NCBI GenBank assembly: GCA_027483535.1
Contig: JAIXUN010000004.1
Coordinates: forward strand, 62,001 to 126,000
Length of the DNA stretch: 64,000 nt
DNA from: a bacterium
GTDB taxonomy: Bacteria; Armatimonadota; Fimbriimonadia; Fimbriimonadales; Fimbriimonadaceae
Direction of reading: 5' to 3'
The translations under genes were made by a program, and so were the position numbers. This document shows positions 1 to 64,000 of the stretch, piece by piece; positions within the stretch are counted from its first letter, which is position 1; the number at the start of each line of letters is the position of its first letter. The notes below the pieces were generated by a model that was given only the letters and a program-made list of their open reading frames with translations, ran no database searches and had not been told where the DNA came from.

Positions 1-307
1 ATTGCCTTGGACGGTGGCATCCGGGCGAAACTTCTTGTTGATTTCGAAAAGCTCTATGAAGGGAAACAAGAGCACCGGGAAATAGGGTTAGCCCCACGAT
101 TAAGGAAAGATATCCACTAGCAGATGATTTCGGCTCGCTATATTTTCGATTGCCAACTACCTTGTCGATGAAGTCAGGCCTTGAGATTGAACCTACTTGG
201 CGATTGATCGATCGATAAACACCGATACACCCAAGTATGGTCGCGGTGCATGCAAAGAGCAGAAAGAGTGCAGCGCCAACTTGCCGAATCCGCTGGTTCC
301 AAATCAT
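1..307 (-). CDS. Small membrane protein, C-terminus cut by window edge
   Basis: The reading frame is open from an ATG at 307 to the left edge, giving 102 residues and no stop. The start is supported by a GGAGG about 7 nt upstream (316-320). The protein opens with MIWNQRIRQ, followed by a first hydrophobic segment (about residues 12-31). A polar stretch with KVVGNRKY follows, and a second hydrophobic segment lies at about 69-83. It sits 50 bp downstream of another small membrane protein on the same strand and is probably co-transcribed with it. I do not recognise the family. A plus-strand frame ending at 118-120 also exists but lacks a start in the window. Confidence 0.6.
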   Translation of the reverse strand, partial: MIWNQRIRQVGAALFLLFACTATILGCIGVYRSINRQVGSISRPDFIDKVVGNRKYSEPKSSASGYLSLIVGLTLFPGALVSLHRAFRNQQEVSPGCHRPRQ

Positions 308-357
308 TCCTGCGCCTCCGAATCTGCTGTATGAGAGGATTTGGCTGGAGCTGTCAA

Positions 358-564
358 CTAGGAGCCCCCTGCGCCACCAGAACGAGGAAAAGCGCGTACG
401 GCGAGTCGACCAAGGACAAACAACACAAACAGATTCGCGATGATCAAGAACGGGTCTTCCTTGGTCGCGACGCCGATTACGACCCGCGCGACAACCACGA
501 CGCCGAGCAGGATTGCCCATTTGCGGCTCTCATTCGGCTCGGTGATCTTCTCTGTTGGGTTCAC
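358..564 (-). CDS. Small two-helix membrane protein, unknown function
   Basis: This 68-residue frame starts at GTG. It has a polar N-terminus (NPTEKITEPNESRKW), then two hydrophobic segments at about residues 17-33 and 38-57, and a short basic tail. That profile fits a real inner-membrane miniprotein better than a shadow frame. It precedes the truncated membrane gene at 1-307 on the same strand. No Shine-Dalgarno is evident before the GTG. No family was recognised. Confidence 0.5.
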   Translation of the reverse strand: MNPTEKITEPNESRKWAILLGVVVVARVVIGVATKEDPFLIIANLFVLFVLGRLAVRAFPRSGGAGGS

Positions 565-1075
565 GGTACGTTGCCCGAGTCTTCATCGAGCGATTTAGGG
601 ATCGCCATTGGATTCGGTCCTATCCACCCAACATAGTACTACTTTTCACGAATTTCGGTGAATCAAAAAGGGAGAGGGCGGCAGCACCTTAACAATTCGG
701 ATTCTCTGGTCGGTCCGCCGGACCTTTTGCAGGGAGCTGACCCGTAAATTCCCCTCCGCGGAGGGGTGGCGCGGAGCGACGGGGTGGTCGGCAGAACCTG
801 ATGCCATCGAGACCTGTTTTGGTCGGGAATGCCCATTAAATAGTCGAGCTTGTAGGCATTTGTGGGATCACCCGGACCCCTCACCCGCCCCTCTCGGGGC
901 ACCCTCTCCCCCAGAGGGGCGAGGGCATTTTTTCAGAGACCACCCCGCCCCGATGAATCGGGGCACCCCTCCAGTGCCTGCCCCGATAGATCGGGGAGGG
1001 GAATTTGGTCTCGAACCGCGCTACAATTTCTGTCGATACGAGGGCTGGCAATCACTCGCTGACAAACAACGACCC
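565..1075. repeat. Intergenic region with dispersed hairpin repeats (block A)
   Basis: No gene is supported here; the short frames that cross it are repeat shadows. It holds a GGTCC-NCC-GGACC palindrome (712-724). Family I two-hairpin repeats lie at 747-792 (plus orientation), 875-925 (minus) and about 938-1006 (minus, with an extra CCCCGAT..ATCGGGG stem). The same modules recur at 4.6-5.3, 27.0-27.9 and 33.7-35.0 kb. The block lies beyond the 3' end of the gene at 1076-1516 and upstream of the small membrane gene at 358-564. Confidence 0.75.
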
Positions 1076-1516
1076 CTACTTCGGCACCGAGGTGGAGCGC
1101 ATGAACTCGTTCCAGTTCCCTTTCTCGTCCAGGTGCTCGCTCATCAGAATGCGATTCCCGCCTTCCATCCAGAACCAGTCTCGATACTGCCACTCCGCGC
1201 CCGATCCATCGCACGCCGGACCGGTTGAGTACAGACACAGCTTGTTTTCCACCGCGGAACCCTCGTACAGCCACTGCTGATCCATCATCGCGCAGACAAA
1301 GCTGCCGACGAACTTGCCCTTCGCGGTATCGAACCCGATGGTGAAGAGGTAGTGGTGCGGAATCTCGCCGGCCATCCCGTTGCCCTCGATGAGCAACCAG
1401 AGATCGCCGATCATGCGAGCGGTTTCCTGCGCTTCGGTGTGGTCCGAGGTCGCCACAAACTCCCCGCAGAACGACTTCAACAGTCGATGCCCATCGGTTG
1501 GTTGAGGGATTTCCAT
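1076..1516 (-). CDS. DUF1579-like protein
   Basis: A 146-residue cytosolic protein. It opens with PTDGHRLLKSFCGEF, resembling the PxxxHxxLxxLxGxW start of DUF1579 proteins, and continues with short beta-rich stretches (GKFVGSF, QWLYEGS, WQYRDWF). The frame extends to a GTG at 1522, but ATG 1516 is preferred because a TACAAT box lies exactly 7 nt before it. There is no Shine-Dalgarno, so the transcript is probably leaderless. The molecular function of this family is not established. It could instead be another lipocalin-like fold. Confidence 0.65.
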   Translation of the reverse strand: MEIPQPTDGHRLLKSFCGEFVATSDHTEAQETARMIGDLWLLIEGNGMAGEIPHHYLFTIGFDTAKGKFVGSFVCAMMDQQWLYEGSAVENKLCLYSTGPACDGSGAEWQYRDWFWMEGGNRILMSEHLDEKGNWNEFMRSTSVPK

Positions 1517-1529
1517 AAACACTATTGTA
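1517..1529 (-). promoter_or_regulatory. Leaderless-type -10 box for the DUF1579-like gene
   Basis: On the minus strand, TACAAT (1529-1524) is followed by 7 nt and then ATG at 1516. The spacing puts transcription start at or next to the start codon. Confidence 0.55.
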
Positions 1530-1554
1530 AGGCAGGGACCCTTTAAAATGTTAC

Positions 1555-1616
1555 TGAGGATTGGGCCCCTATTGAGGATTGGGCCCCTATTGAGGATTCG
1601 GTCCCTATTGAGGATT
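1555..1616. repeat. 18-bp tandem repeat, about 3.4 copies, over a stop codon
   Basis: Units begin at 1555, 1573, 1591 and 1609 (partial); the first two are identical and the third differs at two positions. On the minus strand the unit reads CCAATCCTCAATAGGGGC. It contains the final codons and TAG stop of the esterase gene (1605-2264), so the 3' terminus of that gene has been copied into its downstream region. In another frame the copies would encode a repeated SSIGAQ peptide, but no real gene uses that frame. Confidence 0.85.
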
Positions 1617-2264
1617 TGGCATTGGGTGGAGGTGGTGTTCCAAGAACCATTCGTCCAGGGGTTCTTCGCCGTAAGCCTTGTCCCAACTGTTGTGGTCGAC
1701 GCCCGGATACGTGGTGAGCTTGGGTTGCATGCCGCCTCGCGCGATCCATTTGACCATCGAGGTCGACATTTCCACCGGAATCACAGGGTCTGCCTCGCCA
1801 TGAAACACCCACAGCGGAGTGGTGCTGAACACCGATCCCATGTGGTCTGGGTTGCCCCAACCGCAAATGGGGGCAACGGCGGCAAAGGTCCACCGCAACG
1901 ATCCCGCCAGGCGGAAGCAGGCGTTGCCACCCTGGCTAAGACCGGTGAGATAGGTTCGGTAGTCGTCTCGGTTGAACCGCTTGTCCACGTCGGCAAGAAC
2001 CAGGTCGAGGAAGCCTTCGTAAGAGGGCCAAAGGGCAAAGCTGTCTCCCTTTTGCGGGCACACCACCATGAACTTTTGCCACCGCTCTTGGGTGGAGACA
2101 AACTTGGGGAGTCCGACGGTGACCTGCCTTTCGCCGTCCAGCCCGCTTTCTCCGGCGCCGTGAAGGAAGAGGATGGTGGGGTGCGGTCCGGGCCCTTCCG
2201 GTACGTACACGCGGTATTTGCGACCCCGAACTTCGAACGTCTGAAAAACAACTTCCTTGGACAT
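1605..2264 (-). CDS. Alpha/beta-hydrolase esterase (PHB-depolymerase/dienelactone-hydrolase-like)
   Basis: A 219-residue cytosolic serine hydrolase. Visible elements are the oxyanion-hole strand TILFLHGAGESG (about 30-41), the nucleophile elbow GLSQGG (about 108-113), the acid Asp in HGEADPVIP (about 155-163) and the catalytic His in GVDHNSWD (about 188-195). This matches compact carboxylesterases of the phospholipase/poly-hydroxybutyrate depolymerase group; the substrate cannot be told. No signal peptide is present. The last codons lie inside an 18-bp tandem repeat. Confidence 0.85.
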   Translation of the reverse strand: MSKEVVFQTFEVRGRKYRVYVPEGPGPHPTILFLHGAGESGLDGERQVTVGLPKFVSTQERWQKFMVVCPQKGDSFALWPSYEGFLDLVLADVDKRFNRDDYRTYLTGLSQGGNACFRLAGSLRWTFAAVAPICGWGNPDHMGSVFSTTPLWVFHGEADPVIPVEMSTSMVKWIARGGMQPKLTTYPGVDHNSWDKAYGEEPLDEWFLEHHLHPMPNPQ

Positions 2265-2571
2265 GTTGGAGTAAGCCTATCACTCCCGGCGGCAGGCACA
2301 GCCCGGAACCGGCCACGGGTTCGAACCCGATCCGCAATGGAACGCAACTTCCTATTTGTATTGCGGGAGGTTTGCACCTTCGCTTTCCGATACACTAGTG
2401 GGAAGTTGCTCGGCTCACGTTTTTGAATGAAAGCGCAGGCTGAGCAAGAGGAAGACTCGCAAAGAAGCGAGCGAAATAAAGCGGATCGCGCCTACCGGCA
2501 CGGAATTCGCATGATTTGAATCGACTGTTTTCCATTTCGTCTGGATACGCGACCCAAAAAGAGATGCACGC

Positions 2572-3414
2572 ATGATCAACCGAGCAGAGAGCAAACTGCC
2601 CGTGACCCATATTCGCGCCCGGAAAGGTTTTTTTGACCTTGGCCTGGGCGATCTTTTGCAATACCGAGACCTCTTCGTAACCTTTGCCACACGGGACATC
2701 AAGGTTCGATACAAGCAAACCGCGCTCGGTGTGGCTTGGGTGGTGTTGCAGCCGCTCATCATGGCGGTTGTTCAATACTTTGTGTTCACTCGCATTGCGA
2801 AGCTGAGCACAGATGGCGTGGACGCGTTTGTTTTCAGCTTTGCCGGATCGCTGGGTTTCAGCGCGTTCTCGCAAACGCTTTCTAGATCCAGTCAGCAGTT
2901 TGTGATGAACCGCAATCTGGTGAGCAAGGTGTTCTTCCCGCGCTTGATTCTGCCGCTAAGCCCCGTGCTTTCCGGTTGTATCGACTTTGGCGTGGGCCTG
3001 GTTTTGCTGGTCCCCATCATGCTCATTAAGGGCGTGGTACCCAGCGCCATGATCCTGACCCTGCCGCTTTGGTTCGGCATGATCTTGCTACTCTCCATCG
3101 GCTTCGGAGTCATCACGTCTAGCTTGATGGTGTTCTATCGGGACATCACGTTCCTCATTCCGCTGCTTACCAACTTGCTGATGTTCGTGACGCCGATCGG
3201 CTACTCGCTCTCTTCGCGAGGTCCAAACGAGCAGGCGATTGCCTACCTGAACCCGCTGGCGGGATTGGTGGAAGGATTCCGATGGTCGCTACTAGGCTCT
3301 ACCCACGTGAACTGGGGAGCGGTGACCTACGGGCTGGTGTTCGCGGTGGTCATCTTTATTGTCTCGTTGTTCGTTTTCGCTCGACTAGAGGAGAAGTTCG
3401 CCGATGCCATCTAA
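2572..3414 (+). CDS. ABC-2 type polysaccharide export permease (Wzm-like)
   Basis: A 280-residue integral membrane protein with about six helices. It carries the hallmark of the polysaccharide/polyol-phosphate exporter permeases: LLQYRDLFVTFATRDIKVRYKQ before the first helix, then LGVAWVVLQPLIMAVV. It is the right length for Wzm/TagG/RfbA proteins. Its stop overlaps the ATPase start at 3404 by 11 bp, so the two are translated together and form one exporter for a surface glycan (O-antigen, teichoic-acid-like or capsule). No glycosyltransferases lie beside it. Confidence 0.9.
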   Translation: MINRAESKLPVTHIRARKGFFDLGLGDLLQYRDLFVTFATRDIKVRYKQTALGVAWVVLQPLIMAVVQYFVFTRIAKLSTDGVDAFVFSFAGSLGFSAFSQTLSRSSQQFVMNRNLVSKVFFPRLILPLSPVLSGCIDFGVGLVLLVPIMLIKGVVPSAMILTLPLWFGMILLLSIGFGVITSSLMVFYRDITFLIPLLTNLLMFVTPIGYSLSSRGPNEQAIAYLNPLAGLVEGFRWSLLGSTHVNWGAVTYGLVFAVVIFIVSLFVFARLEEKFADAI

Positions 3415-4552
3415 TCAGCTTGCCGTAGAGGCCAGGAAGCTCTCTAAGTCGTACCGAATCAAGCACAAGGGTGCCGAGGCGGAGACGTTTTGGGCGTTGC
3501 GAGACTTTGATCTGGAACTGCCTCCCGGGCAGATTTTGGGCATCATCGGTCGTAACGGCGCGGGTAAATCCACCCTGCTGAAGATCCTGAGCCGCATTAC
3601 TCGACCCACGTCCGGTGAGGCGTTCATTCGCGGTCGAGTGGGTAGCTTGCTGGAGGTCGGCACGGGCTTTCACGAGGAGCTTTCCGCTCGGGAGAACATT
3701 TATCTCAACGGCAGCATCTTGGGCATGCGGCGCAAAGAGATCGACGCTCACTTTGATGAGATCGTGGACTTTGCGGGTTGCGAGCGGTTCTTAGACACGC
3801 CCGTTAAGCGGTTCTCTTCGGGCATGTACGCTCGGCTTGCGTTCGGCATTGCGGCTCACCTTGAGACCGACGTGCTGGTCATCGACGAGGTGCTCGCGGT
3901 GGGCGATGCGGAGTTCCAGCGCAAGTGTTTGGGCAAGATGAAGGATGCATCGGCCGAGGGTCGAACCGTTTTGTTCGTCTCGCACAGCATCAACCTCATT
4001 TCCATGCTCTGTGATCGTTGCGTGGTGCTGAACCGGGGTCAGAAGATTCACGACGGCGATGTGGAGCAGGCGGTGGCCTTGTACTACGGGTTGGCCCAGA
4101 ACCCAGACCCGGCGGCGCTCGCGAAGCGAGAAGGATCGGGCGAGTTCCGGTCGATCGACGTGCGCGCCGATAAAGAGATTTACAACGCGGACGAGGCCAA
4201 AACCTTCCGCTTTAAGTTGCAGCAGCACAAGCCTACAGAGGACAAGATGTTCCTCAAGGCGTTCATTCGAGATTCGATGGGCCACATTGTGGTTCAGTGC
4301 GATGCTCGGCTGTTGGAGCAGTGGTTCCACCCGACCGATGGGCAGGAGATCGAGTTCACTTTGCGGAGTCCTTGGCTGAAGCCGGGTCCGTACTCGTTGG
4401 ATGTTTGGGTGACCAAGCTCGGGATGCGGGTGGATGTGAACGAGGCGTCGTGCTTCTTTACGGTGGTCCATGCGGATGCGTATCCGGGGATCGCGGATGA
4501 GGAAGCGACGGACGAGGCTCCGACTCTGGCGGACTTCACGTTCCAGATTTAG
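3404..4552 (+). CDS. Polysaccharide ABC exporter ATPase with Wzt C-terminal domain
   Basis: 382 residues. The nucleotide-binding domain (about 1-245) shows Walker A GRNGAGKST, the signature-like KRFSSGMYARLAFG and Walker B VLVIDEVLAVGD. A beta-rich Wzt-type C-terminal domain (about 250-375, with KTFRFKLQ, HIVVQCDARLL and GPYSLDVWV) normally recognises the modified non-reducing end of an O-antigen chain. It overlaps the permease gene by 11 bp. The carbohydrate-binding extension suggests a terminated glycan rather than teichoic acid, by analogy with Wzt. Confidence 0.9.
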   Translation: MPSNQLAVEARKLSKSYRIKHKGAEAETFWALRDFDLELPPGQILGIIGRNGAGKSTLLKILSRITRPTSGEAFIRGRVGSLLEVGTGFHEELSARENIYLNGSILGMRRKEIDAHFDEIVDFAGCERFLDTPVKRFSSGMYARLAFGIAAHLETDVLVIDEVLAVGDAEFQRKCLGKMKDASAEGRTVLFVSHSINLISMLCDRCVVLNRGQKIHDGDVEQAVALYYGLAQNPDPAALAKREGSGEFRSIDVRADKEIYNADEAKTFRFKLQQHKPTEDKMFLKAFIRDSMGHIVVQCDARLLEQWFHPTDGQEIEFTLRSPWLKPGPYSLDVWVTKLGMRVDVNEASCFFTVVHADAYPGIADEEATDEAPTLADFTFQI

Positions 4553-5343
4553 GGCCGCTCGACGCATAGATTGCCCTCCTGGGAGGGATGGTTTGTTCGG
4601 TCCTACCCTTGCAATTTGTCTATCAACGGCACCCTCGCCCCTTCCCGATTCTCGGGACAGGCTCGGGCAGAGGGTGCCCCTACAGGGGCGGGTGAGGGGT
4701 CCGAAATCTTCGTCTCGAAAAGTGGAGCCAGACTCTATTGCCACGGCTCAGCCGTTCTGCTCTCAAACGAACTCTCGAACCCAGGGTTAAAACCCTGGGC
4801 TGCGATGATTGCCGCGGCTCCGCCGCTTTAGGGAGTTTGTAATGAGGTCCGAACCCAATTCGCCTCTTAGACACAGCCCTGTCGGTAGAAAAACGGAATA
4901 CACACAAAGAGGGAGCGACTGAAATTCCCCTCTATGGAGGGGTGCCCCAGCGGGGCGGGGTGGTCTCCGGAATTCTTTATGGCCCGAGGACTATTCCCTC
5001 GTTTAAGGCTATCACGCGCCTAATGAGGTTTGGAGAGTGTTCGGTCCTGCCGACCGCCCCGTCGCTTCGCGCCACCCCTCCCAGGAGGGGAATTTGGTTC
5101 GGACCTTTCATTGCAATTTGTCTAACAACGGAACCCGTTTTAAAGAAGGTCCGGAGGACCGGCCAGAAACTCTAAAGGTTTCTCGATGTTCCCCAGACTC
5201 TCTTGCCACGGCTCCGCCGTTCTGGGCTAAGACGGACCCTCGAACCCAGGGTTAAAACCCTGGGCTGCGATCATGGTCGAGGCGGCCGACCTATTAAATT
5301 CCCCTCCGTGCGCCGTAAACGCAGTTTTTTAACGCAATCACCC
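4553..5343. repeat. Intergenic hairpin-repeat block B
   Basis: No credible gene lies between the Wzt-like gene and the cupin gene. The region contains Family I repeats at about 4630-4702 (plus), 4924-4967 (plus) and 5053-5094 (minus), with a fragment at 5297-5308. Family II repeats in minus orientation lie at 4738-4826 and 5203-5286. A GGTCCGGAGGACC palindrome is at 5148-5160. Both Family II copies share the CCCAGGGTTAAAACCCTGGG stem-loop (4780-4799; 5245-5264). Between modules I see only unique sequence. Confidence 0.8.
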
Positions 5344-5355
5344 TATACTGACCCC
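5344..5355 (+). promoter_or_regulatory. Leaderless-type -10 box for the cupin gene
   Basis: TATACT at 5344-5349 is followed by 6 nt and then the ATG at 5356. No Shine-Dalgarno is present. This is one of the clearest leaderless configurations in the window. Confidence 0.65.
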
Positions 5356-5700
5356 ATGCCCCCCGCCCACCCGGGTTCCTTCGACGCTTTGGTCGCCGCG
5401 CCGAACCACCACCGACTCGCGTTCGAAAACGACAACGTGCGCGTGCTGGAGACCATGATCATGCCCGGCGACACCACCCCGCTTCACACCCACTGCTGGC
5501 CGGGGACCATCTACATCCTTAGCGGCAGCGACTTCGTTCGTCGAGACGAGTTTGGCAACGTGGTGCTCGATACTCGAGAACTGGGAATCGTGATCTCGCC
5601 CGGCGAGGCGCGGTGGTCGGATCCGCTTGGCTTACACACTCTGGAAAACGTTGGCGATCAGCCGATTCACATCATCTCGACGGAGCTGAAGATAAGTTAG
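5356..5700 (+). CDS. Cupin-domain protein
   Basis: A 114-residue single-domain cupin. Motif 1 is seen as GDTTPLHTHCWPGTIYILSG (two His in HTH and a downstream Gly-rich turn), and motif 2 as GLHTLENVGDQPIHIIS. It is probably a small metal-binding beta-barrel; the ligand or reaction is unknown. The open frame extends upstream to 5203 through a repeat, but the start at 5356 is fixed by the cupin fold and the TATACT box 6 nt before it. The 3' end overlaps the convergent gene at 5697-6641 by 4 bp. Confidence 0.85.
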   Translation: MPPAHPGSFDALVAAPNHHRLAFENDNVRVLETMIMPGDTTPLHTHCWPGTIYILSGSDFVRRDEFGNVVLDTRELGIVISPGEARWSDPLGLHTLENVGDQPIHIISTELKIS

Positions 5701-6641
5701 CCCTTCGCGCGACGCGCAAGGGTGTTTGCCCACGATCTCGGAACCGGAATTCCAAAGAGCCCCTGGCCTAGGTGCAGCGAACCCTCGCGGTCGATATTCC
5801 AAAGGTAAATGTCCGAGTGGATGAAGGGGTCGCAAGGCACCGAAAAGCTCTCGAACCCGGGCATCAGGGTTCGCTCCTCAAAAGATCGACCCACGACATT
5901 TCCGTCTCCGACCGGAACTAGCGAATCCACCTTTGCTCCCAACGATCTTGTGCGCGCAATGCCGTCGTGTCCCAGCAAGAGCAGCGTCTGGTCGTAAGAG
6001 AAAGCTGTTCCGTACTCGGAAGAGCCCTCACGCATGGGCAGAAAGTGGAACCCTCCTGGCTCGTCTAATGACCCATAGGAAACACACTGCCAGTTGGGCG
6101 AAAATCGAACGATACTGCTAGCGGCATAGGGGCCAAACGTGACTGAGCGATTGAATATCTTGGCGAGCGAAGTCGGAAGTCTTCCGCTCGACTTCGCCCA
6201 CTTTCGATCCACAAGTTTCCATTGAACGGATGGATCGTCCACTTTGGCATCGACCGCGCACGGCGTTTCTCCGTCCCAACCGATCACCAGACACCCCAGT
6301 TCAAGTTTGTTCTCCAAGGAGAAGGTTGGCAGAGTCTTGATCGACCCGTCGACCGAGATCAAAACGCCCGAAACTTTTGCCGAATGGGTCTTCTGCCTAA
6401 CGATGGGAAGTAGAAGTTTGGTGCCAGAGGGGGAAACCGTCACACCTAAATTGAGACGCTCCTCCTCGGACTGGAGATCGATGTCGCCCGGTGCGAGTTT
6501 GCGTCGGTACAGAACCTTAAGACTCTTTCCCGGATCGACCAACTGCAGCACGATCTCGCTTTTGGTGAGCTTGGGAATGACGATTAGGGGCAGATCGGCC
6601 CCAAGGCTCGCACCAATCGCCAAGGCTGCAACGGTGATCAT
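5697..6641 (-). CDS. Secreted protein of unknown function, possibly beta-propeller-like
   Basis: 314 residues. The N-terminus (MITVAALAIGASLGADL) looks like a short signal peptide. The body has recurring beta-strand stretches (LIVIPKLTKSEIVLQLVD, GTKLLLPIVR, TLLLLGHDGIARTRSLG, SDIYLWNIDREGSLHLG), suggesting repeated beta blades, but no repeat is regular enough to assign a family. A TATTTA sequence lies 6 nt before the ATG, and AAAGAAG just before it could also act as a weak Shine-Dalgarno. It is convergent with the cupin gene. I do not recognise it. Confidence 0.6.
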   Translation of the reverse strand: MITVAALAIGASLGADLPLIVIPKLTKSEIVLQLVDPGKSLKVLYRRKLAPGDIDLQSEEERLNLGVTVSPSGTKLLLPIVRQKTHSAKVSGVLISVDGSIKTLPTFSLENKLELGCLVIGWDGETPCAVDAKVDDPSVQWKLVDRKWAKSSGRLPTSLAKIFNRSVTFGPYAASSIVRFSPNWQCVSYGSLDEPGGFHFLPMREGSSEYGTAFSYDQTLLLLGHDGIARTRSLGAKVDSLVPVGDGNVVGRSFEERTLMPGFESFSVPCDPFIHSDIYLWNIDREGSLHLGQGLFGIPVPRSWANTLARRAKG

Positions 6642-6705
6642 CTTCTTTAAATAGATGCTTCAGAAGGCGAGCGCTTACGGTCGAACAGTGCCTTAGGATT
6701 GTTGA

Positions 6706-7374
6706 TTACTTGATCCACCAGACCAAGTGGTTATGCTTCAGAGCATCTTTGTGAATCTTGTGATAGACCTGTAGAAGAACACTTGCCAGCTCGGGGGTGT
6801 AAAGGTCTTCGGCCTCGTTGTAGATCTTCAGAAACTCCCGGTCCGCGATACCGAGTTTCTCGATCGCCGCTTCCATCTCGGCTACCAGACGAGGGCACGA
6901 CACAATTGTGAGGGCGTCGGTTGGTCCACCGTAAGCCTCGATCATGGCATCCATTTGTGCCTGTACAGGATCCACCTTGGGCTTCATGAATCCGAGCTTT
7001 TGTAGGAGGCCGACCTTCTCCTCCGGCTTCTCTCGAGGAAAGGGCTCTGAAAGATAAGAGTTTTCGAGGTCGGCAGGCACTGCAACCCCGTTCCAAGCGT
7101 GAACGTGCAAAGCCGTCGGAACGTTCTCCTTACCCAGCGTGGTCACCAACAGTTTCTGCACTTCTGACCAGGAGGACCACGCCATTTCCGGCGCGGCAAC
7201 AAACACGCTCCCATCGTCTAGATCGCCCTGCTCGTAGAAGTCGGAGGCAAAATTCTCGGGTTTGATGGCTTCTTCAAAGGCAATCGAGCGCTCCCGAAGA
7301 AACTCTTTAAGGGCTTTTCCGACTTCTTCATCGATGTTCCCTTCAAACGCGTACAGAGCCGGTGCAAATCCCAT
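6706..7374 (-). CDS. Unknown cytosolic protein, 222 residues
   Basis: No signal peptide or membrane segment is seen. The sequence is acidic and mixed alpha/beta, with an N-terminal part (ALYAFEGNIDEEVGKALKEFL), a central TALHVHAWNGVAVPADLEN and a helical C-terminal half ending HKDALKHNHLVWWIK. The start is well supported by TATACT 6 nt before ATG 7374. I do not recognise a family and assign no function. Confidence 0.6.
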   Translation of the reverse strand: MGFAPALYAFEGNIDEEVGKALKEFLRERSIAFEEAIKPENFASDFYEQGDLDDGSVFVAAPEMAWSSWSEVQKLLVTTLGKENVPTALHVHAWNGVAVPADLENSYLSEPFPREKPEEKVGLLQKLGFMKPKVDPVQAQMDAMIEAYGGPTDALTIVSCPRLVAEMEAAIEKLGIADREFLKIYNEAEDLYTPELASVLLQVYHKIHKDALKHNHLVWWIK

Positions 7375-7386
7375 AGGCGGAGTATA
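7375..7386 (-). promoter_or_regulatory. Leaderless-type -10 box for the 222-residue unknown gene
   Basis: On the minus strand TATACT (7386-7381) is followed by the 6-nt spacer CCGCCT and ATG 7374. The same hexamer and spacing occur before the cupin gene at 5356. Confidence 0.65.
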
Positions 7387-7439
7387 GTCCTGCCTTCACA
7401 GTGCTAGAGAGGACTTGATGTTAAAAACTCAGTTTTGGC

Positions 7440-7895
7440 CTACGTCCCCGGCTTCGGGCGACGTTTAGGACCGTCCATCACCCGGATCACCGACCGCGCT
7501 TCGGGAGCTTCTTTGGGCCGAACCGCTCGGAGAACCGCCTGTTCGATCAGCCCGTGCAGGTACGGATCGTCCAAATCCTCCGGCTTCGTCAGCTTGATAT
7601 GTCTAATCTTTGCCCCTGAACCTTGTAAACGTCGTTCCGGATCATCCAAAAACGCTCCTTGGGTAAAGCCAATGTTGACGTACTTGGTGTACACCGGAAG
7701 GTGCAGAAAGTGGTCGGCGTTCTTATCGGTGAAACCGTAAGACATTCCCACCGTGTTGGTGGCGTCCCAGAGGATCTCCACGCAATCTGGAAGGAGCGGC
7801 AGGACCTTATTGCGGAGCTCTCGCGCCAGGAGCTTGGTCGCCTCTGGATAGGGCGTTAGGAACTCCATGTATTCGGGCGGTTCGGGAAGGTTCAT
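7440..7895 (-). CDS. DUF1801-like protein
   Basis: About 151 residues. The arrangement YMEFLTPYPEATKLLARELRNKVLPLLPDCVEILWDATNTVGMSYGF resembles DUF1801 proteins (an iron-chaperone-like fold, also related to YdhG). It continues with FLHLPVYTKYVNIGFTQGAFL and a basic tail. The frame can extend to a TTG at 7967, but that would overlap the upstream acetyltransferase by 40 bp. ATG 7895, just before the conserved block, is preferred with moderate confidence. It is probably co-transcribed with the acetyltransferase at 7928-8377. Confidence 0.7.
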   Translation of the reverse strand: MNLPEPPEYMEFLTPYPEATKLLARELRNKVLPLLPDCVEILWDATNTVGMSYGFTDKNADHFLHLPVYTKYVNIGFTQGAFLDDPERRLQGSGAKIRHIKLTKPEDLDDPYLHGLIEQAVLRAVRPKEAPEARSVIRVMDGPKRRPKPGT

Positions 7896-7927
7896 CTGCG
7901 GCTGCAACCATTGTTGCACCTTGGCAA

Positions 7928-8377
7928 CTAGCTGTCCAATTCGTACTGCGTCACGTTGGAGTCCCAATGCCGGGAAAACCTCCGATAGAGCCGGTGAGCA
8001 TCCTCGTCCTCTTCATGAACCTGTACGAAAACGCTCCGCATACCCTTCTCTTCGGCATAGGCTAGGGCGGCTTCGATGAGTGCCGACCCGCATCCTTGTC
8101 GGCGACTCCCTTCCTCAACGGCCAGGTTGTAAGCGTACAACTCGAATCCCGGCTCAGCCATGCTCGGGAGAACGTAGGCTTGCAGACCTCCCTTCACTTT
8201 TCCTTCTTCGCCGAGGGCAACCCAAACCGCGACTTGATCGTTTGTCAAAAGCCGCTCCGCCTCTTCCAATGGGAACAGGCTCTGGAGGTAGATCTGCTCT
8301 TCGAACGCAGCACCGAAAACTTGTCTCAACTGCAGCAGAAAAGCTCCGTCTCTCGGTTGAAGTCGCCGAATCAACAT
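7928..8377 (-). CDS. GNAT acetyltransferase resembling aminoglycoside AAC(3)-I
   Basis: About 149 residues. The segments MLIRRLQPRDGAFLLQLRQVFGAAFEE, KVKGGLQAYVLP, ELYAYNLAVEEGSRRQGCGSALIEAAL (acetyl-CoA loop RRQGCGSA) and SVFVQVHEEDEDAHRLYRRF follow the order and wording of AAC(3)-I (gentamicin 3-N-acetyltransferase) enzymes. Whether it acts on an antibiotic or another amine is unknown; many chromosomal relatives have no resistance phenotype. ATG 8377 is chosen over the frame limit at 8443 because of AAGGGG 7 nt upstream and the family's usual N-terminus. Divergent from the membrane protein at 8452. Confidence 0.8.
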   Translation of the reverse strand: MLIRRLQPRDGAFLLQLRQVFGAAFEEQIYLQSLFPLEEAERLLTNDQVAVWVALGEEGKVKGGLQAYVLPSMAEPGFELYAYNLAVEEGSRRQGCGSALIEAALAYAEEKGMRSVFVQVHEEDEDAHRLYRRFSRHWDSNVTQYELDS

Positions 8378-8451
8378 CTCGAAACCCCTTCTTGCGAAGT
8401 ATGGATGAAACCCCGATCCGGCCTTTTCCGTTCCAATGGACAAAACCGACG

Positions 8452-8874
8452 ATGGGACTTACAAGGAAGAGCCAGACTCTGGCCAAGCGGCGATCGCGAT
8501 TGGCACTCAACGATTCCATTGGGGCCGGACTCTCGGCTTTTCATATGCTGCTCCTTGGCATCCTGCTCCCGAACGTGCTCGGATTGCCGATTCCCATTGC
8601 TTGCATTCTTACCGCGGTTGCCCTAGGGTTTTGCATCCATTCGTACACGGTGTACGAGAAGCTATCCGATGATGAGGTCTTAGCAGGCGATGCGGGCCGA
8701 ATGATTCGGCGAATCTCGTTACTAAATTTCGGCTACCTGTTTGCGACGCTTTTGATCCTAGTTTTGCTGTGGCAAAGCTTAACAATCGTGGGTCGGTTCC
8801 TCTTTATTGCAGAAGGTCTACTATTGCTACCCCTCTCTGTTTACGAGTGGTGGATGTCCCTCAACAGGAATTAG
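8452..8874 (+). CDS. Four-helix membrane protein, unknown function
   Basis: About 140 residues with a basic N-terminus (LTRKSQTLAKRRSR) followed by four hydrophobic segments. The first two form a hairpin (FHMLLLGILLPNVLGLPIP and ACILTAVALGFCI), and a second pair follows after a polar linker (YEKLSDDEVLAGDAGRMIRR). The frame is open further upstream, but that part overlaps the divergent acetyltransferase gene. ATG 8401 is an alternative start. No family was recognised. Confidence 0.6.
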   Translation: MGLTRKSQTLAKRRSRLALNDSIGAGLSAFHMLLLGILLPNVLGLPIPIACILTAVALGFCIHSYTVYEKLSDDEVLAGDAGRMIRRISLLNFGYLFATLLILVLLWQSLTIVGRFLFIAEGLLLLPLSVYEWWMSLNRN

Positions 8875-8985
8875 TTGCAACATCGCCTGCGGTTAATTCT
8901 TAACAAGATTAAGCATTCCAAAGCTTAAACCATCCTTAACCTCTGTGTCTCCGTTCACGTCGCCCAAAAGCTCAGAATAGGAGCC

Positions 8986-9723
8986 ATGCGAAGGGCCTTT
9001 ACTTTGATCGAACTTTTGGTGGTGATTGCCATCATCGCAATCCTTGCCGCTATCCTCTTCCCGGTTTTCGCTCAAGCAAAAGCTGCCGCAAAGAAATCCA
9101 CCTGTGTGAGCAACACCAAGCAACTCGGTCTTGGGATCATCATGTACGTCGGCGACTACGACGACGTCTACATGCAACGATTCTTCGGTACCAACACTGC
9201 GGGCGTGCCGCACTGGGCAGACCTGGTTCAGCCGTACGTGAAGAACCGAAACATCACCAACTGCCCAGACTATGTGGCCCCGCTGAACAAGCCCGCTGAC
9301 CTCAACTACATGGGCTATGCACTGAACACGCACATCGTGACCGTTCCCCCGGATCCCACCTTTTCGGCAACCCAATACGTAGACCCAGCGAACACCGCCC
9401 TGCTTGCAGACGGCAGCCTTGGCGACTTCTACGCTCGCCCCGGTCGACGCACCCGAATCGCTTTTGCAAACTCCCGCGAAACGAGTCCCGATCGACTTGC
9501 TTGCGCCGATCAGCGAAGCCGACACGGGAACGCATCGGGCGCTCAGCTCAACAATGGTGGCTCGGTGATTGCTTACGGCGATGGTCACTCCAAGTTCCAG
9601 ACCTCGAGCTTCATCATGTTCCGGCTTGGCATTCACCCGCTCGGTCCCAACCCCGGCGATCCGCTCTTTTACGAAGGAAGCTCTGGGGTCTACTGCGTAG
9701 GTGGTCCTCGAATCGGACCGTAA
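8986..9723 (+). CDS. Prepilin-like protein with H-X9-DG C-terminal signature
   Basis: 245 residues. The N-terminus [28 protein letters not shown] is a type IV prepilin/pseudopilin signal cleaved by PilD before Phe5, followed by the N-terminal helix and a conserved [20 protein letters not shown] stretch. The C-terminal [16 protein letters not shown] is the H-X9-DG motif of the DUF1559-related family, which is heavily expanded in Planctomycetes, Verrucomicrobia and Armatimonadota. It is probably exported and surface-associated. AGGAG lies just before the start. A strong terminator follows at 9751. Confidence 0.9.
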
Positions 9724-9750
9724 TCGAAGCACCTTCACAGAGGATCGATC

Positions 9751-9789
9751 ATTCAAGGCAGCTCGCTGGAGCTGCCTTGAATGTTTTTT
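9751..9789 (+). terminator. Rho-independent terminator after the prepilin-like gene
   Basis: A perfect 14-bp stem (9751-9764 with 9769-9782), loop GCTG, then a run of six T. The 244 bp from here to the adaptor gene at 10034 hold nothing else I can support. Confidence 0.92.
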
Positions 9790-10033
9790 CGTGTAAGTAA
9801 CCCCCTACTCAACATCACAGAAGGCCAGTTAGCAGTTCGGTAGTGCCCAATGCAGAATTTTAGATCCTAGTGTAGGAGCTGTCACAAAGCTAAGGCGCGT
9901 TCTACATAACGGCATACCGGAGAAGAATCTGCTTCTTTGACAGAACGTGATACGTAAATACTCTCGATTAACCGGTTAGTTTCATTGAGTGGAGAGCCAC
10001 CTCTAGAATCCAAGGTAGGCTGAAAATAATTAA

Positions 10034-11575
10034 ATGAACCGCACACAATTCTGGGTAGCCGGAGGAGTGGTTCTTGTTGCAGTAGGTTTTGTAGGATGGA
10101 AAACAAGCCGCCCTCCAAAAGTCGATGTCATCATCGTCCGGCTTCAAAACGTTACGTCCACCCTTGCCGTTAGCGGCGCTTTAGAGGCAGAAAGCCGAGC
10201 GATCATTTCAAGCCGCCTCAACGGCGCGCTCGTTTCGAACGTCTTCGTGGATATTGGCGACAGCGTTCAGAAGGGCGAAATCCTTCTAAAACTTGATGAT
10301 CGAACCGAGAAAACGGCCCTTGCATCTGCCGACGCCTTCCTAAAGCAGAGTCAATCTCAAACACGACTTCAAGAGATTCTCACCCGATCTGCTCGTGAAA
10401 GTGTGAACTTAGCCGAGCAGGCAACCAGCGCCGTCAACGAGCTGAGGGTCGCGGTTGCTGCCGCCCGAACTCAGGAATCAAACGCCCAAACGGCTCTGCA
10501 AACTTCGCGAGCCAACTTGGCAAAAACGGTCTCCGCGAGCCGAAACGAGCAAGTTCGCATTGCGAAAGCGCAGGTGGCGTCCGCGACCGCCAATCTTGTT
10601 CAGGCGCAAAAAGACGCCGATCGGTCCGCTTATCTCTTCAGTGAAGGCGCGATCTCGAAGCAGGAGTACGAGAAGTCCCAAACCGCACTAGTGAATGCGC
10701 GAGAGCAATTGGCCGTTCAAACCGAACAACTCACGATCTCCACCTATCCAAGAACGGAGGACGTCACCCTGGCAACGCTTCAGGTCCAAGAGAGCCAAAC
10801 CGTTTTGGAGGGGACAAGGAAGCAACTTGCACTTGCCGAGACCGCCCTCTCCGCAAGAATCGCTAGTCGCCAACAACTGGCAAAGGCCCAGGGAGAGCTT
10901 TCCGCGGCCATTGCTTCCAAGCAATCCAGTCTTGCCGGGGAGCTAACCGCCGACGCAAAGAAACGAGAAGTTCTAGCTAGCCTAGAGAAAACGGTGATAC
11001 GGTCGCCCTTCAGCGGCTTTGTTTCTCAGCGGCTCATTGAGCCCGGTCAAACGACCTCCGCCGGAGCGCCTCTCTTGGTGCTCTCCGGAGCCACTGCGTA
11101 CCGCGTGCGATTGAACATCGAAGAATCGCGGATCAGCACTCTCAAGGTGGGACAATCCGCCGTTGTTGGGCTCGATGCCTTTCCGGAACTTCAACTCCCT
11201 GCCGTAGTCTCAGAAATCAGTTCGGCGGCCAATTTTCAGTTGGGCACCATAGAGGTCCGCCTCGCCCTCACGAAATCTGACCCACGACTGAAGCCGGACT
11301 TAACCGTCGACGCCAATATCGTCCTGGCAACCTTCAAAGAGGTCGTGGTCATTCCGCAGAGCGCTCTTTTGGTTACGGGCAAGAAAGGAAAAGTGTATGT
11401 GCTGAAGGGCGGACAGGTGACCACCAAAGAAGTGATCTGGAGCCGAGGAAACCAAGGCAATATCATTGTCACCAAGGGACTCGTTTCTGGCGATCAAGTG
11501 CTGACCAATCCCCGCGCGACAAAGCCTAAGGCAAAAGTAGTTCCCAATATCCTTAGCCCAGAAGAGAGTGATTAA
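10034..11575 (+). CDS. HlyD/MacA-type periplasmic adaptor of an ABC exporter
   Basis: 513 residues. An N-terminal membrane anchor (about 8-22) is followed by a lipoyl-like half-motif (VSNVFVDIGDSVQKGEILLKLDD, about 68-90). A very long coiled-coil hairpin rich in Ala/Gln/Lys follows (about 95-315), then the second lipoyl half (TVIRSPFSGFVSQRLIEPGQ) and beta-barrel domains. The first gene of a tight three-gene set (permease 5 bp later, ATPase after it), it is the periplasmic linker of a MacAB- or DevBCA-like tripartite pump. No TolC gene is adjacent; one lies at 44-45.5 kb. Confidence 0.9.
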   Translation: MNRTQFWVAGGVVLVAVGFVGWKTSRPPKVDVIIVRLQNVTSTLAVSGALEAESRAIISSRLNGALVSNVFVDIGDSVQKGEILLKLDDRTEKTALASADAFLKQSQSQTRLQEILTRSARESVNLAEQATSAVNELRVAVAAARTQESNAQTALQTSRANLAKTVSASRNEQVRIAKAQVASATANLVQAQKDADRSAYLFSEGAISKQEYEKSQTALVNAREQLAVQTEQLTISTYPRTEDVTLATLQVQESQTVLEGTRKQLALAETALSARIASRQQLAKAQGELSAAIASKQSSLAGELTADAKKREVLASLEKTVIRSPFSGFVSQRLIEPGQTTSAGAPLLVLSGATAYRVRLNIEESRISTLKVGQSAVVGLDAFPELQLPAVVSEISSAANFQLGTIEVRLALTKSDPRLKPDLTVDANIVLATFKEVVVIPQSALLVTGKKGKVYVLKGGQVTTKEVIWSRGNQGNIIVTKGLVSGDQVLTNPRATKPKAKVVPNILSPEESD

Positions 11576-11580
11576 GAATC

Positions 11581-12801
11581 ATGAACTTCTGCTTAAGAGT
11601 AGGTTTCCGATACTTTCGGAGCGGCGGCTCTCAAATTCTTTTAAGCATTGCCAGTGTTGCTTTTGGAGTGACCGTTTACCTCTTCATCACCTCGCTCATT
11701 TTTGGACTTCAAAAGGGCTTTATCGCCACAACTATCGGCAATTCCAGCCATTTAACCTTGCTGCCCCTTGAGCCGGAGGTGAGAACGTTTTCGGTGGGAG
11801 ATACCAAGGTGGTTTCTTCTGTTCTTCCGTTCAATGAAAGAGAGGTCACTCTCCGTAGTTATCTTTCGGTCATTCGACAATTAGAGGACATTCCGGAGAT
11901 CACCACCATTTGCCCGGTCTCTGCCGGTTCGGGGGTGGTCATCAAAGGCGGACAAAATCGGCCCGTCTCCATTCTTGGAATCGACGAAGGACGAGGGTCG
12001 CAGATCTTCGGCATCGGACGTTCGATTGTCTCCGGCGAACTCGATCTCAGTGGTCAAAGCTGTTGCGTCGGCTCCGAGCTTGCCCGACTCCTCGGCCTCA
12101 AAGTCGGCGACAAACTCCGAGTCCTCAGCGCCAAAGAGAGGGTGCTCGTTGCCAACATCACGGGCATCTTCAAGGCGGGAAACATAAACAGTAACGAGCG
12201 ACTTCTCTACGTTTCTCTCGCCAATGGGCAGAGATTAAACGATATGGTAGGCGCCATTTCGCGCATTGAATCGCAAGTTACAGATCCGTTCCTAGTAGAA
12301 ACAACCGCCGCTCGTGCAACATTGATCACCAACCTAAAGGTTCAGAACTGGAAGGAAGTAAACAAGGATTTGCTGAACGGATTGGCGGCACAAAGTCAGA
12401 CAACCAATATCATCCGTTTCTTTGTTTTGATCTTGGTTGCCACCTCTATTGCGAGCGTCTTAATTGTTAGCGTCCTTCAAAGAAGTCGAGAAATCGGGAT
12501 TCTCAAAAGCATGGGAGCCTCTTCTTTGGCGTTGCAGGGCATCTTCACCTACCTTGGCATGTTGGTCGGTGTGAGCGGTGCTTCGGTAGGGGTTGGGATC
12601 GGTGGAGCCCTGATCTTGGGGATTGGCGAAATTCCCGGCAACAGTAGCATCAAGCCGGGCTATCTGTTCCCCATTGAAATCCAGGGTGGCTTCTTAGGCG
12701 AAGCATTTCTAGTCACTGCCGGAATCGCCACCGCTGCCGCCCTGCTTCCGGCAAGACGAGCCGCTCAGATGAACCCGGTAGATGTTATTCGTCAGGGCTA
12801 A
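11581..12801 (+). CDS. FtsX-family ABC transporter permease (DevC/LolC/MacB-like)
   Basis: 406 residues. The topology is one N-terminal helix (ILLSIASVAFGVTVYLFITSLIFGL), a large extracytoplasmic domain (about 45-275) and three C-terminal helices. The cytoplasmic coupling motif QRSREIGILKSMGAS and terminal LLPARRAAQMNPVDVIRQG are typical of the MacB_PCD/FtsX superfamily. It sits between adaptor and ATPase genes, and its stop lies 1 bp before the ATPase start. Such permeases work by mechanotransmission on lipoproteins, peptides or glycolipids; the cargo here is unknown. Confidence 0.9.
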   Translation: MNFCLRVGFRYFRSGGSQILLSIASVAFGVTVYLFITSLIFGLQKGFIATTIGNSSHLTLLPLEPEVRTFSVGDTKVVSSVLPFNEREVTLRSYLSVIRQLEDIPEITTICPVSAGSGVVIKGGQNRPVSILGIDEGRGSQIFGIGRSIVSGELDLSGQSCCVGSELARLLGLKVGDKLRVLSAKERVLVANITGIFKAGNINSNERLLYVSLANGQRLNDMVGAISRIESQVTDPFLVETTAARATLITNLKVQNWKEVNKDLLNGLAAQSQTTNIIRFFVLILVATSIASVLIVSVLQRSREIGILKSMGASSLALQGIFTYLGMLVGVSGASVGVGIGGALILGIGEIPGNSSIKPGYLFPIEIQGGFLGEAFLVTAGIATAAALLPARRAAQMNPVDVIRQG

Positions 12802-12802
12802 T

Positions 12803-13501
12803 ATGCTAGTGCAACTCAAGGATGTCTCGAAGATTTACGAAGGGCTTGTTCCGTTCAAGGCGCTGGATCAGGTCAATCTAGCCATCGATTCTGGAGAGTT
12901 TGTCGCCATTGTTGGGCAGTCTGGAAGCGGTAAGTCCACCCTTTTGAACCTCATTGGGCTGCTCGATACCACCTCGGAAGGGGCACTCTCGATCGATGGC
13001 GTGGATGTCAACTCGCTGGAGGACAACGCCCGAACTACCCTTCGTGGAGAGAAGATTGGGTTTATCTTTCAGTTCCACTACCTGCTTCCCGACTTCACGG
13101 TGTTAGAAAACGTGCTCATGTCCAGTTTGGCGCTGACTTCGCAGACGACAAAAGATGATCTTGCGGAGGCCAAATCCCTGCTCGAGAGAATGGGCGTGGG
13201 GCATCATGCCGAAAAGCTGGCGACGGCAATTTCTGGCGGAGAGCAGCAAAGGGTCGCCATCGCTCGCGCCCTCACTCGGCACAAGCCGATCATTCTTGCC
13301 GATGAGCCAACCGGGAACCTCGATTCCATCAATAGCGACGCGGTGTTCAAACTCATGCGCGAAATTCATGCCGATCGGAAGACGACCTTTTTGATCGTCA
13401 CCCACGATGAGCGAATCGCCGAGCAGTGCGACCGGATCATCCGCATTGCCGATGGGCACATTGTCGAAGATCGAGCCGTGGTCCACCAAGCGACCGTTTA
13501 G
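12803..13501 (+). CDS. ABC exporter ATPase (LolD/MacB/DevA type)
   Basis: 232 residues. Walker [10 protein letters not shown] (about 34-42), Q-loop in [12 protein letters not shown], signature [16 protein letters not shown], Walker [13 protein letters not shown] and H-loop IVTHDE are all intact. ATG 12803 is chosen because it follows the permease stop directly; the frame is open to 12782. It powers the FtsX-type permease, completing an adaptor-permease-ATPase order like cyanobacterial devBCA. It ends 9 bp from the convergent gene at 13511. Confidence 0.93.
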
Positions 13502-13510
13502 TATGATCGC

Positions 13511-14926
13511 TTACAAATAAGCAAAGGAAAGCGAGACCTTTTTAGCCCGACTTTGCGATCTTGCCCGAACCCAATGCGCCGCAAAACCGCTCGGGAATTG
13601 GAAAGTCGCTAATCCCTCCAGATCGGTATCGAGCGTGGTGTATCGACGCCAAGTGCCGTTACCAAGCACGTCCACCTCTATATCCACCACAACGCGTTCA
13701 CCAGGCTCGCTCACCAACGTCACCGACTTTTTGTCGAAACCCGTCATTAAAAATGGATCGGAAACCGAATCTTTTTCGATCCCATCCTCATACCAAACCG
13801 ATCCCCAGCCTTGCGGTTTTCCAAAAGACCACAGATCATCGATAGTGCCCCACCACAATCCAGATTGCGGTTGACCCACGGTGTGATCGGTTTGGTCTCC
13901 CGCCATGACGAAGTAGCCGTTGTAATGAACGAAATCGGGGGTGACGCGCAGATGCCGAGCGATGGGCTGAATGCCGAAAATCTTGCCGTCATACACCAGG
14001 TTGGGGAGATCATAGAACAACCCAAAGGCATCCATCAGGTGCCGTTCTGTTTGGGCAAAGCGAATCCGCATCCACTCCGTGTTCCAAGTGTGAGACCAAG
14101 ATTGGCTACCGAATGGCAGCCGATACCGGGTCCATTCGCCCCGATAAAGCACCCGAAAAATCACGCTGGCGCGGTCCCAACCTACCGCAAACATGGGCGA
14201 GCCATAGTAATCGTTGGCAGTGGAACGCTGGTTTCCGGAGACCTCTATAAACGGGTTCCGCTCGAGCACTTTCCAAGCCCCCTTCCCATCCCATTCCGCT
14301 AAGCGACCCGCGCTGCGCTTGCCCTGATATTCGGGTTCTTCATAGGTGTTGTTCGCCACTACCACGCGTCCCTGGCCGGTATGCATGGCCTTAAAGTGCA
14401 GGTACGCGCCTTTGGTCCAATCCAACTCTTTGGTGAGATCGAACAACTGCTTGGATTCCAGGGTGTCCACGTGTGTCTCGAAAAGCAGCCCTTCCATGGT
14501 GAGGAAATACACCTTCTTGGGGTCGGTAAGGTGGGCGGCGGTGGCGGTTAGTCGATGCTTGCTCAACTCAGAACTGGTTCGAACCGTTCCGTCTTCGTTA
14601 ATAAAGTGGGGACCGATCACGGCCTGCTTGGATCCCCAGTGGATGTAACGGTTGGCGTAGGTTCCGGTGACGCTCTCCGGGCGACGAGTCCACTTCATCT
14701 GCTCATCTACCTGGTAGAGACCGAGTCCCGAACCCCTAATGTGAGCCACATAGCCCACCGCCCAGAGCTTGCCCGCCCACGGAATAAGGGCTCCGATTCC
14801 GGCTTCGCTATCGCTCCCGGTGCCGGGGGCTCGAACGACCATGGAAGGGTCGACGTGATTCTGAATCTGCCCCTGCCCGGCCATGGCTAGAGACGCAAAG
14901 AGAACACAGGACAGGAACGTTCGCAC
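13511..14926 (-). CDS. Secreted protein of unknown function
   Basis: About 471 residues from GTG 14926. The N-terminus MRTFLSCVLFASLAMAGQGQIQ is a clear Sec signal peptide. The mature part is rich in aromatic and beta-strand residues (GKLWAVGYVAHIRGSGLGLYQVD, RYIHWGSKQAVIGPHFINEDG, WTRYRLPFGSQSW), suggesting a propeller-like exported protein; no family was recognised. The start is supported by TACACT 6 nt upstream. The frame extends to 15277 without a stop, and an ATG at 14989 overlapping the upstream stop (TAATG) is an alternative start, but it would bury the signal peptide. Confidence 0.65.
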   Translation of the reverse strand: MRTFLSCVLFASLAMAGQGQIQNHVDPSMVVRAPGTGSDSEAGIGALIPWAGKLWAVGYVAHIRGSGLGLYQVDEQMKWTRRPESVTGTYANRYIHWGSKQAVIGPHFINEDGTVRTSSELSKHRLTATAAHLTDPKKVYFLTMEGLLFETHVDTLESKQLFDLTKELDWTKGAYLHFKAMHTGQGRVVVANNTYEEPEYQGKRSAGRLAEWDGKGAWKVLERNPFIEVSGNQRSTANDYYGSPMFAVGWDRASVIFRVLYRGEWTRYRLPFGSQSWSHTWNTEWMRIRFAQTERHLMDAFGLFYDLPNLVYDGKIFGIQPIARHLRVTPDFVHYNGYFVMAGDQTDHTVGQPQSGLWWGTIDDLWSFGKPQGWGSVWYEDGIEKDSVSDPFLMTGFDKKSVTLVSEPGERVVVDIEVDVLGNGTWRRYTTLDTDLEGLATFQFPSGFAAHWVRARSQSRAKKVSLSFAYL

Positions 14927-14938
14927 GGGTTTAGTGTA
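14927..14938 (-). promoter_or_regulatory. Leaderless-type -10 box for the secreted-protein gene
   Basis: On the minus strand TACACT (14938-14933) is followed by the 6-nt spacer AAACCC and the GTG start at 14926. It decides the start codon in a frame open for 117 more codons. Confidence 0.55.
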
Positions 14939-14988
14939 AGCCGACCAGTCGAACGTTGTCGAAGGGGTTGCCCGGGAGAACGATCCCA

Positions 14989-15327
14989 TTAATAGAAAGG
15001 ACGCACTTCGGTATCGGCTCGACAAGCCGCCGAAGCTTTTTGTGCCCATTCTTGAGCCTCGGCAACAGTGGCAACGTCGATCACCCACAGGCCATCCAAA
15101 AACCGATCTGCCTCTTTCGCGGAACCGGTTGCCGCCTCTTGCGCCCCTTCGCCCTTTTGGATCACTGAGATTGCGGTCGAAGGTGGTTGAAGTCCGCCCA
15201 CAAACACCCTCACCCCGGCCGCTACCATCTCGTCGTTCAGCCGGTCGATCTCGGCCATCACCTCGGGCGTGATCCACTTGGCGTGGTCATAGCCTACGGG
15301 TCGGAAAACGGATAGCAGGAAAAGCAT
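14989..15327 (-). CDS. YCII/DGPF-related small protein
   Basis: About 112 residues. MLFLLSVFRPVGYDHAKW, the helix around EIDRLNDEMVAAGVRVFVGGLQ, KEADRFLDGLWVIDVATVAEAQEWAQKA and the terminal EVRPFY follow the YCII/DGPF plan (ferredoxin-like dimer, often annotated as dehydrogenase accessory or sigma-factor neighbour). The typical DGPF motif is degraded to GSAKEADRF, so catalysis is doubtful. The frame reaches ATG 15363, which has TTTACT 7 nt upstream and is a plausible alternative start. Confidence 0.7.
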   Translation of the reverse strand: MLFLLSVFRPVGYDHAKWITPEVMAEIDRLNDEMVAAGVRVFVGGLQPPSTAISVIQKGEGAQEAATGSAKEADRFLDGLWVIDVATVAEAQEWAQKASAACRADTEVRPFY

Positions 15328-15472
15328 CTTGCGACCATCATACAGTGCAAGATGCCACTCCATATGCCCTAGTAAATTTAACAGGGTTAGACTTCCTCAC
15401 CGAGTGCTAGTATTTCTACAAGGTTAAGGAAGCCGAGTGCTTCTGTGCCTTCTGTTTTTGGAGGACTTGTCC

Positions 15473-16372
15473 ATGAAGAAATTCACTACCTTTGCGGGGT
15501 TGCTCGGGGCGCTTTCGGCCACGGGTCTTGGCTCCACGCTTTACTCATCGGCGTTCGACAGCGCTACTTCTGCCGCAGACTTCAACGTCATTTCGGTTGC
15601 GTCTTCGGCTGACACCGTCATTTTCGGTGACGATTACGGCGTGCGCGGCATTGCGGAAGCTCCCAGCACAACGGCGGGCGACACCGTCACTACGGGCCTG
15701 TTCATGCAGACCAATAAGGGCACCGCGGGAGTGGTCAACGGCATCAACGCCTACCTCACCGCAGGCGGAGTCAGTTCGTTCGTGGGCGATATCCGAGTTT
15801 CGTTTGACATGTGGCTGAACGTTCCGTCCCCTCTTACGAACACCACTGAAGTTGCCCTTTTCGGAATCAATACGAACGGTGCTGGCACCAACACCCGAAC
15901 CGGCAACTCCCAAACAAACGCCGATGGAGTTTGGTATCACCTTGCGAACGAGGGCGGATTCGGATCCTCATCCACCACTCCCAACAGCCGAGACTTTGTT
16001 GGCTACACGGGCAACACGGTTCAGGCTCGGCTAGACAACGGTCAGCAGCCTTTCCTGGGTCTGTTCCCCAACGGTCCCCTTGCCGGCGCGCCGGGTAACG
16101 GTTGGGTTCGCGTGGTCATTGAAGAGAATGCCGGAACCGTCGAACTGCGGATGAACAACACCGTCATTTCGTCGTTCGCCGATGGTGGCTTCGCCGATGG
16201 ATTCGTTTTCTTGGGCTACCAAGATCCGTTTTCCGGGAGCCTAGGTTCTCGAGACCTGTTCGCCGTTTACGACAATCTGCTGGTGGAATCCACTGCTGTC
16301 GTTCCCGAGCCCGCTACGATGACCGCTCTGGCGGTTGGTCTGCTGGCCCTCGGTCGCCGACGACGCAAGTAA
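15473..16372 (+). CDS. PEP-CTERM sorted exported protein
   Basis: 299 residues. A Sec signal peptide (MKKFTTFAGLLGALSATGLGS) precedes a beta-rich body with repeated TTGLFM, NGINAYL and FVGDIRVSFDMWL stretches. The C-terminus has VPEPAT, a short hydrophobic helix and RRRRK: the PEP-CTERM signal read by an exosortase. A GGAGG lies 9 nt before ATG 15473. The body looks like a concanavalin-like jelly roll, which I infer only from strand pattern. No exosortase gene is in the window. A terminator follows. Confidence 0.88.
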   Translation: MKKFTTFAGLLGALSATGLGSTLYSSAFDSATSAADFNVISVASSADTVIFGDDYGVRGIAEAPSTTAGDTVTTGLFMQTNKGTAGVVNGINAYLTAGGVSSFVGDIRVSFDMWLNVPSPLTNTTEVALFGINTNGAGTNTRTGNSQTNADGVWYHLANEGGFGSSSTTPNSRDFVGYTGNTVQARLDNGQQPFLGLFPNGPLAGAPGNGWVRVVIEENAGTVELRMNNTVISSFADGGFADGFVFLGYQDPFSGSLGSRDLFAVYDNLLVESTAVVPEPATMTALAVGLLALGRRRRK

Positions 16373-16391
16373 GCGGTCGTCTTTTAGAGCG

Positions 16392-16433
16392 AATGCCCCT
16401 GAGCCGTTTTGGCGCAGGGGCATTTTGTTTTTT
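16392..16433 (+). terminator. Rho-independent terminator after the PEP-CTERM gene
   Basis: A 10-bp stem (16392-16401 with 16415-16424) around a 13-nt loop, followed by a T-rich tail (TTGTTTTTTATTT). Confidence 0.88.
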
Positions 16434-16435
16434 AT

Positions 16436-16906
16436 TTAGCCCTCGTAGGCGGCTCGCAGCGCTTCGAAGTCGAGCTTAATCATGCCCATCATCGCGGTCA
16501 TCGTTCGACCCGCCTTCGCCGGGTCTGGATCGGCGATCCAATCCCGAAGAGACTTCGGCGTGATCTGCCAAGCAACGCCGAATTTGTCCTGAATCCACCC
16601 GCAGGCAAGCGGCTTCCCTTCCACCGCCAGTGCGTCCCAGTACCGGTCGACCTCGGCCTGATTCTCACATTCGATCATGAACGAGACTGCCGGGGTGAAC
16701 CCTTCTTCGCGCTGGGCATTGAGGGCCACAAACGGCTGGCCAAAGAGTTTGAACTCGATCGTGAGCACGGTCCCCTCGTTCACGGGAAGGTCGGGACCCC
16801 ACCGAAAGACCTTAGAGACCACAAGATCGGGAAAGACGGATTTGTAGAATTCAACCGCTTCCTCTCCATTGCCATCGAACCAGAGAAAAGTCTCGATCTT
16901 GCTCAT
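16436..16906 (-). CDS. PhnB-like VOC-superfamily protein (3-demethylubiquinone-methyltransferase-like)
   Basis: 156 residues. KIETFLWFDGNGEEAVEFYKSVFPD is the characteristic opening of the PhnB/YjdN group of vicinal-oxygen-chelate proteins, followed by KLFGQPFVALNA, SFMIECENQAEVDRYWDAL and CGWIQDKFGVAWQITP. These small dimers are usually of unknown activity despite their methyltransferase annotation. ATG 16906 is supported by TAGAGT exactly 7 nt upstream; a further in-frame start at 16915 would lie inside that box. Confidence 0.88.
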   Translation of the reverse strand: MSKIETFLWFDGNGEEAVEFYKSVFPDLVVSKVFRWGPDLPVNEGTVLTIEFKLFGQPFVALNAQREEGFTPAVSFMIECENQAEVDRYWDALAVEGKPLACGWIQDKFGVAWQITPKSLRDWIADPDPAKAGRTMTAMMGMIKLDFEALRAAYEG

Positions 16907-16919
16907 CGGAACCACTCTA
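16907..16919 (-). promoter_or_regulatory. Leaderless-type -10 box for the PhnB-like gene
   Basis: On the minus strand TAGAGT (16919-16914) is followed by a 7-nt spacer and ATG 16906. No Shine-Dalgarno is present. Confidence 0.5.
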
Positions 16920-17159
16920 CACCCAATCAGCGGGGGCGATGTTTGTGGAGCGAGGGCAACTTAGGGCGGCTGATGGAGCCATCCGTAACCAGGTCGACGT
17001 CAGGGATGTTGTAGCGGGGCCACTCCTTCTTTTCGAAGGCTGAAGTCACCCTCCATAACGTATCTCGCCCGTAAAAGTGCTAGATATATCGTCGTATCCT
17101 AGCAAATCTGTCGATTGTTCTTGGTTTTTTCTGAAACTGCCCTTAACATCATTAGCGCT

Positions 17160-17729
17160 ATGAAAAAACTAGCAATATTTGCATTAGGGGTTTTGGCGGC
17201 TAACGCCTTTTCAGTCAATCTCGTCACCAACGGTGACTTCGAAGCGGGCGACGCGGGTTGGACGACGACCGGGTTTGCTGACGTCGACGATTGGTCGTCG
17301 ATCGGTGGTCCGGGCACCCAAACGGTTTGGCTCGGCGGCTACGCAGACGCTAACGACACGATCGCGCAAAGTGTTTCCTCCGCCGGCTACCTGCCCACGG
17401 CAACACTGACGTTCGATTTCTACTTCGTGAACCAAGACGTCGCTGGGTTCGACTTCTTCACCGTCGAGTTCAACGGAACGGTACTAGACACGATCGACCT
17501 CGGTGACAACAATTCGGTAGCCCTTTACGGACCTTTCGCGAAGTCGTACAACGTAACGCTCACGGGCGGCACCGATACGATTAAGTTCGGCACCACCACC
17601 GACGATATCGCCGACAGCTCTGCTTTCGTTGATAACGTTGCGCTCACCGCCACGCCGGTTCCGGAGCCCGCAACCATGGTCGCTCTTGGTCTTGGCGCCA
17701 TGGCAATGGTTCGCCGACGACGCAAGTAA
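17160..17729 (+). CDS. PEP-CTERM sorted exported protein
   Basis: 189 residues. Signal peptide MKKLAIFALGVLAANAFS, then NLVTNGDFEAGDAGWTT, the usual opening of secreted jelly-roll (CBM-like) PEP-CTERM proteins, and a beta-sandwich-like body ending FVDNVAL. The C-terminus VPEPATMVALGLGAMAMVRRRRK is a textbook exosortase signal. The frame extends to 17115, but the signal peptide fixes the start. A strong terminator follows at 17754. Confidence 0.9.
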   Translation: MKKLAIFALGVLAANAFSVNLVTNGDFEAGDAGWTTTGFADVDDWSSIGGPGTQTVWLGGYADANDTIAQSVSSAGYLPTATLTFDFYFVNQDVAGFDFFTVEFNGTVLDTIDLGDNNSVALYGPFAKSYNVTLTGGTDTIKFGTTTDDIADSSAFVDNVALTATPVPEPATMVALGLGAMAMVRRRRK

Positions 17730-17753
17730 GAGTCTTTTCCTAAGGCTCGTTTT

Positions 17754-17792
17754 CAACCCGTTTGCCGATCTTCGGCAAGCGGGTTGTTCTTT
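17754..17792 (+). terminator. Rho-independent terminator
   Basis: A two-part stem: CAACCCG (17754-17760) pairs with CGGGTTG (17780-17786), enclosing TTGCCGA/TCGGCAA, then TTCTTTT. Confidence 0.88.
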
Positions 17793-17800
17793 TGCGGGGT

Positions 17801-18163
17801 CTACCCAGGTGCGGCAGCATCCTGGAGCACTTCAATAAGACCCACAATGTTGGCGTTTAGCTCGGGCAAATCCTCGGCCGGAATCCACCATTCGGTGTGA
17901 TGGCTAGCGCCAACGGTCTTGATCGGATACCGATCGACAAACTCCTTCCGAACCAGAAACCGGGTGACATAACCCTCACCGTACTGATCCAGATTCCACT
18001 TGTTCACCTCACGGGCGTACTGCAGGTTCGTTACCGGATAAAAGATGGGCTGAATGGGCAACCTCGGCGACCATTCCTGGTAGCCAGACGCGATGACAAG
18101 GTCTAGCTCCGCCCGATTGCACGGCCGGAACATCTCCACCGTTTCCACGTTCGACTCGCCCAT
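17801..18163 (-). CDS. Hypothetical protein of the 'ADP-ribosylation/crystallin J1' annotation group
   Basis: 120 residues. RPCNRAELDLVIASGYQEWSPRLPIQPIFYPVTNLQYAREV, GEGYVTRFLVRKEFVDRYPIKTVGASHHTEWWIPAEDL and NANIVGLIEV match a common small family usually named after ADP-ribosylation/crystallin J1, though without the catalytic signature of ADP-ribosylglycohydrolases. Function is unknown. The start is supported by TACCAT 6 nt upstream of ATG 18163. Confidence 0.7.
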   Translation of the reverse strand: MGESNVETVEMFRPCNRAELDLVIASGYQEWSPRLPIQPIFYPVTNLQYAREVNKWNLDQYGEGYVTRFLVRKEFVDRYPIKTVGASHHTEWWIPAEDLPELNANIVGLIEVLQDAAAPG

Positions 18164-18175
18164 TCCCGAATGGTA
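18164..18175 (-). promoter_or_regulatory. Leaderless-type -10 box
   Basis: On the minus strand TACCAT (18175-18170) is followed by 6 nt (TCGGGA) and ATG 18163. Confidence 0.5.
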
Positions 18176-18196
18176 CCTTTGCCCTTACTTCCCCTC

Positions 18197-18805
18197 TTAG
18201 GATTCCAACTGCGTCTTCAAAACCGTCAGGGCATCGCCCCACGCGCGTCGTAAACCATCCGCTTCGTCACGAGACTGTATCCGCGCGTGGTTGACGGTGA
18301 TGCCCGTTTTGCCGTCTTTCTCCACGAAAACCGCATCGACCATCGTCGGATTCTCGACGCCTGCCGTGGTCCACGCAATTCGCACGTCTTTGCCGGGTCT
18401 CAGGCGTAGCCAAGTGCCCGTGTTCCCGCCGTCGTCGGTGTATTCCGCACCTTCGGATGCGGCGTTGCAGCCCAGCCACCCGTTCTTAGCCGGGTCAGTA
18501 AACGCCTCGTAAACCGCCTGCGCCGATGCCTTTACGCCCTTGGTGCAGCAGATGTGGTAGCCGTCGGCAAGACCGTCTTTCTTGTTCACCACGCCTTTTG
18601 AACGCTCGAATTCCACCCAAATGGTGGTGGGCCACCACACGTCTTTTCCTCGACCGGTTTCGTTGTAGATCCACTGAATCACCATCCGCCGCCCTTCTTC
18701 GGGGCAGGTCTCGATGGCGGCGAACCATTCGGCGAAGGTTTTGCCGGTGGCGGCTTTGCACGATTCGTCGTTGACGGGGAAATCGGGTCCGAGATGTACT
18801 TTCAT
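18197..18805 (-). CDS. SRPBCC/AHSA1-like protein with N-terminal DUF4287-like segment
   Basis: About 202 residues. The N-terminal part (DESCKAATGKTFAEWFAAIETCPEEGRRMVIQWIYNE) resembles the DUF4287 helical domain; the C-terminal part (ICCTKGVKASAQAVYEAFTDPAKNGWLG, TWLRLRPGKDVRIAWTT, GKTGITVNHARIQSRDEADGLRRAWGDAL) is an activator-of-Hsp90-like START fold. It binds small hydrophobic ligands by family analogy; no catalytic residue is implied. ATG 18805 is preferred since the frame start at 18841 would overlap the upstream gene. Likely co-transcribed with the ligase-like gene. Confidence 0.75.
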   Translation of the reverse strand: MKVHLGPDFPVNDESCKAATGKTFAEWFAAIETCPEEGRRMVIQWIYNETGRGKDVWWPTTIWVEFERSKGVVNKKDGLADGYHICCTKGVKASAQAVYEAFTDPAKNGWLGCNAASEGAEYTDDGGNTGTWLRLRPGKDVRIAWTTAGVENPTMVDAVFVEKDGKTGITVNHARIQSRDEADGLRRAWGDALTVLKTQLES

Positions 18806-18830
18806 GGTCGATGGCTCAAAAGAGAAAGGA

Positions 18831-20096
18831 TCAGCGGACAACCGACTCTTTCACTGTCATATCGCCGCCGTGCGACGAGTCTAACACCGATCCCAGAAGC
18901 AGGCAAAAGGTGAGCCACGGACCTACAGTGAAGAAGCCCACCGCGGTGTGAGCGAGTGCGACAAAGAGCACTAGAGCAAACAGGCGTCTAGCGGCACCTC
19001 GTGGCAACTTTTGCACCTCTGCAATTGCCGAGAGAATAAAGAGAAGCAGACCAAATAATCCCAAAAGTCCTCGCTGATGCACGGCATCGAGAATGAGGTT
19101 GTGGAAAGAAGGGTTGGCCCGTTGCTGCGGGGTGAGATTACCGGGGGCAGTTTGAAGATAGACCGGGATCAAAAGCGCCGCTTTTCCGAGCAGTGATGGG
19201 CTCTTTGCCGATTCTAATCCCGCCTTCCACAGTTCCTGTCTCACGCCGAGGGACCCTTCAGCTACTTGGGATAGTTTTTCAAATCGCCCTACCGCGGAGA
19301 TCGGTGCGTTCCACCCAGAGAAAACGCATGAGGCGATGAGAATAGCAGCGCATCCGAGGATCGCCTTACTTTCGACCTTTGCTCGAACCGCAACGATGGT
19401 GTGGACAACCAACACGCCGCATGCGGTGATAATCCCTATACGGGACATGGTAAGCCCTAGAGCGCTGAGAAGTACGACTCCCGCAACCAATACAAATCGC
19501 CTTTTTGCGGGGCTGCCCTTGATGAGTTCTTCCAGGACGAAGGGAAGCATCAGGCAAATTTGGAACGCGAGGAAGCTCGGGTTTCCAAGGGTTCCAAAGG
19601 GTCGATACTGCAGAGCGCTCAGCCCAGAGCCAGACCACGGAATGGGGTCCAGTCCAACGCGTTGCAGGATCGCATAAAGACAAGCGAAGAATGTTCCGGC
19701 GACAAGTCCGTTATTGAGAAAAGTGGCTGAGTTGGCAATCTTGAACGTGGCGAAAAATGCGCCCAGACCAAGGGCAAAGACTCCGTCTGCTCCTGCCTCC
19801 GACCCCCACCATTCTCTGGCAAGCGTCCCCGACTGCAATGCCGGGAACAGAGCGCCAAGAAAACAGATCCAGAGGGCGGCACTTAGCCAAGGCGCGTTGC
19901 GCCGCAAGGTAACTGCCCGTAGTGCGACCAGCGTTAGAAGGCCGACGGTCCCGGCGATGAGCTTAGGTCGCTCGAAGGCGTCTGGCCCGGGATAAATGGC
20001 GATGGGGACAATCGCCCCCAGCGCAGAGGCGGCGATCTCACCCGCACGGAATCGAGAGTTCAGTCCGCCCGGGCTTTTCGGGGAGGCGGATTCCAA
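18831..20096 (-). CDS. O-antigen ligase-like multispan membrane protein
   Basis: 421 residues with about ten to twelve hydrophobic helices. The central segment RPFGTLGNPSFLAFQICLMLPF followed by TMSRIGIITACGVLVV resembles the conserved TxGNPN/S..SRG-like region of WaaL/Wzy-C proteins, and a large loop (about 265-345) contains NPSFHNLILDAVHQRGLLGL, equivalent to the catalytic HxxxL..xxxGxxG loop. It could ligate or polymerise a lipid-linked glycan. One base separates it from the upstream FecR-like gene, so they form an operon. The substrate is unknown; the Wzm/Wzt-like exporter at 2.6-4.6 kb is a possible partner (inference). Confidence 0.85.
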   Translation of the reverse strand: MESASPKSPGGLNSRFRAGEIAASALGAIVPIAIYPGPDAFERPKLIAGTVGLLTLVALRAVTLRRNAPWLSAALWICFLGALFPALQSGTLAREWWGSEAGADGVFALGLGAFFATFKIANSATFLNNGLVAGTFFACLYAILQRVGLDPIPWSGSGLSALQYRPFGTLGNPSFLAFQICLMLPFVLEELIKGSPAKRRFVLVAGVVLLSALGLTMSRIGIITACGVLVVHTIVAVRAKVESKAILGCAAILIASCVFSGWNAPISAVGRFEKLSQVAEGSLGVRQELWKAGLESAKSPSLLGKAALLIPVYLQTAPGNLTPQQRANPSFHNLILDAVHQRGLLGLFGLLLFILSAIAEVQKLPRGAARRLFALVLFVALAHTAVGFFTVGPWLTFCLLLGSVLDSSHGGDMTVKESVVR

Positions 20097-20097
20097 A

Positions 20098-22065
20098 TTA
20101 CGGCTGCGGGATGGTCGGCTTCTTCACGCCGAACGTGATTCGAAAACGCTTTCGATAGGACCGCATGATTACTTCCCGGTTGCTCACCCAGTCCAACCCG
20201 TATGTTGCTGAATAGGAAGGGTGAGCCGTAACGGTCGAGCGATCCGTATTAAGCGTGTCCGAGAGCACGATCGGGATGCCCTTTCGCGCCATAACGCCAA
20301 GAATATCCTGCCAAATCATGAGCTCGCCGTTAGGATGGACATCAAGTTCGTAACATTCAGGATAAGCCAGATCTTTTGAAGTTCTGTCTCTTCGTTCTGA
20401 CCCGTCCGACTCGATCTTCAAAACTTTCCCATCAATGGCGATTTCCTGTTCACCAAGAAGTAACTCCAGTTTGTTGATGTCCTGTTCATTCTGGTGTGTA
20501 TAAGAGTTACGGGGATTCGAGCTAATGAACTCCCACTTTTTGTTATTCAGTGGACCGTAAATCCATCTACCAAGGGGAGATAATTTCCAAGGAAAAATGT
20601 TCGCGTTTCTGACTCCTATTGAAGTGACCTTCAATCCGTCAATATGAAACCCGATCCACTTGATCGCATTCAGGTTAGAAATACTGAAGAATGCGAACCG
20701 TCCCCCGCGAGCAAACTCGATTCGCTCGGTCGCGTCTTCGAGCGCTATTCCTGTTTGCTTTCTGAAAATCTCTTTCGTCAAAATCGTGACAACTTTTTTT
20801 GACGGAACGTCGAGCAGAATCCACTCATTTCTCGCAGGAACCCACTCCTTTTTGCCCGAATCCTTGAAGATCTTCTTCTTTGAATCGTAAGTCAAAATCG
20901 GCGTCCTTTCCCAGCCCGTTGATGCGACAATTCTTTTTCCGTCTGGAGAAACTCCGATAACGGAACAAATCGGCTTTGTAGTGAGCCGTACCTTGCCGGA
21001 CCCATTCCAGTTCATCTTCCACAGTCCATCGTTTAACTTGGAAGCGAAAATGGTTTGGCCGTCTGGGCTCAACGATTCAAAGAAAAAGCCCTTGCCAACA
21101 TTTGACCGTCGACCATTTCCATCAACCGTCCAGAAATTTTGGCGACCGGTAACGTTTAGTGAGTTCGGAAGCCACGCCGGTTTGTAGGTGAAGTAGAAGC
21201 CACCGCCGCTATCTTCGCCATCGACAAAATTGGCAATTCGCTCGGACTTAGTGACCACGATCGTCTCCGCGTCCGGTCGACGGGGCTCCCGATTCTCATA
21301 ACCATAGAGCGCTTGAGTGGGTAGAGAAAGCAGCTGTCGAATCTCGTCGCGGTCTTGGTCGTTAAGCGGAGCCGTTGCCTGATCCTGGAAGTCGAATCCA
21401 TCCGCGGTTCGGAACACGTACTTCTCTCCCGCATTGATGGTTTTCGTATCTCCCGATGCGCTATCTAGGAAGACATCAACCTTTCCCTCGGCAACAAGAA
21501 CCGACGTGGTCTCTTCGCCGACCCCCACGCTGAATGCCGTGCCCTTTGCGGCGGTAGCGAGCATCGGACCAGAGACCTTGATCGTAGAGGGCTGCGCAAG
21601 CGTTCCGACTCGGAACTGGGCCTTACCCTTCTCAACTTGCACGTGCAGTTCCGCGGGCTTGGCGCGCACAAAGCTTGTCGGGTTGACCGTCACGTACTTG
21701 AGCCGCGAGCCGGGCAGAATCTTCGTATAGGCCAGTTCGCCACCCTGAATAGCCACTTCTTTCTTGCCCGTCTCCAAAAGGTCTGGAACTTGAAGCACTT
21801 GACCCTTTGCCACCTTTGCCAGAGCCTTATAAGTTGGAACGGCGGCATCGGGGTCCGTCTTTTCTTTCTGAAGCTTGGCGATTTCCGCATCTGATAGTTT
21901 GCGACTCAGCTTCGCATCGGAAGCCCACTGCACAATCCGGATCTTGGTTTTGTCCTCAGCGGTCTTCTTTGCCTGGGGAGCCATTAACCCAAGCACCGGA
22001 GGCAGCATGGCCGTCAACCCAAGGGCAATAAGTGGAGGGAGCAGATTTACAGACAGTCGTGGCAT
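20098..22065 (-). CDS. Exported FecR-domain protein with a TolB-like C-terminal region
   Basis: 655 residues. A signal-type N-terminus (about 1-30) is followed by a FecR domain (about 95-215: GSRLKYVTVNPTSFVRAKPAELHVQVEKGKAQFRVGT, ATAAKGTAFSVGVGEETTSVLVAEGKVDVF). The C-terminal 400 residues carry WD/TolB-like repeats (ESLSPDGQTIFASKLNDGLWKMNWNGSGKVRLTT, IGVSPDGKRIVASTG). FecR proteins of this kind, without a sigma factor, often lie beside CHASE2 cyclases, as here. It may be an envelope sensor or structural protein; signalling to the cyclase is inference from adjacency. Confidence 0.85.
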   Translation of the reverse strand: MPRLSVNLLPPLIALGLTAMLPPVLGLMAPQAKKTAEDKTKIRIVQWASDAKLSRKLSDAEIAKLQKEKTDPDAAVPTYKALAKVAKGQVLQVPDLLETGKKEVAIQGGELAYTKILPGSRLKYVTVNPTSFVRAKPAELHVQVEKGKAQFRVGTLAQPSTIKVSGPMLATAAKGTAFSVGVGEETTSVLVAEGKVDVFLDSASGDTKTINAGEKYVFRTADGFDFQDQATAPLNDQDRDEIRQLLSLPTQALYGYENREPRRPDAETIVVTKSERIANFVDGEDSGGGFYFTYKPAWLPNSLNVTGRQNFWTVDGNGRRSNVGKGFFFESLSPDGQTIFASKLNDGLWKMNWNGSGKVRLTTKPICSVIGVSPDGKRIVASTGWERTPILTYDSKKKIFKDSGKKEWVPARNEWILLDVPSKKVVTILTKEIFRKQTGIALEDATERIEFARGGRFAFFSISNLNAIKWIGFHIDGLKVTSIGVRNANIFPWKLSPLGRWIYGPLNNKKWEFISSNPRNSYTHQNEQDINKLELLLGEQEIAIDGKVLKIESDGSERRDRTSKDLAYPECYELDVHPNGELMIWQDILGVMARKGIPIVLSDTLNTDRSTVTAHPSYSATYGLDWVSNREVIMRSYRKRFRITFGVKKPTIPQP

Positions 22066-22213
22066 TGCAAGCTCAAATGGTCCGCGAGCGAGAAGTCAGA
22101 GAACCTTCTCTCGCAACGAATTGGCATTGACCTTACCGGTTCAAATGGGGCGACAACAGAGATTCAAGAGAGCCCAACCTTAACTTGCCTAAACTTGCAC
22201 GATCTTGCACGTT

Positions 22214-24013
22214 TTAGGGGTGGGATTGTTCAGTGGGAGCAATGGTAAACACGGGCACGGGCTCCGGAAATCCTTTCAACGTGGCAGACCCAACCGACTC
22301 AATTCGGGCCGCTCCCTCCACTCTTTTCGCGAATTCCGGTCCCACGCAAACCCTTGTTCCAACCTGACCGCAGTAGCTTTGCAGCCGAGCGGTGAGGTGG
22401 ATGGGTGCGCCGAACCAACTCCACTCCTCGTGACCTTGCTGCTTGACGATATCGCCCGAGATCACCCCAACCTCCACGCCAACGGTTAGGTCCGCCGAGC
22501 GGTCAAACGCGGCTCTTGTCTCGGCATCTAAGTGGGCGATCAAATCTTCAAAATCGAACACGGCTGTTAGGCAGCCGTCAACGTGGGAATCGTCATCGCC
22601 GTCCTGCTTCACCCAAAGCGCAAATACACCGTCGCCCATGGTTCGCTCGATGGTGCCTCCCCGTTTCCGAATGGAACCGATGAGCCCTTCCAGAACCGAA
22701 CCAAGCATGGCCCGAACCTGATTCAGCTCCATTCCCGAGATAGCAGCGGTAGATCCTTTGAGGTCGACAAACATGATCGCCGCCTCCACCTCTTGTCCCG
22801 GAGTGCGCCCAAGCAGAGGGTCGAACTTTTTGAGCCGCACTCCAAAGTAGCCGGTCGCAAGTCCAAGGGACAGTAACGCAGCAAGGATAGGAGCCGCCGT
22901 CTCGAGCCGAACTGACAAAGCCAAAAGCGACAACCTCGGCGCGAACAACCCTCCCCCAATGGCAATCGCTGCTCCAGACAGCAGTTGGAGAGGTTTTAAA
23001 CCGGACGCAATGAGAGCGGAAAGAAACCCCAAAAAGGCAGCCAAAGAAAGTGTCGAAAGGATCGATCCTTCTCGCACCTGCTTCTCCGCAGGTACGCATA
23101 GCGAGTTCACAAACTGGGCAATCAGATCGTGACCAACCATCACCCCAAACTGCTCGGTGCCGAAGTATTCCCTCGTATCGACCGACGATCCAACGATCAC
23201 GATCTTGTCGCGAAAACGTTCTGACGGCGCAGAGAGTGCTTCAGAAAACTCGATGGTCTCAAACGGCTTGGGGTCGCTTGTCCATTGGGTTCGATATTCA
23301 AGGTTGAGCCCGACCGGCCAAACAATCCCTTTCCCGACAAAGGCGTAGCGGTCGGGGTCGAACCGAATCTCGTCCAAAGAAAACCCTTTCCAAATCGCAG
23401 CGGTTCTAGCAGCAACATGCCAGTAAAACTCATCCGTTTCTGGGTCCTTTATTCTCAGGAACAGCCCCCGAATCACCTGGTCTGGATTCCAAGGGAGGAG
23501 CGAACCTGAGTCGACCCGTTCCGGCGCGAGCGGAGGCTTCAAGAAGTTGCCCTTAAAGGTTGCGGTTGGCTCTCCCTCCGCAAGAGTTTGACCGGAAACG
23601 GGCACGTGCCCCAAAACAACGCGCGTGTGCTCCAGGTTTGCCAGGACTTCTCGAACACGGTTGTTTTGCTCATCGTCCAATCGCTCGCTGAAGTCGTTAT
23701 CCATCAGAACCACGCGGGCCTGAGCTTTATCTAAATGAGTTAACAGGTCGGCAAAGACACGTCTGGGTAAAGGTGCATCCGGTTCTGCCCCGACCTCGCC
23801 GAGCTTTGCGAGCGTAGCCTTTGTTTGAGTAACGATGACAATCTCGGGCGAAGCAGGCGCAATGGCGGCCGGGGTTAACCTCAATTCCACGTACCCAAGC
23901 CAGGGGATAACGTTTACGGCCAGAACGGCTAATGGAACAGAAACGAGAGTGGCGATTGCGCTTACGACGAACCGTTTGCCTTGTTGTCCCTTCAACCAAC
24001 CGGCGGTTCTCAT
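22214..24013 (-). CDS. CHASE2-domain class III nucleotide cyclase-like protein with altered active site
   Basis: About 599 residues. One N-terminal helix is followed by an extracytoplasmic CHASE2 domain (about 45-320; ARVVLMDNDFSERLDD, DKIVIVGSSVDTREYFGTEQFGVMVGHDLIAQFVNS), three helices, then a class III cyclase domain. Both metal Asp are present (D417 in FVDLKGST, D461 in MGDG). The adenine-reading Lys of the usual KxxGD is Arg457, and the transition-state Asn is His539 (IHLTAR; Arg543 kept). Start 24013 has GGGGAAAGG just before it; the frame reaches 24214, overlapping the divergent regulator. Confidence 0.88.
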   Translation of the reverse strand: MRTAGWLKGQQGKRFVVSAIATLVSVPLAVLAVNVIPWLGYVELRLTPAAIAPASPEIVIVTQTKATLAKLGEVGAEPDAPLPRRVFADLLTHLDKAQARVVLMDNDFSERLDDEQNNRVREVLANLEHTRVVLGHVPVSGQTLAEGEPTATFKGNFLKPPLAPERVDSGSLLPWNPDQVIRGLFLRIKDPETDEFYWHVAARTAAIWKGFSLDEIRFDPDRYAFVGKGIVWPVGLNLEYRTQWTSDPKPFETIEFSEALSAPSERFRDKIVIVGSSVDTREYFGTEQFGVMVGHDLIAQFVNSLCVPAEKQVREGSILSTLSLAAFLGFLSALIASGLKPLQLLSGAAIAIGGGLFAPRLSLLALSVRLETAAPILAALLSLGLATGYFGVRLKKFDPLLGRTPGQEVEAAIMFVDLKGSTAAISGMELNQVRAMLGSVLEGLIGSIRKRGGTIERTMGDGVFALWVKQDGDDDSHVDGCLTAVFDFEDLIAHLDAETRAAFDRSADLTVGVEVGVISGDIVKQQGHEEWSWFGAPIHLTARLQSYCGQVGTRVCVGPEFAKRVEGAARIESVGSATLKGFPEPVPVFTIAPTEQSHP

Positions 24014-24121
24014 ACCTTTCCCCGAGAGTAAGTCTAGCCGGAAAGACATTGATGTACGATTCGGCAAAAACTCCCTTCCATCCACCCAGACTCGCCAGAG
24101 ACAATGAGAGTAGCCCCGGCG

Positions 24122-25837
24122 ATGCAGATTCAACTCATAGGCTCCATCACAATCGACGGCAAGCCGAGCAAACTCGGTCAGAATCGCCTGCTCCAACTGC
24201 TCGCCGTCCATCATCCCAAGCCCGTCGATCGGGGAGCGTTGCTCGCCGCTCTGTGGCCAGAGGATGAAAGTGCAGACGCCCGCAACCGACTGCGGGTGGC
24301 CCTTTCCAGACTCCGAGCCGAGGTGCCGCTCACCGAGACCGAATCCAAAAGCAGTGGTGCGGACCTAATTGGCTTCGACCGCAAAGAAGTAAAGGTTGAT
24401 CTTTACGAGGTGCTCGAAAAGCTCAGCGTCTCTCGAATCGAGCCTGATCCCTCGGTCGAGCAGAGCCTGTTGAAAGAATTAGCACCCCTCCTGAGCAAGA
24501 AGTTGTGCGTGCCTTCAGACTCAGAAGCGTTCCAACAGGCTCATAACGATTGGGCTCTCGCCGCCTCCCAGGGGCTCTCTCGCCTAGCTGGGTTAGCCGC
24601 CTCGAAAGGTGATTGGGACACATCCCTTGCCGGAGCCGAAGGGGTTCTTGCTCACTTCCCGTTTGATGCAGACGCCTGGGAATCCCGGATTCAGGCGATG
24701 GTGCGGCTGTCGCGCGGGCAAGAGGCGGCTCGACTCCTTTCCAAAGCGGTGAAGCAAGACGACACCGGGCAGCTAGCCGAACTTCAGAAGGAGCTTCCGC
24801 GACTTCTGGAAGGGGTCGAGCATCGGTTTACGCCCGGGCAATCTCAGTTGCTGTCTAAAGTGGTCGAACGGGCGTTTGAGGTCGACCACGACCTGCTCAC
24901 CGCCTTTCTTGCCAGCGGCGTTTTTCGCCTCGAGATGATTCGAGCGCCCGCAGACGCACTGCCCCTGCTGATCCAAGCGCAAGCACTTGATCTTCCGGAA
25001 GGGGATTTAACGGAGCGGATCGAGGTGCGGATCATCACCTGCCTGGGTTTGCTCAACCGGGACCAAGAAGTGGTGGACGAAGCGGAGCGATTTCTGAGCG
25101 GGCGAATCGGCCACGCGCGCAGGCGAATTGCCCTTCTGAATCAATCGTATAGCCTCTTCAAACTCGGCCAAGTCCAGAGGGCCCTGGATGCGATCGACCT
25201 TGCCATCCGGATAGCTGAAGAGACAGATGGCATCTTTGATGCCTGGCAGTGCAAAGCCCAAAAGGGGGCCATGCTGATTCACCTAGACCGGCTACCCGAG
25301 GCGGTGCCGGTGCTGAGCGGAGCGGTCGACTACTTCAATCAGAATCCGCTTGAACGAGACGCCGATCAGTGGGTGATCCAGGCAAACTACGCCCTTGCCC
25401 TGGCAAGATTGGGCGACCTTCGAACGGCGGCACCGCTGATTAAAGAAGCGGTACAGAAGTCGAAAGAGCTCGAGGCGATTCAACTGCCGATGCAAAAGGC
25501 GATCTACGGCTACATCCGAATTTTGGCGGGTCACCTGGTGGTGGGCGCTCAACTTCTTCAAGAAGCAATCCGCGAGAGCTACCGCATCGATCATCAGCAG
25601 TGCATGGCCATCGTTGGACTTGCGGGCGAGGCAATGTCGAAGTTTCCGCTCAGCGACGACACGACGTTGATGCAGTGGAAAGAACTCCGCAAAAAGCAGC
25701 CCTATCCGCTGACGCCTTGGGAGGCTCGAATCCTCAAGAAAGTCCACTCGTCAGTTAAGTTCAACAACGAACTTTCTGACGTAGCCAGATGGGCGGTAAA
25801 GAGTCTGAAGTCGATCATCCAACGAGGCTCCTCATGA
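24122..25837 (+). CDS. BTAD-type transcriptional regulator with TPR-like repeats
   Basis: About 571 residues. The winged-helix part at 1-95 (MQIQLIGSITIDGKPSKLGQNRLLQLLAVHHPKPVDRGALLAALWPEDESADARNRLRVALSRLRAEV) is the OmpR-like domain of the BTAD/SARP family. A bacterial transcriptional activation domain and a long array of helix-turn-helix TPR-like repeats fill the rest, with no ATPase. It is a probable DNA-binding regulator, divergent from the CHASE2 cyclase (starts 108 bp apart); a role in controlling that cluster is inferred. ATG 24122 is chosen over 24104 by the family N-terminus. Confidence 0.85.
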   Translation: MQIQLIGSITIDGKPSKLGQNRLLQLLAVHHPKPVDRGALLAALWPEDESADARNRLRVALSRLRAEVPLTETESKSSGADLIGFDRKEVKVDLYEVLEKLSVSRIEPDPSVEQSLLKELAPLLSKKLCVPSDSEAFQQAHNDWALAASQGLSRLAGLAASKGDWDTSLAGAEGVLAHFPFDADAWESRIQAMVRLSRGQEAARLLSKAVKQDDTGQLAELQKELPRLLEGVEHRFTPGQSQLLSKVVERAFEVDHDLLTAFLASGVFRLEMIRAPADALPLLIQAQALDLPEGDLTERIEVRIITCLGLLNRDQEVVDEAERFLSGRIGHARRRIALLNQSYSLFKLGQVQRALDAIDLAIRIAEETDGIFDAWQCKAQKGAMLIHLDRLPEAVPVLSGAVDYFNQNPLERDADQWVIQANYALALARLGDLRTAAPLIKEAVQKSKELEAIQLPMQKAIYGYIRILAGHLVVGAQLLQEAIRESYRIDHQQCMAIVGLAGEAMSKFPLSDDTTLMQWKELRKKQPYPLTPWEARILKKVHSSVKFNNELSDVARWAVKSLKSIIQRGSS

Positions 25838-25878
25838 TCGGAAGGGATGCCCACAACGTGTGATATAACGATATACAA

Positions 25879-26979
25879 ATGACGAGCTTTCTTATCTGCG
25901 CGGCAACAATGTGGATGCCGAGCCCCTCGATCTTGCCTGTGGCAAACGCAGGGGCGGAGACGCTCACCGCGAAGAACTTTGCGGTGAAGTTACGACCCGG
26001 CATCAACCTCGGCAACACCCTAGAAGCGATCCCTGCCGAGACGTCTTGGGGTAATCCGCTCACCCAGCCCGCCTACTTCAAAGCGGTGCGCAAAGCCGGA
26101 TTTAAAAGCGTTCGTATTCCTGCTGCGTACTCGCAGTACGCCCAGCCAAACCACAAGATCTCGCCGAAGTGGCTCGCCCGGGTGAAGGAAGTGGTGGACA
26201 TGGCCCTTGCCGCCGACCTTTACGTGATGCTCAACGTTCACTGGGACGGTGGGTGGCTTCAACCCACTTACAAGGCAAAAAGTGCGAGCGAAGCGAAGCT
26301 GCGCGCGTTCTGGCAGCAGCTCGGGGCGACCTTCAAAGACTACGATTCCAAACTGCTTTTCGCCGGGACCAACGAGGTGATGGTGGAAGGCGATTACGGT
26401 ACGCCTACCAAGGAGTACGCCGAGGTTCAGAACGGTTACAACCAACTGTTCGTGAACACGGTTCGAGAGATCGGTGGAAAGAACGAGAACCGATTTTTAG
26501 TGGTGCAGGGGTTCAACACAAACATTGGGCACACTGTCAAGTTCAATTCGGTGATGCCGAAGGACACGGCCAAGGGTCGGCTGGCGATGGAGATTCACTA
26601 CTACGACCCGTACAACTTTACGCTGAACGAAAAGAGCGATGTTTGGCAGTGGGGCAAGGGCGCCACCGACCCCAAAGTCACCGACAACTGGGGCGGCGAG
26701 GCACACTGCGACGCGCAGTTCAAATTGATGAAAATGAACTTCGTGGACAAGGGCATTCCGGTGATTCTGGGCGAATATGCGGCGATGGATAAGCCGAAGT
26801 TCGCGGGTCATAAGAAGTATCAGATGGCGTGGAATCGGTACGTGACGCTATCGGCCACCAAGCACGGCGCGGTTCCGATGCTGTGGGATATCGGTCTGGC
26901 GGGCGGGTTGTTCAACCGAACGTCGGGTGCGGTTCAGCACCCGGAGATGGTGAAGGCGATCGTCTCGGCGGCGAAGTAG
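25879..26979 (+). CDS. Secreted glycoside hydrolase family 5 (endoglucanase-like)
   Basis: 366 residues with an N-terminal signal sequence (about 1-25) and a GH5 TIM barrel. Motifs in order: RPGINLGNTLEA, GFKSVRIPAAYS, LYVMLNVHWDGGW, acid/base Glu166 in FAGTNEV, EIHYYDPYNFT and nucleophile Glu299 in VILGEYAA. The opening LGNTLEA and NVHWDGGW resemble cellulase/xyloglucanase-type GH5 members; the exact glycan is not predictable. It starts 41 bp after the BTAD regulator and could be co-transcribed with it. Confidence 0.92.
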   Translation: MTSFLICAATMWMPSPSILPVANAGAETLTAKNFAVKLRPGINLGNTLEAIPAETSWGNPLTQPAYFKAVRKAGFKSVRIPAAYSQYAQPNHKISPKWLARVKEVVDMALAADLYVMLNVHWDGGWLQPTYKAKSASEAKLRAFWQQLGATFKDYDSKLLFAGTNEVMVEGDYGTPTKEYAEVQNGYNQLFVNTVREIGGKNENRFLVVQGFNTNIGHTVKFNSVMPKDTAKGRLAMEIHYYDPYNFTLNEKSDVWQWGKGATDPKVTDNWGGEAHCDAQFKLMKMNFVDKGIPVILGEYAAMDKPKFAGHKKYQMAWNRYVTLSATKHGAVPMLWDIGLAGGLFNRTSGAVQHPEMVKAIVSAAK

Positions 26980-27044
26980 TTGGTCGGAGATATTCCCCTC
27001 CGTGGGAGGGTGCCCCGTCAGGGCCGGGTGAGGGGTCCAGGAAA

Positions 27045-27350
27045 GCGGCGGAGCCGCGACAATCATCGCAGCCCAGGGTTTTAACCCTGGGTCAGAGGTT
27101 CTCGTTTAACGTAAGAACGGCGGAGCCGTGGCAATAAATCTATGGCCGCAGTAATACCAAATCGATTCCACCCCTCACCCCCTGGCCCCCTCTCCCCTCC
27201 GAAAACGGATGGGCGAGGGGGAGTGTTTTGTATGGCACCCAAACCTAGGGCGTTGCCCTAGGCTGCGATGATTGCCGGGGCTCCGCCCCTTTGTTCTGGT
27301 CGTCTCCGTTCATTGGTTCCGTGAAAGTATCTAGTCGGTCCTCCGGACCT
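27045..27350 (+). repeat. Composite repeat, copy 1
   Basis: An ordered series: Family II (+), Family I (-), Family II (-) with the CCTAGGGC stem, a unique-looking linker (GTTCTGGTCGTCTCCGTTCA) and the GGTCCTCCGGACC palindrome. The same order and most of the sequence recur 537 bp downstream at 27582-27883, so the series was duplicated as a unit. Confidence 0.85.
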
Positions 27351-27581
27351 TACGGAAGGAGACGACACACGACATTCCCCTCTTGGGAGGGGTGCCCCGG
27401 CAGGGGCGGGGTGGTCGGCAGAATCGAGCGCCGTTCAGCCCGTTCTCGCGCTGAACAAACCCTTCACGAACCTGAGCGCGTAGTGGAGGATTATCCGGAG
27501 ACCACCCCGTTCCCGATTCTCGGGACCACCCCTCCCAGGAGGGGAATGAGTCAGGTCCCAACCAACAAACTCTTCTTTTAA

Positions 27582-27883
27582 GCGGCGGAGCCGCGACCAT
27601 CATCGCAGCCCAGGGTTTTAACCCTGGGTTAGGGATTCTCGTTTAGGTCCAGAAGGGCGGAGCCCTGGCAAGAGTTCCATTGCGGCAGTCTCGTACGATG
27701 CCACCCCTCACCCCCTGCCCCCCTCTCCCCTCCGAAAACGGATGGGCGAGGGGGAACGTTTTGAATGGCACCCAAACCTAGGGCGTTGCCCTAGGCTGCG
27801 ATGATTGCCGGGGCTCCGCCCCTTTGTTCTGGTCGTCTCCGTTCATGCGTCCCGTGAAAGTATCTAGTCGGTCCTCCGGACCT
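27582..27883 (+). repeat. Composite repeat, copy 2
   Basis: The second copy of the composite at 27045-27350. The hairpin stems are almost unchanged, while the spacer between the two halves of the first Family II unit and the stretch at about 27672-27700 have diverged. That is the pattern expected if the paired regions are kept or were copied more recently. Confidence 0.85.
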
Positions 27884-27951
27884 TCGGGAAAGAGCTGACA
27901 CACGATATTCCCCTCCTCGATCGATCGGGGAGGGGAATCGGGAGAACCCGC

Positions 27952-29352
27952 CTACTTCTTCGACATCACTTCGCGCATCCACTTCATCATCACGTTCGCG
28001 CAGTCGATATTGAACTTGCCCTTCTGGAAGTTCTTCATGCTCTCCGGTTCGGTTTTGAACGCGTGGAACAGGTGATCCGAGTTCGGGACGATCTTGAAGG
28101 TTCCGTATCCGGGCTTCACCTTGTTCACGATATCGGCGATGAGTTTGTGATCCGCGTCGTACGTCACGAAATCGCTAGCCCCCCGAATCGCCAGCACGTG
28201 CGCTTTGCAATTTGCCCAATACTTGGCAAAGTTGATCTGGTTCAACTGGCGCCAAAACTCCAGACCCTTGCCGTTGAACAGCCCGCCCGGGAAGTACGCA
28301 TCGACCACCGGAGCCAGCTCTGGAATCGACTTCTTCACATCAGCGGGAGAACGATTCTCAAGGAAGACCTGCGCCATGATTCGAGCCCCCATGCGAGCCC
28401 CGTCGTCGGCTTGCTCGAAGGTCTCCCCACCAACGAGCCCTTGGTATCGAACCGTATCCATCAGATACTCGAACCAGGTTCGAGCAGCCGTGCCGTAAGT
28501 GGCGATTCCCTTCACCGGGATCTCGCTGGCGACCATCGGACCGAACGCGCCGCCCATGCTGTGTCCGAAGATGAACACGTTGTCTTGATCCAACTCCGGT
28601 TGCGCCTTGAGTTGCAAAAGCGCCTGACGGTAAATGTCCATTTCGGTGTGGTAGTCCATGTCCACAAAAGGACCGCCTTCGCTATCGCCCGTTCCGGGCT
28701 TCTCAACTCGAATGGTGACAAACCCCTCGTTGGCGAACTTGTGGAGCAGAGGACCATCCAGCCCCGCAACATCGCCCTTCGCATCCTTCATCACGAAGTC
28801 GTAACTGATGGGCGAAAACCCTTGGATGAAGAAGAAGCCCGGGTACTTCCCGGTGGCGTTCGCTCGCGGCCCCTTGGGCTTGGTAATGATGGTGCGCATC
28901 TTCTTTCCGTGGCTGGTGATATCGGAATAGATGACGGTGTAGTTCTCGTTGCCCGGGTCTCGTGGCTTTTCGGCAAGCTCGGTGGAAAGTTCCATCGGCT
29001 TGCCGTCTCGCAAGATGCTGAACACAACCTTCTCGCCCGATTTCAGCTCGCGAACCTTTGCGCCGAGCGTTTGAGCGGTGGGGGTCCAGCCGTTGATGCT
29101 GAGAACGACATCGCCCGGTTTCAACCCGAGCTTGTCTCCGGTAAGACCGACGACGGGTGCCGCCGCGACGGTCACCCCTTCCCCAGGTTTCAGACCCGCC
29201 TTCGCCGCCGCATCGGGAGCCAGCGGACCGAACGCCGTTCCGAGCGCAGGCTTGCGACCCAAACCGGATGGGACGTGAGTAGACTGCGCAAGAGCGAGGC
29301 AGCCGAGAGAACCGATAGCAAGGATCGCTGAAAGCTTTGAAGGGCGCATCAT
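27952..29352 (-). CDS. Exported PDZ-domain alpha/beta hydrolase
   Basis: About 466 residues from ATG 29352 (or ATG 29349). A signal peptide (MMRPSKLSAILAIGSLGCLALAQS) precedes a PDZ-like domain (about 25-125: GFGPLAPDAAAKAGLKPGEG-type and GLKPGDVVLSINGWTP). A serine hydrolase domain follows with HSMGG nucleophile elbow, Asp in RGASDFVTYD and His in NSDHLF. The PDZ-hydrolase fusion suggests a periplasmic peptidase/esterase. It is divergent from a PadR regulator; an inverted repeat covers its -10/start region, so repression by that regulator is a reasonable inference. Confidence 0.85.
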   Translation of the reverse strand: MMRPSKLSAILAIGSLGCLALAQSTHVPSGLGRKPALGTAFGPLAPDAAAKAGLKPGEGVTVAAAPVVGLTGDKLGLKPGDVVLSINGWTPTAQTLGAKVRELKSGEKVVFSILRDGKPMELSTELAEKPRDPGNENYTVIYSDITSHGKKMRTIITKPKGPRANATGKYPGFFFIQGFSPISYDFVMKDAKGDVAGLDGPLLHKFANEGFVTIRVEKPGTGDSEGGPFVDMDYHTEMDIYRQALLQLKAQPELDQDNVFIFGHSMGGAFGPMVASEIPVKGIATYGTAARTWFEYLMDTVRYQGLVGGETFEQADDGARMGARIMAQVFLENRSPADVKKSIPELAPVVDAYFPGGLFNGKGLEFWRQLNQINFAKYWANCKAHVLAIRGASDFVTYDADHKLIADIVNKVKPGYGTFKIVPNSDHLFHAFKTEPESMKNFQKGKFNIDCANVMMKWMREVMSKK

Positions 29353-29367
29353 ATTACAATTTGTAAT
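29353..29367. promoter_or_regulatory. Palindrome at the start of the PDZ-hydrolase gene
   Basis: ATTACAA-T-TTGTAAT is a perfect inverted repeat that directly abuts ATG 29352. On the minus strand it contains TACAAA 7 nt before the ATG, so it would cover the -10 element of a leaderless promoter. Candidate operator. Confidence 0.55.
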
Positions 29368-29384
29368 ACTATCTCTTAAGGAGG

Positions 29385-29412
29385 GATTTGTTCCCAAAAC
29401 CGAGAACAAATC
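29385..29412. promoter_or_regulatory. Inverted repeat in the divergent hydrolase/PadR promoter
   Basis: GATTTGTTC (29385-29393) and GAACAAATC (29404-29412) form a perfect 9-bp inverted repeat with a 10-bp spacer. It ends 8 bp before the TAAAAT box of the PadR gene, where an autorepressor would sit. Confidence 0.6.
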
Positions 29413-29420
29413 GTTGCTTC

Positions 29421-29432
29421 TAAAATAGATTC
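29421..29432 (+). promoter_or_regulatory. Leaderless-type -10 box for the PadR gene
   Basis: TAAAAT at 29421-29426, 6-nt spacer, ATG 29433. No Shine-Dalgarno. Confidence 0.6.
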
Positions 29433-30044
29433 ATGAGCGCCCGTCCGAAATCCAATCCGAAATCTCGGTCGCTTTCAACGTTGGAACACACGGTAATGGG
29501 CATCGCTTGGCTGCGGGGTCCTTGCACCATTTACACCATCCTGCGCGAACTGGAGACGTCTGTTTCCAGTTATCACAAGTCGCGATCGGGGTCGGTTTAT
29601 GCCATCGCGAATCGGCTTCTCGAGAAGGGGATTCTTATTCGGGAGTCCGATGCCGAAAGGGTCTCTTTAAGCGATGACGGGAAGGCTCTGCTGAAGCAGT
29701 GGGTCGCCCCACCGACTCCGTTTGAAGATGTGACCTACTCGTCCGATCTTCTCCGCCTGCGGTTCTTCTTTCTGGGCATTCTCGAGTCGGAAGATCGACG
29801 GGCTTACGTGCTTGAGGCCCTAGATTCGCTGAAGCAGTTCTTAGCCACCACCGAGGCCCTGTTGGACGAGAACGAGAAGAATGACGAGCCGTTCGGATTG
29901 CTTGCGACGGTGAACATCATCCTGGAAACTCGAGCCCGCATTCAGTGGCTCGAGACGGTTTTGGAGTTCGTGGACGATCCTTCGAGCATCGATCGCCCGT
30001 GGTCGGCGACGGTGCTGAATAAGATCCGTCGCCAGGATTTCTGA
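29433..30044 (+). CDS. PadR-family transcriptional regulator
   Basis: 203 residues. An N-terminal winged helix (LEHTVMGIAWLRGPCTIYTILRELETSVSSYHKSRSGSVYAIANRLLEKGILIRE, then SLSDDGKALLKQW) is the PadR fold, followed by a long helical C-terminal dimerisation part (about 105-190). Such repressors sense small aromatic or lipophilic molecules or stress. Divergent from the PDZ-hydrolase gene with two inverted repeats in the 80-bp gap; autoregulation and control of the hydrolase are inferred from this layout. Confidence 0.85.
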   Translation: MSARPKSNPKSRSLSTLEHTVMGIAWLRGPCTIYTILRELETSVSSYHKSRSGSVYAIANRLLEKGILIRESDAERVSLSDDGKALLKQWVAPPTPFEDVTYSSDLLRLRFFFLGILESEDRRAYVLEALDSLKQFLATTEALLDENEKNDEPFGLLATVNIILETRARIQWLETVLEFVDDPSSIDRPWSATVLNKIRRQDF

Positions 30045-30127
30045 CGACGGACCTCTCCTTTCAAATCACCCTAACCAAACGTCAACCGGAACAAACTTCA
30101 ACCTTGGTGAAGAGGACCGACGGGAGG

Positions 30128-30937
30128 TTACTTCGCAACCGTTCCGTTGACGGTGAAGGTTCCAGTCGAACCCGTTGAAGCGCGAGCAGTGAACTGCGCA
30201 TTGATGACCTTGACGGTCCAAGTATTGCCAGATCGAGCCACGATCTCCATGGTTCCACCCGTTGCGTCCCAGCCCTTTTCGTTCTCTTCGTAGTACAAGT
30301 ACGCCTTGTTGTTAAGAATTCCAGTCAAAGACACTACATCGCCGGGTTGAGTCGTACTCGACAGAGTTATTCCGAAGACGCGCTTGTTTTCGGTGACCGA
30401 CGTCAAGATGATTGCCGAGGTACTGCCCATTACCGTGGAGCTCAGCACGTAGGGAGTTGATGGGAAAGCACTGGAGTTGATTCCCGCCCCTTCGACGGCA
30501 GAGAACGCAAGCGATCCGCTGCCGGTTCCCATGCTCATGGAGCCGTTGTACTCTTGACCGCCCGCGGTGATTCGAACGGTGCCGCCACTGGAGGTTGCCG
30601 TTCCGGTCACGGAGAAAAGCCCCGAGTTGGCATCCGTTCCAGAGAGCGTGAAGGTGCCATCGTTGTTAGCTTTGCCCGAGATGTTGATGGTGCCGACGGT
30701 AAAGGTAAAGTCGCCATCTCGCCCACCTCGCGCTGCTGAAACCACCAGAGTTCCAGACGTTGCGCCCGAATCGGCGATGCTAAGGCTTAATCGGCCCGTC
30801 TTGCCGGAATCCAGCGTCAGGTCAGACGAGTAAGTGCCCTTAAACGGGTTCGCGATCGTTGCGCTGGAACCTGATCCACCGCAACCGGCAAGAAGAAGAG
30901 TCAGGCCTAAAACCCAAGCCATCAATAGGTATTTCAT
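30128..30937 (-). CDS. Beta-rich lipoprotein of unknown function
   Basis: 269 residues. MKYLLMAWVLGLTLLLAGCGGSGSS is a lipoprotein signal with lipobox LAGC, the Cys being residue 19, and a Gly/Ser linker. The rest is a Ser/Thr/Gly-rich run of short strands (TGTLVVSAARGG, DGTFTLSGTDANSGLFSVTGTATSSGGTVRITAGG, TGTFTVNGTVAK) typical of large secreted beta-sandwich or beta-helix scaffolds. GAGGAAA lies upstream of the ATG. No family was recognised. Confidence 0.8.
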   Translation of the reverse strand: MKYLLMAWVLGLTLLLAGCGGSGSSATIANPFKGTYSSDLTLDSGKTGRLSLSIADSGATSGTLVVSAARGGRDGDFTFTVGTINISGKANNDGTFTLSGTDANSGLFSVTGTATSSGGTVRITAGGQEYNGSMSMGTGSGSLAFSAVEGAGINSSAFPSTPYVLSSTVMGSTSAIILTSVTENKRVFGITLSSTTQPGDVVSLTGILNNKAYLYYEENEKGWDATGGTMEIVARSGNTWTVKVINAQFTARASTGSTGTFTVNGTVAK

Positions 30938-31005
30938 TGTTTTCCTCGACTCGGAGCACTAGAAGCCGCTCATGGTCTTGGATCAGAGTTTCGGAGAGAG
31001 GCGTT

Positions 31006-33636
31006 TCAAAGCCGTTTCACAACCGCTTTGAGCAATGCAAACGACTCACTACTGGGGATCGCGGTAGAGGGGGCAGCCACCTCGGAAAAGAGATTCTTGA
31101 AGGTGGTGAGCAGGTTCAACGCGTAAGGCGACGCCCGCTTCAACTGCACGCACGGGAGCAAAAGGCGGGCTTGATCCTCTCGGTTCAAAAGGTGAGCCAC
31201 GACAACCGCGTATACCAAGGAGCTATAGAGATTGCGCCGCGCCTCTACGGCCTGCTGCAGCCTTTCTGCCGCAAGTTCCGCTCTCCCACTTCGAGCCGCG
31301 TTCACCGCAAGGTGACCGTAAGCATCTCCCCGGTGGAAAGCGTTTCGGGTTTGTTCAAAAAAGTCGAGCGCCACCAACAACCTCCGTTCGGCGTCTTCTA
31401 CCCGCCCTTGTAATCCGGCGTTGATACCGCGCCGAAGGTAGACGAGGGTGAGGTTGTCCTGAAAATCGGGTGCCCCTTCTGCTTCCTCCAGCAATTGATC
31501 GCAGATGCGTTCAACCGCCTCCCACTCACCCAAGTGGGTCATTGGATTGGTCAAGTTCAGCATTCGGGTCCACTTGCGGCGTGGAACAGACGTCATGTCG
31601 ATAGACCGCTGAATGAGTTCTGCTCCCGATGCGTAATCCCCTTCGGACTGGGAAGCGAGCGCAAGATTGGTCAGCCCGACGCCTTGCCATTCCAGATCTC
31701 CGTGATCAACAAGCGCTTGGTACCAGAGCCGAGCCTCGTCGTAATCACCTTCGAAATAGGCCACCGAAGCCAATTGATTCCAGAGTCGGAGTTCGGCATG
31801 AGTTGGCTCTGCGTGGAGCCGACACGCGTCGGCAAGTTGCAATCTTGCACGACTTGTGTTGCCACTTTCGCCGGCGACTCGGTACAAGCCGGCAAGAATT
31901 ACTCGGTAAGCCGTAGGGTCTCCAGAGACCTTCGCCCCGTTCTCCGCCCAGGTCATTGCGTCGGCTAGGTCTAGGCGGTGGGCCAAAGCCAGATGAACAA
32001 TGCGGCTGAAATCGCTCTCGTAATGATCATCGATTTCGCTCACAAGCCAGGCGCGCCAGGACTCTAAGAGGTCCTCGGCCGGGTCTTGTCGTGACCAGAG
32101 AAACTCACGGACCGGATCGAGCAATTGCGCATCACGCGAGCTATGTTCTCGCCTGATCCACTGTCCGTCGGTAAGCCTCTCGATAGCTTCTAAATCGACG
32201 CCGACCATTTTTGCCGAAGGCAACGTGAACTTGCCCTTGAAGATGCTGAGGCGATGCAGAGCATCGCGTAAGGAATCGGAGAGCCGATCGTAGGCAAATC
32301 GGAGGGTCTCGCTGAGTGGTTCGGAAGAGGTGGAGCGGCCGATCGACTTCCGGAAGGACTCGGCGACTTCTATGGCGGGGGCTTGTTGAAGGGCGCGCCC
32401 CATGTGCCTTACCGCGAGCGGGATTCCTCCTGATAGATGGCAAATCTCGTAAAGGGCGGGGGCGTCCTTCTCTCTTACCCGGGCCTGATCAAGGAAGGAG
32501 AGAAGCAACTCCCCGGTTTCACTCGCTTCTAGTGCTTCGATCGACGCGTTGAGCGGTAAGCCAAGTCCAGACAACCGATACGTCTTCCAAACTGACTGTT
32601 CGATTCGGCCCGTCATGAGAACCCTTAACCCGGACGCATTGGAGAGGAGCGAACGGAGTAACGGTGTTTCTTGGAAGGTCGTATCCCCGATGTCATCCAG
32701 AACCACCAGCGTCGATGGAATTTCATTCGGTTCCAGCGGAAGATCAAGATCGTGCTTTGCCGCGAGTTGCTTCACGAGCAGTTCATCTCGCTCGGCAGCG
32801 CCGGAGACTCCAGTCATGTCTAACCAAATGGGAGTGATCTCGTCTTGTTCGGCAATCTCCAAAATCTTGCGGGCCAGTTCCGATTTGCCCATCCCACCCA
32901 TCGCCTGCACGTACAAGATGGCGGGTTCCGAATGGGAAGCCACTTCGTTGGAAACCTCCGCCATTTCCTGCAATCGGCCCACAAACCCCGCTCGGGACCG
33001 CGTTAGGGCAAGCGATGAGAGTTCAGCCGGACATTCGTTCTGCAGAACAGCTTTGGCGGCTTCCGCCACGAGCCGTGCCGCTGAGCGCGCGCCACGTTGC
33101 ATGTAGAGGCGAAAAAGAAAGAGGTACCAGCGGGGTTCTAGGGGATCGGTTCGAATAAGGAAGTGAAGTTTGCTTTCGGTTTGCGGCGCTTCTGACCCCT
33201 CCCCGGCTTCTTCGATCTGGGAAGTGGGCTGCACTTGGCGTAGGTAATCCAGTTGTCGCCCAGTTAGCAGGGTCGCATGAAACTCGTCCAGCCACTCGCA
33301 CCGATGCTCGGGCATTAAGCGGAGACCGGAGGCAATTTGCTGGGATGTGCCGGTTTGAATGTCGACGGGGAGATTTACGACTCTGACAAGATCACCCTCG
33401 ATCTCAAGACGCTCCCCGATGGCTTCTCGGATAGAGTGGAGCGCGAGGCGGAGTCGAGGCCGGAGGTCGGCGGGAGCTTCGTCTGGCCAGAGGAGTTCTA
33501 TCAGGTCGGGGCGAGCATGCCGTTGCGGATGCAGCGCGAGCCAAGCGAGCAGTTCTTCGGTCTTTCGGGTGCGCAGTTTTCGGATGACCTGGTCCCCTTC
33601 GACCAGCGCAAACCCTCCTAGAATTCGTAACTCCAC
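31006..33636 (-). CDS. Large BTAD/NB-ARC-type ATPase regulator with TPR repeats
   Basis: 876 residues from a GTG start. Residues 1-90 form an OmpR-like winged helix (MELRILGGFALVEGDQVIRKLRTRKTEELLAWLALHP, DLIELLWPDE). A BTAD-like helical segment (to about 205) precedes a STAND/NB-ARC ATPase with P-loop GGMGKS (247-252) and Walker B LVVLDDIGD (about 310-320), then a long TPR array (about 560-860). This is the SARP/AfsR-like architecture of a signal-integrating regulator. It has no obvious target among adjacent genes. Confidence 0.88.
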   Translation of the reverse strand: MELRILGGFALVEGDQVIRKLRTRKTEELLAWLALHPQRHARPDLIELLWPDEAPADLRPRLRLALHSIREAIGERLEIEGDLVRVVNLPVDIQTGTSQQIASGLRLMPEHRCEWLDEFHATLLTGRQLDYLRQVQPTSQIEEAGEGSEAPQTESKLHFLIRTDPLEPRWYLFLFRLYMQRGARSAARLVAEAAKAVLQNECPAELSSLALTRSRAGFVGRLQEMAEVSNEVASHSEPAILYVQAMGGMGKSELARKILEIAEQDEITPIWLDMTGVSGAAERDELLVKQLAAKHDLDLPLEPNEIPSTLVVLDDIGDTTFQETPLLRSLLSNASGLRVLMTGRIEQSVWKTYRLSGLGLPLNASIEALEASETGELLLSFLDQARVREKDAPALYEICHLSGGIPLAVRHMGRALQQAPAIEVAESFRKSIGRSTSSEPLSETLRFAYDRLSDSLRDALHRLSIFKGKFTLPSAKMVGVDLEAIERLTDGQWIRREHSSRDAQLLDPVREFLWSRQDPAEDLLESWRAWLVSEIDDHYESDFSRIVHLALAHRLDLADAMTWAENGAKVSGDPTAYRVILAGLYRVAGESGNTSRARLQLADACRLHAEPTHAELRLWNQLASVAYFEGDYDEARLWYQALVDHGDLEWQGVGLTNLALASQSEGDYASGAELIQRSIDMTSVPRRKWTRMLNLTNPMTHLGEWEAVERICDQLLEEAEGAPDFQDNLTLVYLRRGINAGLQGRVEDAERRLLVALDFFEQTRNAFHRGDAYGHLAVNAARSGRAELAAERLQQAVEARRNLYSSLVYAVVVAHLLNREDQARLLLPCVQLKRASPYALNLLTTFKNLFSEVAAPSTAIPSSESFALLKAVVKRL

Positions 33637-33928
33637 TGCAACCGACCCTTGAATGCACCTTTAGTCTACGAGGTCGGGAGGTCGTGTTGAGACCGGGGGG
33701 TTGCTGGGAAATGGGTTGGTCTCTTGTTTGAGAATCGAGAATGTAGGAAGTTGCGGGGGAATTTTCTGGAAGGCGCCCAAACCTAGGGCGTTGCCCTAGG
33801 CTGCGATGATTACCGGGGCTCCGCCCCTTTTATGCTGCGACCTTCCCCGAAAGATTTTCAATCGCGAGAACCCTCGCCCCTCCGGGGGAGAGGGTGCCCC
33901 GTCAGGGGCAGGTGAGGGGTCCGGGAAA

Positions 33929-34039
33929 GCGGCGGAGCCGCGACCATCATCGCAGGCCAGGGTTTCAATCCGAAGAAATTCCTTTAGGTCCCTCGCCCCT
34001 CCGGGGGAGAGGGTGGCCCAGAGGGCCGGGTGAGGGGTC
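33929..34039 (+). repeat. Truncated Family II plus Family I composite, copy 1
   Basis: The Family II unit breaks off inside its second hairpin (GGTTTCAATCCGAAGAAATT) and runs through TCCTTTAGGTCCC into a Family I unit. The same breakpoint and junction are found at 34365-34477, so this broken form was itself duplicated. Confidence 0.8.
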
Positions 34040-34364
34040 CCGAACTTTGAAATCTCAGAGTATCTGGTCGGTCCTCCGGACCTTTCAATTTATACGACCT
34101 GCTACCCAGACCTAGCGGTGTGGGCTAACAGTCTTGCCGGTCCTCCGGACCTACCGGAGAGAAGTTGAAACACCTTCTGTCGGGACCCTCGCCCATCTGG
34201 GGGAGAGGGTGGTCCGTTAGGGGCGGGTGAGGGGTCCTACTTATCTGACAGCTCTGAGTGCCCTCGGGGGGTCCGACCCTCCACCTTCCCGAAGACCACC
34301 CCGCCCTGCAGGCACCCCTCCCGGGAGGGGAATGAATCCGGTTTCCCGTTCCGAACTCCTCAAA

Positions 34365-34477
34365 GCGGCGGAGCCGCGACCATCATCGCAGCCCAGGGTT
34401 TCAATCCGATGAAATTCCTTTAGGTCCCTCGCCCCTCCGGGGGAGAGGGTGGCCCGTCAGGGGCGGGTGAGGGGTCC
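34365..34477 (+). repeat. Truncated Family II plus Family I composite, copy 2
   Basis: Shares the unusual breakpoint (GGGTTTCAATCCGATGAAAT) and junction with 33929-34039, differing at only a few bases. The loss of the CCCTGGG half-stem is therefore inherited, not independent. Confidence 0.8.
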
Positions 34478-35073
34478 GGGAAAGCGGCGGAGCCGCGACC
34501 ATCATCGCAGCCCAGGGTTTCAACCCTGGGTAAGGGGTTCTCATTAAGGGTTAGAAGGGCGGAGCCCTGGCAATAAATCTATTGCGGCAGTAATCACAAA
34601 TCGATGCCACCCCTCACCCCCTAGCCCCCTCTCCCCTCCGAAAATGGATGGGCGATGGGGAATTTTCTGGATGGCACCCAGTCCTAGGGCGTTGCCCTAG
34701 GCTGCGATGATTACCGGGGCTCCGCCCCATTTATGCTGCGACCTTCCCCGAAAGATTTTCAATCGCGAGAACCCTCGCCCCTCCGGGGGAGAGGGTGGCC
34801 CAGAGGGCCGGGTGAGGGGTCCGGGAAAGCGGCGGAGCCGCGACCATCATCGCAGCCCAGGGTTTCAACCCTGGGTTAGGGGTTCTTATCAAGAGCCAGA
34901 AGGGCGGAGCCCTGGCAAGACTCTTCAAACACCCTATTAAAAACCAAATCCTGAAACCACCCCGGCGCTCTGCGCCACCCCTCCATAGAGGGGAATTGGG
35001 TTCCCTCCTCACTTAAGATTGAGCGGCTAACACAAATGTCGCCAGATAGGGCAACTTCGGCGATTCTGCCTTC

Positions 35074-35805
35074 CTACCCGCCCTCCGGCAAAACCGCACT
35101 GGGATCCTCCCTCAACAATTCGGTGACAACCTGAAACGCCCCCGAGGCCGAAACCAGCGTCCCCCACTCCGATTCCTCTAAACACCCTTCCGAGCGAAGC
35201 AAAGGGCGCAGGCGTTCGTAATCGCGAGAGAACTCCCAGGTATGCACCCGCAGCGTCACCGCAAACGGATCTCCGCCGACAGGGTGAACCGTCACCCGCG
35301 CGGGTTGAGGGTGCAGCACGTACGGCACACCCGCCGATTCCTCACAGCCGTGCACCAGCGTGAGCGCTTCCAGCCCCACTCCCAGAAGCAACACCCTGCC
35401 CCCAGCCTGAGCCACCTTCTGAATCGGCGACTGCGGACCGCAGGGGGTCGATCCCTCCAGTTCTTCGGGCGTCTCAGCTCTCCACCCGGGGCCGATTCCC
35501 ACCCAAGAGTGACTCGGATGAAGCGATCTTTGACCCGCCCCAAGGACCTCGAGCGCCGCCTTTGGGATCACTCCGGTCCAGCAATCGAGAATTGCCGGAT
35601 CGAAATCGGTATCGCGATAGCTCTCCGGATGACCCGTGAAGGTCGGGAAAAGGGTCTGCCGCCCCGCGCGAAATCGCAGAACCCACTCGACGAAGGCATG
35701 GGGCGTTTCGAACAGATGCCGGATCGATCGAAACGCGCTGTGGATCGCCAGCGGTTCGGCGTGGTCGAACCACCGAGCGAGGTCGGCGGGGGGCTGGTTC
35801 GGCAT
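35074..35805 (-). CDS. Aminoglycoside 3-N-acetyltransferase-like protein (antibiotic_NAT fold)
   Basis: 243 residues. HSAFRSI, TLFPTFTG, FDPAILDCWTGVIPKAALEV, RSLHPSHSWVGIGPG, GPQSPIQKV and GGRVLLLGVGLEALTLVHGCEE follow the order of AAC(3)-II/III-type acetyltransferases (YokD fold), including the RSxHP motif and the TxxHxxE segment with the catalytic His. It is somewhat shorter than the usual 260-290. AAGGA lies about 5 nt before the ATG. The substrate may not be an antibiotic. It is unrelated in fold to the GNAT protein at 7928. Confidence 0.85.
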   Translation of the reverse strand: MPNQPPADLARWFDHAEPLAIHSAFRSIRHLFETPHAFVEWVLRFRAGRQTLFPTFTGHPESYRDTDFDPAILDCWTGVIPKAALEVLGAGQRSLHPSHSWVGIGPGWRAETPEELEGSTPCGPQSPIQKVAQAGGRVLLLGVGLEALTLVHGCEESAGVPYVLHPQPARVTVHPVGGDPFAVTLRVHTWEFSRDYERLRPLLRSEGCLEESEWGTLVSASGAFQVVTELLREDPSAVLPEGG

Positions 35806-35823
35806 GGTTTCCTTAACGAGACG
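35805..35823 (-). other. Short gap before the AAC(3)-like start, with Shine-Dalgarno
   Basis: An AAGGA motif about 5 nt before ATG 35805 decides this start; no promoter-like box is seen in the gap, so transcription probably continues from 36234. Confidence 0.4.
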
Positions 35824-36234
35824 CTAATCTCGGAAGGTGATACTCGCCGGGTCGCAGCCGATCTCCATCGTCATCGGCTCGGTCAGGAACGTAATCGGCC
35901 GACCCGCGAACTCCGCCTTTGCTTCCTTGCCCGAGATTCGGGCTTTCAGATTCACCATCTTCCCGGTCGGGGCGGAGAAGGTCCCGGTGCTGCCCATCAT
36001 CACGGGCTGACCATCAATCTGGATCCCTTCCAATCGGCAACCGTCGTTCACCTTCACGGTGACAACCGTCGTGCCCGTAACCTTTTGGGCGCGGATGCGC
36101 TGCGCGCCAAGGGTCGGAATCAGCATGAAAACGCTGATCATCACGAGTCCCGTGACACAACCAATCGCACAGAGACCCCCGGCCTCTTTCTTCGACTGTG
36201 CGTCCGGAACGCCCATCCCTTCGGGTTCGGTCAT
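35824..36234 (-). CDS. Membrane-anchored small protein of unknown function
   Basis: About 136 residues. A polar N-terminus (TEPEGMGVPDAQSKKEAGG) leads into one membrane helix (CAIGCVTGLVMISVFMLIPTL, about 22-42). A periplasmic domain of short strands follows (TTVVTVKVNDGCRLEGIQIDGQPVMMGSTGTFSA, KMVNLKARISG) with two Cys that could pair. ATG 36234 has TATACC 7 nt upstream; the frame limit 36255 would place the box inside the gene. Downstream of the GGDEF/HD-GYP gene on the same strand. Confidence 0.7.
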   Translation of the reverse strand: MTEPEGMGVPDAQSKKEAGGLCAIGCVTGLVMISVFMLIPTLGAQRIRAQKVTGTTVVTVKVNDGCRLEGIQIDGQPVMMGSTGTFSAPTGKMVNLKARISGKEAKAEFAGRPITFLTEPMTMEIGCDPASITFRD

Positions 36235-36247
36235 ACCTTTCGGTATA
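36235..36247 (-). promoter_or_regulatory. Probable leaderless -10 box (TATACC)
   Basis: On the minus strand TATACC (36247-36242), 7-nt spacer, ATG 36234. AAAGG within the spacer could also serve as a Shine-Dalgarno, so this case is weaker than others. Confidence 0.4.
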
Positions 36248-36276
36248 CCGCGCATTCGGGTCTGGCGACCGCTTCG

Positions 36277-38973
36277 TTAAGCGGCCTTAGGCAACGAGGG
36301 GTGTCCTTGCTCGGAAGCGATGCGGTCCGCAAGCCTTTCCCGAGCCGCGTCCATGAATGCGGACGCCATCTTGGGATCAAACTGAGAACCCGTGCCCTCT
36401 TCAATGCGGTTCAACGCTTCGGTGATGGGCATGCCCTTTCGGTAAGGACGGTCGGTGGTCATGGCGCTGAATGCGTCCGCCACCGCCAGAAGTCGACCCA
36501 TGAGCGGAATTTCGTCGCCGCGAAGTTGGTCGGGATAACCCGCTCCGTCCCACCGCTCGTGGTGGCTTCGAACGCCGTCGATCACATCTTCCAGGCCCGG
36601 AATCGCGCGGACAATGAGCTCACCCAGGCGCGGGTGGCGTTGGATGATCTCCACCTCTTCCGGAGTCAGCTTGCCCGGCTTGCGCAGAATCGCGTCCGGC
36701 ACGCCGATCTTGCCGACATCATGGAGTAATCCCGCTCGGCGAACGGACCGCATGGCGTCTTCCGACATTCCAATCTCTTCCGCGATCCACAACGCGTATT
36801 CGGTGACATCCTCCGAGTGCTTGCGAGTGTAGCGGTCCTTGTTGTCGACCGCACTGACCAAGGCGTCCACCGTCTCAAAACTGGCCTGGGATCGCAGGGC
36901 GCGATTCTCGCGATCGGCAAGGCTGGCTCGTCGAATACCTCCGCCCGCCTGTTTGATTTCGTACAAGTTTCTATCGGCAACATTTAACAGATCGTGCCGA
37001 GACGCACCGTCGATCGGGTAGCAGGCGATCCCGAAAGAAAGGGTGACCGGAACCTTATTCCCAGCCACTTCAAACGGATGCTTTTCGATGTGGTCCTTAA
37101 TGGCCTCCGAGAGCATTTCTAGATCTTCATCGCTGTGACCGGGCCAAGCGAGGCCGAATTCGTCTCCGCCGTAGCGAGCAGTCAGCACGCCTTCAGGTGC
37201 TTCGGCAACAAAGGCATCGGCCACGTGTCGCAGCACGGCGTCGCCCGCAAGGTGACCATATGTATCATTAAACAGCTTAAAGTTGTTCAAATCGATCATC
37301 GCCACCGACATGGGGATGTTCAGAACTTCGCACTTCTCCATCTCGGTTTGAACACGAATGTGGAAGGCTCGGTGATTGAGCAACCCGGTGACGGCGTCGC
37401 GATCGGCGGCATCTAGAGCGGAAGCGTGAACGCGTGCGTTGTGGAGCGCCTTCCCGACCTCTTCGGCAATGCCGTTGAGCAGGTGCAGTTCGCTGTGCAC
37501 GAACTTTCGACCTTTGCGGACGGCAGTGAAGCGCGCTTTGCCCTCTGCTTGAAGATCAACCTCGATGACGGTCGCGAAGAACTCCTCGCCGTTCGTGTCG
37601 AACTCGACCAACTGAACGGGGAGAGCCACGGCTCGCTTTGCCTGACGAATGAGCGCAAGAACCACTTCTCGCTCCTCGCCTTTCGGTCGGGTGACTTCCA
37701 AGTCTTCGCCGTCGACCGAAACCGACACCGCGTCGCAGTTCATGATCTCGAGTGCATGCTTCGCGGAAAGGTCCATGACCGTTTTCACGTCCAGCGACTC
37801 GTTGATCGCAGAGGTGAATCGGCTCAGCGATCGGAGGTAGTCCACCATCTCGTTCAGGCTCCGATTCGTGAAATCGAGCGTTTCGTTGAGCCGCCGGTTT
37901 TCCCCGATGACCGCAATCTGGCGAATGATGATGAGCGCCACCAGGACCCCGAATTCAGGGTGCCCAACCACGTTGATGTGGCCGTTGAGCATCCAGTCGG
38001 AGACCGCAATCTGCAAAGAGGCAAAGAAGAGACAGCAGAACGGGACGTACCACTGGAGCTCGGCGAACTGCATGCCGAAGAACCGGAACTTACCGAAATC
38101 GAACCCGGCGATATCGGAGTTGTGGGCCCGCTTCGAACAGCGCACACACTGCCCAACAATCAATCCGGCAATGGCGTAAAGCGAACCGTAAGCCGCCGGG
38201 TTGATGGGCGCGGCGGAGTTCCAACGAACCGCAGCCAATAGCCCAATAGCGGCGCCAATGGTGAACGTGGAGAAAACAGCCCCTTTTGCCAGCGTTTGGC
38301 CTCTGGGATCTTGCTTGCTTCCAAAGAGTCCAAACAATCCCGTGAACGTGTTGGCGGTCACCAAAATCAGGGCGGTGATGAGCACAAAATCGGTGGCGAC
38401 GGGCACCTGAATCGCCTTCCATCTCTCGGCAAACAAGATGTGCCAAACCACGACTGAGGTCGCCAGCGAAACCGTCAGGGCATCCACTGCGGCAAGACCG
38501 AATCGCAAATGCTTAGCGGTGCCACTCAGAAGGATCAGCCCAACGGGATACAGAACCAAGCCGAGCAACGGCAGATGGTGGAAGAACTGCTCGACCAAAG
38601 GATGGTCCATCGGCAGCATCCCAAGGGCGGTCCAAGCAAAGTTGGTCAGGCCCGCAACCGTCCACAGGGCCCAGGCGGTTTTGGGTTCCGTTTGCCCGCC
38701 TTCTAGAACCAAAGGTTGCCGAAATCGGCGGATACATTCCCCAACGAACATCGCCCAAACAACCAATCCAATGACCTGAAATGTCTGGTTAACCGACGTT
38801 GGTAGGAGGTCTCCCTTCAGCAAAAGCAGGGCGTGGCCCAAGAACGGCACCGCCGCAACTGATAGCAAAAGCATCGCGCGATTCAGCGCCGATTGCTCCC
38901 TTCCCTTGCCCCCAATGAGCAGGCCCACCCGATCCCCACAGGGCGAAAAACTCACAAAAGGGGAATTCCACAA
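36277..38973 (-). CDS. Membrane GGDEF plus HD-GYP cyclic-di-GMP signalling protein
   Basis: 898 residues from a TTG (GTG 38928 with GGGGA upstream, or ATG 38874, are alternatives). About nine N-terminal helices form a sensor region (to about 375). A GAF-like part (about 390-525), a GGDEF domain with intact GGDEF at 602-606, and an HD-GYP domain (HD at 751-752, HHERWDGAGYP ending near 814) follow. No RxxD inhibitory site precedes GGDEF. Having both synthase and phosphodiesterase motifs, it could make and break c-di-GMP; net direction cannot be told. Confidence 0.92.
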   Translation of the reverse strand: MWNSPFVSFSPCGDRVGLLIGGKGREQSALNRAMLLLSVAAVPFLGHALLLLKGDLLPTSVNQTFQVIGLVVWAMFVGECIRRFRQPLVLEGGQTEPKTAWALWTVAGLTNFAWTALGMLPMDHPLVEQFFHHLPLLGLVLYPVGLILLSGTAKHLRFGLAAVDALTVSLATSVVVWHILFAERWKAIQVPVATDFVLITALILVTANTFTGLFGLFGSKQDPRGQTLAKGAVFSTFTIGAAIGLLAAVRWNSAAPINPAAYGSLYAIAGLIVGQCVRCSKRAHNSDIAGFDFGKFRFFGMQFAELQWYVPFCCLFFASLQIAVSDWMLNGHINVVGHPEFGVLVALIIIRQIAVIGENRRLNETLDFTNRSLNEMVDYLRSLSRFTSAINESLDVKTVMDLSAKHALEIMNCDAVSVSVDGEDLEVTRPKGEEREVVLALIRQAKRAVALPVQLVEFDTNGEEFFATVIEVDLQAEGKARFTAVRKGRKFVHSELHLLNGIAEEVGKALHNARVHASALDAADRDAVTGLLNHRAFHIRVQTEMEKCEVLNIPMSVAMIDLNNFKLFNDTYGHLAGDAVLRHVADAFVAEAPEGVLTARYGGDEFGLAWPGHSDEDLEMLSEAIKDHIEKHPFEVAGNKVPVTLSFGIACYPIDGASRHDLLNVADRNLYEIKQAGGGIRRASLADRENRALRSQASFETVDALVSAVDNKDRYTRKHSEDVTEYALWIAEEIGMSEDAMRSVRRAGLLHDVGKIGVPDAILRKPGKLTPEEVEIIQRHPRLGELIVRAIPGLEDVIDGVRSHHERWDGAGYPDQLRGDEIPLMGRLLAVADAFSAMTTDRPYRKGMPITEALNRIEEGTGSQFDPKMASAFMDAARERLADRIASEQGHPSLPKAA

Positions 38974-39028
38974 TAAATGCGGGATTTAACAAGTTTAATC
39001 TCGGCCCACCGTCAGCCCAGCAACGATA

Positions 39029-39745
39029 CTAGGTTCCTCGTTTATCGCCAAAAAGGTCGATATGGAACCGTGGCGAGAGTCGCCAATTCCTTGCAATACA
39101 GTGGGGGACCAACCACTTTGCGGTTGCTTGAACCCTCTCTGCAGAGGTGCCTTCCGGCATCAAAACCACGCATTTGGCGGCGCGTTCGTTCAGATTGCTC
39201 AGGAGGGTTTCAATCTCCGCCAAATCCTCTTCGGACGCCACCACAAACTTGAGCTGAACGTTCTCGTACTCTTCCAAAAGCCTGTTCAGCACCTCGGGTT
39301 GCAGACGGTCGCGTTCGTGGCGCTGAATCCATGACTCAGGAAGTTCGAAGCCAGGTCTTGCTAAAGAACCGCTTGGCGTCGAATGGGCGAGTTTCGGACT
39401 GATCGACATCAGATCGGCAACCACCGGCCGATAAACCGTCCCCGCTGTTTCGATGGTGATCACCTTGCCCGCTTCTTTCAGCCTCTGGGCGAGGGTGACC
39501 GTTTCTTCAAACAGCATCGGCTCGCCTCCCGTGATCACCACGTGATCGGCGCCCCCTTGCAGGATCTCGTCCAAAATCGCGTCGACCTCCATAACGGGTC
39601 CCTCGGGAGCCCACGAGGCGTAGGGGGTATCGCACCAGACGCAGCGCAGGTTGCATCCGGAAAGGCGCACAAAGGTGCTGGGCACACCCACCCACATGCC
39701 CTCGCCTTGAACGCTGGTGAAGAACTCGGAGACTCGCAGACCCAA
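39029..39745 (-). CDS. queE: 7-carboxy-7-deazaguanine synthase QueE (radical SAM)
   Basis: 238 residues. VSEFFTSVQGEGMWVGVPSTFVRLSGCNLRCVWCDTPYA contains the radical-SAM CxxxCxxC (CNLRCVWC), followed by the SAM-binding HVVITGGEPML. QueE converts 6-carboxytetrahydropterin to 7-carboxy-7-deazaguanine in the queuosine/7-deazaguanine pathway. It starts at TTG 39745, one base after the queC stop, with TAGGGGG upstream, indicating coupled translation. Other pathway genes (queD, queF, tgt) are not in the window. Confidence 0.95.
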   Translation of the reverse strand: MGLRVSEFFTSVQGEGMWVGVPSTFVRLSGCNLRCVWCDTPYASWAPEGPVMEVDAILDEILQGGADHVVITGGEPMLFEETVTLAQRLKEAGKVITIETAGTVYRPVVADLMSISPKLAHSTPSGSLARPGFELPESWIQRHERDRLQPEVLNRLLEEYENVQLKFVVASEEDLAEIETLLSNLNERAAKCVVLMPEGTSAERVQATAKWLVPHCIARNWRLSPRFHIDLFGDKRGT

Positions 39746-39746
39746 G

Positions 39747-40445
39747 TTAGCCCCCTATCTTCACAAATTGTTCGACAAGCGGGTCGATGCGACCAAGTTG
39801 CTCGAACCCGCGTTCGCGGAGTTTGCAAGAGTCACACCTTCGGCAAGGTCGGCCGTCTTCGCTCGGATCGTAGCAACTACTGGTCTTCGCGTAGTCCACA
39901 CCGGTTTCAAGTCCCATCTGAATGATCTGGGCCTTGGTGAGGTCGATGAGCGGGGTGTGAATCGTGAGCTTCTGCCCTTCCACGCCCGCTTTGGTGGCCA
40001 GATTTGCCATTGCTTCGTAGGCAGAAATGAACTCGGGGCGACAGTCGGGATAGCCGCTGTAATCGAGCGCGTTTACGCCAATGAAAATGTCTTTTGCTTC
40101 CAAAACCTCCGCCCAAGCGAGGGCGAAGGAGAGGAACACCGTGTTTCGGGCGGGGACGTAGGTGATGGGAATCTCTTCGGCCATGTGCGCTTCGGTGCGA
40201 TCCTTCGGCACGTCGATATCCGCCGTGAGCGCCGAGCCTCCGAACGTGCGAAGGTCGATGTTGACCACCACATGTTTGCCCACTTTGCGCAGTTCGGCCT
40301 GCTCTTTGGCACGCTGAAGCTCGATGCGATGTCGCTGACCATAGTCGAACGAAAGGGCGAAACACTCAAAGCCTTGCGCCTGAGCAAAAGCAAGAGCGGT
40401 GGCCGAATCGAGGCCACCGCTCAACAGAACCACCGCGCGTTTCAC
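39747..40445 (-). CDS. queC: 7-cyano-7-deazaguanine synthase QueC
   Basis: 232 residues from a GTG start. The ATP-pyrophosphatase P-loop SGGLDS (9-14), [35 protein letters not shown] and the zinc-binding [17 protein letters not shown] (C-X8-C-X2-C-X2-C) identify QueC, which makes preQ0 from 7-carboxy-7-deazaguanine. It precedes queE with a one-base gap. It starts 32 bp after the HlyD-like gene, too little for a preQ1 riboswitch. Confidence 0.96.
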
Positions 40446-40477
40446 AACCTGTATTGTGACGCCATTCCGTTCCGGCG

Positions 40478-42226
40478 TTATTTCTGAGATCTGATCTTGA
40501 TATCCGGGCTTGCGCTCTTCTTGTTCTTGTCGTCCGAATCGGAAGACTTCTCGCCCGACTTAGATTTGGAGAACGGCAGTCGAGGATCCCCTTTATCCGA
40601 GCTCAACCTCGGCGGGAAGCCGTTGAACTGTCGCCAGAGTTCGAAGCCTAGTGGGACTTGGTCGAGCATGATCCAACCGACTGCTTCGGCGCCTGGTCGG
40701 AGGATGGCGGCCTCTGGCCAAGGTTGATCCATCTTTCCACCCAGAAGTTCGTGTCGATCTTCTCGGACGATGACTCGGAATCGAGAAGAGCCGTCGTCAA
40801 CCGGGTCGATGAACTGGATGACGCCGCCAAAGGTTCCGATGTTGACCGAGGGTGCCCCGCCAAACTGAAGTGCGGGCCAACCCGCAAACTGGAGTCGAAC
40901 TTTTCGACCCACGCGAATGAACGAAACATCGTTGTCGGAAACCATCAATTCCACCGCTCGATCCTGGGTTTCGGGAACGATGGTAGCAATGACGTCGCCC
41001 GCTTTTACCGTGGCGCCTTCACCGATTTTGAGCAATCGAACGATGCGACCACGAGACGGCGAAACGATGCTGGTTTGACCTCGGCGAGCCTGAAGGTTGG
41101 CGCGATCGATCTTAATCGATTCGATGTCGCTGTTCGCCTTGTTGACCGTCGACTGAGCCGATTGCAGCGTTCCTTCGAGACTGGCGATGGTCGCTGCGGT
41201 GTCGGCATCGATCCTGGCGATGTTGTTGATCGCGGCTTGAATATCTCGGTCAGCGATGCTCACCGCGTCTTGGGCGGCCACCACTTGTGCCCTCGCTCTT
41301 TCGATCTCAAGCTGCGCCTGATCGACGCTTAACGTGGTCAGGTTTCGGGATTTCTTCGCAATGTCGAGCGCCAGTTTGGCTCGCTCGAACGTAGTGGTCG
41401 AAGCTACCAGTTCGTTCTGCGAAAGTTCATCTTCTCGCTTGGAGCTAAGACCCTTGGCGTACAGGCGAGCGATACGATCGCGCTGAATTTGGTCGAATTC
41501 CAGCTTGGTTTTGGCCTGAGTCACCGCTTGTTCGGCTTGCTTGATGGCATCTTGCGCCTGCATGTCTCGAATGGCAACTTGGCTCTTTGCCACCCGGCTC
41601 AGGATGGAAAGATTCTTCTCGGCAACCTTCAAGTTCTGCTGAGCAACACCCTTTCGTCGAACGGCCTGATCGCGAGCCACTTTGGCGTTGTCGATCTGTT
41701 GAACGCGCGAAGCTTCCACTTGTCCGATCTGAGCTTGCAGCCGGAGCACCCGCTCCAGTTCGTTGTCTCGACCCTCTTCCAACTGGGTCACTCGTGTTTC
41801 AAGCCGCGTGGTCAGGTCCGGATCCAAGAACCGCTGTTCGATGTCCTGAATGTCCATCAGAATCTCGCCCTTCTCCACGAACTGCCCTTCTTGAACGCGA
41901 ATGTTCATGATTCGCGCCGGGATTTGGGCCTCAATCGTCTGCGGCCGATCGTTCGGCGCGAACACGATCACAGTTCCGTTGCCGATAACGGTTTGTTGCC
42001 ACGGAACGAACACCAATGCGACGATCACAACCGCCACGAAGGCAAGCACCACCCAACCGATCCGCCGCACCCAAGGGCGACGGGCCACCATCTTAAGGGC
42101 GCTTAACTCCAGGTGCCCTCCGGTAACCGGAGACTCCTCTCCGGAAATGGCGGGCACAGGTTGGTTTTTCAACTCTTTTCGTTCCTCTACCGTCATCTTC
42201 GGCTCACTCTTCTGTTTGTTGGCCAA
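40478..42226 (-). CDS. HlyD-family membrane fusion protein of a type I secretion system
   Basis: 582 residues. Cytoplasmic N-terminus, one membrane helix ([21 protein letters not shown] region, about 57-74), split lipoyl domain ([28 protein letters not shown] and [31 protein letters not shown]) flanking a long coiled coil (about 120-395), a beta-barrel domain and a charged Lys/Ser/Asp-rich tail. It starts at TTG 42226 directly after the ABC gene stop; ATG 42196 is an alternative. It links the ABC protein to the TolC-like channel encoded upstream. Confidence 0.9.
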
Positions 42227-44017
42227 TTAAGACACCCGCTCCCTTAATGTCTTGGACAGAACCGGGAATAGCAGCGAAAACTCTCCACTTGGATCCCCGG
42301 CCAGTTCGTGGAGCAATCCAGTCTCCAAGATTTGACCATCCGCGAGCACATACACAATGTCGGTGCGCTGAATGACCGCCGCATCGTGAGAGATGTCGAT
42401 GATGGTCCAGTGGTTGGACTGGTCGAAGATCGCATCGAGGATCTTCATGGTCGAACGCTCATCGATCCCGGTAAACGCCTCATCCAAGATCAAAAGTCGA
42501 GGGTGAGCGACGATAGCGCGGGCGATGAGAATGCGCTGAATTTGTCCGCGCGACAGGTTCTTTCCGCCCGAAATAACGTGCGTGCTCAGACCGTTCTCCA
42601 TGAGAGCGATATCGTCGCTGAGTTGAGCCATATCGAGCGCCCATCGAACGTCTTGCGGGGTGAGGAATTGGCGGCCCACCACGATGTTCTGTTCGATCGT
42701 TCCATCGAACAGTTCGTTGTCGTAGCCGATCATGGAAATGTGCCTTCGGATGGAGTCGAGGCACAGGGTGCTCAGCTCGGCACCATCGATCTCGACGGTT
42801 CCATGAGTGGTTTTCTCCAGACCGCACAATAGGGCACCCAGGGTGCTTTTGCCCGCACCAGAAGCGCCGACCAGACTCACTCGGGCCCCGGCGGGGAGAT
42901 GCATGGAGAGACCCGTAAGGATGGGAATCTCGGGAAGATAGCTGAACCGGACACTTCGGCAAACCACCTCGGCACCGCTCGGTTCGGTTGGATAAGGAAG
43001 GATGCCGCCGCCCGTTCGCTCCGTTTGAAGATCGGTGACGTGCCCAACCTTATCAAGGCCTGTGAGCAGGTCGAAGAAGAGGTCGGCTTGGCGAGTCAAC
43101 TTCTCCATGGAAGCCAGAACCTGGGCAATGATGATCTGCGCCGCCACCAACTGACCCAGCGTGAGGTTGCCGGAGAGAACCTGGAAGCCGCCACCCGCGA
43201 GCGCACCCGCCTGCACAATGGCTTGGAAAGCATAGAACGTGCCTACCTGCCGAATGGTGACCTTGAAGTGCTTGCGCCGATTCTTGACGTACTCGCTGAT
43301 TCGGAGGTCGGCTTGTTTCTGCAGGAAGTCGCGGAAGCCGTGGACCTTCAAGGAGATGTGGCACCGGGCGATGTCTTCTAGCCAGTCGGCAACCGCGTAC
43401 TTGGCTTTCGACTCCTTAAGGCTCGTTCGCAGACCGCCCCAGCCCATGAGGATGGTTGCGCTGATGAGCCCGGTGAGAAGGAGGAAGTCGATGAGCAGCA
43501 GCGTTGGGTTGTAAAACCCGAGCAGCACCAGACCTAACGTGATCTGGACGATCGCGGTGAGACCATCGACCGTGAGCTTGGAGAGGGTTTTTTGAACCGT
43601 CAGAACGTCGAAGAACCGGTTAACCAGTTCCGGCGCGTACTCTTTTCGAAGCGCGAAGGCGCTCACCCGGGCGAGCGTATCGGAGATGCGCAGCGCGGTG
43701 GTGGCAAAAATTCTTTGCTGCACCGATTCCACAAGCGCCAACTGGAGCAACTGCATTCCGCCTGCAAGACCCAAGCCGAGGAACAACAGCAGCGCCAGGA
43801 TCACGATCTGCGTGGGCTGAATACCCATTGCGATGTTGTTGACCAGCGATTGCGTGGTCAACGGCACCAACAGGGAGAGCATGAACACCACGATGGTGTA
43901 GGTGAGCAAAACGAACATGTCGCTTCGCTCACGCCGAATCAGCGCGATGAACCTGGCAAACGGCGAGGGATGCTCGTCGTGAGCGAGGTGTTCGTGTTCT
44001 TCGTGTAGCGTTGCCAT
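42227..44017 (-). CDS. Type I secretion ABC transporter (fused membrane and ATPase domains)
   Basis: 596 residues. A His/Glu-rich N-terminus (HEEHEHLAHDEH) leads into a six-helix domain (about 35-325) and an ATPase domain: Walker A GASGAGKST, signature LSRGQIQR (Arg replaces the first Gly of LSGGQ), Walker B RLLILDEAF and H-loop DISHD. There is no C39 peptidase or CLD domain, so the substrate should carry a non-cleaved signal. It sits between the TolC-like and HlyD-like genes in one operon. The His-rich tail could bind metal (inference). Confidence 0.9.
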   Translation of the reverse strand: MATLHEEHEHLAHDEHPSPFARFIALIRRERSDMFVLLTYTIVVFMLSLLVPLTTQSLVNNIAMGIQPTQIVILALLLFLGLGLAGGMQLLQLALVESVQQRIFATTALRISDTLARVSAFALRKEYAPELVNRFFDVLTVQKTLSKLTVDGLTAIVQITLGLVLLGFYNPTLLLIDFLLLTGLISATILMGWGGLRTSLKESKAKYAVADWLEDIARCHISLKVHGFRDFLQKQADLRISEYVKNRRKHFKVTIRQVGTFYAFQAIVQAGALAGGGFQVLSGNLTLGQLVAAQIIIAQVLASMEKLTRQADLFFDLLTGLDKVGHVTDLQTERTGGGILPYPTEPSGAEVVCRSVRFSYLPEIPILTGLSMHLPAGARVSLVGASGAGKSTLGALLCGLEKTTHGTVEIDGAELSTLCLDSIRRHISMIGYDNELFDGTIEQNIVVGRQFLTPQDVRWALDMAQLSDDIALMENGLSTHVISGGKNLSRGQIQRILIARAIVAHPRLLILDEAFTGIDERSTMKILDAIFDQSNHWTIIDISHDAAVIQRTDIVYVLADGQILETGLLHELAGDPSGEFSLLFPVLSKTLRERVS

Positions 44018-44047
44018 CGTGTATTCCGTGCGATTCTAAAAACGGTT

Positions 44048-45517
44048 TTAGGGGTTCAGTTGGGCGGTGGTCGCCAAAAATCCAAGTCGCGCAATCTCAA
44101 GTTCCACGCGAGTGTCCACTAGCTTTGTTTCGGCCTCGGCGCGGGCGCGTTCTCGTTGGTTGACCAAGAACAGCGTGCCGATGCCTTCCTCAAAGCGATC
44201 GAGTTCGCCTCTTTCCAGTTCTCGGGCGGCGGTGAGCTCTTCTTGAGCGGCGAGTACCCTGAGATAGGTTTGGTTGTACTCGGAAGCCGCATCACGGACC
44301 TCGGTTTGCACGGCTAGCGTCACCTGGTCGAGTTCCAGTTGGAGCTTTCTGAGCTTGGCCTGAGCCTGGGCGATCTTTCCGTCGGCGGTGTTCTGTCGAA
44401 GCGGGATCGAGTAGAACAGCCCGAGCTTATAGGTCGACCCGATTCCATCGTTGCCAAAGTCGTAGCCAGGACCGAAGGCGAAATCCAAAGCGGGTTTGCG
44501 CTCGTTGCGGGCGAGAGAAAGATCGAGATCGACGATCTCTCGCGAGACGGTGATCGCGCTGAGTTCGGGTCGGTTTTGAAGGGCAAGGTCGATCCCCTTC
44601 TGAATGGCCTCATCTGCCAAAGCGGTTCCTTGCTCGGGCAATTCAGATAGCGCGGTTCTTTGGGGAATACCAAGCGGTTTCCCTTCCTCGTTCCACAGGT
44701 AAAGCGAGAGTTTGAGTTCTGCCTTTTGGAGGTCTCGTTCCGATTTTTCGAGCGATCCCTTTCGTCGGAAAACTTCGGCTCGAGCTTCAGCGACGTCGAT
44801 CTTCGGGCGAACCCCTTCCTCAAACTGCGTGGTGATAAAAATAAGTCTTTGTTCGGCAACCTTTAACAGATCCTGCGCGATCTTGAGCTTCACCCCGGCT
44901 CCGACCCACTGCCAATACGCCGAACCTGCATCGTTAAAGGTAAGGAATCGGAACTCGCGAACCACCTGATCGGCGAGAGACTGCCCGAATCGCGCCTGAC
45001 GCTCGGCGACTGACTTTGGGTTGATGCCCAGGTCTCGAATAAGCGGGACCTTGGCGGAAAGGAAAAGCTCGCCGAGATCGCCCGTGCTAGAGAAGGGCGA
45101 CTTCACCGATCCAAATCCGAACCTTTGACCACCGGAGAGTTTGATACCGGACCGGTCGAGGATCTCCACGACGGTTTCCGTCATTTGCGTATTGGATCGC
45201 TTGCCGCGCGTGCTCGAGGAATTGAATCCGATCCAGTCGGTACCCGTGCTGAACACAGGGTCGAATGCGCCCCGCTTTTCTTGCTCTTTCGCATCGGCGA
45301 GATCCCGCTCGACTCGGACCCCGTTGAGCTTAGGATAGTAACGATCGACCAAGTTGAGAAAGACGCTGAGTCCTAACGGCTCTTTCGGAGAGGTCGCGGG
45401 TGTTTGGGGCGGTGCCGACTGCGCAAAGACGCTCGCGCCCGCGAGCAGGCCCGCTGCAATGGCAACGACCGGGCGACCGAGGTTCTTTGATTCGCGAAAA
45501 GTGTGGAACGATGGCAT
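44048..45517 (-). CDS. TolC-family outer-membrane channel protein
   Basis: 489 residues. Signal peptide (about 12-32, ending VFAQSA), then two homologous helical/beta halves typical of outer membrane efflux proteins (QRLIFITTQFEEGVRPKIDVAEARAEVFRRKGSLEKSERDLQKAELKLSLYL; EELTAARELERGELDRFEEGIGTLFLVNQRERARAEAETKLVDTRVELEIARLGFLATTAQLN). First gene of the secretion operon; the ABC gene starts 30 bp downstream. No RTX-type substrate gene is nearby. Confidence 0.92.
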   Translation of the reverse strand: MPSFHTFRESKNLGRPVVAIAAGLLAGASVFAQSAPPQTPATSPKEPLGLSVFLNLVDRYYPKLNGVRVERDLADAKEQEKRGAFDPVFSTGTDWIGFNSSSTRGKRSNTQMTETVVEILDRSGIKLSGGQRFGFGSVKSPFSSTGDLGELFLSAKVPLIRDLGINPKSVAERQARFGQSLADQVVREFRFLTFNDAGSAYWQWVGAGVKLKIAQDLLKVAEQRLIFITTQFEEGVRPKIDVAEARAEVFRRKGSLEKSERDLQKAELKLSLYLWNEEGKPLGIPQRTALSELPEQGTALADEAIQKGIDLALQNRPELSAITVSREIVDLDLSLARNERKPALDFAFGPGYDFGNDGIGSTYKLGLFYSIPLRQNTADGKIAQAQAKLRKLQLELDQVTLAVQTEVRDAASEYNQTYLRVLAAQEELTAARELERGELDRFEEGIGTLFLVNQRERARAEAETKLVDTRVELEIARLGFLATTAQLNP

Positions 45518-45721
45518 GAGTCTGAATCAGCATCGGAACCCTCCACTTCGAGGGATACCGTTCGGCTTCCATAGAACCGATACCCGTGAGTCTAACCGAC
45601 GAGCACTTCCGTTCTAACGCGATCCTCCTCGCAATGGTTTCGAGAGATCAAAACATCAGTGATGCATTGAGAGAAACTTGTAAATGATCCTCACCTAGGA
45701 AGTGTCACAATCCTTAATAAC

Positions 45722-46513
45722 ATGGCGCGCGGAACGGATCCGATGAGCTGGTTCAGAAGTCAAGGAAGACCGGCAACGATGACACTCATCGTGCTCTGCA
45801 TTGTGGGCGCGTTGACGGTTTGGGCGAGCAACGGCATCTTTGAGCTCTTAGCCCACCGAGTGGGGTCTTTCTCGAGACCCTGGACCCTGATCACTTACCC
45901 CTTTGCACTGGAAACCCTTGCCGGAGGCGGATTCGGCATTATCTGGCTGCTCTTTCTTGCGCTTTGGCTTTACCAAGTGGGTGGTCAGATTGAAGGCGAA
46001 CTTGGCACCAAGAAGTACGTGGGGCTATGGCTGATTCTTACCGTGCTGCCCGCTCTGGTGCTGCTTCCGACCGCGTTCATGAACCCCGATAAGCTGTTTG
46101 CGCGACCCGTTTTCTTGGCGGGAAGCCTCTTGCCCGTGGGAGGAATCACCGTGGTTTGGGCGACTAGGTACCCGACCGCGCCGGTTTCGATGTTCGGTGT
46201 GATTCCGCTTCAAGCCAAGTGGATCGGCTACTTCATGGTGGCGGCGGTGATTCTGAGCTACGGTGGCAACGGGAACTTCTTCGTAGGATTGCTCGCGGCG
46301 GCGTCCCTGCTTTTCCCTTTCTTCTTCGCTCGTAACCAAGTGCCGGGTTTCCCCTATTCCACAACGTATTCCAAGGCGAAGCCCACCAAGGAACAGATTC
46401 GAAAAGAGAAAGAGTATTTCGACGATGTGAAGCGTAGAGAAAAAGAGCGCGAGGAGCGCGAAAGGCTACGTAAACTCTTTGAAAGTAGTCTCGACGAGGA
46501 CGACAAGCGATAA
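45722..46513 (+). CDS. Rhomboid-like membrane protein lacking the catalytic dyad
   Basis: 263 residues. Six or so helices: after the first, GGFGIIWLLFLALWLYQVGGQIEGELGTKKYVGLWLIL closely resembles the rhomboid TM2 region with its loop. In place of the catalytic GxSG only AGSLLPVGGITVVW is seen, and no conserved His follows in the last helix, so proteolysis is unlikely (rhomboid pseudoprotease or Derlin-like). The cytoplasmic C-terminus (about 215-263) is a highly charged Lys/Arg/Glu helix. ATG 45743 is an alternative start. Confidence 0.7.
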   Translation: MARGTDPMSWFRSQGRPATMTLIVLCIVGALTVWASNGIFELLAHRVGSFSRPWTLITYPFALETLAGGGFGIIWLLFLALWLYQVGGQIEGELGTKKYVGLWLILTVLPALVLLPTAFMNPDKLFARPVFLAGSLLPVGGITVVWATRYPTAPVSMFGVIPLQAKWIGYFMVAAVILSYGGNGNFFVGLLAAASLLFPFFFARNQVPGFPYSTTYSKAKPTKEQIRKEKEYFDDVKRREKEREERERLRKLFESSLDEDDKR

Positions 46514-46528
46514 CCGCGACGGAGAGCC

Positions 46529-46834
46529 ATGAGCGAAAACCCAACCCCGAAGGAAAATCTTTCCAACATGGATCTTGATGGTCCGGGAATGATGAAGCGA
46601 TCGAAGCCCGTCAACGGCAAAGCCGTGGTTGTGGTGTACATCGTCGCTTTTCTGGCGATGGCGCCCGCTTGCAGTTGGATGACCCGCGCGGTTGGAGACG
46701 CCGCTGGGGCCATGGGCGAGAAGCCGAACATCAAGCTTTTGGAAGGCGAAGCGCAGCGCAAAGAGGACGCTTCGGCGGCTCGAAGGGAAGAACGGCGTAA
46801 GGCTGCCGCTCCCGAACCAAACCAGAGCCAATGA
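46529..46834 (+). CDS. Small single-pass membrane protein
   Basis: 101 residues. A polar N-terminus is followed by one hydrophobic helix (VVVVYIVAFLAMAPACSWM, about 33-51) and a charged Ala/Glu/Arg-rich tail predicted helical. GGAGAGCC precedes the ATG. It lies 15 bp after the rhomboid-like gene and overlaps the nitroreductase start by 4 bp (ATGA), so the three genes are probably one operon. No family was recognised. Confidence 0.7.
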   Translation: MSENPTPKENLSNMDLDGPGMMKRSKPVNGKAVVVVYIVAFLAMAPACSWMTRAVGDAAGAMGEKPNIKLLEGEAQRKEDASAARREERRKAAAPEPNQSQ

Positions 46835-47643
46835 GCCTCTTTTCGGAGCCCTCTGCGCAGGCTTGGCTTGCGCGATTCGGTGCGACGCCTGATTTTGAGA
46901 TCGCCGCCGTTGATCGATTGCTGAATCACCGGAGCGTTCGGCGTTACACCGAAGAGCCGATTCCCGACTCTGTTCTGGCGACATTGGTCGCCGCCGGACA
47001 AGCCGCTGCCACCAGCAGCAACCTGCAAAGCTGGTCAGTGATCTCGGTAGACGATCCCGCTCGAAGGGCGGAGATCGCCGCGCTTTGTAGCAATCAGAAG
47101 CAGGTGGTCACCGCCGCTCGGTTCTTGGTTTTTGTCGCCGACCTTCACCGGATCGAGCAGTTCACCCTTGCCGAAGGGCTCCCCACCGATGGACTGGAAA
47201 CGGTGGAGATGTACACCGTTGCGGTAGTCGACGCGGCTCTTGCCGCCGAAAGGGTGGTTTGCGCGGCTGAGGCTCTGGGCTACGGCATTTGCTACATCGG
47301 CGCGATGCGGAACAAGCCGCACCAGGTCGCGGAGTTGCTCGGACTGCCTTCGCGCACGTTTGCCGTTTTTGGTCTTTGCCTGGGTCGGCCTGCGGAGAAC
47401 GCCAACGCCGCCATTAAGCCGCGTCTCCTTCAGGATGGGGTGTGGTTCAAGGAGTCTTACGGCGTAAACGAGGAAGCGATCGAGGAGTACAACGCTCGGT
47501 ACGCGGAGTTCGCCGCCGAGCAAAAGATTCCGATGGACGGGACGTGGTCGCAGAAGTCGGCGCAGCGGGCTCAGCCCGCGGGTCTTTCGGGTCGAGAGGC
47601 GTTGGCGGAGTTTCTGCACTCCCAAGGTCTCGCTAAGAAGTAG
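46831..47643 (+). CDS. NfsA-like NADPH-dependent nitroreductase
   Basis: 270 residues. LLNHRSVRRYTEEPIPDSVLATLVAAGQAAATSSNLQSWSVISV contains the FMN-binding HRSxRxY and the following loop of the NfsA/Frp flavin reductases; later ALGYGICYIGAMRNKPHQVAELLGLP, FAVFGLCLGRPA and the Arg-rich KPRL region agree. Such dimeric enzymes reduce nitroaromatics, quinones or chromate with NADPH. The start overlaps the preceding gene by ATGA. Confidence 0.9.
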   Translation: MSLFSEPSAQAWLARFGATPDFEIAAVDRLLNHRSVRRYTEEPIPDSVLATLVAAGQAAATSSNLQSWSVISVDDPARRAEIAALCSNQKQVVTAARFLVFVADLHRIEQFTLAEGLPTDGLETVEMYTVAVVDAALAAERVVCAAEALGYGICYIGAMRNKPHQVAELLGLPSRTFAVFGLCLGRPAENANAAIKPRLLQDGVWFKESYGVNEEAIEEYNARYAEFAAEQKIPMDGTWSQKSAQRAQPAGLSGREALAEFLHSQGLAKK

Positions 47644-47699
47644 GTCTATTGCCGTTTCGGGCAACACCCTTTTGAGCGGTGGAGTAGGCAGGAGAGATC

Positions 47700-47912
47700 A
47701 TGCCTTACGTGAACGTCCAGTTGTTGGGACCCGTCACCCGAGCCGAGAAAGAAGAGCTGGTGCGCGACATCACCGCGTCGTTAGTGAAGAAGCTCGGCAA
47801 GAAGCCGGAAACGATTAATATCGTCATTCAGGAGATCCCCGCCGAGAACTGGGGTTATCAGGGAATGTTGACCGACGAGTGGCTCGCTCGACAGGCGGAT
47901 CGGACGACTTAA
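47700..47912 (+). CDS. 4-oxalocrotonate tautomerase-family protein
   Basis: 70 residues. After Met removal the N-terminus is Pro1 (PYVNVQLLG), the catalytic base of tautomerases, followed by TRAEKEELVRDITASLVKKLGKKPETINIVIQEIPAENWGYQG, the usual 4-OT length and order. Arg at the canonical positions is not clear, so the substrate is unknown. A GGAGAG lies upstream. It follows the nitroreductase by 56 bp. Confidence 0.88.
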   Translation: MPYVNVQLLGPVTRAEKEELVRDITASLVKKLGKKPETINIVIQEIPAENWGYQGMLTDEWLARQADRTT

Positions 47913-47925
47913 AGGAAGTCCTTCT

Positions 47926-48228
47926 TTATGGGTGCGGAGTGATCGCGAGGATTGTGATCTGATTTCGGTCTGGACCGTAATACCAAAACACCCTCCAGGC
48001 TGAAGGCGTGTTGTTTTCAACGTATGCCTCCCAAACCCGCTCGCCGTTTTCTCCACTCATCGAAAAGAACTCGTGGGTATGTAGTCCCGGGTGACGTGGG
48101 TTCAATTGAAGGAGCGCGATGCATTTGCGGACCTTCTTAAGTTTTGCTTCATTCGCCTGATCTTCATCGCTTTCAAGCGCGTTTAGTTGCGCCCTAGCCG
48201 TTTCCGTAAGTCGAATGGAAAACGGCAC
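47926..48228 (-). CDS. RelE/ParE-type toxin of a type II toxin-antitoxin pair
   Basis: 100 residues from a GTG. FSIRLTETARAQLNAL, a helical hairpin (ANEAKLKKVRKCIALLQLNPRHPGLHTHEF), ERVWEAYVENNTPSAWRVFWYYGPDRNQITILAITPHP end in the RelE-like strand order with GPD..ITIL. It is likely an mRNA interferase or gyrase poison. Its start GTG overlaps the antitoxin stop (TAGTG), so the toxin is translated only with its partner. Confidence 0.82.
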   Translation of the reverse strand: MPFSIRLTETARAQLNALESDEDQANEAKLKKVRKCIALLQLNPRHPGLHTHEFFSMSGENGERVWEAYVENNTPSAWRVFWYYGPDRNQITILAITPHP

Positions 48229-48503
48229 TAGGGCAAATCCTCGTCATCGAGAAACTGCGAGAAGTCTCCTCCGTCAACAGTTCGACCCGCAGCGGCATCG
48301 GCCAGCCCCTGCGAAAGAAGCTTCTTTGCCTCCGGGTTTTGATGGAGCCACAGCTCGTTACGAGGAATGGTGACCACAGGGATCAGCATGATTCTTCCAT
48401 CTCGCTCCTCGCGGATCTCGAACTGCTCACCGGCATGGGTGCGCCCCAGTGACAGCCGGCCGGACGGATCTACCCGGCGAACATCAAATAGCTCTTGATT
48501 CAT
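48228..48503 (-). CDS. AbrB-like antitoxin partner
   Basis: 91 residues. The N-terminal half (DVRRVDPSGRLSLGRTHAGEQFEIREERDGRIMLIPV) looks like a swapped-hairpin AbrB DNA-binding strand set; the C-terminal acidic part (LLSQGLADAAAGRTVDGGDFSQFLDDED) is a typical toxin-wrapping tail. GGAG lies 7 nt before the ATG. Antitoxin first and toxin second, overlapping by one base. It probably also autorepresses the pair. Confidence 0.8.
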   Translation of the reverse strand: MNQELFDVRRVDPSGRLSLGRTHAGEQFEIREERDGRIMLIPVVTIPRNELWLHQNPEAKKLLSQGLADAAAGRTVDGGDFSQFLDDEDLP

Positions 48504-48590
48504 CTAACAGCTCCAAAGTGGATTCTTGCCCAAAAGGCACCATGCCACATTGCCTTTATTCCATTCTACGCCAACTTTCTTGGTTCTGAC

Positions 48591-49880
48591 TTAAAGACTC
48601 AGCGACCCGTCTTTCCCAATCCGACCCCGATCGTTGGCGAACCTTAGCGGCAGACCGTTCTTCAGCGGGTTCGGCACCAGCAGCGACCAGTTCGAGCGAT
48701 CCACGGGCAGGCCCGATAGCTTAAACTCGCGCGACGATCCGGGCAGAATCCCGCGCAGATCCCAACCCGTCGGCCACGATTGTGAGCCCGAAATCACCTT
48801 CACTGGGAGCGAGTGGTACAGCGGGGCGACCCCCTTATTCACAATCGTCACCGAAAGGGTTCCAGATTCAAATGAGGCCTTAGAGACGTACAAGTCGTAG
48901 CCCATGCGAGCGACTTCCCGGGTGGCGTTGCGCAGACGCTCCGGGGTCGGCTTTTCTCGAAAAATGCCCGTATCCATGAGCCAGGTGGCGTGGGTGGCGT
49001 CCACGCATTTCCGGAAGTCTTGAATCTGCGCCATGCCGGGTCGGTCGTCGAACACCTTGCCCCATGCCTCGGGCCGAATCTCGCCGCCGATGGGGTGTCG
49101 TTTCCACTTTTGGGTCGAGCCCGACGCCTTGAGAAGCGACTCGAAGAACCAAAAATCGTCGGCTCTGCCCGTATCGAGCGTTGCCCAAGCGAAGGAATCG
49201 TCGTGATAGCCGAAGGGCAGATTCTGGTTGGCGGCGTAGTTGGAATCGCCCTCTTTGGCGGGGTATCGCAGCAACACCGGGGTCTTTTTGAACGCTTTCT
49301 GATAAGCCTCCAGAATTACCTTTTGCACCGACGGTCCGGGGTGAAGGTCGGACCGAGGGTAGGTGTGCCACTCGCCCCAATAGCCCAGCAGCCCGGCGGT
49401 GAGATAGCCCAACCGAGGGTCGCCATCGTACTTCTTCGCCAGTGCGACAATGAACTGCATGAGCGCCTGTTGCACGCGAGGGTCTTTGTAGTCGGGCGTG
49501 TTCTGCTGATCCTTCTCGCCGGGATTGCTGTATCGGTGGAGCTTGACGCCCTGATCCACCAAGTACGACGGGAGACCGCTCGGCTGACCCGGATACTCCA
49601 CGTAGAATCGGACCACCGCCTGATGCCCTCGACCCGCGATGGCGTTCAAGAGGTTCTCGACGGGTTGCCAGTTGAAGGTGTTGGGTCCGGTCATCACCTT
49701 GTTCAGCGGCAGATAATCGAACTCCAAACTGTGTGGAAACCGGTCTTTCCACTCCCCGGCGTATGGGACCAGACCCTTGTAAGCGTTGTCCACCGGACCC
49801 GGAACGTAGGTGTACGACCGTTGCCAATCGCCTAGAAGCGAACCGAAGGAGGCTGTTAGAAGAAGTGTGGCGATGGTCAT
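48591..49880 (-). CDS. Exported DUF4832 (TIM-barrel glycosidase-like) protein
   Basis: 429 residues with a short signal peptide (MTIATLLLTASFGSLLG). The body has NAYKGLVPYAGEW, FNWQPVENLLNAIAGRGHQAVVRFYVEYPG, GYLTAGLLGYWGEWHTYP (candidate catalytic Glu in WGEWH), FGYHDDSFAWATL, PIGGEIRP and a C-terminal beta domain with VTIVNKGVAPLY. This order is that of DUF4832/DUF4874 proteins, which resemble family-42 type glycosidases. Activity is unproven. No sugar transporter is adjacent. Confidence 0.85.
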   Translation of the reverse strand: MTIATLLLTASFGSLLGDWQRSYTYVPGPVDNAYKGLVPYAGEWKDRFPHSLEFDYLPLNKVMTGPNTFNWQPVENLLNAIAGRGHQAVVRFYVEYPGQPSGLPSYLVDQGVKLHRYSNPGEKDQQNTPDYKDPRVQQALMQFIVALAKKYDGDPRLGYLTAGLLGYWGEWHTYPRSDLHPGPSVQKVILEAYQKAFKKTPVLLRYPAKEGDSNYAANQNLPFGYHDDSFAWATLDTGRADDFWFFESLLKASGSTQKWKRHPIGGEIRPEAWGKVFDDRPGMAQIQDFRKCVDATHATWLMDTGIFREKPTPERLRNATREVARMGYDLYVSKASFESGTLSVTIVNKGVAPLYHSLPVKVISGSQSWPTGWDLRGILPGSSREFKLSGLPVDRSNWSLLVPNPLKNGLPLRFANDRGRIGKDGSLSL

Positions 49881-49928
49881 CTTTTAGGCCCCGGTCTGTT
49901 CCTGATTGTAATCCGGCGAAGTGCCCAG

Positions 49929-50342
49929 TCAGCGGGCGAACATCTCGTCAGGGTTTTTAAACGCTTTGAACTCAATGGGATTCCCGCTCGGGTCTAGCAC
50001 GAACATGATCCGCTGCTCGCCAACCTGCCCCTCGTAACGCGTTTGAGGAGCAATGACAAACTCAACGTCTGCAGCGCGAAGCCGGGCTTCGACCTGCTCG
50101 AAAGTCTCTACATCCAAGACACAACCGAAGTGAGGAATAGGAACCGCTACTCCATCGACCTGACCACAGAAATCGGGTTCCAAAAGATTGGCGTTGACGT
50201 GGGCGGATAGCTGGTGCCCAAAGAAGTCGAAGTCCAGCCAACGATCGGTCGATCGACCTTCGGCGCAGCCCAGAATCTCAACGTAAAAGCGTCGGGTGCT
50301 CTGAAGGTCTTTGACTTTAAAGGCCGAATGGAATGGATGCAC
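49929..50342 (-). CDS. VOC-family (glyoxalase/dioxygenase) protein
   Basis: 137 residues from a GTG with TAGAAC 6 nt upstream. HPFHSAFKVKDLQSTRRFYVEILGCAEGRSTDRWLDFDFFGHQLSAHV, then HFGCVLDVETFEQVEARLRAADVEFVIAPQTRYEGQVGEQRIMFVLDPSGNPIEFKAF form the two beta-alpha-beta-beta-beta units of the fold, with likely metal ligands His, His and Glu (NPIEFK). Its substrate is not predictable. Sequence from 50343 to 50529 holds no gene I can support. Confidence 0.88.
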   Translation of the reverse strand: MHPFHSAFKVKDLQSTRRFYVEILGCAEGRSTDRWLDFDFFGHQLSAHVNANLLEPDFCGQVDGVAVPIPHFGCVLDVETFEQVEARLRAADVEFVIAPQTRYEGQVGEQRIMFVLDPSGNPIEFKAFKNPDEMFAR

Positions 50343-50529
50343 GGTTTGGTTCTACCTTGTCAAAAAGCCCTTTCTTGTAGAACCCTCCTCAGCCGATTTG
50401 AACTTGGCGGTTCAGGCAAAGCAGGCAATCCCGCCATTCTTACCGGTCATTCGAACGGGGGACTCTGGCAAAACCTCTACGGGGACGCTTCGGCATTCCC
50501 AAAAGTAGATCGGATGAGGAAAGCCTGAC

Positions 50530-51036
50530 TTGGGAACCGCTCGATTGCCACGACATTCTGGACTCACTCGCTACAACGGCGGTTGGGCCTCAATGTTTCG
50601 ATCGATGAAGATGCGATTGGAAACCACGCTTGGGGTCCGAGGAATCGAACACATCGGCAGCACCGCTATTCCGGGCATGGTGGCTCGACCCACCATCGAC
50701 ATGCTTCTCTATGTGGACAGCATCGACGATGCCCTTTCGTTTTCGAAAAAGCTTGAACCGCTTGGCTGGCGCACCGATGACCTGAGCGACAACCCGTATC
50801 GGACCTTTTCCAAGTACCACATGGATACTCCCGTGTATCGCCTTTACGTGGTGCCGAACGGGATGGATTGGGGCGAAGACGCGGTACGGTTCCGAGATCG
50901 CCTTCGCACCGACTGGGAAGTGGCGGAGACTTACAAGGTCCTAAAGCTGAAAGCGGCGGGCGTTGTGGGACCGGAAGAGGATCAGATGGCGCAGATTCTT
51001 GGCGATTTCGTTCGCGATGTGTCGAAAGCGGCGTAA
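50530..51036 (+). CDS. GrpB-family (UPF0157) protein
   Basis: 168 residues from TTG 50530. YNGGWASMFRSMKMRLETTLGVRGIEHIGSTAIPGMVARPTIDMLLYVDS is the GrpB pattern (IGSTxxPGMxAxPxIDxxxxV), a nucleotidyltransferase-like fold, followed by FSKYHMDTPVYRLYVVPNGMDWGEDAVRFRDRLRT. Biochemical role is unknown; bacterial GrpB members are often found near resistance and stress genes. GAGGA lies about 9 nt upstream and supports the TTG. Confidence 0.85.
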   Translation: MGTARLPRHSGLTRYNGGWASMFRSMKMRLETTLGVRGIEHIGSTAIPGMVARPTIDMLLYVDSIDDALSFSKKLEPLGWRTDDLSDNPYRTFSKYHMDTPVYRLYVVPNGMDWGEDAVRFRDRLRTDWEVAETYKVLKLKAAGVVGPEEDQMAQILGDFVRDVSKAA

Positions 51037-51110
51037 ATCGCCACCAATATTGATACATCGGACAATCAACCAGGAAAATTGCCTGTCCGGTTTATTGACC
51101 GCATTCAATC

Positions 51111-51120
51111 GAAACGTTTC
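51111..51120. promoter_or_regulatory. Candidate LacI-type operator upstream of the GH1 gene
   Basis: GAAACGTTTC is a perfect palindrome with a central CG, the typical core of LacI/GalR-family operators. It lies 10 bp upstream of a CATACT box (51131-51136) that is 7 nt before ATG 51144, placing it across the promoter. No LacI-family gene is within the window. Confidence 0.5.
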
Positions 51121-51143
51121 ACCTCCCAGCCATACTTAGAGAG

Positions 51144-52496
51144 ATGGCTTTTCCGGAGAACTTCCTGTGGGGCGTAGCCACTGCCTCCTATCAAATTGAG
51201 GGCGCACCCTATAAAGTTGGCGGCGGCTTAAGCGTGTGGGACATGTTCTGCAAACGCACGGGCGCCATTGCCGACCAGAGCAACGGCGATGTCGCTTGCG
51301 ACCACTACAATCGCTACGAAGAAGACGCTCAACTGATGGGCAAGTTGGGCTATCCCAACTACCGGATGTCGATTTCTTGGCCGCGTGTGATGCCCACCGG
51401 AACCGGGCAAGTATCCGCCGAGGGTTTGGCGTTTTACGATCGCCTCATCGATTCTCTCCTTGAGAACGGCGTCACCCCGCACGTCACCCTTTATCACTGG
51501 GACACCCCTCACGATGTGTACTTGCGTGGCGGCTGGTTGAACCGGGACATCTCCGATTGGTTTGCCGATTACACCGAGGTCGTCGTTTCCAAACTAGGCG
51601 ATCGGGTGAAAAGTTGGATGACCCTGAACGAGCCGCAATGCTTCATCGGGCTCGGAATGCAGTCGGGCGTACACGCGCCAGGCGACAAACTCAACATGGA
51701 GGAGCTCCTGTGGGCGTCTCACAATGCGCTCCTTAGCCACGGCAAGTGCGTGCAAGCCATCCGGGCGAACTCGCAAGGACCTTGTGAGATCGGTTGGGCT
51801 CCGGTGGGCGTCTGCGTGATCCCCGCCACCGACGATCCGGCCGACGTAGAAGCGGCTCGAGTGCGAACCATGGAGATGCAAGACCTCGATCTCTGGAGCA
51901 CGGCTCTTTGGAACGACCCGGTCTTCTTGGGCGAGTATCCGAAAGTGGTGCAAGAGGCGTTCGAAAAGTCGCACCTGAAGCCAAAAGCGGGCGACATGGA
52001 GATCATCTGCCAACCGCTCGATTTTTACGGCGCTAACATCTACAACGCGGGAATCGTGAAGGCGGGTCCGAACGGAACCATCGAGAACGTGCCTCATCAC
52101 CTGGGCATGGGTCGAACCATTTACCACTGGCCGATCACGCCAAGCGCGCTCTACTGGGGTCCCAAGTTCTTCTATGAGAAGTACAAGAAGCCGATCGTGA
52201 TCACCGAGAACGGCATGGGCCTTTCCGACTGGGTGGCTCTAGACGGCAAGGTTCACGACCCACAGCGGATCGACTTCCTGCATCGCTACATCCGCGAGTT
52301 CCAACGAGCGGGCGAAGACGGCGTGGAGATCAAGGGCTACTTCCAGTGGTCTTACATGGACAACTTTGAGTGGTACGAAGGCTACAAGTTCCGCTTCGGC
52401 TTGGTCTATGTGGACTACCAAACCCAGCAGCGCATTCCTAAGGATTCCGCATACTGGTTCTCGGACGTTATCAACTCGAACGGCGCGAATCTGTAA
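51144..52496 (+). CDS. Glycoside hydrolase family 1 beta-glucosidase
   Basis: 450 residues, the standard GH1 length. FLWGVATASYQIEGA opening, the catalytic acid/base Glu163 in TLNEP, nucleophile Glu355 in ITENG, and the sugar-binding GYFQWSYMDNFEWYEGY near the C-terminus are intact. No signal peptide, so it acts in the cytosol on imported disaccharides such as cellobiose; it would pair with the exported GH5 enzyme at 25.9 kb (inference). A LacI-type operator-like palindrome lies just upstream. Confidence 0.95.
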   Translation: MAFPENFLWGVATASYQIEGAPYKVGGGLSVWDMFCKRTGAIADQSNGDVACDHYNRYEEDAQLMGKLGYPNYRMSISWPRVMPTGTGQVSAEGLAFYDRLIDSLLENGVTPHVTLYHWDTPHDVYLRGGWLNRDISDWFADYTEVVVSKLGDRVKSWMTLNEPQCFIGLGMQSGVHAPGDKLNMEELLWASHNALLSHGKCVQAIRANSQGPCEIGWAPVGVCVIPATDDPADVEAARVRTMEMQDLDLWSTALWNDPVFLGEYPKVVQEAFEKSHLKPKAGDMEIICQPLDFYGANIYNAGIVKAGPNGTIENVPHHLGMGRTIYHWPITPSALYWGPKFFYEKYKKPIVITENGMGLSDWVALDGKVHDPQRIDFLHRYIREFQRAGEDGVEIKGYFQWSYMDNFEWYEGYKFRFGLVYVDYQTQQRIPKDSAYWFSDVINSNGANL

Positions 52497-52516
52497 GAGT
52501 GGTTTTCGGGAAGCGG

Positions 52517-52551
52517 CGAGGGTCCTGCGAGATTCGCAGGACCCTCGTTTT
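52517..52551 (+). terminator. Rho-independent terminator after the GH1 gene
   Basis: A perfect 14-bp stem (52517-52530 with 52534-52547), 3-nt loop GAT, followed by TTTT. Confidence 0.88.
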
Positions 52552-52633
52552 GCTGGGGCATCACTACTTTGCCTGTTAGGCGAAAGCTGTTGTTGGGGAC
52601 GTTGGCATATCCGAAATTTTCAGTCATTCCCTG

Positions 52634-52655
52634 ATTTTCAGCACGTGCTGAAAAT
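52634..52655. other. 22-bp perfect palindrome
   Basis: An uninterrupted palindrome with arm ATTTTCAGCAC and CACGTG at its centre. It lies between the GH1 terminator and the 3' end of the minus-strand gene at 52701. It has no loop bases and no T-run, so a terminator is not obvious; a protein-binding site is possible. Confidence 0.6.
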
Positions 52656-52700
52656 TGGGTTATGCCCGCCGTCCAATCGTTTCGAGCCTCTGCAGAGCTC

Positions 52701-53003
52701 TTAAATATCCTCGTAGCCGGTGACTTCGTACACGCGAATGCTCGGCGGACCTGCCGCAAGCTCACCCAATTTCTCGCCGAACTCCTTGAAGTACGGGAAC
52801 GTGAAGTGCAGATCGAGAGCGGCGCGATCGACCCACTCTTCGAAAAACACGATCTCATGACCGGAATCGGGTTGAACGTAAAAGTTGTATCGAATGCAGC
52901 CTTCTTCCTTCAGAGAGGGTTCTCGAACCGCTACGCAGGCCGCAAGGGCGGCGTCCATCATGCCCGGCTTGATCTGCACCGTCGCAAACAGAGTGGTCTT
53001 CAC
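52701..53003 (-). CDS. Antibiotic-biosynthesis-monooxygenase-fold protein
   Basis: 100 residues. KTTLFATVQIKPGMMDAALAACVAVREPSLKEEGCIRYNFYVQPDSGHEIVFFEEWVDRAALDLHFTFPYFKEF matches the ABM dimeric ferredoxin-like fold (YgiN/LsrG group), including the conserved EEW. It starts at GTG 53003, overlapping the antiporter stop by GTGA; this overlap identifies the start in a frame that stays open to 53213. A quinone or small-aldehyde substrate is possible. Confidence 0.88.
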   Translation of the reverse strand: MKTTLFATVQIKPGMMDAALAACVAVREPSLKEEGCIRYNFYVQPDSGHEIVFFEEWVDRAALDLHFTFPYFKEFGEKLGELAAGPPSIRVYEVTGYEDI

Positions 53004-54229
53004 GACGGTGAGTCTACAGCACCTACCGCTGTGGGGTCGGGTTTCGGGATGAGGTTTAGCTTTGCCATCAGCCAAGGCATCGAAATGCCTTGCACGATCA
53101 CCGAGAAAGCCACCACGCCAAACGCTACCGCGATGAGTTCCTCGCGCTTCGGAAAGTTTGTTGGAAGGCCCAGCACAAGAGCAAGTGAAATGGCGCCCTT
53201 CAATCCACCCCAAACCATCACGTGACGATAAGGCATTTCAACGCGATTTTCTGGCTTGCGTAGCAAAGCCGCGACTCCGTAGACACCTATTGCGCGGGCG
53301 ATGAGCGAAGCAAGAATGCCCAACCCGATCATTGGGAGATGGCGCGCGAAATCGTCTAGCAGAGACATCTCCCTAACTCCAATGAGGAGGAAGATGATGG
53401 AGTTAGCAACGAACGCCGCGAACTCCCAAAAGGCTCCCACCGCTTCCCTGCCGTGATCGGTAATCGCCCCAATATCGCCCAAGTTTCCAATGAGCAGGCC
53501 CGCCACCAGAACCGCAAGAACGCCCGAGCAGTGGAAGTAGTCCGCCAAAAGGAAGGCGCCAAAGGCGGCAATCACCGAGAAGGTGACCTCGACTAGGTGA
53601 TCATCGGTCTTGCCCGCTAAAAAGAGGGCAACTCCGGCAACCAGTCCGCCACAGATAATCCCTCCACCCACTTCGCGAAGCAGGGTGATCGCCACGACAC
53701 CACCCGAGAGCGCTCCGCCCGTGGCTCCCACCATCGCAACCGAAAAGAGCAAGGCGGCGACACCGTCATTGAACAAGCTCTCGGCTTCGACCAGAAGTTT
53801 CAGACGTCCGCCGATCTTCAGGTCCTTGAACATCGCAATCACCGAAACGGGATCTGTAGCGGCAATCAGCGCCCCGAAAACGGCAGCGATGGCGAAAGAC
53901 CAGCCGCCTAAAACCGACATCAATCCCGCGACGACCAAGGTCGAAACCAGAACTCCAGCCGAAGCAAGGACGAGAACGGAAACGAAGTTCTCCTTAAGTT
54001 CCTTCCAATGAATGAAGAAGGCTGCCTCAAAGATGAGCGGGGGCAGGAGGAGTCGGAAAATGAGCTCCTTGGTTAGAATCACCTCAGGGACAACATTGAG
54101 GAGTCCAAGGCCCACGCCTGCAACAACCAGCCCCACCGTATAAGGCAGTTTTAGTCGCCGGGCGATCAGGGCGACAATCGCGGCGACGGCGAGTAAGACC
54201 TCAAGACGCTCTATTGTAAGGCCACCCAT
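53000..54229 (-). CDS. CPA1-family Na+/H+ antiporter
   Basis: 409 residues, about twelve helices. Diagnostic segments: LPYTVGLVVAGVGLGL, LLPPLIFEAAFFIHWKELKEN, ALIAATDPVSVIAMFKDL with the ATDPV motif and EAESLFNDGVAALLF (catalytic ND), all characteristic of NhaP/NHE-type cation-proton antiporters. No long cytoplasmic regulatory tail. GGAGGG lies 9 nt before the ATG. Translationally coupled to the small monooxygenase-fold gene. Confidence 0.93.
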   Translation of the reverse strand: MGGLTIERLEVLLAVAAIVALIARRLKLPYTVGLVVAGVGLGLLNVVPEVILTKELIFRLLLPPLIFEAAFFIHWKELKENFVSVLVLASAGVLVSTLVVAGLMSVLGGWSFAIAAVFGALIAATDPVSVIAMFKDLKIGGRLKLLVEAESLFNDGVAALLFSVAMVGATGGALSGGVVAITLLREVGGGIICGGLVAGVALFLAGKTDDHLVEVTFSVIAAFGAFLLADYFHCSGVLAVLVAGLLIGNLGDIGAITDHGREAVGAFWEFAAFVANSIIFLLIGVREMSLLDDFARHLPMIGLGILASLIARAIGVYGVAALLRKPENRVEMPYRHVMVWGGLKGAISLALVLGLPTNFPKREELIAVAFGVVAFSVIVQGISMPWLMAKLNLIPKPDPTAVGAVDSPS

Positions 54230-54416
54230 CTGCCAATCCCTCCATCGGTCGCTCCCTATCTTTTATTACGGGTGAAGGTTGCACACCCCTAACCTTCGAA
54301 AGGCGACCCACGGGTGCGCAAAATGGGAGAAAACACTGATTTCAGGATCGATCTTGCAACATCCTAGCACCATCAATTTGAACCTGATGTAACATAAAAT
54401 CAGAAGGGGGACAAAG

Positions 54417-56723
54417 ATGTCTCGGTCGTTTGCGCGCATTGCACTGCTGATCGGTTCAGCGACACCCATTCTGTTGGGACTCGCCGAACCACAGGCTTCC
54501 AAGAAGAAGCCCACCACTCCACCCAAATCGGGTGCTCAGCTTTTTGCGTCCAACTGCGCCCCCTGTCATGGAGCGAAAGGCGTTGGCGGAGCCGGATTCT
54601 CTGGTCCGCTTCAAGGGGATCTCACTTCCGGTGAGCTCGCCAAATACATCGCAACATCGATGCCGCCGGGACCGAAGAAAACCCCCGCCGATCAGGCAAA
54701 GCTCATCGCCGAATACGCTCACACCGAGTTCTACTCGCCGCTTGCTCAGGAACGGAACAGACCCGCCCGGGTGAGTCTTGCCCGCATGACGGTGCGGCAG
54801 TATCGCAATGCGGTGACCGACCTTGTCAACGGTTTCCACCCCGTGATCCCGGGAGAATCGGGCGGACTCCGCGCCACCTACTACAAGAATCGGGATCGGA
54901 ACGATAAGAACAAGATCATCGAGCGAGTCGATTCCACGGTGAACTTCGACTTTGGAACCGTCGGCCCGGAGAAGGACAAGGTCGATCCGCACAACTATTC
55001 GATCTCGTGGACGGGCAGCATCTTCGCTCCGGAGACGGGCGAGTACGAGTTGATCGTCCAATCTGACCAATCTTCCCGCGTCTACTTCAACGGCGAACCT
55101 CGCCCGGTAGTGGATGGCTGGGTTCGGTCTGGCAATGAGAAGGAGTTCTCCGGCGTGGTGGACCTCATTGGCGGTCGAACCTATCCGGTGTACATCGAGT
55201 TTTCCAAGTCCACGCACGGCGTCAACGACGACGAGAAAAAGAAGAACACCCCGCCGAGCCCCGCTCACTTTAGGCTCATGTGGCGAAGGCCCAAGATGGC
55301 TCAGGAGGTGATCCCAAGTCCTTACCTCTTCCCCAATTGGTCGATTGAAAAGTTTGTTCCGAAAACCGCCTTCCCGGCCGATGATCGGAGCATTGGTTAC
55401 GAGCGTGGGAACACCGTTAACCGAGCCTGGGACGATGCAACCACTCGCGCCGCTTTAGAGGTCGCGGATTACGTGTCGACAAAGATCAACAAGCTTGCGG
55501 GCACCAAAGACGAAGCTCCGGATCGGGTTGATAAGGCAAAAGCATTCTGCAAAGACTTCCTCAGCCGAGCCTTTCGGAAACCGCTTGGGAAAGAGGTGGA
55601 AGAGGCTTACGTGAATCGGCATTTCGCTCCCGGCCTTTCTTTGGAGCAATCGGTGAAACGGGTGGTCGTCCTCGGATTGAAATCGCCCCGATTCCTTTAC
55701 CGAGAACTCGGCGATCGTAAAGATTCTTACGCGGTTGCCTCGGAGCTCTCGTTTGGTCTTTGGGACACGCTTCCCGATCAGGAACTCAGACGAGCCGCCC
55801 AGGCGGGCGAACTCGATACGCCGCAGGGATTAGAGCGACAAGTCGTTCGGATGGTCAACGATCCTCGTTCCTTCGTCAAGCTTCGAGACTTCCTGATGCT
55901 CTGGCTGAAGGTCGATGAGATTCCCGATATCGTCAAGAGTCAGAAGAAGTATCCCGGCTTTGACGAGGTCACCGTCGCCGATCTGCGCACCTCGCTAGAC
56001 CTATTCCTTGCCAACACGGCTTGGAGCGGCGAGGCGGATTATCGTCAGCTTCTGCTCAGCAACAAGATGTGGCTGAACAACCGGTTGTCTAAGTTTTACG
56101 GCGGAAACGTCAGCAGTTCCAACTTCCAACCCGTGGAGCTGAAAGATCGAGCGGGCATTCTCACCCACCCGTACATGCTTGCAAGGCTTGCCTACTTAGA
56201 AGGCAGTTCGCCCATTCATCGCGGCGTCCTCGTGGCCCGCAACATGCTGGGTAGAACTCTTGCCGCCCCTCCCGCCGCTTTTGCCCCGCTTGCCGAAAGT
56301 TTGCATCCGAAGCTCACAACGCGCGAGCGGGTAGCCATGCAGACCAAGCCGGAAATGTGCAATTCCTGCCATGCGCTCATCAACCCGCTCGGCTTTCCGT
56401 TTGAGAAGTACGATGCCATCGGCAAGCTGAGGCTGAGCGACAATGGCAAACCCGTCGACACCTCGGGTGCCTACAAGGCCAGAAACGGCTCGGCCGTTAA
56501 GTTCGGCGATGCCGGAGATCTCGCCCGCTTCATTGCCAACAGCGACGAAGCTCACACCGCTTTCACCGAGAAGCTTTTTCAGCACCTCACCAAGCAGCCC
56601 GTGCGGGCATACGGACCCAACGCCCTGCCGAACCTAACCAACAAGTTCAAAGAGGGCAACTACAACATCAAGAAGTTGATGGCGGCGATTCTTATCCAAG
56701 CCATTTCAACTCCCAAGACGTAA
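54417..56723 (+). CDS. Cytochrome c / PA14 / DUF1592-DUF1588-DUF1585 protein
   Basis: 768 residues. Signal-type N-terminus, then a cytochrome c domain with one CxxCH (CAPCH, about residues 44-48), a PA14-like domain (about 150-290: SGGLRATYYKN, GSIFAPETGEYELIVQSDQSSRVYFNGE), DUF1592 (about 380-560), DUF1588 (about 580-690, with a second CNSCH) and DUF1585 (about 700-765). This architecture is abundant in Planctomycetes and relatives and always adjoins DUF1552 genes. A periplasmic redox role is inferred. AAGGGGGA supports the start. Confidence 0.93.
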   Translation: MSRSFARIALLIGSATPILLGLAEPQASKKKPTTPPKSGAQLFASNCAPCHGAKGVGGAGFSGPLQGDLTSGELAKYIATSMPPGPKKTPADQAKLIAEYAHTEFYSPLAQERNRPARVSLARMTVRQYRNAVTDLVNGFHPVIPGESGGLRATYYKNRDRNDKNKIIERVDSTVNFDFGTVGPEKDKVDPHNYSISWTGSIFAPETGEYELIVQSDQSSRVYFNGEPRPVVDGWVRSGNEKEFSGVVDLIGGRTYPVYIEFSKSTHGVNDDEKKKNTPPSPAHFRLMWRRPKMAQEVIPSPYLFPNWSIEKFVPKTAFPADDRSIGYERGNTVNRAWDDATTRAALEVADYVSTKINKLAGTKDEAPDRVDKAKAFCKDFLSRAFRKPLGKEVEEAYVNRHFAPGLSLEQSVKRVVVLGLKSPRFLYRELGDRKDSYAVASELSFGLWDTLPDQELRRAAQAGELDTPQGLERQVVRMVNDPRSFVKLRDFLMLWLKVDEIPDIVKSQKKYPGFDEVTVADLRTSLDLFLANTAWSGEADYRQLLLSNKMWLNNRLSKFYGGNVSSSNFQPVELKDRAGILTHPYMLARLAYLEGSSPIHRGVLVARNMLGRTLAAPPAAFAPLAESLHPKLTTRERVAMQTKPEMCNSCHALINPLGFPFEKYDAIGKLRLSDNGKPVDTSGAYKARNGSAVKFGDAGDLARFIANSDEAHTAFTEKLFQHLTKQPVRAYGPNALPNLTNKFKEGNYNIKKLMAAILIQAISTPKT

Positions 56724-56760
56724 CCCATCCACCGAAAACATTCGATAGGCGACCAAAACC

Positions 56761-58080
56761 ATGACCGAATCTTCCCGAAGAGACTTTCTGCGCAACCTTG
56801 GCGTGGGTGCAGCGGCAATGCCGTTTTTGATGGGCTTGCCAAGCCTTTCTTTTGCCCAAGCCCAAAAGCGCAAAAAGCAGCGTCTGGTGATCTTGTTCAG
56901 CCCAGATGGCGTGGTGCCAGAAACGTTTTGGCCAGACGAGGTGGGCAGCAACTTTACGCTCAAGGAGAGCCTCAAGCCACTGGAGCCGTTTAAGGACCGC
57001 ACCCTCTTGCTTCGCGGCGTTTGCGACCGCGTAAAGGGCGACGGCGACAACCACATGCGCGGAATCGGGTGTCTGCTTACGGGTACGGAACTCTTCCCCG
57101 GCAACGTACAAGGCGGATCGGACACGCCCGCAGGTTGGGCGAGCGGTCTCTCCATCGATCAAGAGATCAAGGCGTATCTGCAGAAGTCGGAAGCCACTCG
57201 CACGAGATTCGGGTCGCTTGAGTTCGGGGTCATGGTTCCCGAGCACGCCGACACCTGGACGCGAATGGTTTATGCGGGCGGAAACAAGCCGATCGCGCCG
57301 GTGGACGATCCGTACCTGATGTTCAACAAGTTGTACGGCCAAATGAAGGATCAGGAACTCCTTCAGAGCGTGTTGGATGAACTGAGAGACGATATCGTCA
57401 AGGTCCGTTCGCAGATCTCGAAAGCCGATCAGTATCTTCTGGAAGAGCACCTCACCCTGGTGCGAGAGATGGAGAAAGACATCCAATCGGCGCGGAAGCA
57501 CGACGTGGGTCACGCGGTTCCGAAGATCGAGCCGGGCATTCGTCGACACAACGACAACATTCCGAAGATCAGCAAGCTGCAGATCGACCTCATGGTGAGC
57601 GCGTTCCTGGCTGACAGCACTCGAATTTCAACTTTGCAGTACACCAACTCGGTGGGTCAAGCCAGGTTTACGTGGCTGGGAATCGGTGAGGGTCAGCACG
57701 ACCTTTCTCACGAGCCGGACAGCAACAAAGAAGCCCAAGAGAAGCTGACGAAGATCAACAAGTGGTACTGCGAACAGTTGGCATACCTGTGCAAACGACT
57801 GCAAGAAACCAAGGAGCCAGATGGCACCGGCACATTGTTGGACAACACCATGATTGTGTGGACCAACGAGCTTGGAAAAGGCAACTCGCACACGTTGGAT
57901 GACATTCCATTCGTGATGGTTGGCGGCGGGCTTGGGTTCAAGATGGGTCGATCTTTGAGGTACGACCGCGTTCCGCACAACCGACTGCTGATGGCTCTGG
58001 CGCACGGCTTTGGTCACCGAATCACCTCTTTCGGCAACCGAGACTTCTGCGGCAAAGGCGTTCTGCACGACCTTAGCTGA
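56761..58080 (+). CDS. Tat-exported DUF1552 protein
   Basis: 439 residues. [30 protein letters not shown] is a twin-arginine signal, so the protein is exported folded, often with a cofactor. The body ([99 protein letters not shown]) is the alkaline-phosphatase-related DUF1552 fold. It lies 37 bp after the DUF1592 gene, its near-universal partner. The substrate of the pair is unknown. Confidence 0.92.
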
Positions 58081-58124
58081 TCGAACTCGCCCACTTGTGA
58101 TCGTCGCACGAGGGGCGAATTCGG

Positions 58125-58136
58125 TAAGTTGAAGGC
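58125..58136 (+). promoter_or_regulatory. Leaderless-type -10 box for the DUF2779 gene
   Basis: TAAGTT at 58125-58130, 6-nt spacer GAAGGC, ATG 58137. GAAGG might also act as a weak Shine-Dalgarno. Confidence 0.4.
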
Positions 58137-59651
58137 ATGGCGGTCGTGCTTTCGAAATCGGACTTCATGCTGTACCTCAGCCACCCGGCGTGGCTGTGGC
58201 TGAAGAAGCACGACAAATCGAAGCTGCCCGCCGTCGACGACAACCTTCAGGCCCGATTCGACGCCGGACTGAACCTGGAAGGGTACGCCGAGCAGCTCTT
58301 CCCCGGAGCGATCCGCCTAGGATTCGATGGTTACGACGAGTTCTTGACCCTTGCCTCGCGCACCGCGACGGCGATGCAAGAGGGTGCGAAAACCCTTTTC
58401 CAAGCCAAGTTCGACCACGAAAACCTCACCACCATCTGCGACATCGTGGAGGTTCTCGGCGAGCGCGAAGTGGCGATCACCGAGATCAAAGCGAGCACCT
58501 CGGTGAAGGACAAACACCGAATCGACCTTGCCTATCAGCGGTACGTTCTGGAACAGTGCGGGTTCAAGGTGAGCCGATGCTCGGTGCTGTTGGTGAACAA
58601 CAAGTACATCCGATCGGGAGAGATCGACCCGCAAGAACTGTTTGTTCAAGAAGAAATCACTGAAGCGGTCGCGAGAGAACTTGGGTTCATCGCCGCCGAG
58701 GTGGAGAAGGCGCTCGCCGTGCTGGAGTCGCCAACTGTGCCCGACCTTTCGCCGAGCCACTGCGGAACGCTCGACAAAGACTCGCTCTCGGCTTGGGTAG
58801 ATATCTACCGGACGCTGAAACCCATCCCGGAGAAGAGCATTTACGATCTTCCCGCCGTCACCCCGCAACAGATCGGCGAGTTTGAGGACAGCGGGATTCT
58901 GACCATTGCCGATATCCCGGAGGACACCTTCCTTTCTAAGAAACAGCGAGAGGCGGTGGACGTGCTGCAGTCCGGCGAGATTCGGATCGATCAAGGCAAG
59001 ATCGCCTCTTTCCTTCGTGCGGTGCAGTATCCGGTCTACTTTTTGGACTACGAAGGGTGCATGGATGCGATTCCACCGTTCGAGGGCACCAAGCCGTACC
59101 AGCAGATCGTGATTCAGTGGAGCCTGCACGTGCTGCCATCGCCCGGGGGCGAGCTTGAGCATTACGAATACATTCATCAGTCCACCGAGTCGCCGTTTGA
59201 AGCGGTCTCGGCGAGTTTGAGAGAGAGGCTCGGCGATACGGGTTCGGTGATTGTTTGGTACAAGAACTACGAGTGCGGTCGCAATAAAGAGCTTGGCGAG
59301 CTTGCCCCGGCTTATGCCGATTTCTTTAGGTCGGTGAACGATCGGGTGGTGGACCTGATGGAGATTTTCTCCAAGAAGATGTACGTTCACCCCGAGTTTT
59401 TGGGGAGCGCGTCTATCAAAAAGGTGCTTCCGGCGGTGGTGCCGGACCTTTCTTACAAAGAGTTGAACGTGCAGGAAGGGGCCACCGCTTCTCGGCTATG
59501 GACTCAAGCGGTGCTGCAAAACAAGTTCTCGGCGCCCGAGCGGGAGAAGATCCTTTCCGATCTGCTCACTTATTGCCAACTCGATACGCTTGCGATGGTC
59601 GAGATCTATCGGCGGATGGTCGAGGTGGCGGAAATAACAAAAGATGCTTGA
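58137..59651 (+). CDS. DUF2779 nuclease-like protein
   Basis: 504 residues. N-terminal half resembles a PD-(D/E)XK (RecB/Cas4-like) nuclease: D102 in TICDIVEV and E116-x-K118 in TEIKAS. The C-terminal half is DUF2779, beginning FLDYEG (D304, E306), which resembles the DEDD exonuclease/RNase H-like entry motif. It is a plausible DNA-processing enzyme with two nuclease folds; no defence or repair partner is adjacent. Its 3' end carries the hairpin that terminates the convergent gene. Confidence 0.85.
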   Translation: MAVVLSKSDFMLYLSHPAWLWLKKHDKSKLPAVDDNLQARFDAGLNLEGYAEQLFPGAIRLGFDGYDEFLTLASRTATAMQEGAKTLFQAKFDHENLTTICDIVEVLGEREVAITEIKASTSVKDKHRIDLAYQRYVLEQCGFKVSRCSVLLVNNKYIRSGEIDPQELFVQEEITEAVARELGFIAAEVEKALAVLESPTVPDLSPSHCGTLDKDSLSAWVDIYRTLKPIPEKSIYDLPAVTPQQIGEFEDSGILTIADIPEDTFLSKKQREAVDVLQSGEIRIDQGKIASFLRAVQYPVYFLDYEGCMDAIPPFEGTKPYQQIVIQWSLHVLPSPGGELEHYEYIHQSTESPFEAVSASLRERLGDTGSVIVWYKNYECGRNKELGELAPAYADFFRSVNDRVVDLMEIFSKKMYVHPEFLGSASIKKVLPAVVPDLSYKELNVQEGATASRLWTQAVLQNKFSAPEREKILSDLLTYCQLDTLAMVEIYRRMVEVAEITKDA

Positions 59652-59672
59652 CGGGTCGCCGTCAAGCATCTT
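59630..59672 (-). terminator. Minus-strand terminator overlapping the end of the DUF2779 gene
   Basis: A perfect 14-bp stem (59641-59654 with 59659-59672), loop of 4 nt. The T-rich tail (TTTTGTTATTT) is on the minus strand, inside the last codons of the plus-strand gene, so it serves the PEP-CTERM gene at 59688. Confidence 0.85.
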
Positions 59673-59687
59673 GAATCGGTGCTCTCT

Positions 59688-60359
59688 TTACGCCTTGCGC
59701 TTTCGTCGGAAAGCAGCCAAGGCTCCAATTCCGAGTGCGACCATGGTAGCGGGCTCCGGCACAGCCTGAGTCAGTGAAAGAGAGTCGATCAGTACGCTGC
59801 TGTCCGTGCTTCCGAAAGACGAGAAGCTGAAGGCGAGCTGAGTCGTCGTGGCATCGGTCGTGAACTGAATCGAGCGTTGCTGCCAATCGAACAGCCCCGG
59901 AGTCGCCGAAAGGTCCGTGATAGCATCGTTCGTTTGCATCGACTGGATCTGAACCAACGTGTTCGCGGCGGTGTATCCGAAGCGATCGCCCCCAGCGTGC
60001 CAGAAGGAGAAGTCGTAGGTCGTGTTTGGGTTCACGCTCACCAGAGTCGTGATCCGGTCGTAGTCTCCGAAGGTAGAGCCGGTCTCGTTCCAGTACGTGT
60101 TGGGGTTGCCGCCCCCGTTTTGGAGAACATCTGCGTACCAGTTGCCCGAATGTGCGGCGCGACCGGTTTGGCTTTCAAACACTTCGCCGTCGGTTTGCGT
60201 GGCCGTCCAACCCGCGTCGAAGTCGGGATACGCCCTGAAGGACCCGGCGTCGCCCAGGATGGATCCGACCGATTCAAAGCCCGGATCGGTAAAAAAATTC
60301 GCGTGAGCCGAAATAGCGCCCATGAGAAGGGCGGAAGAAGCAATAAAACGATTGAGCAT
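59688..60359 (-). CDS. PEP-CTERM sorted exported protein
   Basis: 223 residues. Signal peptide MLNRFIASSALLMGAISAHA, then NFFTDPGFESVGSILGD and a long beta-sandwich-like region (GRAAHSGNWYADVLQNGGG, TTLVSVNPNTTYDFSFWHAGG, AFSFSSFGSTDSSVLIDSLSL), similar in plan to the protein at 17160. C-terminus VPEPATMVALGIGALAAFRRKRKA is the exosortase signal. GGAGGAG precedes the ATG. A hairpin terminator follows. Confidence 0.9.
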   Translation of the reverse strand: MLNRFIASSALLMGAISAHANFFTDPGFESVGSILGDAGSFRAYPDFDAGWTATQTDGEVFESQTGRAAHSGNWYADVLQNGGGNPNTYWNETGSTFGDYDRITTLVSVNPNTTYDFSFWHAGGDRFGYTAANTLVQIQSMQTNDAITDLSATPGLFDWQQRSIQFTTDATTTQLAFSFSSFGSTDSSVLIDSLSLTQAVPEPATMVALGIGALAAFRRKRKA

Positions 60360-60449
60360 GGAGTCTCCTCCGAGAGGCTAGCACTTCCCTGCTTGAGACA
60401 CCTCGGAAAAATTGCCGGAATGATCCAGCTTTAGATCGAAGGTCCCAGA

Positions 60450-61211
60450 CTAGCCGCTCAGCGTGCCCGATCGGGTGTACGGCGCGGTGGTATCGATATG
60501 GAACAGCACCACATCGGCATAAGAGCCGTGCGTTTCTAACTTCACGTACTCTTTCACCGCCCACGCGGCGGTATCGCCTTGATTCAGCGTGACGTTGCCC
60601 ACTCGAACCGTGCCCGAGAATACGTAAAGCACCTGAACGTCGTACTCTTCCGGAGCGTCAGGCTCCGGCCAAGGAAGGGCATCGCCCAGCGAGAGTTCGG
60701 AGTGAGGGGTGAGACGAGCGTCGTGCATCCACACCCGCTGCCTCACCTGAAGCGGGGCATCGGTGCCTTCCGGACCAAAGACCGCTCGCCACGCATTGGT
60801 GGATACCGCCGAATCGAAGGTGTGAAACGCAACCTTCGGCTCCAGATCGTCGGACGAGGGCCTGACGAAGATTTGCAGCATGTGCACCTCCCCTTCCGGC
60901 ACAAACTCTTCGTGTTTGAACCCAGAGCCCGCGTTCATCACCATGAGGTGGGTGTTGGTGATGGTCTCCTGGTTTCCGTTGCTATCCTTGTGAACCATCG
61001 CGCCGGATCGGAGGTAGCTGACGATTTCGTCGTTTCGGTGCTCGTGCATGCGCACGGTGAGCCCCTGATAGAGGTGCGCATGGTCGATGGGTCCAAGCCC
61101 GGCGATGCCGCGATCGTTGAGGTCGGGCACGGATTGTCCGGGGTAGATCCGTTTGATCACAAACGGCGGAGCCCCAAAAGCGGTTCTTCGAGCGGCGGGT
61201 AGCAGGCGCAT
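60450..61211 (-). CDS. Pirin-family bicupin
   Basis: 253 residues. GIAGLGPIDHAHLYQGLTVRMHEHRNDEIVSYLRSGAMVHKDSNGN carries the pirin first-cupin metal site (HxH-like with Glu), followed by NAGSGFKHEEFVPEG and MLQIFVRPSSDDLEPKVAF. Pirins are iron cupins acting as quercetinase-like enzymes or redox-sensing cofactors. The frame is open to 61406, but that extension is translation of the four-copy repeat at 61294-61376; ATG 61211 with TAGGA upstream is the likely start. Confidence 0.88.
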   Translation of the reverse strand: MRLLPAARRTAFGAPPFVIKRIYPGQSVPDLNDRGIAGLGPIDHAHLYQGLTVRMHEHRNDEIVSYLRSGAMVHKDSNGNQETITNTHLMVMNAGSGFKHEEFVPEGEVHMLQIFVRPSSDDLEPKVAFHTFDSAVSTNAWRAVFGPEGTDAPLQVRQRVWMHDARLTPHSELSLGDALPWPEPDAPEEYDVQVLYVFSGTVRVGNVTLNQGDTAAWAVKEYVKLETHGSYADVVLFHIDTTAPYTRSGTLSG

Positions 61212-61293
61212 CAGCAGATTCCTACGCCGAATCGGTTGGGAATCGGTGCGTTGGGTGGAAAGGTCGTACCGCTGAGGATTGAAGTGTATGGAA

Positions 61294-61376
61294 TTTACGA
61301 GTAATTGCCGTACAGGATTTACGAGTAAAAGCCGGTGATGATTTACGAGTAATTGCCGTACAATATTTACGAGTAA
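61294..61376. repeat. Four direct repeats upstream of the Fic gene
   Basis: TTTACGAGTAA occurs at 61294, 61318, 61342 and 61366, each exactly 24 bp apart, alternating with two spacer types (TTGCCGTACA.. and AAGCCGG..), so the higher-order unit is 48 bp copied twice. Copies 2 and 4 read TTTAC-GA-GTAAA, an inverted repeat. The last copy ends 7 bp before the Fic ATG 61384. Probable operator array; both divergent genes could be controlled. Confidence 0.75.
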
Positions 61377-61383
61377 AAGCCGG

Positions 61384-62931
61384 ATGCGCGATCGAAAAAC
61401 CCCCAACGAGCGACTCGCCGAGTCGCTGGAACGCCTTCAGCAATGCGCGCCGGGAGGCATCTATCGTAGCGGGGGACTCAGTCAGCGAGACTTCAAGCGG
61501 GTCTCTCAGGCGGGTTACCTGCAGGAGATCATCAAGGGTTGGTACCACCTTTCTAACCCAATGGCGCCCCCTGGAGTGACCCTTTGGCATGGGCACTATT
61601 GGGGCTTTTTGAGCGCCTACCTTGCCGAGCGATACGGTGACGATTACTGCTTGGCGGCAGATACTTCTCTATTGGTTCACTCCGGCCTAACGGCGGTTCC
61701 CACCGAGATTGTAGTGGTCACAGCGGTCGCGTCCGGAAATCGTCTGGAGTTGCCGTACGGTCATGGGCTGGTCTCTTACAAGGATATGCAAAGCCTGCCC
61801 TCCAATCCAGAGATCGTCAACGGTTTGCGAATCATGCCGTTGCCGATGGCGCTCGCCCGATCCTCAGAAGGCTTTTTCCGAAGGCAACCGCTAGACGCAG
61901 CCGCTCTTTTGCAATCCATTCAAGACCCCTCTCAGATTCTGCGAGAACTTCTGGATAGGGGCGCACCCGTTTACGCGGGTCGACTCGCGGGGGCTTTTCG
62001 TCGATTGGGCAAAGAAGATTTTGCGAATCGGGTGCTGGATACCATGCGATCGGCGGGTTACGAAGTGACCGAGAACGATCCGTTTGAGTCACCCGTTCCG
62101 ACGCTAGGCAATCTCCGAATGCGATCGCCCTACGCGGCCCGCCTTCGGCTTCTTTGGGAAACCATGCGGCCGGCGGTCTTACAGAACATTCCGGCAAACA
62201 CGCTGAAAGTGCTGCCCGCGGCCGACTACTGGGAGCGGGTCGAAGCGTTGCAATCGTTCGACGCCTATCACTCGCTTTCGATTGAAGGTTTCCGGGTTGA
62301 TAACGCGCTGATCGAAAAGGTTCGATCCAATGCTTTCGATCCGGCGAAGCTCGACGAGGATCGAGCCCTTGCCGATGCGCTGGCGGCTCGCGGCTATTGG
62401 GAATCTTTCCAACGGGTTCGTGAATCGCTGAAAGAGGTCCTTGCCGGAGCCAATGCGGGCGAGGTCGCCCGCAATCATCACTCGGGGTGGTACCGAGGGT
62501 TGTTCGAACCGGCAGTTCGGGCGGGTCTTCTTGGTTCAGGCGACTTGGCGGGTTACCGAAACCATCAGGTTTACATCAACGGGTCGCAGCATATTCCGCT
62601 CCCCGCACACGCTGTCACCGACGCGATGGAGACCTTTTTCGATCTGCTTGCGGAGGAGCCAGAGGTCTTTGTAAGAGCCGTTCTAGGGCACTTCTTCTTT
62701 GTCTTCATCCACCCGTATGGTGATGGAAACGGGCGGCTGGCTCGATTCCTCATGAACGTGATGCTCGCCGGAAAAGGTCTCCCGTGGACAGTCGTTCACT
62801 TAGAAGATCGAGCCCGGTACATGTCGGCTTTGGAAACCGCTTCGACTCAAGGAGAGATCACGCCCTTCGCCAGATTCATTCGAGAGCAGATGGAAAAGAC
62901 GCTCCGCAACGACAATCCCCAATCGATGTGA
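61384..62931 (+). CDS. Fic-domain AMP-transferase with N-terminal AbiEi-like region
   Basis: 515 residues. The N-terminal part (about 20-175: SGGLSQRDFKRVSQAGYLQEIIKGWYHLSNP, LAADTSLLVHSGLTAVPTEIVV) resembles an AbiEi-type winged helix. The C-terminal Fic domain has an intact H443-PYGDGNGR motif ending at Arg454. An inhibitory helix motif S297-xxx-E301-G302 lies N-terminal, marking a class II self-inhibited Fic enzyme. It probably AMPylates a protein when released. The four-copy repeat directly upstream and the winged helix suggest self-regulation. Confidence 0.9.
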   Translation: MRDRKTPNERLAESLERLQQCAPGGIYRSGGLSQRDFKRVSQAGYLQEIIKGWYHLSNPMAPPGVTLWHGHYWGFLSAYLAERYGDDYCLAADTSLLVHSGLTAVPTEIVVVTAVASGNRLELPYGHGLVSYKDMQSLPSNPEIVNGLRIMPLPMALARSSEGFFRRQPLDAAALLQSIQDPSQILRELLDRGAPVYAGRLAGAFRRLGKEDFANRVLDTMRSAGYEVTENDPFESPVPTLGNLRMRSPYAARLRLLWETMRPAVLQNIPANTLKVLPAADYWERVEALQSFDAYHSLSIEGFRVDNALIEKVRSNAFDPAKLDEDRALADALAARGYWESFQRVRESLKEVLAGANAGEVARNHHSGWYRGLFEPAVRAGLLGSGDLAGYRNHQVYINGSQHIPLPAHAVTDAMETFFDLLAEEPEVFVRAVLGHFFFVFIHPYGDGNGRLARFLMNVMLAGKGLPWTVVHLEDRARYMSALETASTQGEITPFARFIREQMEKTLRNDNPQSM

Positions 62932-62960
62932 ACGGAAACGACTCACGATCCGCCGCTCGG

Positions 62961-62973
62961 TACACTTTCGCCC
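62961..62973 (+). promoter_or_regulatory. Leaderless-type -10 box for the PrpD-like gene
   Basis: TACACT at 62961-62966, 7-nt spacer TTCGCCC, ATG 62974. No Shine-Dalgarno. Confidence 0.55.
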
Positions 62974-64000
62974 ATGAGCAACGACGCCGCAACTGAGTTT
63001 GTGAACGAGTCCACCAAGGCCATTTTGAACCGGGCGACCAACCAAGCCAAAGGAATCGGCTTGTTCGCACGGGGCTTTTTGGACGGCACGCTCGGCGAGG
63101 GACCCTCGGCGGCGGTACTGGAAAAGACCAAGCTCTTCCACACCGATTCGGTGCTCTGCGGAGCAAGCGCGCTGGCCCTGCAAACCAACGCCCCTGTGCT
63201 GCTTCGAGTCGAGGCGCTCGAGTACCCAGACGCCAACGGCGCGACCGTCTACGGCGAGCCCGTTCGCGTGAAGGCGGAGAAGGCGATTGTCGCCAACTCC
63301 AGCGCGGCGCGGGAGTGGGATAGCAATGGCACCAACTTTGGCTACAACCCGGCGCTGGGACACCTGGCGGGCGAGTTCGGTCACAACGACTACTATCCGG
63401 TAGCGGTAGCCGCTTGCCAAGAGCGAGGTCTTTCTGGCCCGGATGCCCTCAAGGCGATGGTGCTCATCGACGAGATTCGCGGTCGACTTGCCGAGGTGTT
63501 CTCGCTCAAGACTTACAAGATCGACCACGTGGTTCACGGCGCCATCGCTTCGGCGGCGACCTACGTGGCCGTTCACGGCGGCACTCCGGAGCAGATCGAG
63601 CACGCGATCGGCATGTTTGTGGCGCACTACATTCCGTGGCGAGCGATTCGCGCGGGCAAGCAGCTCAGCGACTCTAAGGGCGCCAGCGCGGCGATCAGCG
63701 CCGAAGCCGCGGTGCTTTGCGCTCGCCGGGCGTTGAAGGGCTTTGTGGGTCCGAAGGACATCTTCCGCAACCCAGAATCCATGTTCCGCCGCTTCGAGCC
63801 GACGAACGGCGACTCGCCGTTCAACCTTCACCTTTCGCACTCCGGCGATGACTTCGCGGTGATGGGCATGCACTTCAAACTCGGTCTTTACGAGCACCAG
63901 TCGGCAGGCGCGCTCCAAGGCGTGATCGACCTCGCCGCCACTAGGCCGGAGGTGCTTGCCAACGGCGGCGCGAACATCGCAAAGATCGTGATTCGAGCCT
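62974..64000 (+). CDS. prpD: MmgE/PrpD-family dehydratase, cut by window edge
   Basis: Open from ATG 62974 to the right edge (342 codons seen). REWDSNGTNFGYNPALGHLAGEFGHNDYYPVAVAACQ, IDEIRGRLAEVFSLKTYKIDHVVHGAIASAATY and FVAHYIPWRAIRAGKQLSDSKGASAAISAEAAVLCARRAL are strongly characteristic of MmgE/PrpD 2-methylcitrate dehydratase. This enzyme acts in the methylcitrate cycle of propionate breakdown; the family also contains other dehydratases and decarboxylases. Whether prpB/prpC follow is outside the window. The start carries a leaderless-type TACACT box. Confidence 0.88.
   Translation, partial: MSNDAATEFVNESTKAILNRATNQAKGIGLFARGFLDGTLGEGPSAAVLEKTKLFHTDSVLCGASALALQTNAPVLLRVEALEYPDANGATVYGEPVRVKAEKAIVANSSAAREWDSNGTNFGYNPALGHLAGEFGHNDYYPVAVAACQERGLSGPDALKAMVLIDEIRGRLAEVFSLKTYKIDHVVHGAIASAATYVAVHGGTPEQIEHAIGMFVAHYIPWRAIRAGKQLSDSKGASAAISAEAAVLCARRALKGFVGPKDIFRNPESMFRRFEPTNGDSPFNLHLSHSGDDFAVMGMHFKLGLYEHQSAGALQGVIDLAATRPEVLANGGANIAKIVIRA

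Follow-up and report, generated by a model that had tools for sequence, protein, structure and literature searches.

Direct 24-bp repeats upstream of an AbiEi-like/Fic fusion gene: a putative autogenous operator with a periodicity conserved in relatives

The repeat array and its genomic setting

The window, the 64,000-nucleotide stretch of DNA analysed here, carries a gene encoding a 515-amino acid (aa) protein with an AbiEi-like N-terminal part and a Fic domain (61384..62931, + strand). An array of short direct repeats precedes this gene, in the region between two divergent genes: that of pirin (start 61211, 82 bp from the array) and that of the Fic protein (start 61384). The genome that contains the window has relatives that are tentatively Fimbriimonadales-like. 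The next gene after Fic encodes an MmgE/PrpD protein; AbiEii (DUF1814) is absent beside it, the AbiEii genes of this genome being located on other contigs. Elsewhere in the window are genes for a DUF2779 protein that weakly resembles Cas4/RecB-like nucleases (58137-59651, + strand) and for a PEP-CTERM protein that may have a carbohydrate-binding domain (59688-60359, - strand).

Direct reading of the DNA confirmed the four-copy array reported in a preliminary description of this locus: the core TTTACGAGTAA occurs at 61294, 61318, 61342 and 61366, a step of exactly 24 bp. The corresponding repeat units, all on the + strand, are ATTTACGAGTAATTGCCGTACAGG (61293..61316), ATTTACGAGTAAAAGCCGGTGATG (61317..61340), ATTTACGAGTAATTGCCGTACAAT (61341..61364) and ATTTACGAGTAAAAGCCGG (61365..61383), the last of which is shortened by the start codon. 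The final core ends at 61376, 7 bp short of the ATG (61384) as that description had it, and the gap between the array as a whole and the start codon is within one base. Because the spacers between cores alternate, the array also has the proposed 48-bp higher-order unit: its first 43-bp stretch shares 95% identity with the third, and the two differences between these copies convert TACAGG to TACAAT. A search of the array region in the window revealed no sigma-70-like promoter, and -10-like hexamers are not enriched in the arrays of relatives (p 0.19).

The core is present at these four sites only across the whole 3.77-Mb genome. A search with an 18-letter version of it (ATTTACGAGTAANNGCCG), allowing up to 3 mismatches, yielded four matches in the window where 0.28 are expected, a number reached by 0 of 100 shuffles; genome-wide, such matches do not exceed a reversed-pattern control, with only background outside the array. 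Confinement of the motif to one genomic spot therefore suggests a local operator rather than a regulon. No such period precedes the other genes of the window, except for the same array viewed from the pirin side.

Two features of the preliminary description fared less well. The first is a perfect palindrome, TTTAC-GA-GTAAA, in two copies: its 5-bp arms are indeed perfect, but its centre is asymmetric (reverse complement TTTACTCGTAAA), it occurs in only two of the four copies and it is absent as a conserved feature in relatives. The palindrome is for these reasons not the defining feature and was rejected as a functional site; judging from the sequences compared, it is incidental, and the conserved feature is the head-to-tail repeat. 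The second concerns pirin, whose upstream region the array was said to cover as well. The array does lie between the two genes, but a role for pirin is unsupported and this neighbour is not conserved: other genomes of the genus have only distant pirin homologues, neighbours differ elsewhere, and pirin was rejected as a co-regulated partner. On the - strand, no stop interrupts the pirin frame (60450-61406) across the array as far as a TTG at 61406; its translation there would contain LLVN repeats, but we judged this stretch noncoding because relatives have other neighbours and some have 23-bp periods.

The AbiEi-like/Fic protein

The protein begins with a winged helix (aa 7-56; 61402..61551, + strand), the presumed DNA reader, followed by a second AbiEi-like domain (aa 66-223; 61579..62052, + strand), both delineated by AlphaFold2 models and fold matches; the elements of the winged helix are H7-21, E26-28, H34-42, E46-50 and E53-56. 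The AlphaFold2 model built from an 11-member alignment has a pLDDT of 87, and that of aa 1-243 alone a pLDDT of 88.8. In a Foldseek search with aa 1-243, the top two PDB entries are AbiEi (6y8q, 4.6e-5) and Rv2827c (1zel, 5.5e-4), with a probability of 1.00; with VIA-align, 1zel scores Z 9.9 over 217 residues and 6y8q Z 9.1 over 177. As residues 7-240 match both structures across both domains, the AbiEi-like winged-helix N-terminus of the preliminary description is borne out by the predicted structure. The third-ranked fold match, MenT1 (Z 8.1), covers the second domain only, which leaves a small margin for that domain on its own. In these models, both domains within the N-terminal ~240 residues resemble AbiEi.

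Pfam and NCBIfam recognise only the Fic part of the protein (Pfam Fic, E 3.6e-13, aa 387-461) and have no family over the N-terminal part. PADLOC AbiEi matches are weak and limited to a few members (E 0.009-0.04), and a search of the PDB with the N-terminal sequence returned only artificial helical repeats, so that the AbiEi assignment rests on fold comparison.

The Fic catalytic motif HxFx(D/E)GN(G/K)R is present as HPYGDGNGR (aa 443-451; 62710..62736, + strand), with Tyr for Phe; H443, D447, N449, G450 and R451 are invariant among 31 members of the family. The class II inhibitory motif (S/T)xxxE(G/N) is present as SLSIEG (aa 297-302; 62272..62289, + strand), in which S297-E301 is invariant and G302 nearly invariant (31 members). 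The closest solved relatives of this part by sequence are FICD enzymes. With both motifs intact, it is classed as a class II Fic AMP-transferase, the activity being predicted.

Periodicity and motif divergence among relatives

Relatives were collected from the same genus, from two other genome contigs, from plasmid records and, via a profile, from IMG/VR contigs. The full-length relatives are 36-53% identical to the window protein in end-to-end alignment. The plasmid set comprises 75 records that cover 80% or more of the query, and a profile scan of viral contigs yielded nine IMG/VR members; the same contigs gave no match with a single protein as the query, and phage records contain no full-length member. 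Members span the Armatimonadota, the alpha-, beta- and gammaproteobacteria, the Bacteroidota and others, and are located on chromosomes, plasmids and IMG/VR contigs.

The DNA upstream of each gene was examined for self-matching at lags 12-48 within 250 bp. In a first round (n=32, window included), a lag of 23/24 or its double is among the top lags in 32/32 members and the best in 31 (z 4.2-13.4), with p ≤0.013 for each member under mononucleotide shuffling. The exception (G012) has a separate duplication of 17 bp that is one match ahead, with 48 and 24 next. The nine IMG/VR members show the same 23/24-bp periodicity, as do three additional members from the same phylum, two of them weakly. Overall, 23/24-bp direct periodicity is found in the 250 bp before the gene in all 44 full-length members (window included); it ranks first among the periods in 43 of these and is weak in three. 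Since some members are close kin (three Rhizobiaceae copies, four IMG/VR contigs), the independent cases number approximately 35, fewer than 44. The period is 23 bp in eight members. Neighbouring genes vary between relatives, while the array remains with the Fic gene. The preliminary description had proposed looking for the same motif upstream of orthologues: the periodicity is conserved throughout, an outcome that favours its reading, but the motif itself changes. The G012 genome additionally contains fragments of further AbiEi-Fic-like genes (G012:C123:1554-1982 and G012:C120:33555-33782), one with an internal TGA.

Control genes, which have only one part of the fusion, lack the signal. For 24 other Fic genes without an AbiEi-like part, z values taken at lags 22-25 and 46-48 have a mean of 0.49 and a maximum of 3.35, compared to 4.2-13.4 for the family. 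Two nearly identical Fic-less homologues of the N-terminus (G139:C502 [L131, 2811-3509, - strand] and G137:C89 [L132]) have no array upstream. No 23/24-bp direct array accompanies the two abiEi-abiEii operons of the window's own genome, L139 (G000:C1:2027500-2030400) and L140 (G000:C4:561800-565000); L139 is preceded by a 17-of-23 inverted pair, recalling the known AbiEi arrangement. In L140, the AbiEii reading has a stop in the six-frame match.

When stacked, the units consist of one variable box and a steadier CA approximately 9 bp upstream, with A-rich letters between. In the window and in a Bacteroides plasmid member the box reads ACGAGTA; a relative with 53% identity has TCGAGTA, and ACTTG, ACGTG, CCTAA, TTAGTG and others occur elsewhere. 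A skeleton common to the units of the 24-bp-period members, T.G.AC..CA..A.A..CTAG.A., scores 6.96 bits, compared to a maximum of 4.26 bits when the register is destroyed (0/100 reach the observed value). Unit orientation relative to the gene is constant in all members, copy number as measured is 1.5-6.3 units (mean 3.8), and the distance from array to start codon is 0-76 bp. Motif similarity tracks protein similarity (Mantel r 0.22-0.38), and a partial Mantel test allowing for the Fic part detects no link specific to the N-terminus. For residues 30-60, the partial r is 0.14 (p 0.037, uncorrected), and no single residue stands out as tied to the motif. Compared with the family profile, the two Streptococcus agalactiae AbiEi repeats give p values of 0.41 and 0.026. 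One genome (G005) has two AbiEi-Fic members with different boxes (G005:C160, L040; G005:C60, L039); these copies are possibly insulated from each other.

Putative autoregulation and comparison with known systems

AbiEi of S. agalactiae and Rv2827c of Mycobacterium tuberculosis each repress the promoter of their own gene, where they bind 23-bp repeats (PMC7319586, PMC3985639). Like the AbiE type IV TA system, AbiEi-Fic combines a two-domain AbiEi fold (predicted here) with 23-24-bp repeats before the gene. Given this unit size, the fold and the association of array and gene in several phyla, autoregulation by the N-terminus is the likeliest reading: we consider it likely that the array is an autogenous operator on which one AbiEi domain per repeat represses its own Fic gene. 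The protein would join a whole AbiEi-type antitoxin to a class II Fic AMP-transferase that carries its own inhibitory motif. Each 23/24-bp repeat would be bound by a single molecule through its winged helix, and several molecules would align head to tail over the repeats by the start codon and block transcription. Expression would thus drop as the protein accumulates (negative autoregulation), and enzyme activity would stay at a low basal level pending some trigger. Counting against this reading are the inverted arrangement of known AbiEi repeats, a motif divergence that shows no link specific to the N-terminus, the differing p values of the two S. agalactiae repeats and the negative promoter searches. 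Tight autoregulation is plausible because CccR and others are toxic (PMC9755527).

Two differences set AbiEi-Fic apart from AbiE. There is no AbiEii nucleotidyltransferase partner, the enzyme being the Fic domain on the same chain; and in place of inverted pairs, the repeats are direct, in a row of approximately two to six with one orientation. The direct rows, unlike the inverted pairs of known AbiEi, suggest that the molecules are probably monomers arranged head to tail. On B-DNA (10.5 bp/turn), successive 24-bp units are calculated to be approximately 103 degrees apart and therefore do not lie on one face of the DNA.

The rival that best survives, although an unlikely one, is that another regulator (a host repressor or activator) binds the array, and that the AbiEi-like part acts on the Fic enzyme only. 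This would agree with the lack of a specific tie between motif similarity and the N-terminus, but the array travels with the gene across phyla, plasmids, chromosomes and differing neighbours, where a host factor would differ; moreover, the motif occurs at one genomic place only, and the predicted fold is shared with a protein known to read 23-bp repeats and to repress itself. That the array instead functions as an RNA leader structure, as its position adjoining the start codon might suggest, is very unlikely: there is no Rfam match, it lies anywhere between 0 and 76 bp from the start codon in different members, and in the window this gap is within a single base. Iterons, the plasmid repeats of replication and copy control, have a similar unit size, direct orientation and a winged-helix partner. 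These resemblances, together with the many relatives on plasmids, would favour an iteron-like role, which is nevertheless scarcely credible given that no replication gene is among the window's neighbours, no rep neighbour is constant in relatives, and some relatives lie on large chromosomal contigs (e.g. the 7.6-Mb contig of G119). Just as improbable is a plain tandem duplication or coding repeat with no regulatory role, such as an N-terminal extension of pirin: 24 is divisible by three and the - strand frame is open, but relatives have other upstream genes, the 23-bp period of eight of them precludes a reading-frame repeat, and with periodicity kept in 44/44 and a unit skeleton common across species, sequence comparison with relatives largely refutes this explanation.

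The proposed autogenous repression by AbiEi-Fic has partial precedents among Fic proteins. In CccR of Yersinia pseudotuberculosis, a Fic domain and a DNA-binding domain share one polypeptide, as predicted for AbiEi-Fic; CccR is shown to bind and repress its own promoter (PMC9755527). The domain order is reversed, however: in CccR the Fic domain comes first, followed by a C-terminal HTH, and no AbiEi-like part is described. The CccR operator has two inverted 10-bp boxes 26 bp apart rather than a direct row. CbFic2 of Coxiella burnetii is likewise a class II Fic enzyme and carries a winged HTH, and DNA binding alters its activity (PMC10628234); unlike AbiEi-Fic, its HTH is C-terminal and of the DeoR type, and no specific operator is known. 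HTH domains fused to Fic have been proposed to regulate fic expression (PMC2686095), and where that paper discusses these fusions, the HTH types named include none that is AbiEi-like and no operator is described.

HTH-bearing Fic proteins, including one autorepressing case (PMC2686095, PMC9755527), and AbiEi autoregulation are thus already known. A search limited to open-access literature on AbiEi in combination with Fic, direct repeats or fusion found no account of an AbiEi-Fic family or its arrays. A distinct cis-regulatory signature marks out a family among genes annotated merely as 'Fic family protein', which reside on plasmids as well as chromosomes in several phyla, and this signature supplies a testable candidate operator for every member. 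AbiEi autoregulation and Fic autoinhibition, studied separately to date, would be united in one partnerless gene, and the diverged arrays offer natural data on DNA recognition by an AbiEi-type winged helix in a row of monomers instead of inverted pairs.

A bolder and rather doubtful extension is a one-gene TA-like module whose antidote would include the DNA array: AbiEi-Fic molecules packed head to tail on the 23/24-bp repeats would be enzymatically inactive, and the AMP-transferase would be freed once the DNA or its occupancy is lost; the repeat motif and the protein would then change together, with no cross-talk between copies. On two Rhizobiaceae plasmids (L063 and L064), the AbiEi-Fic gene is located between traH and traM, in a conjugation/quorum-sensing region.
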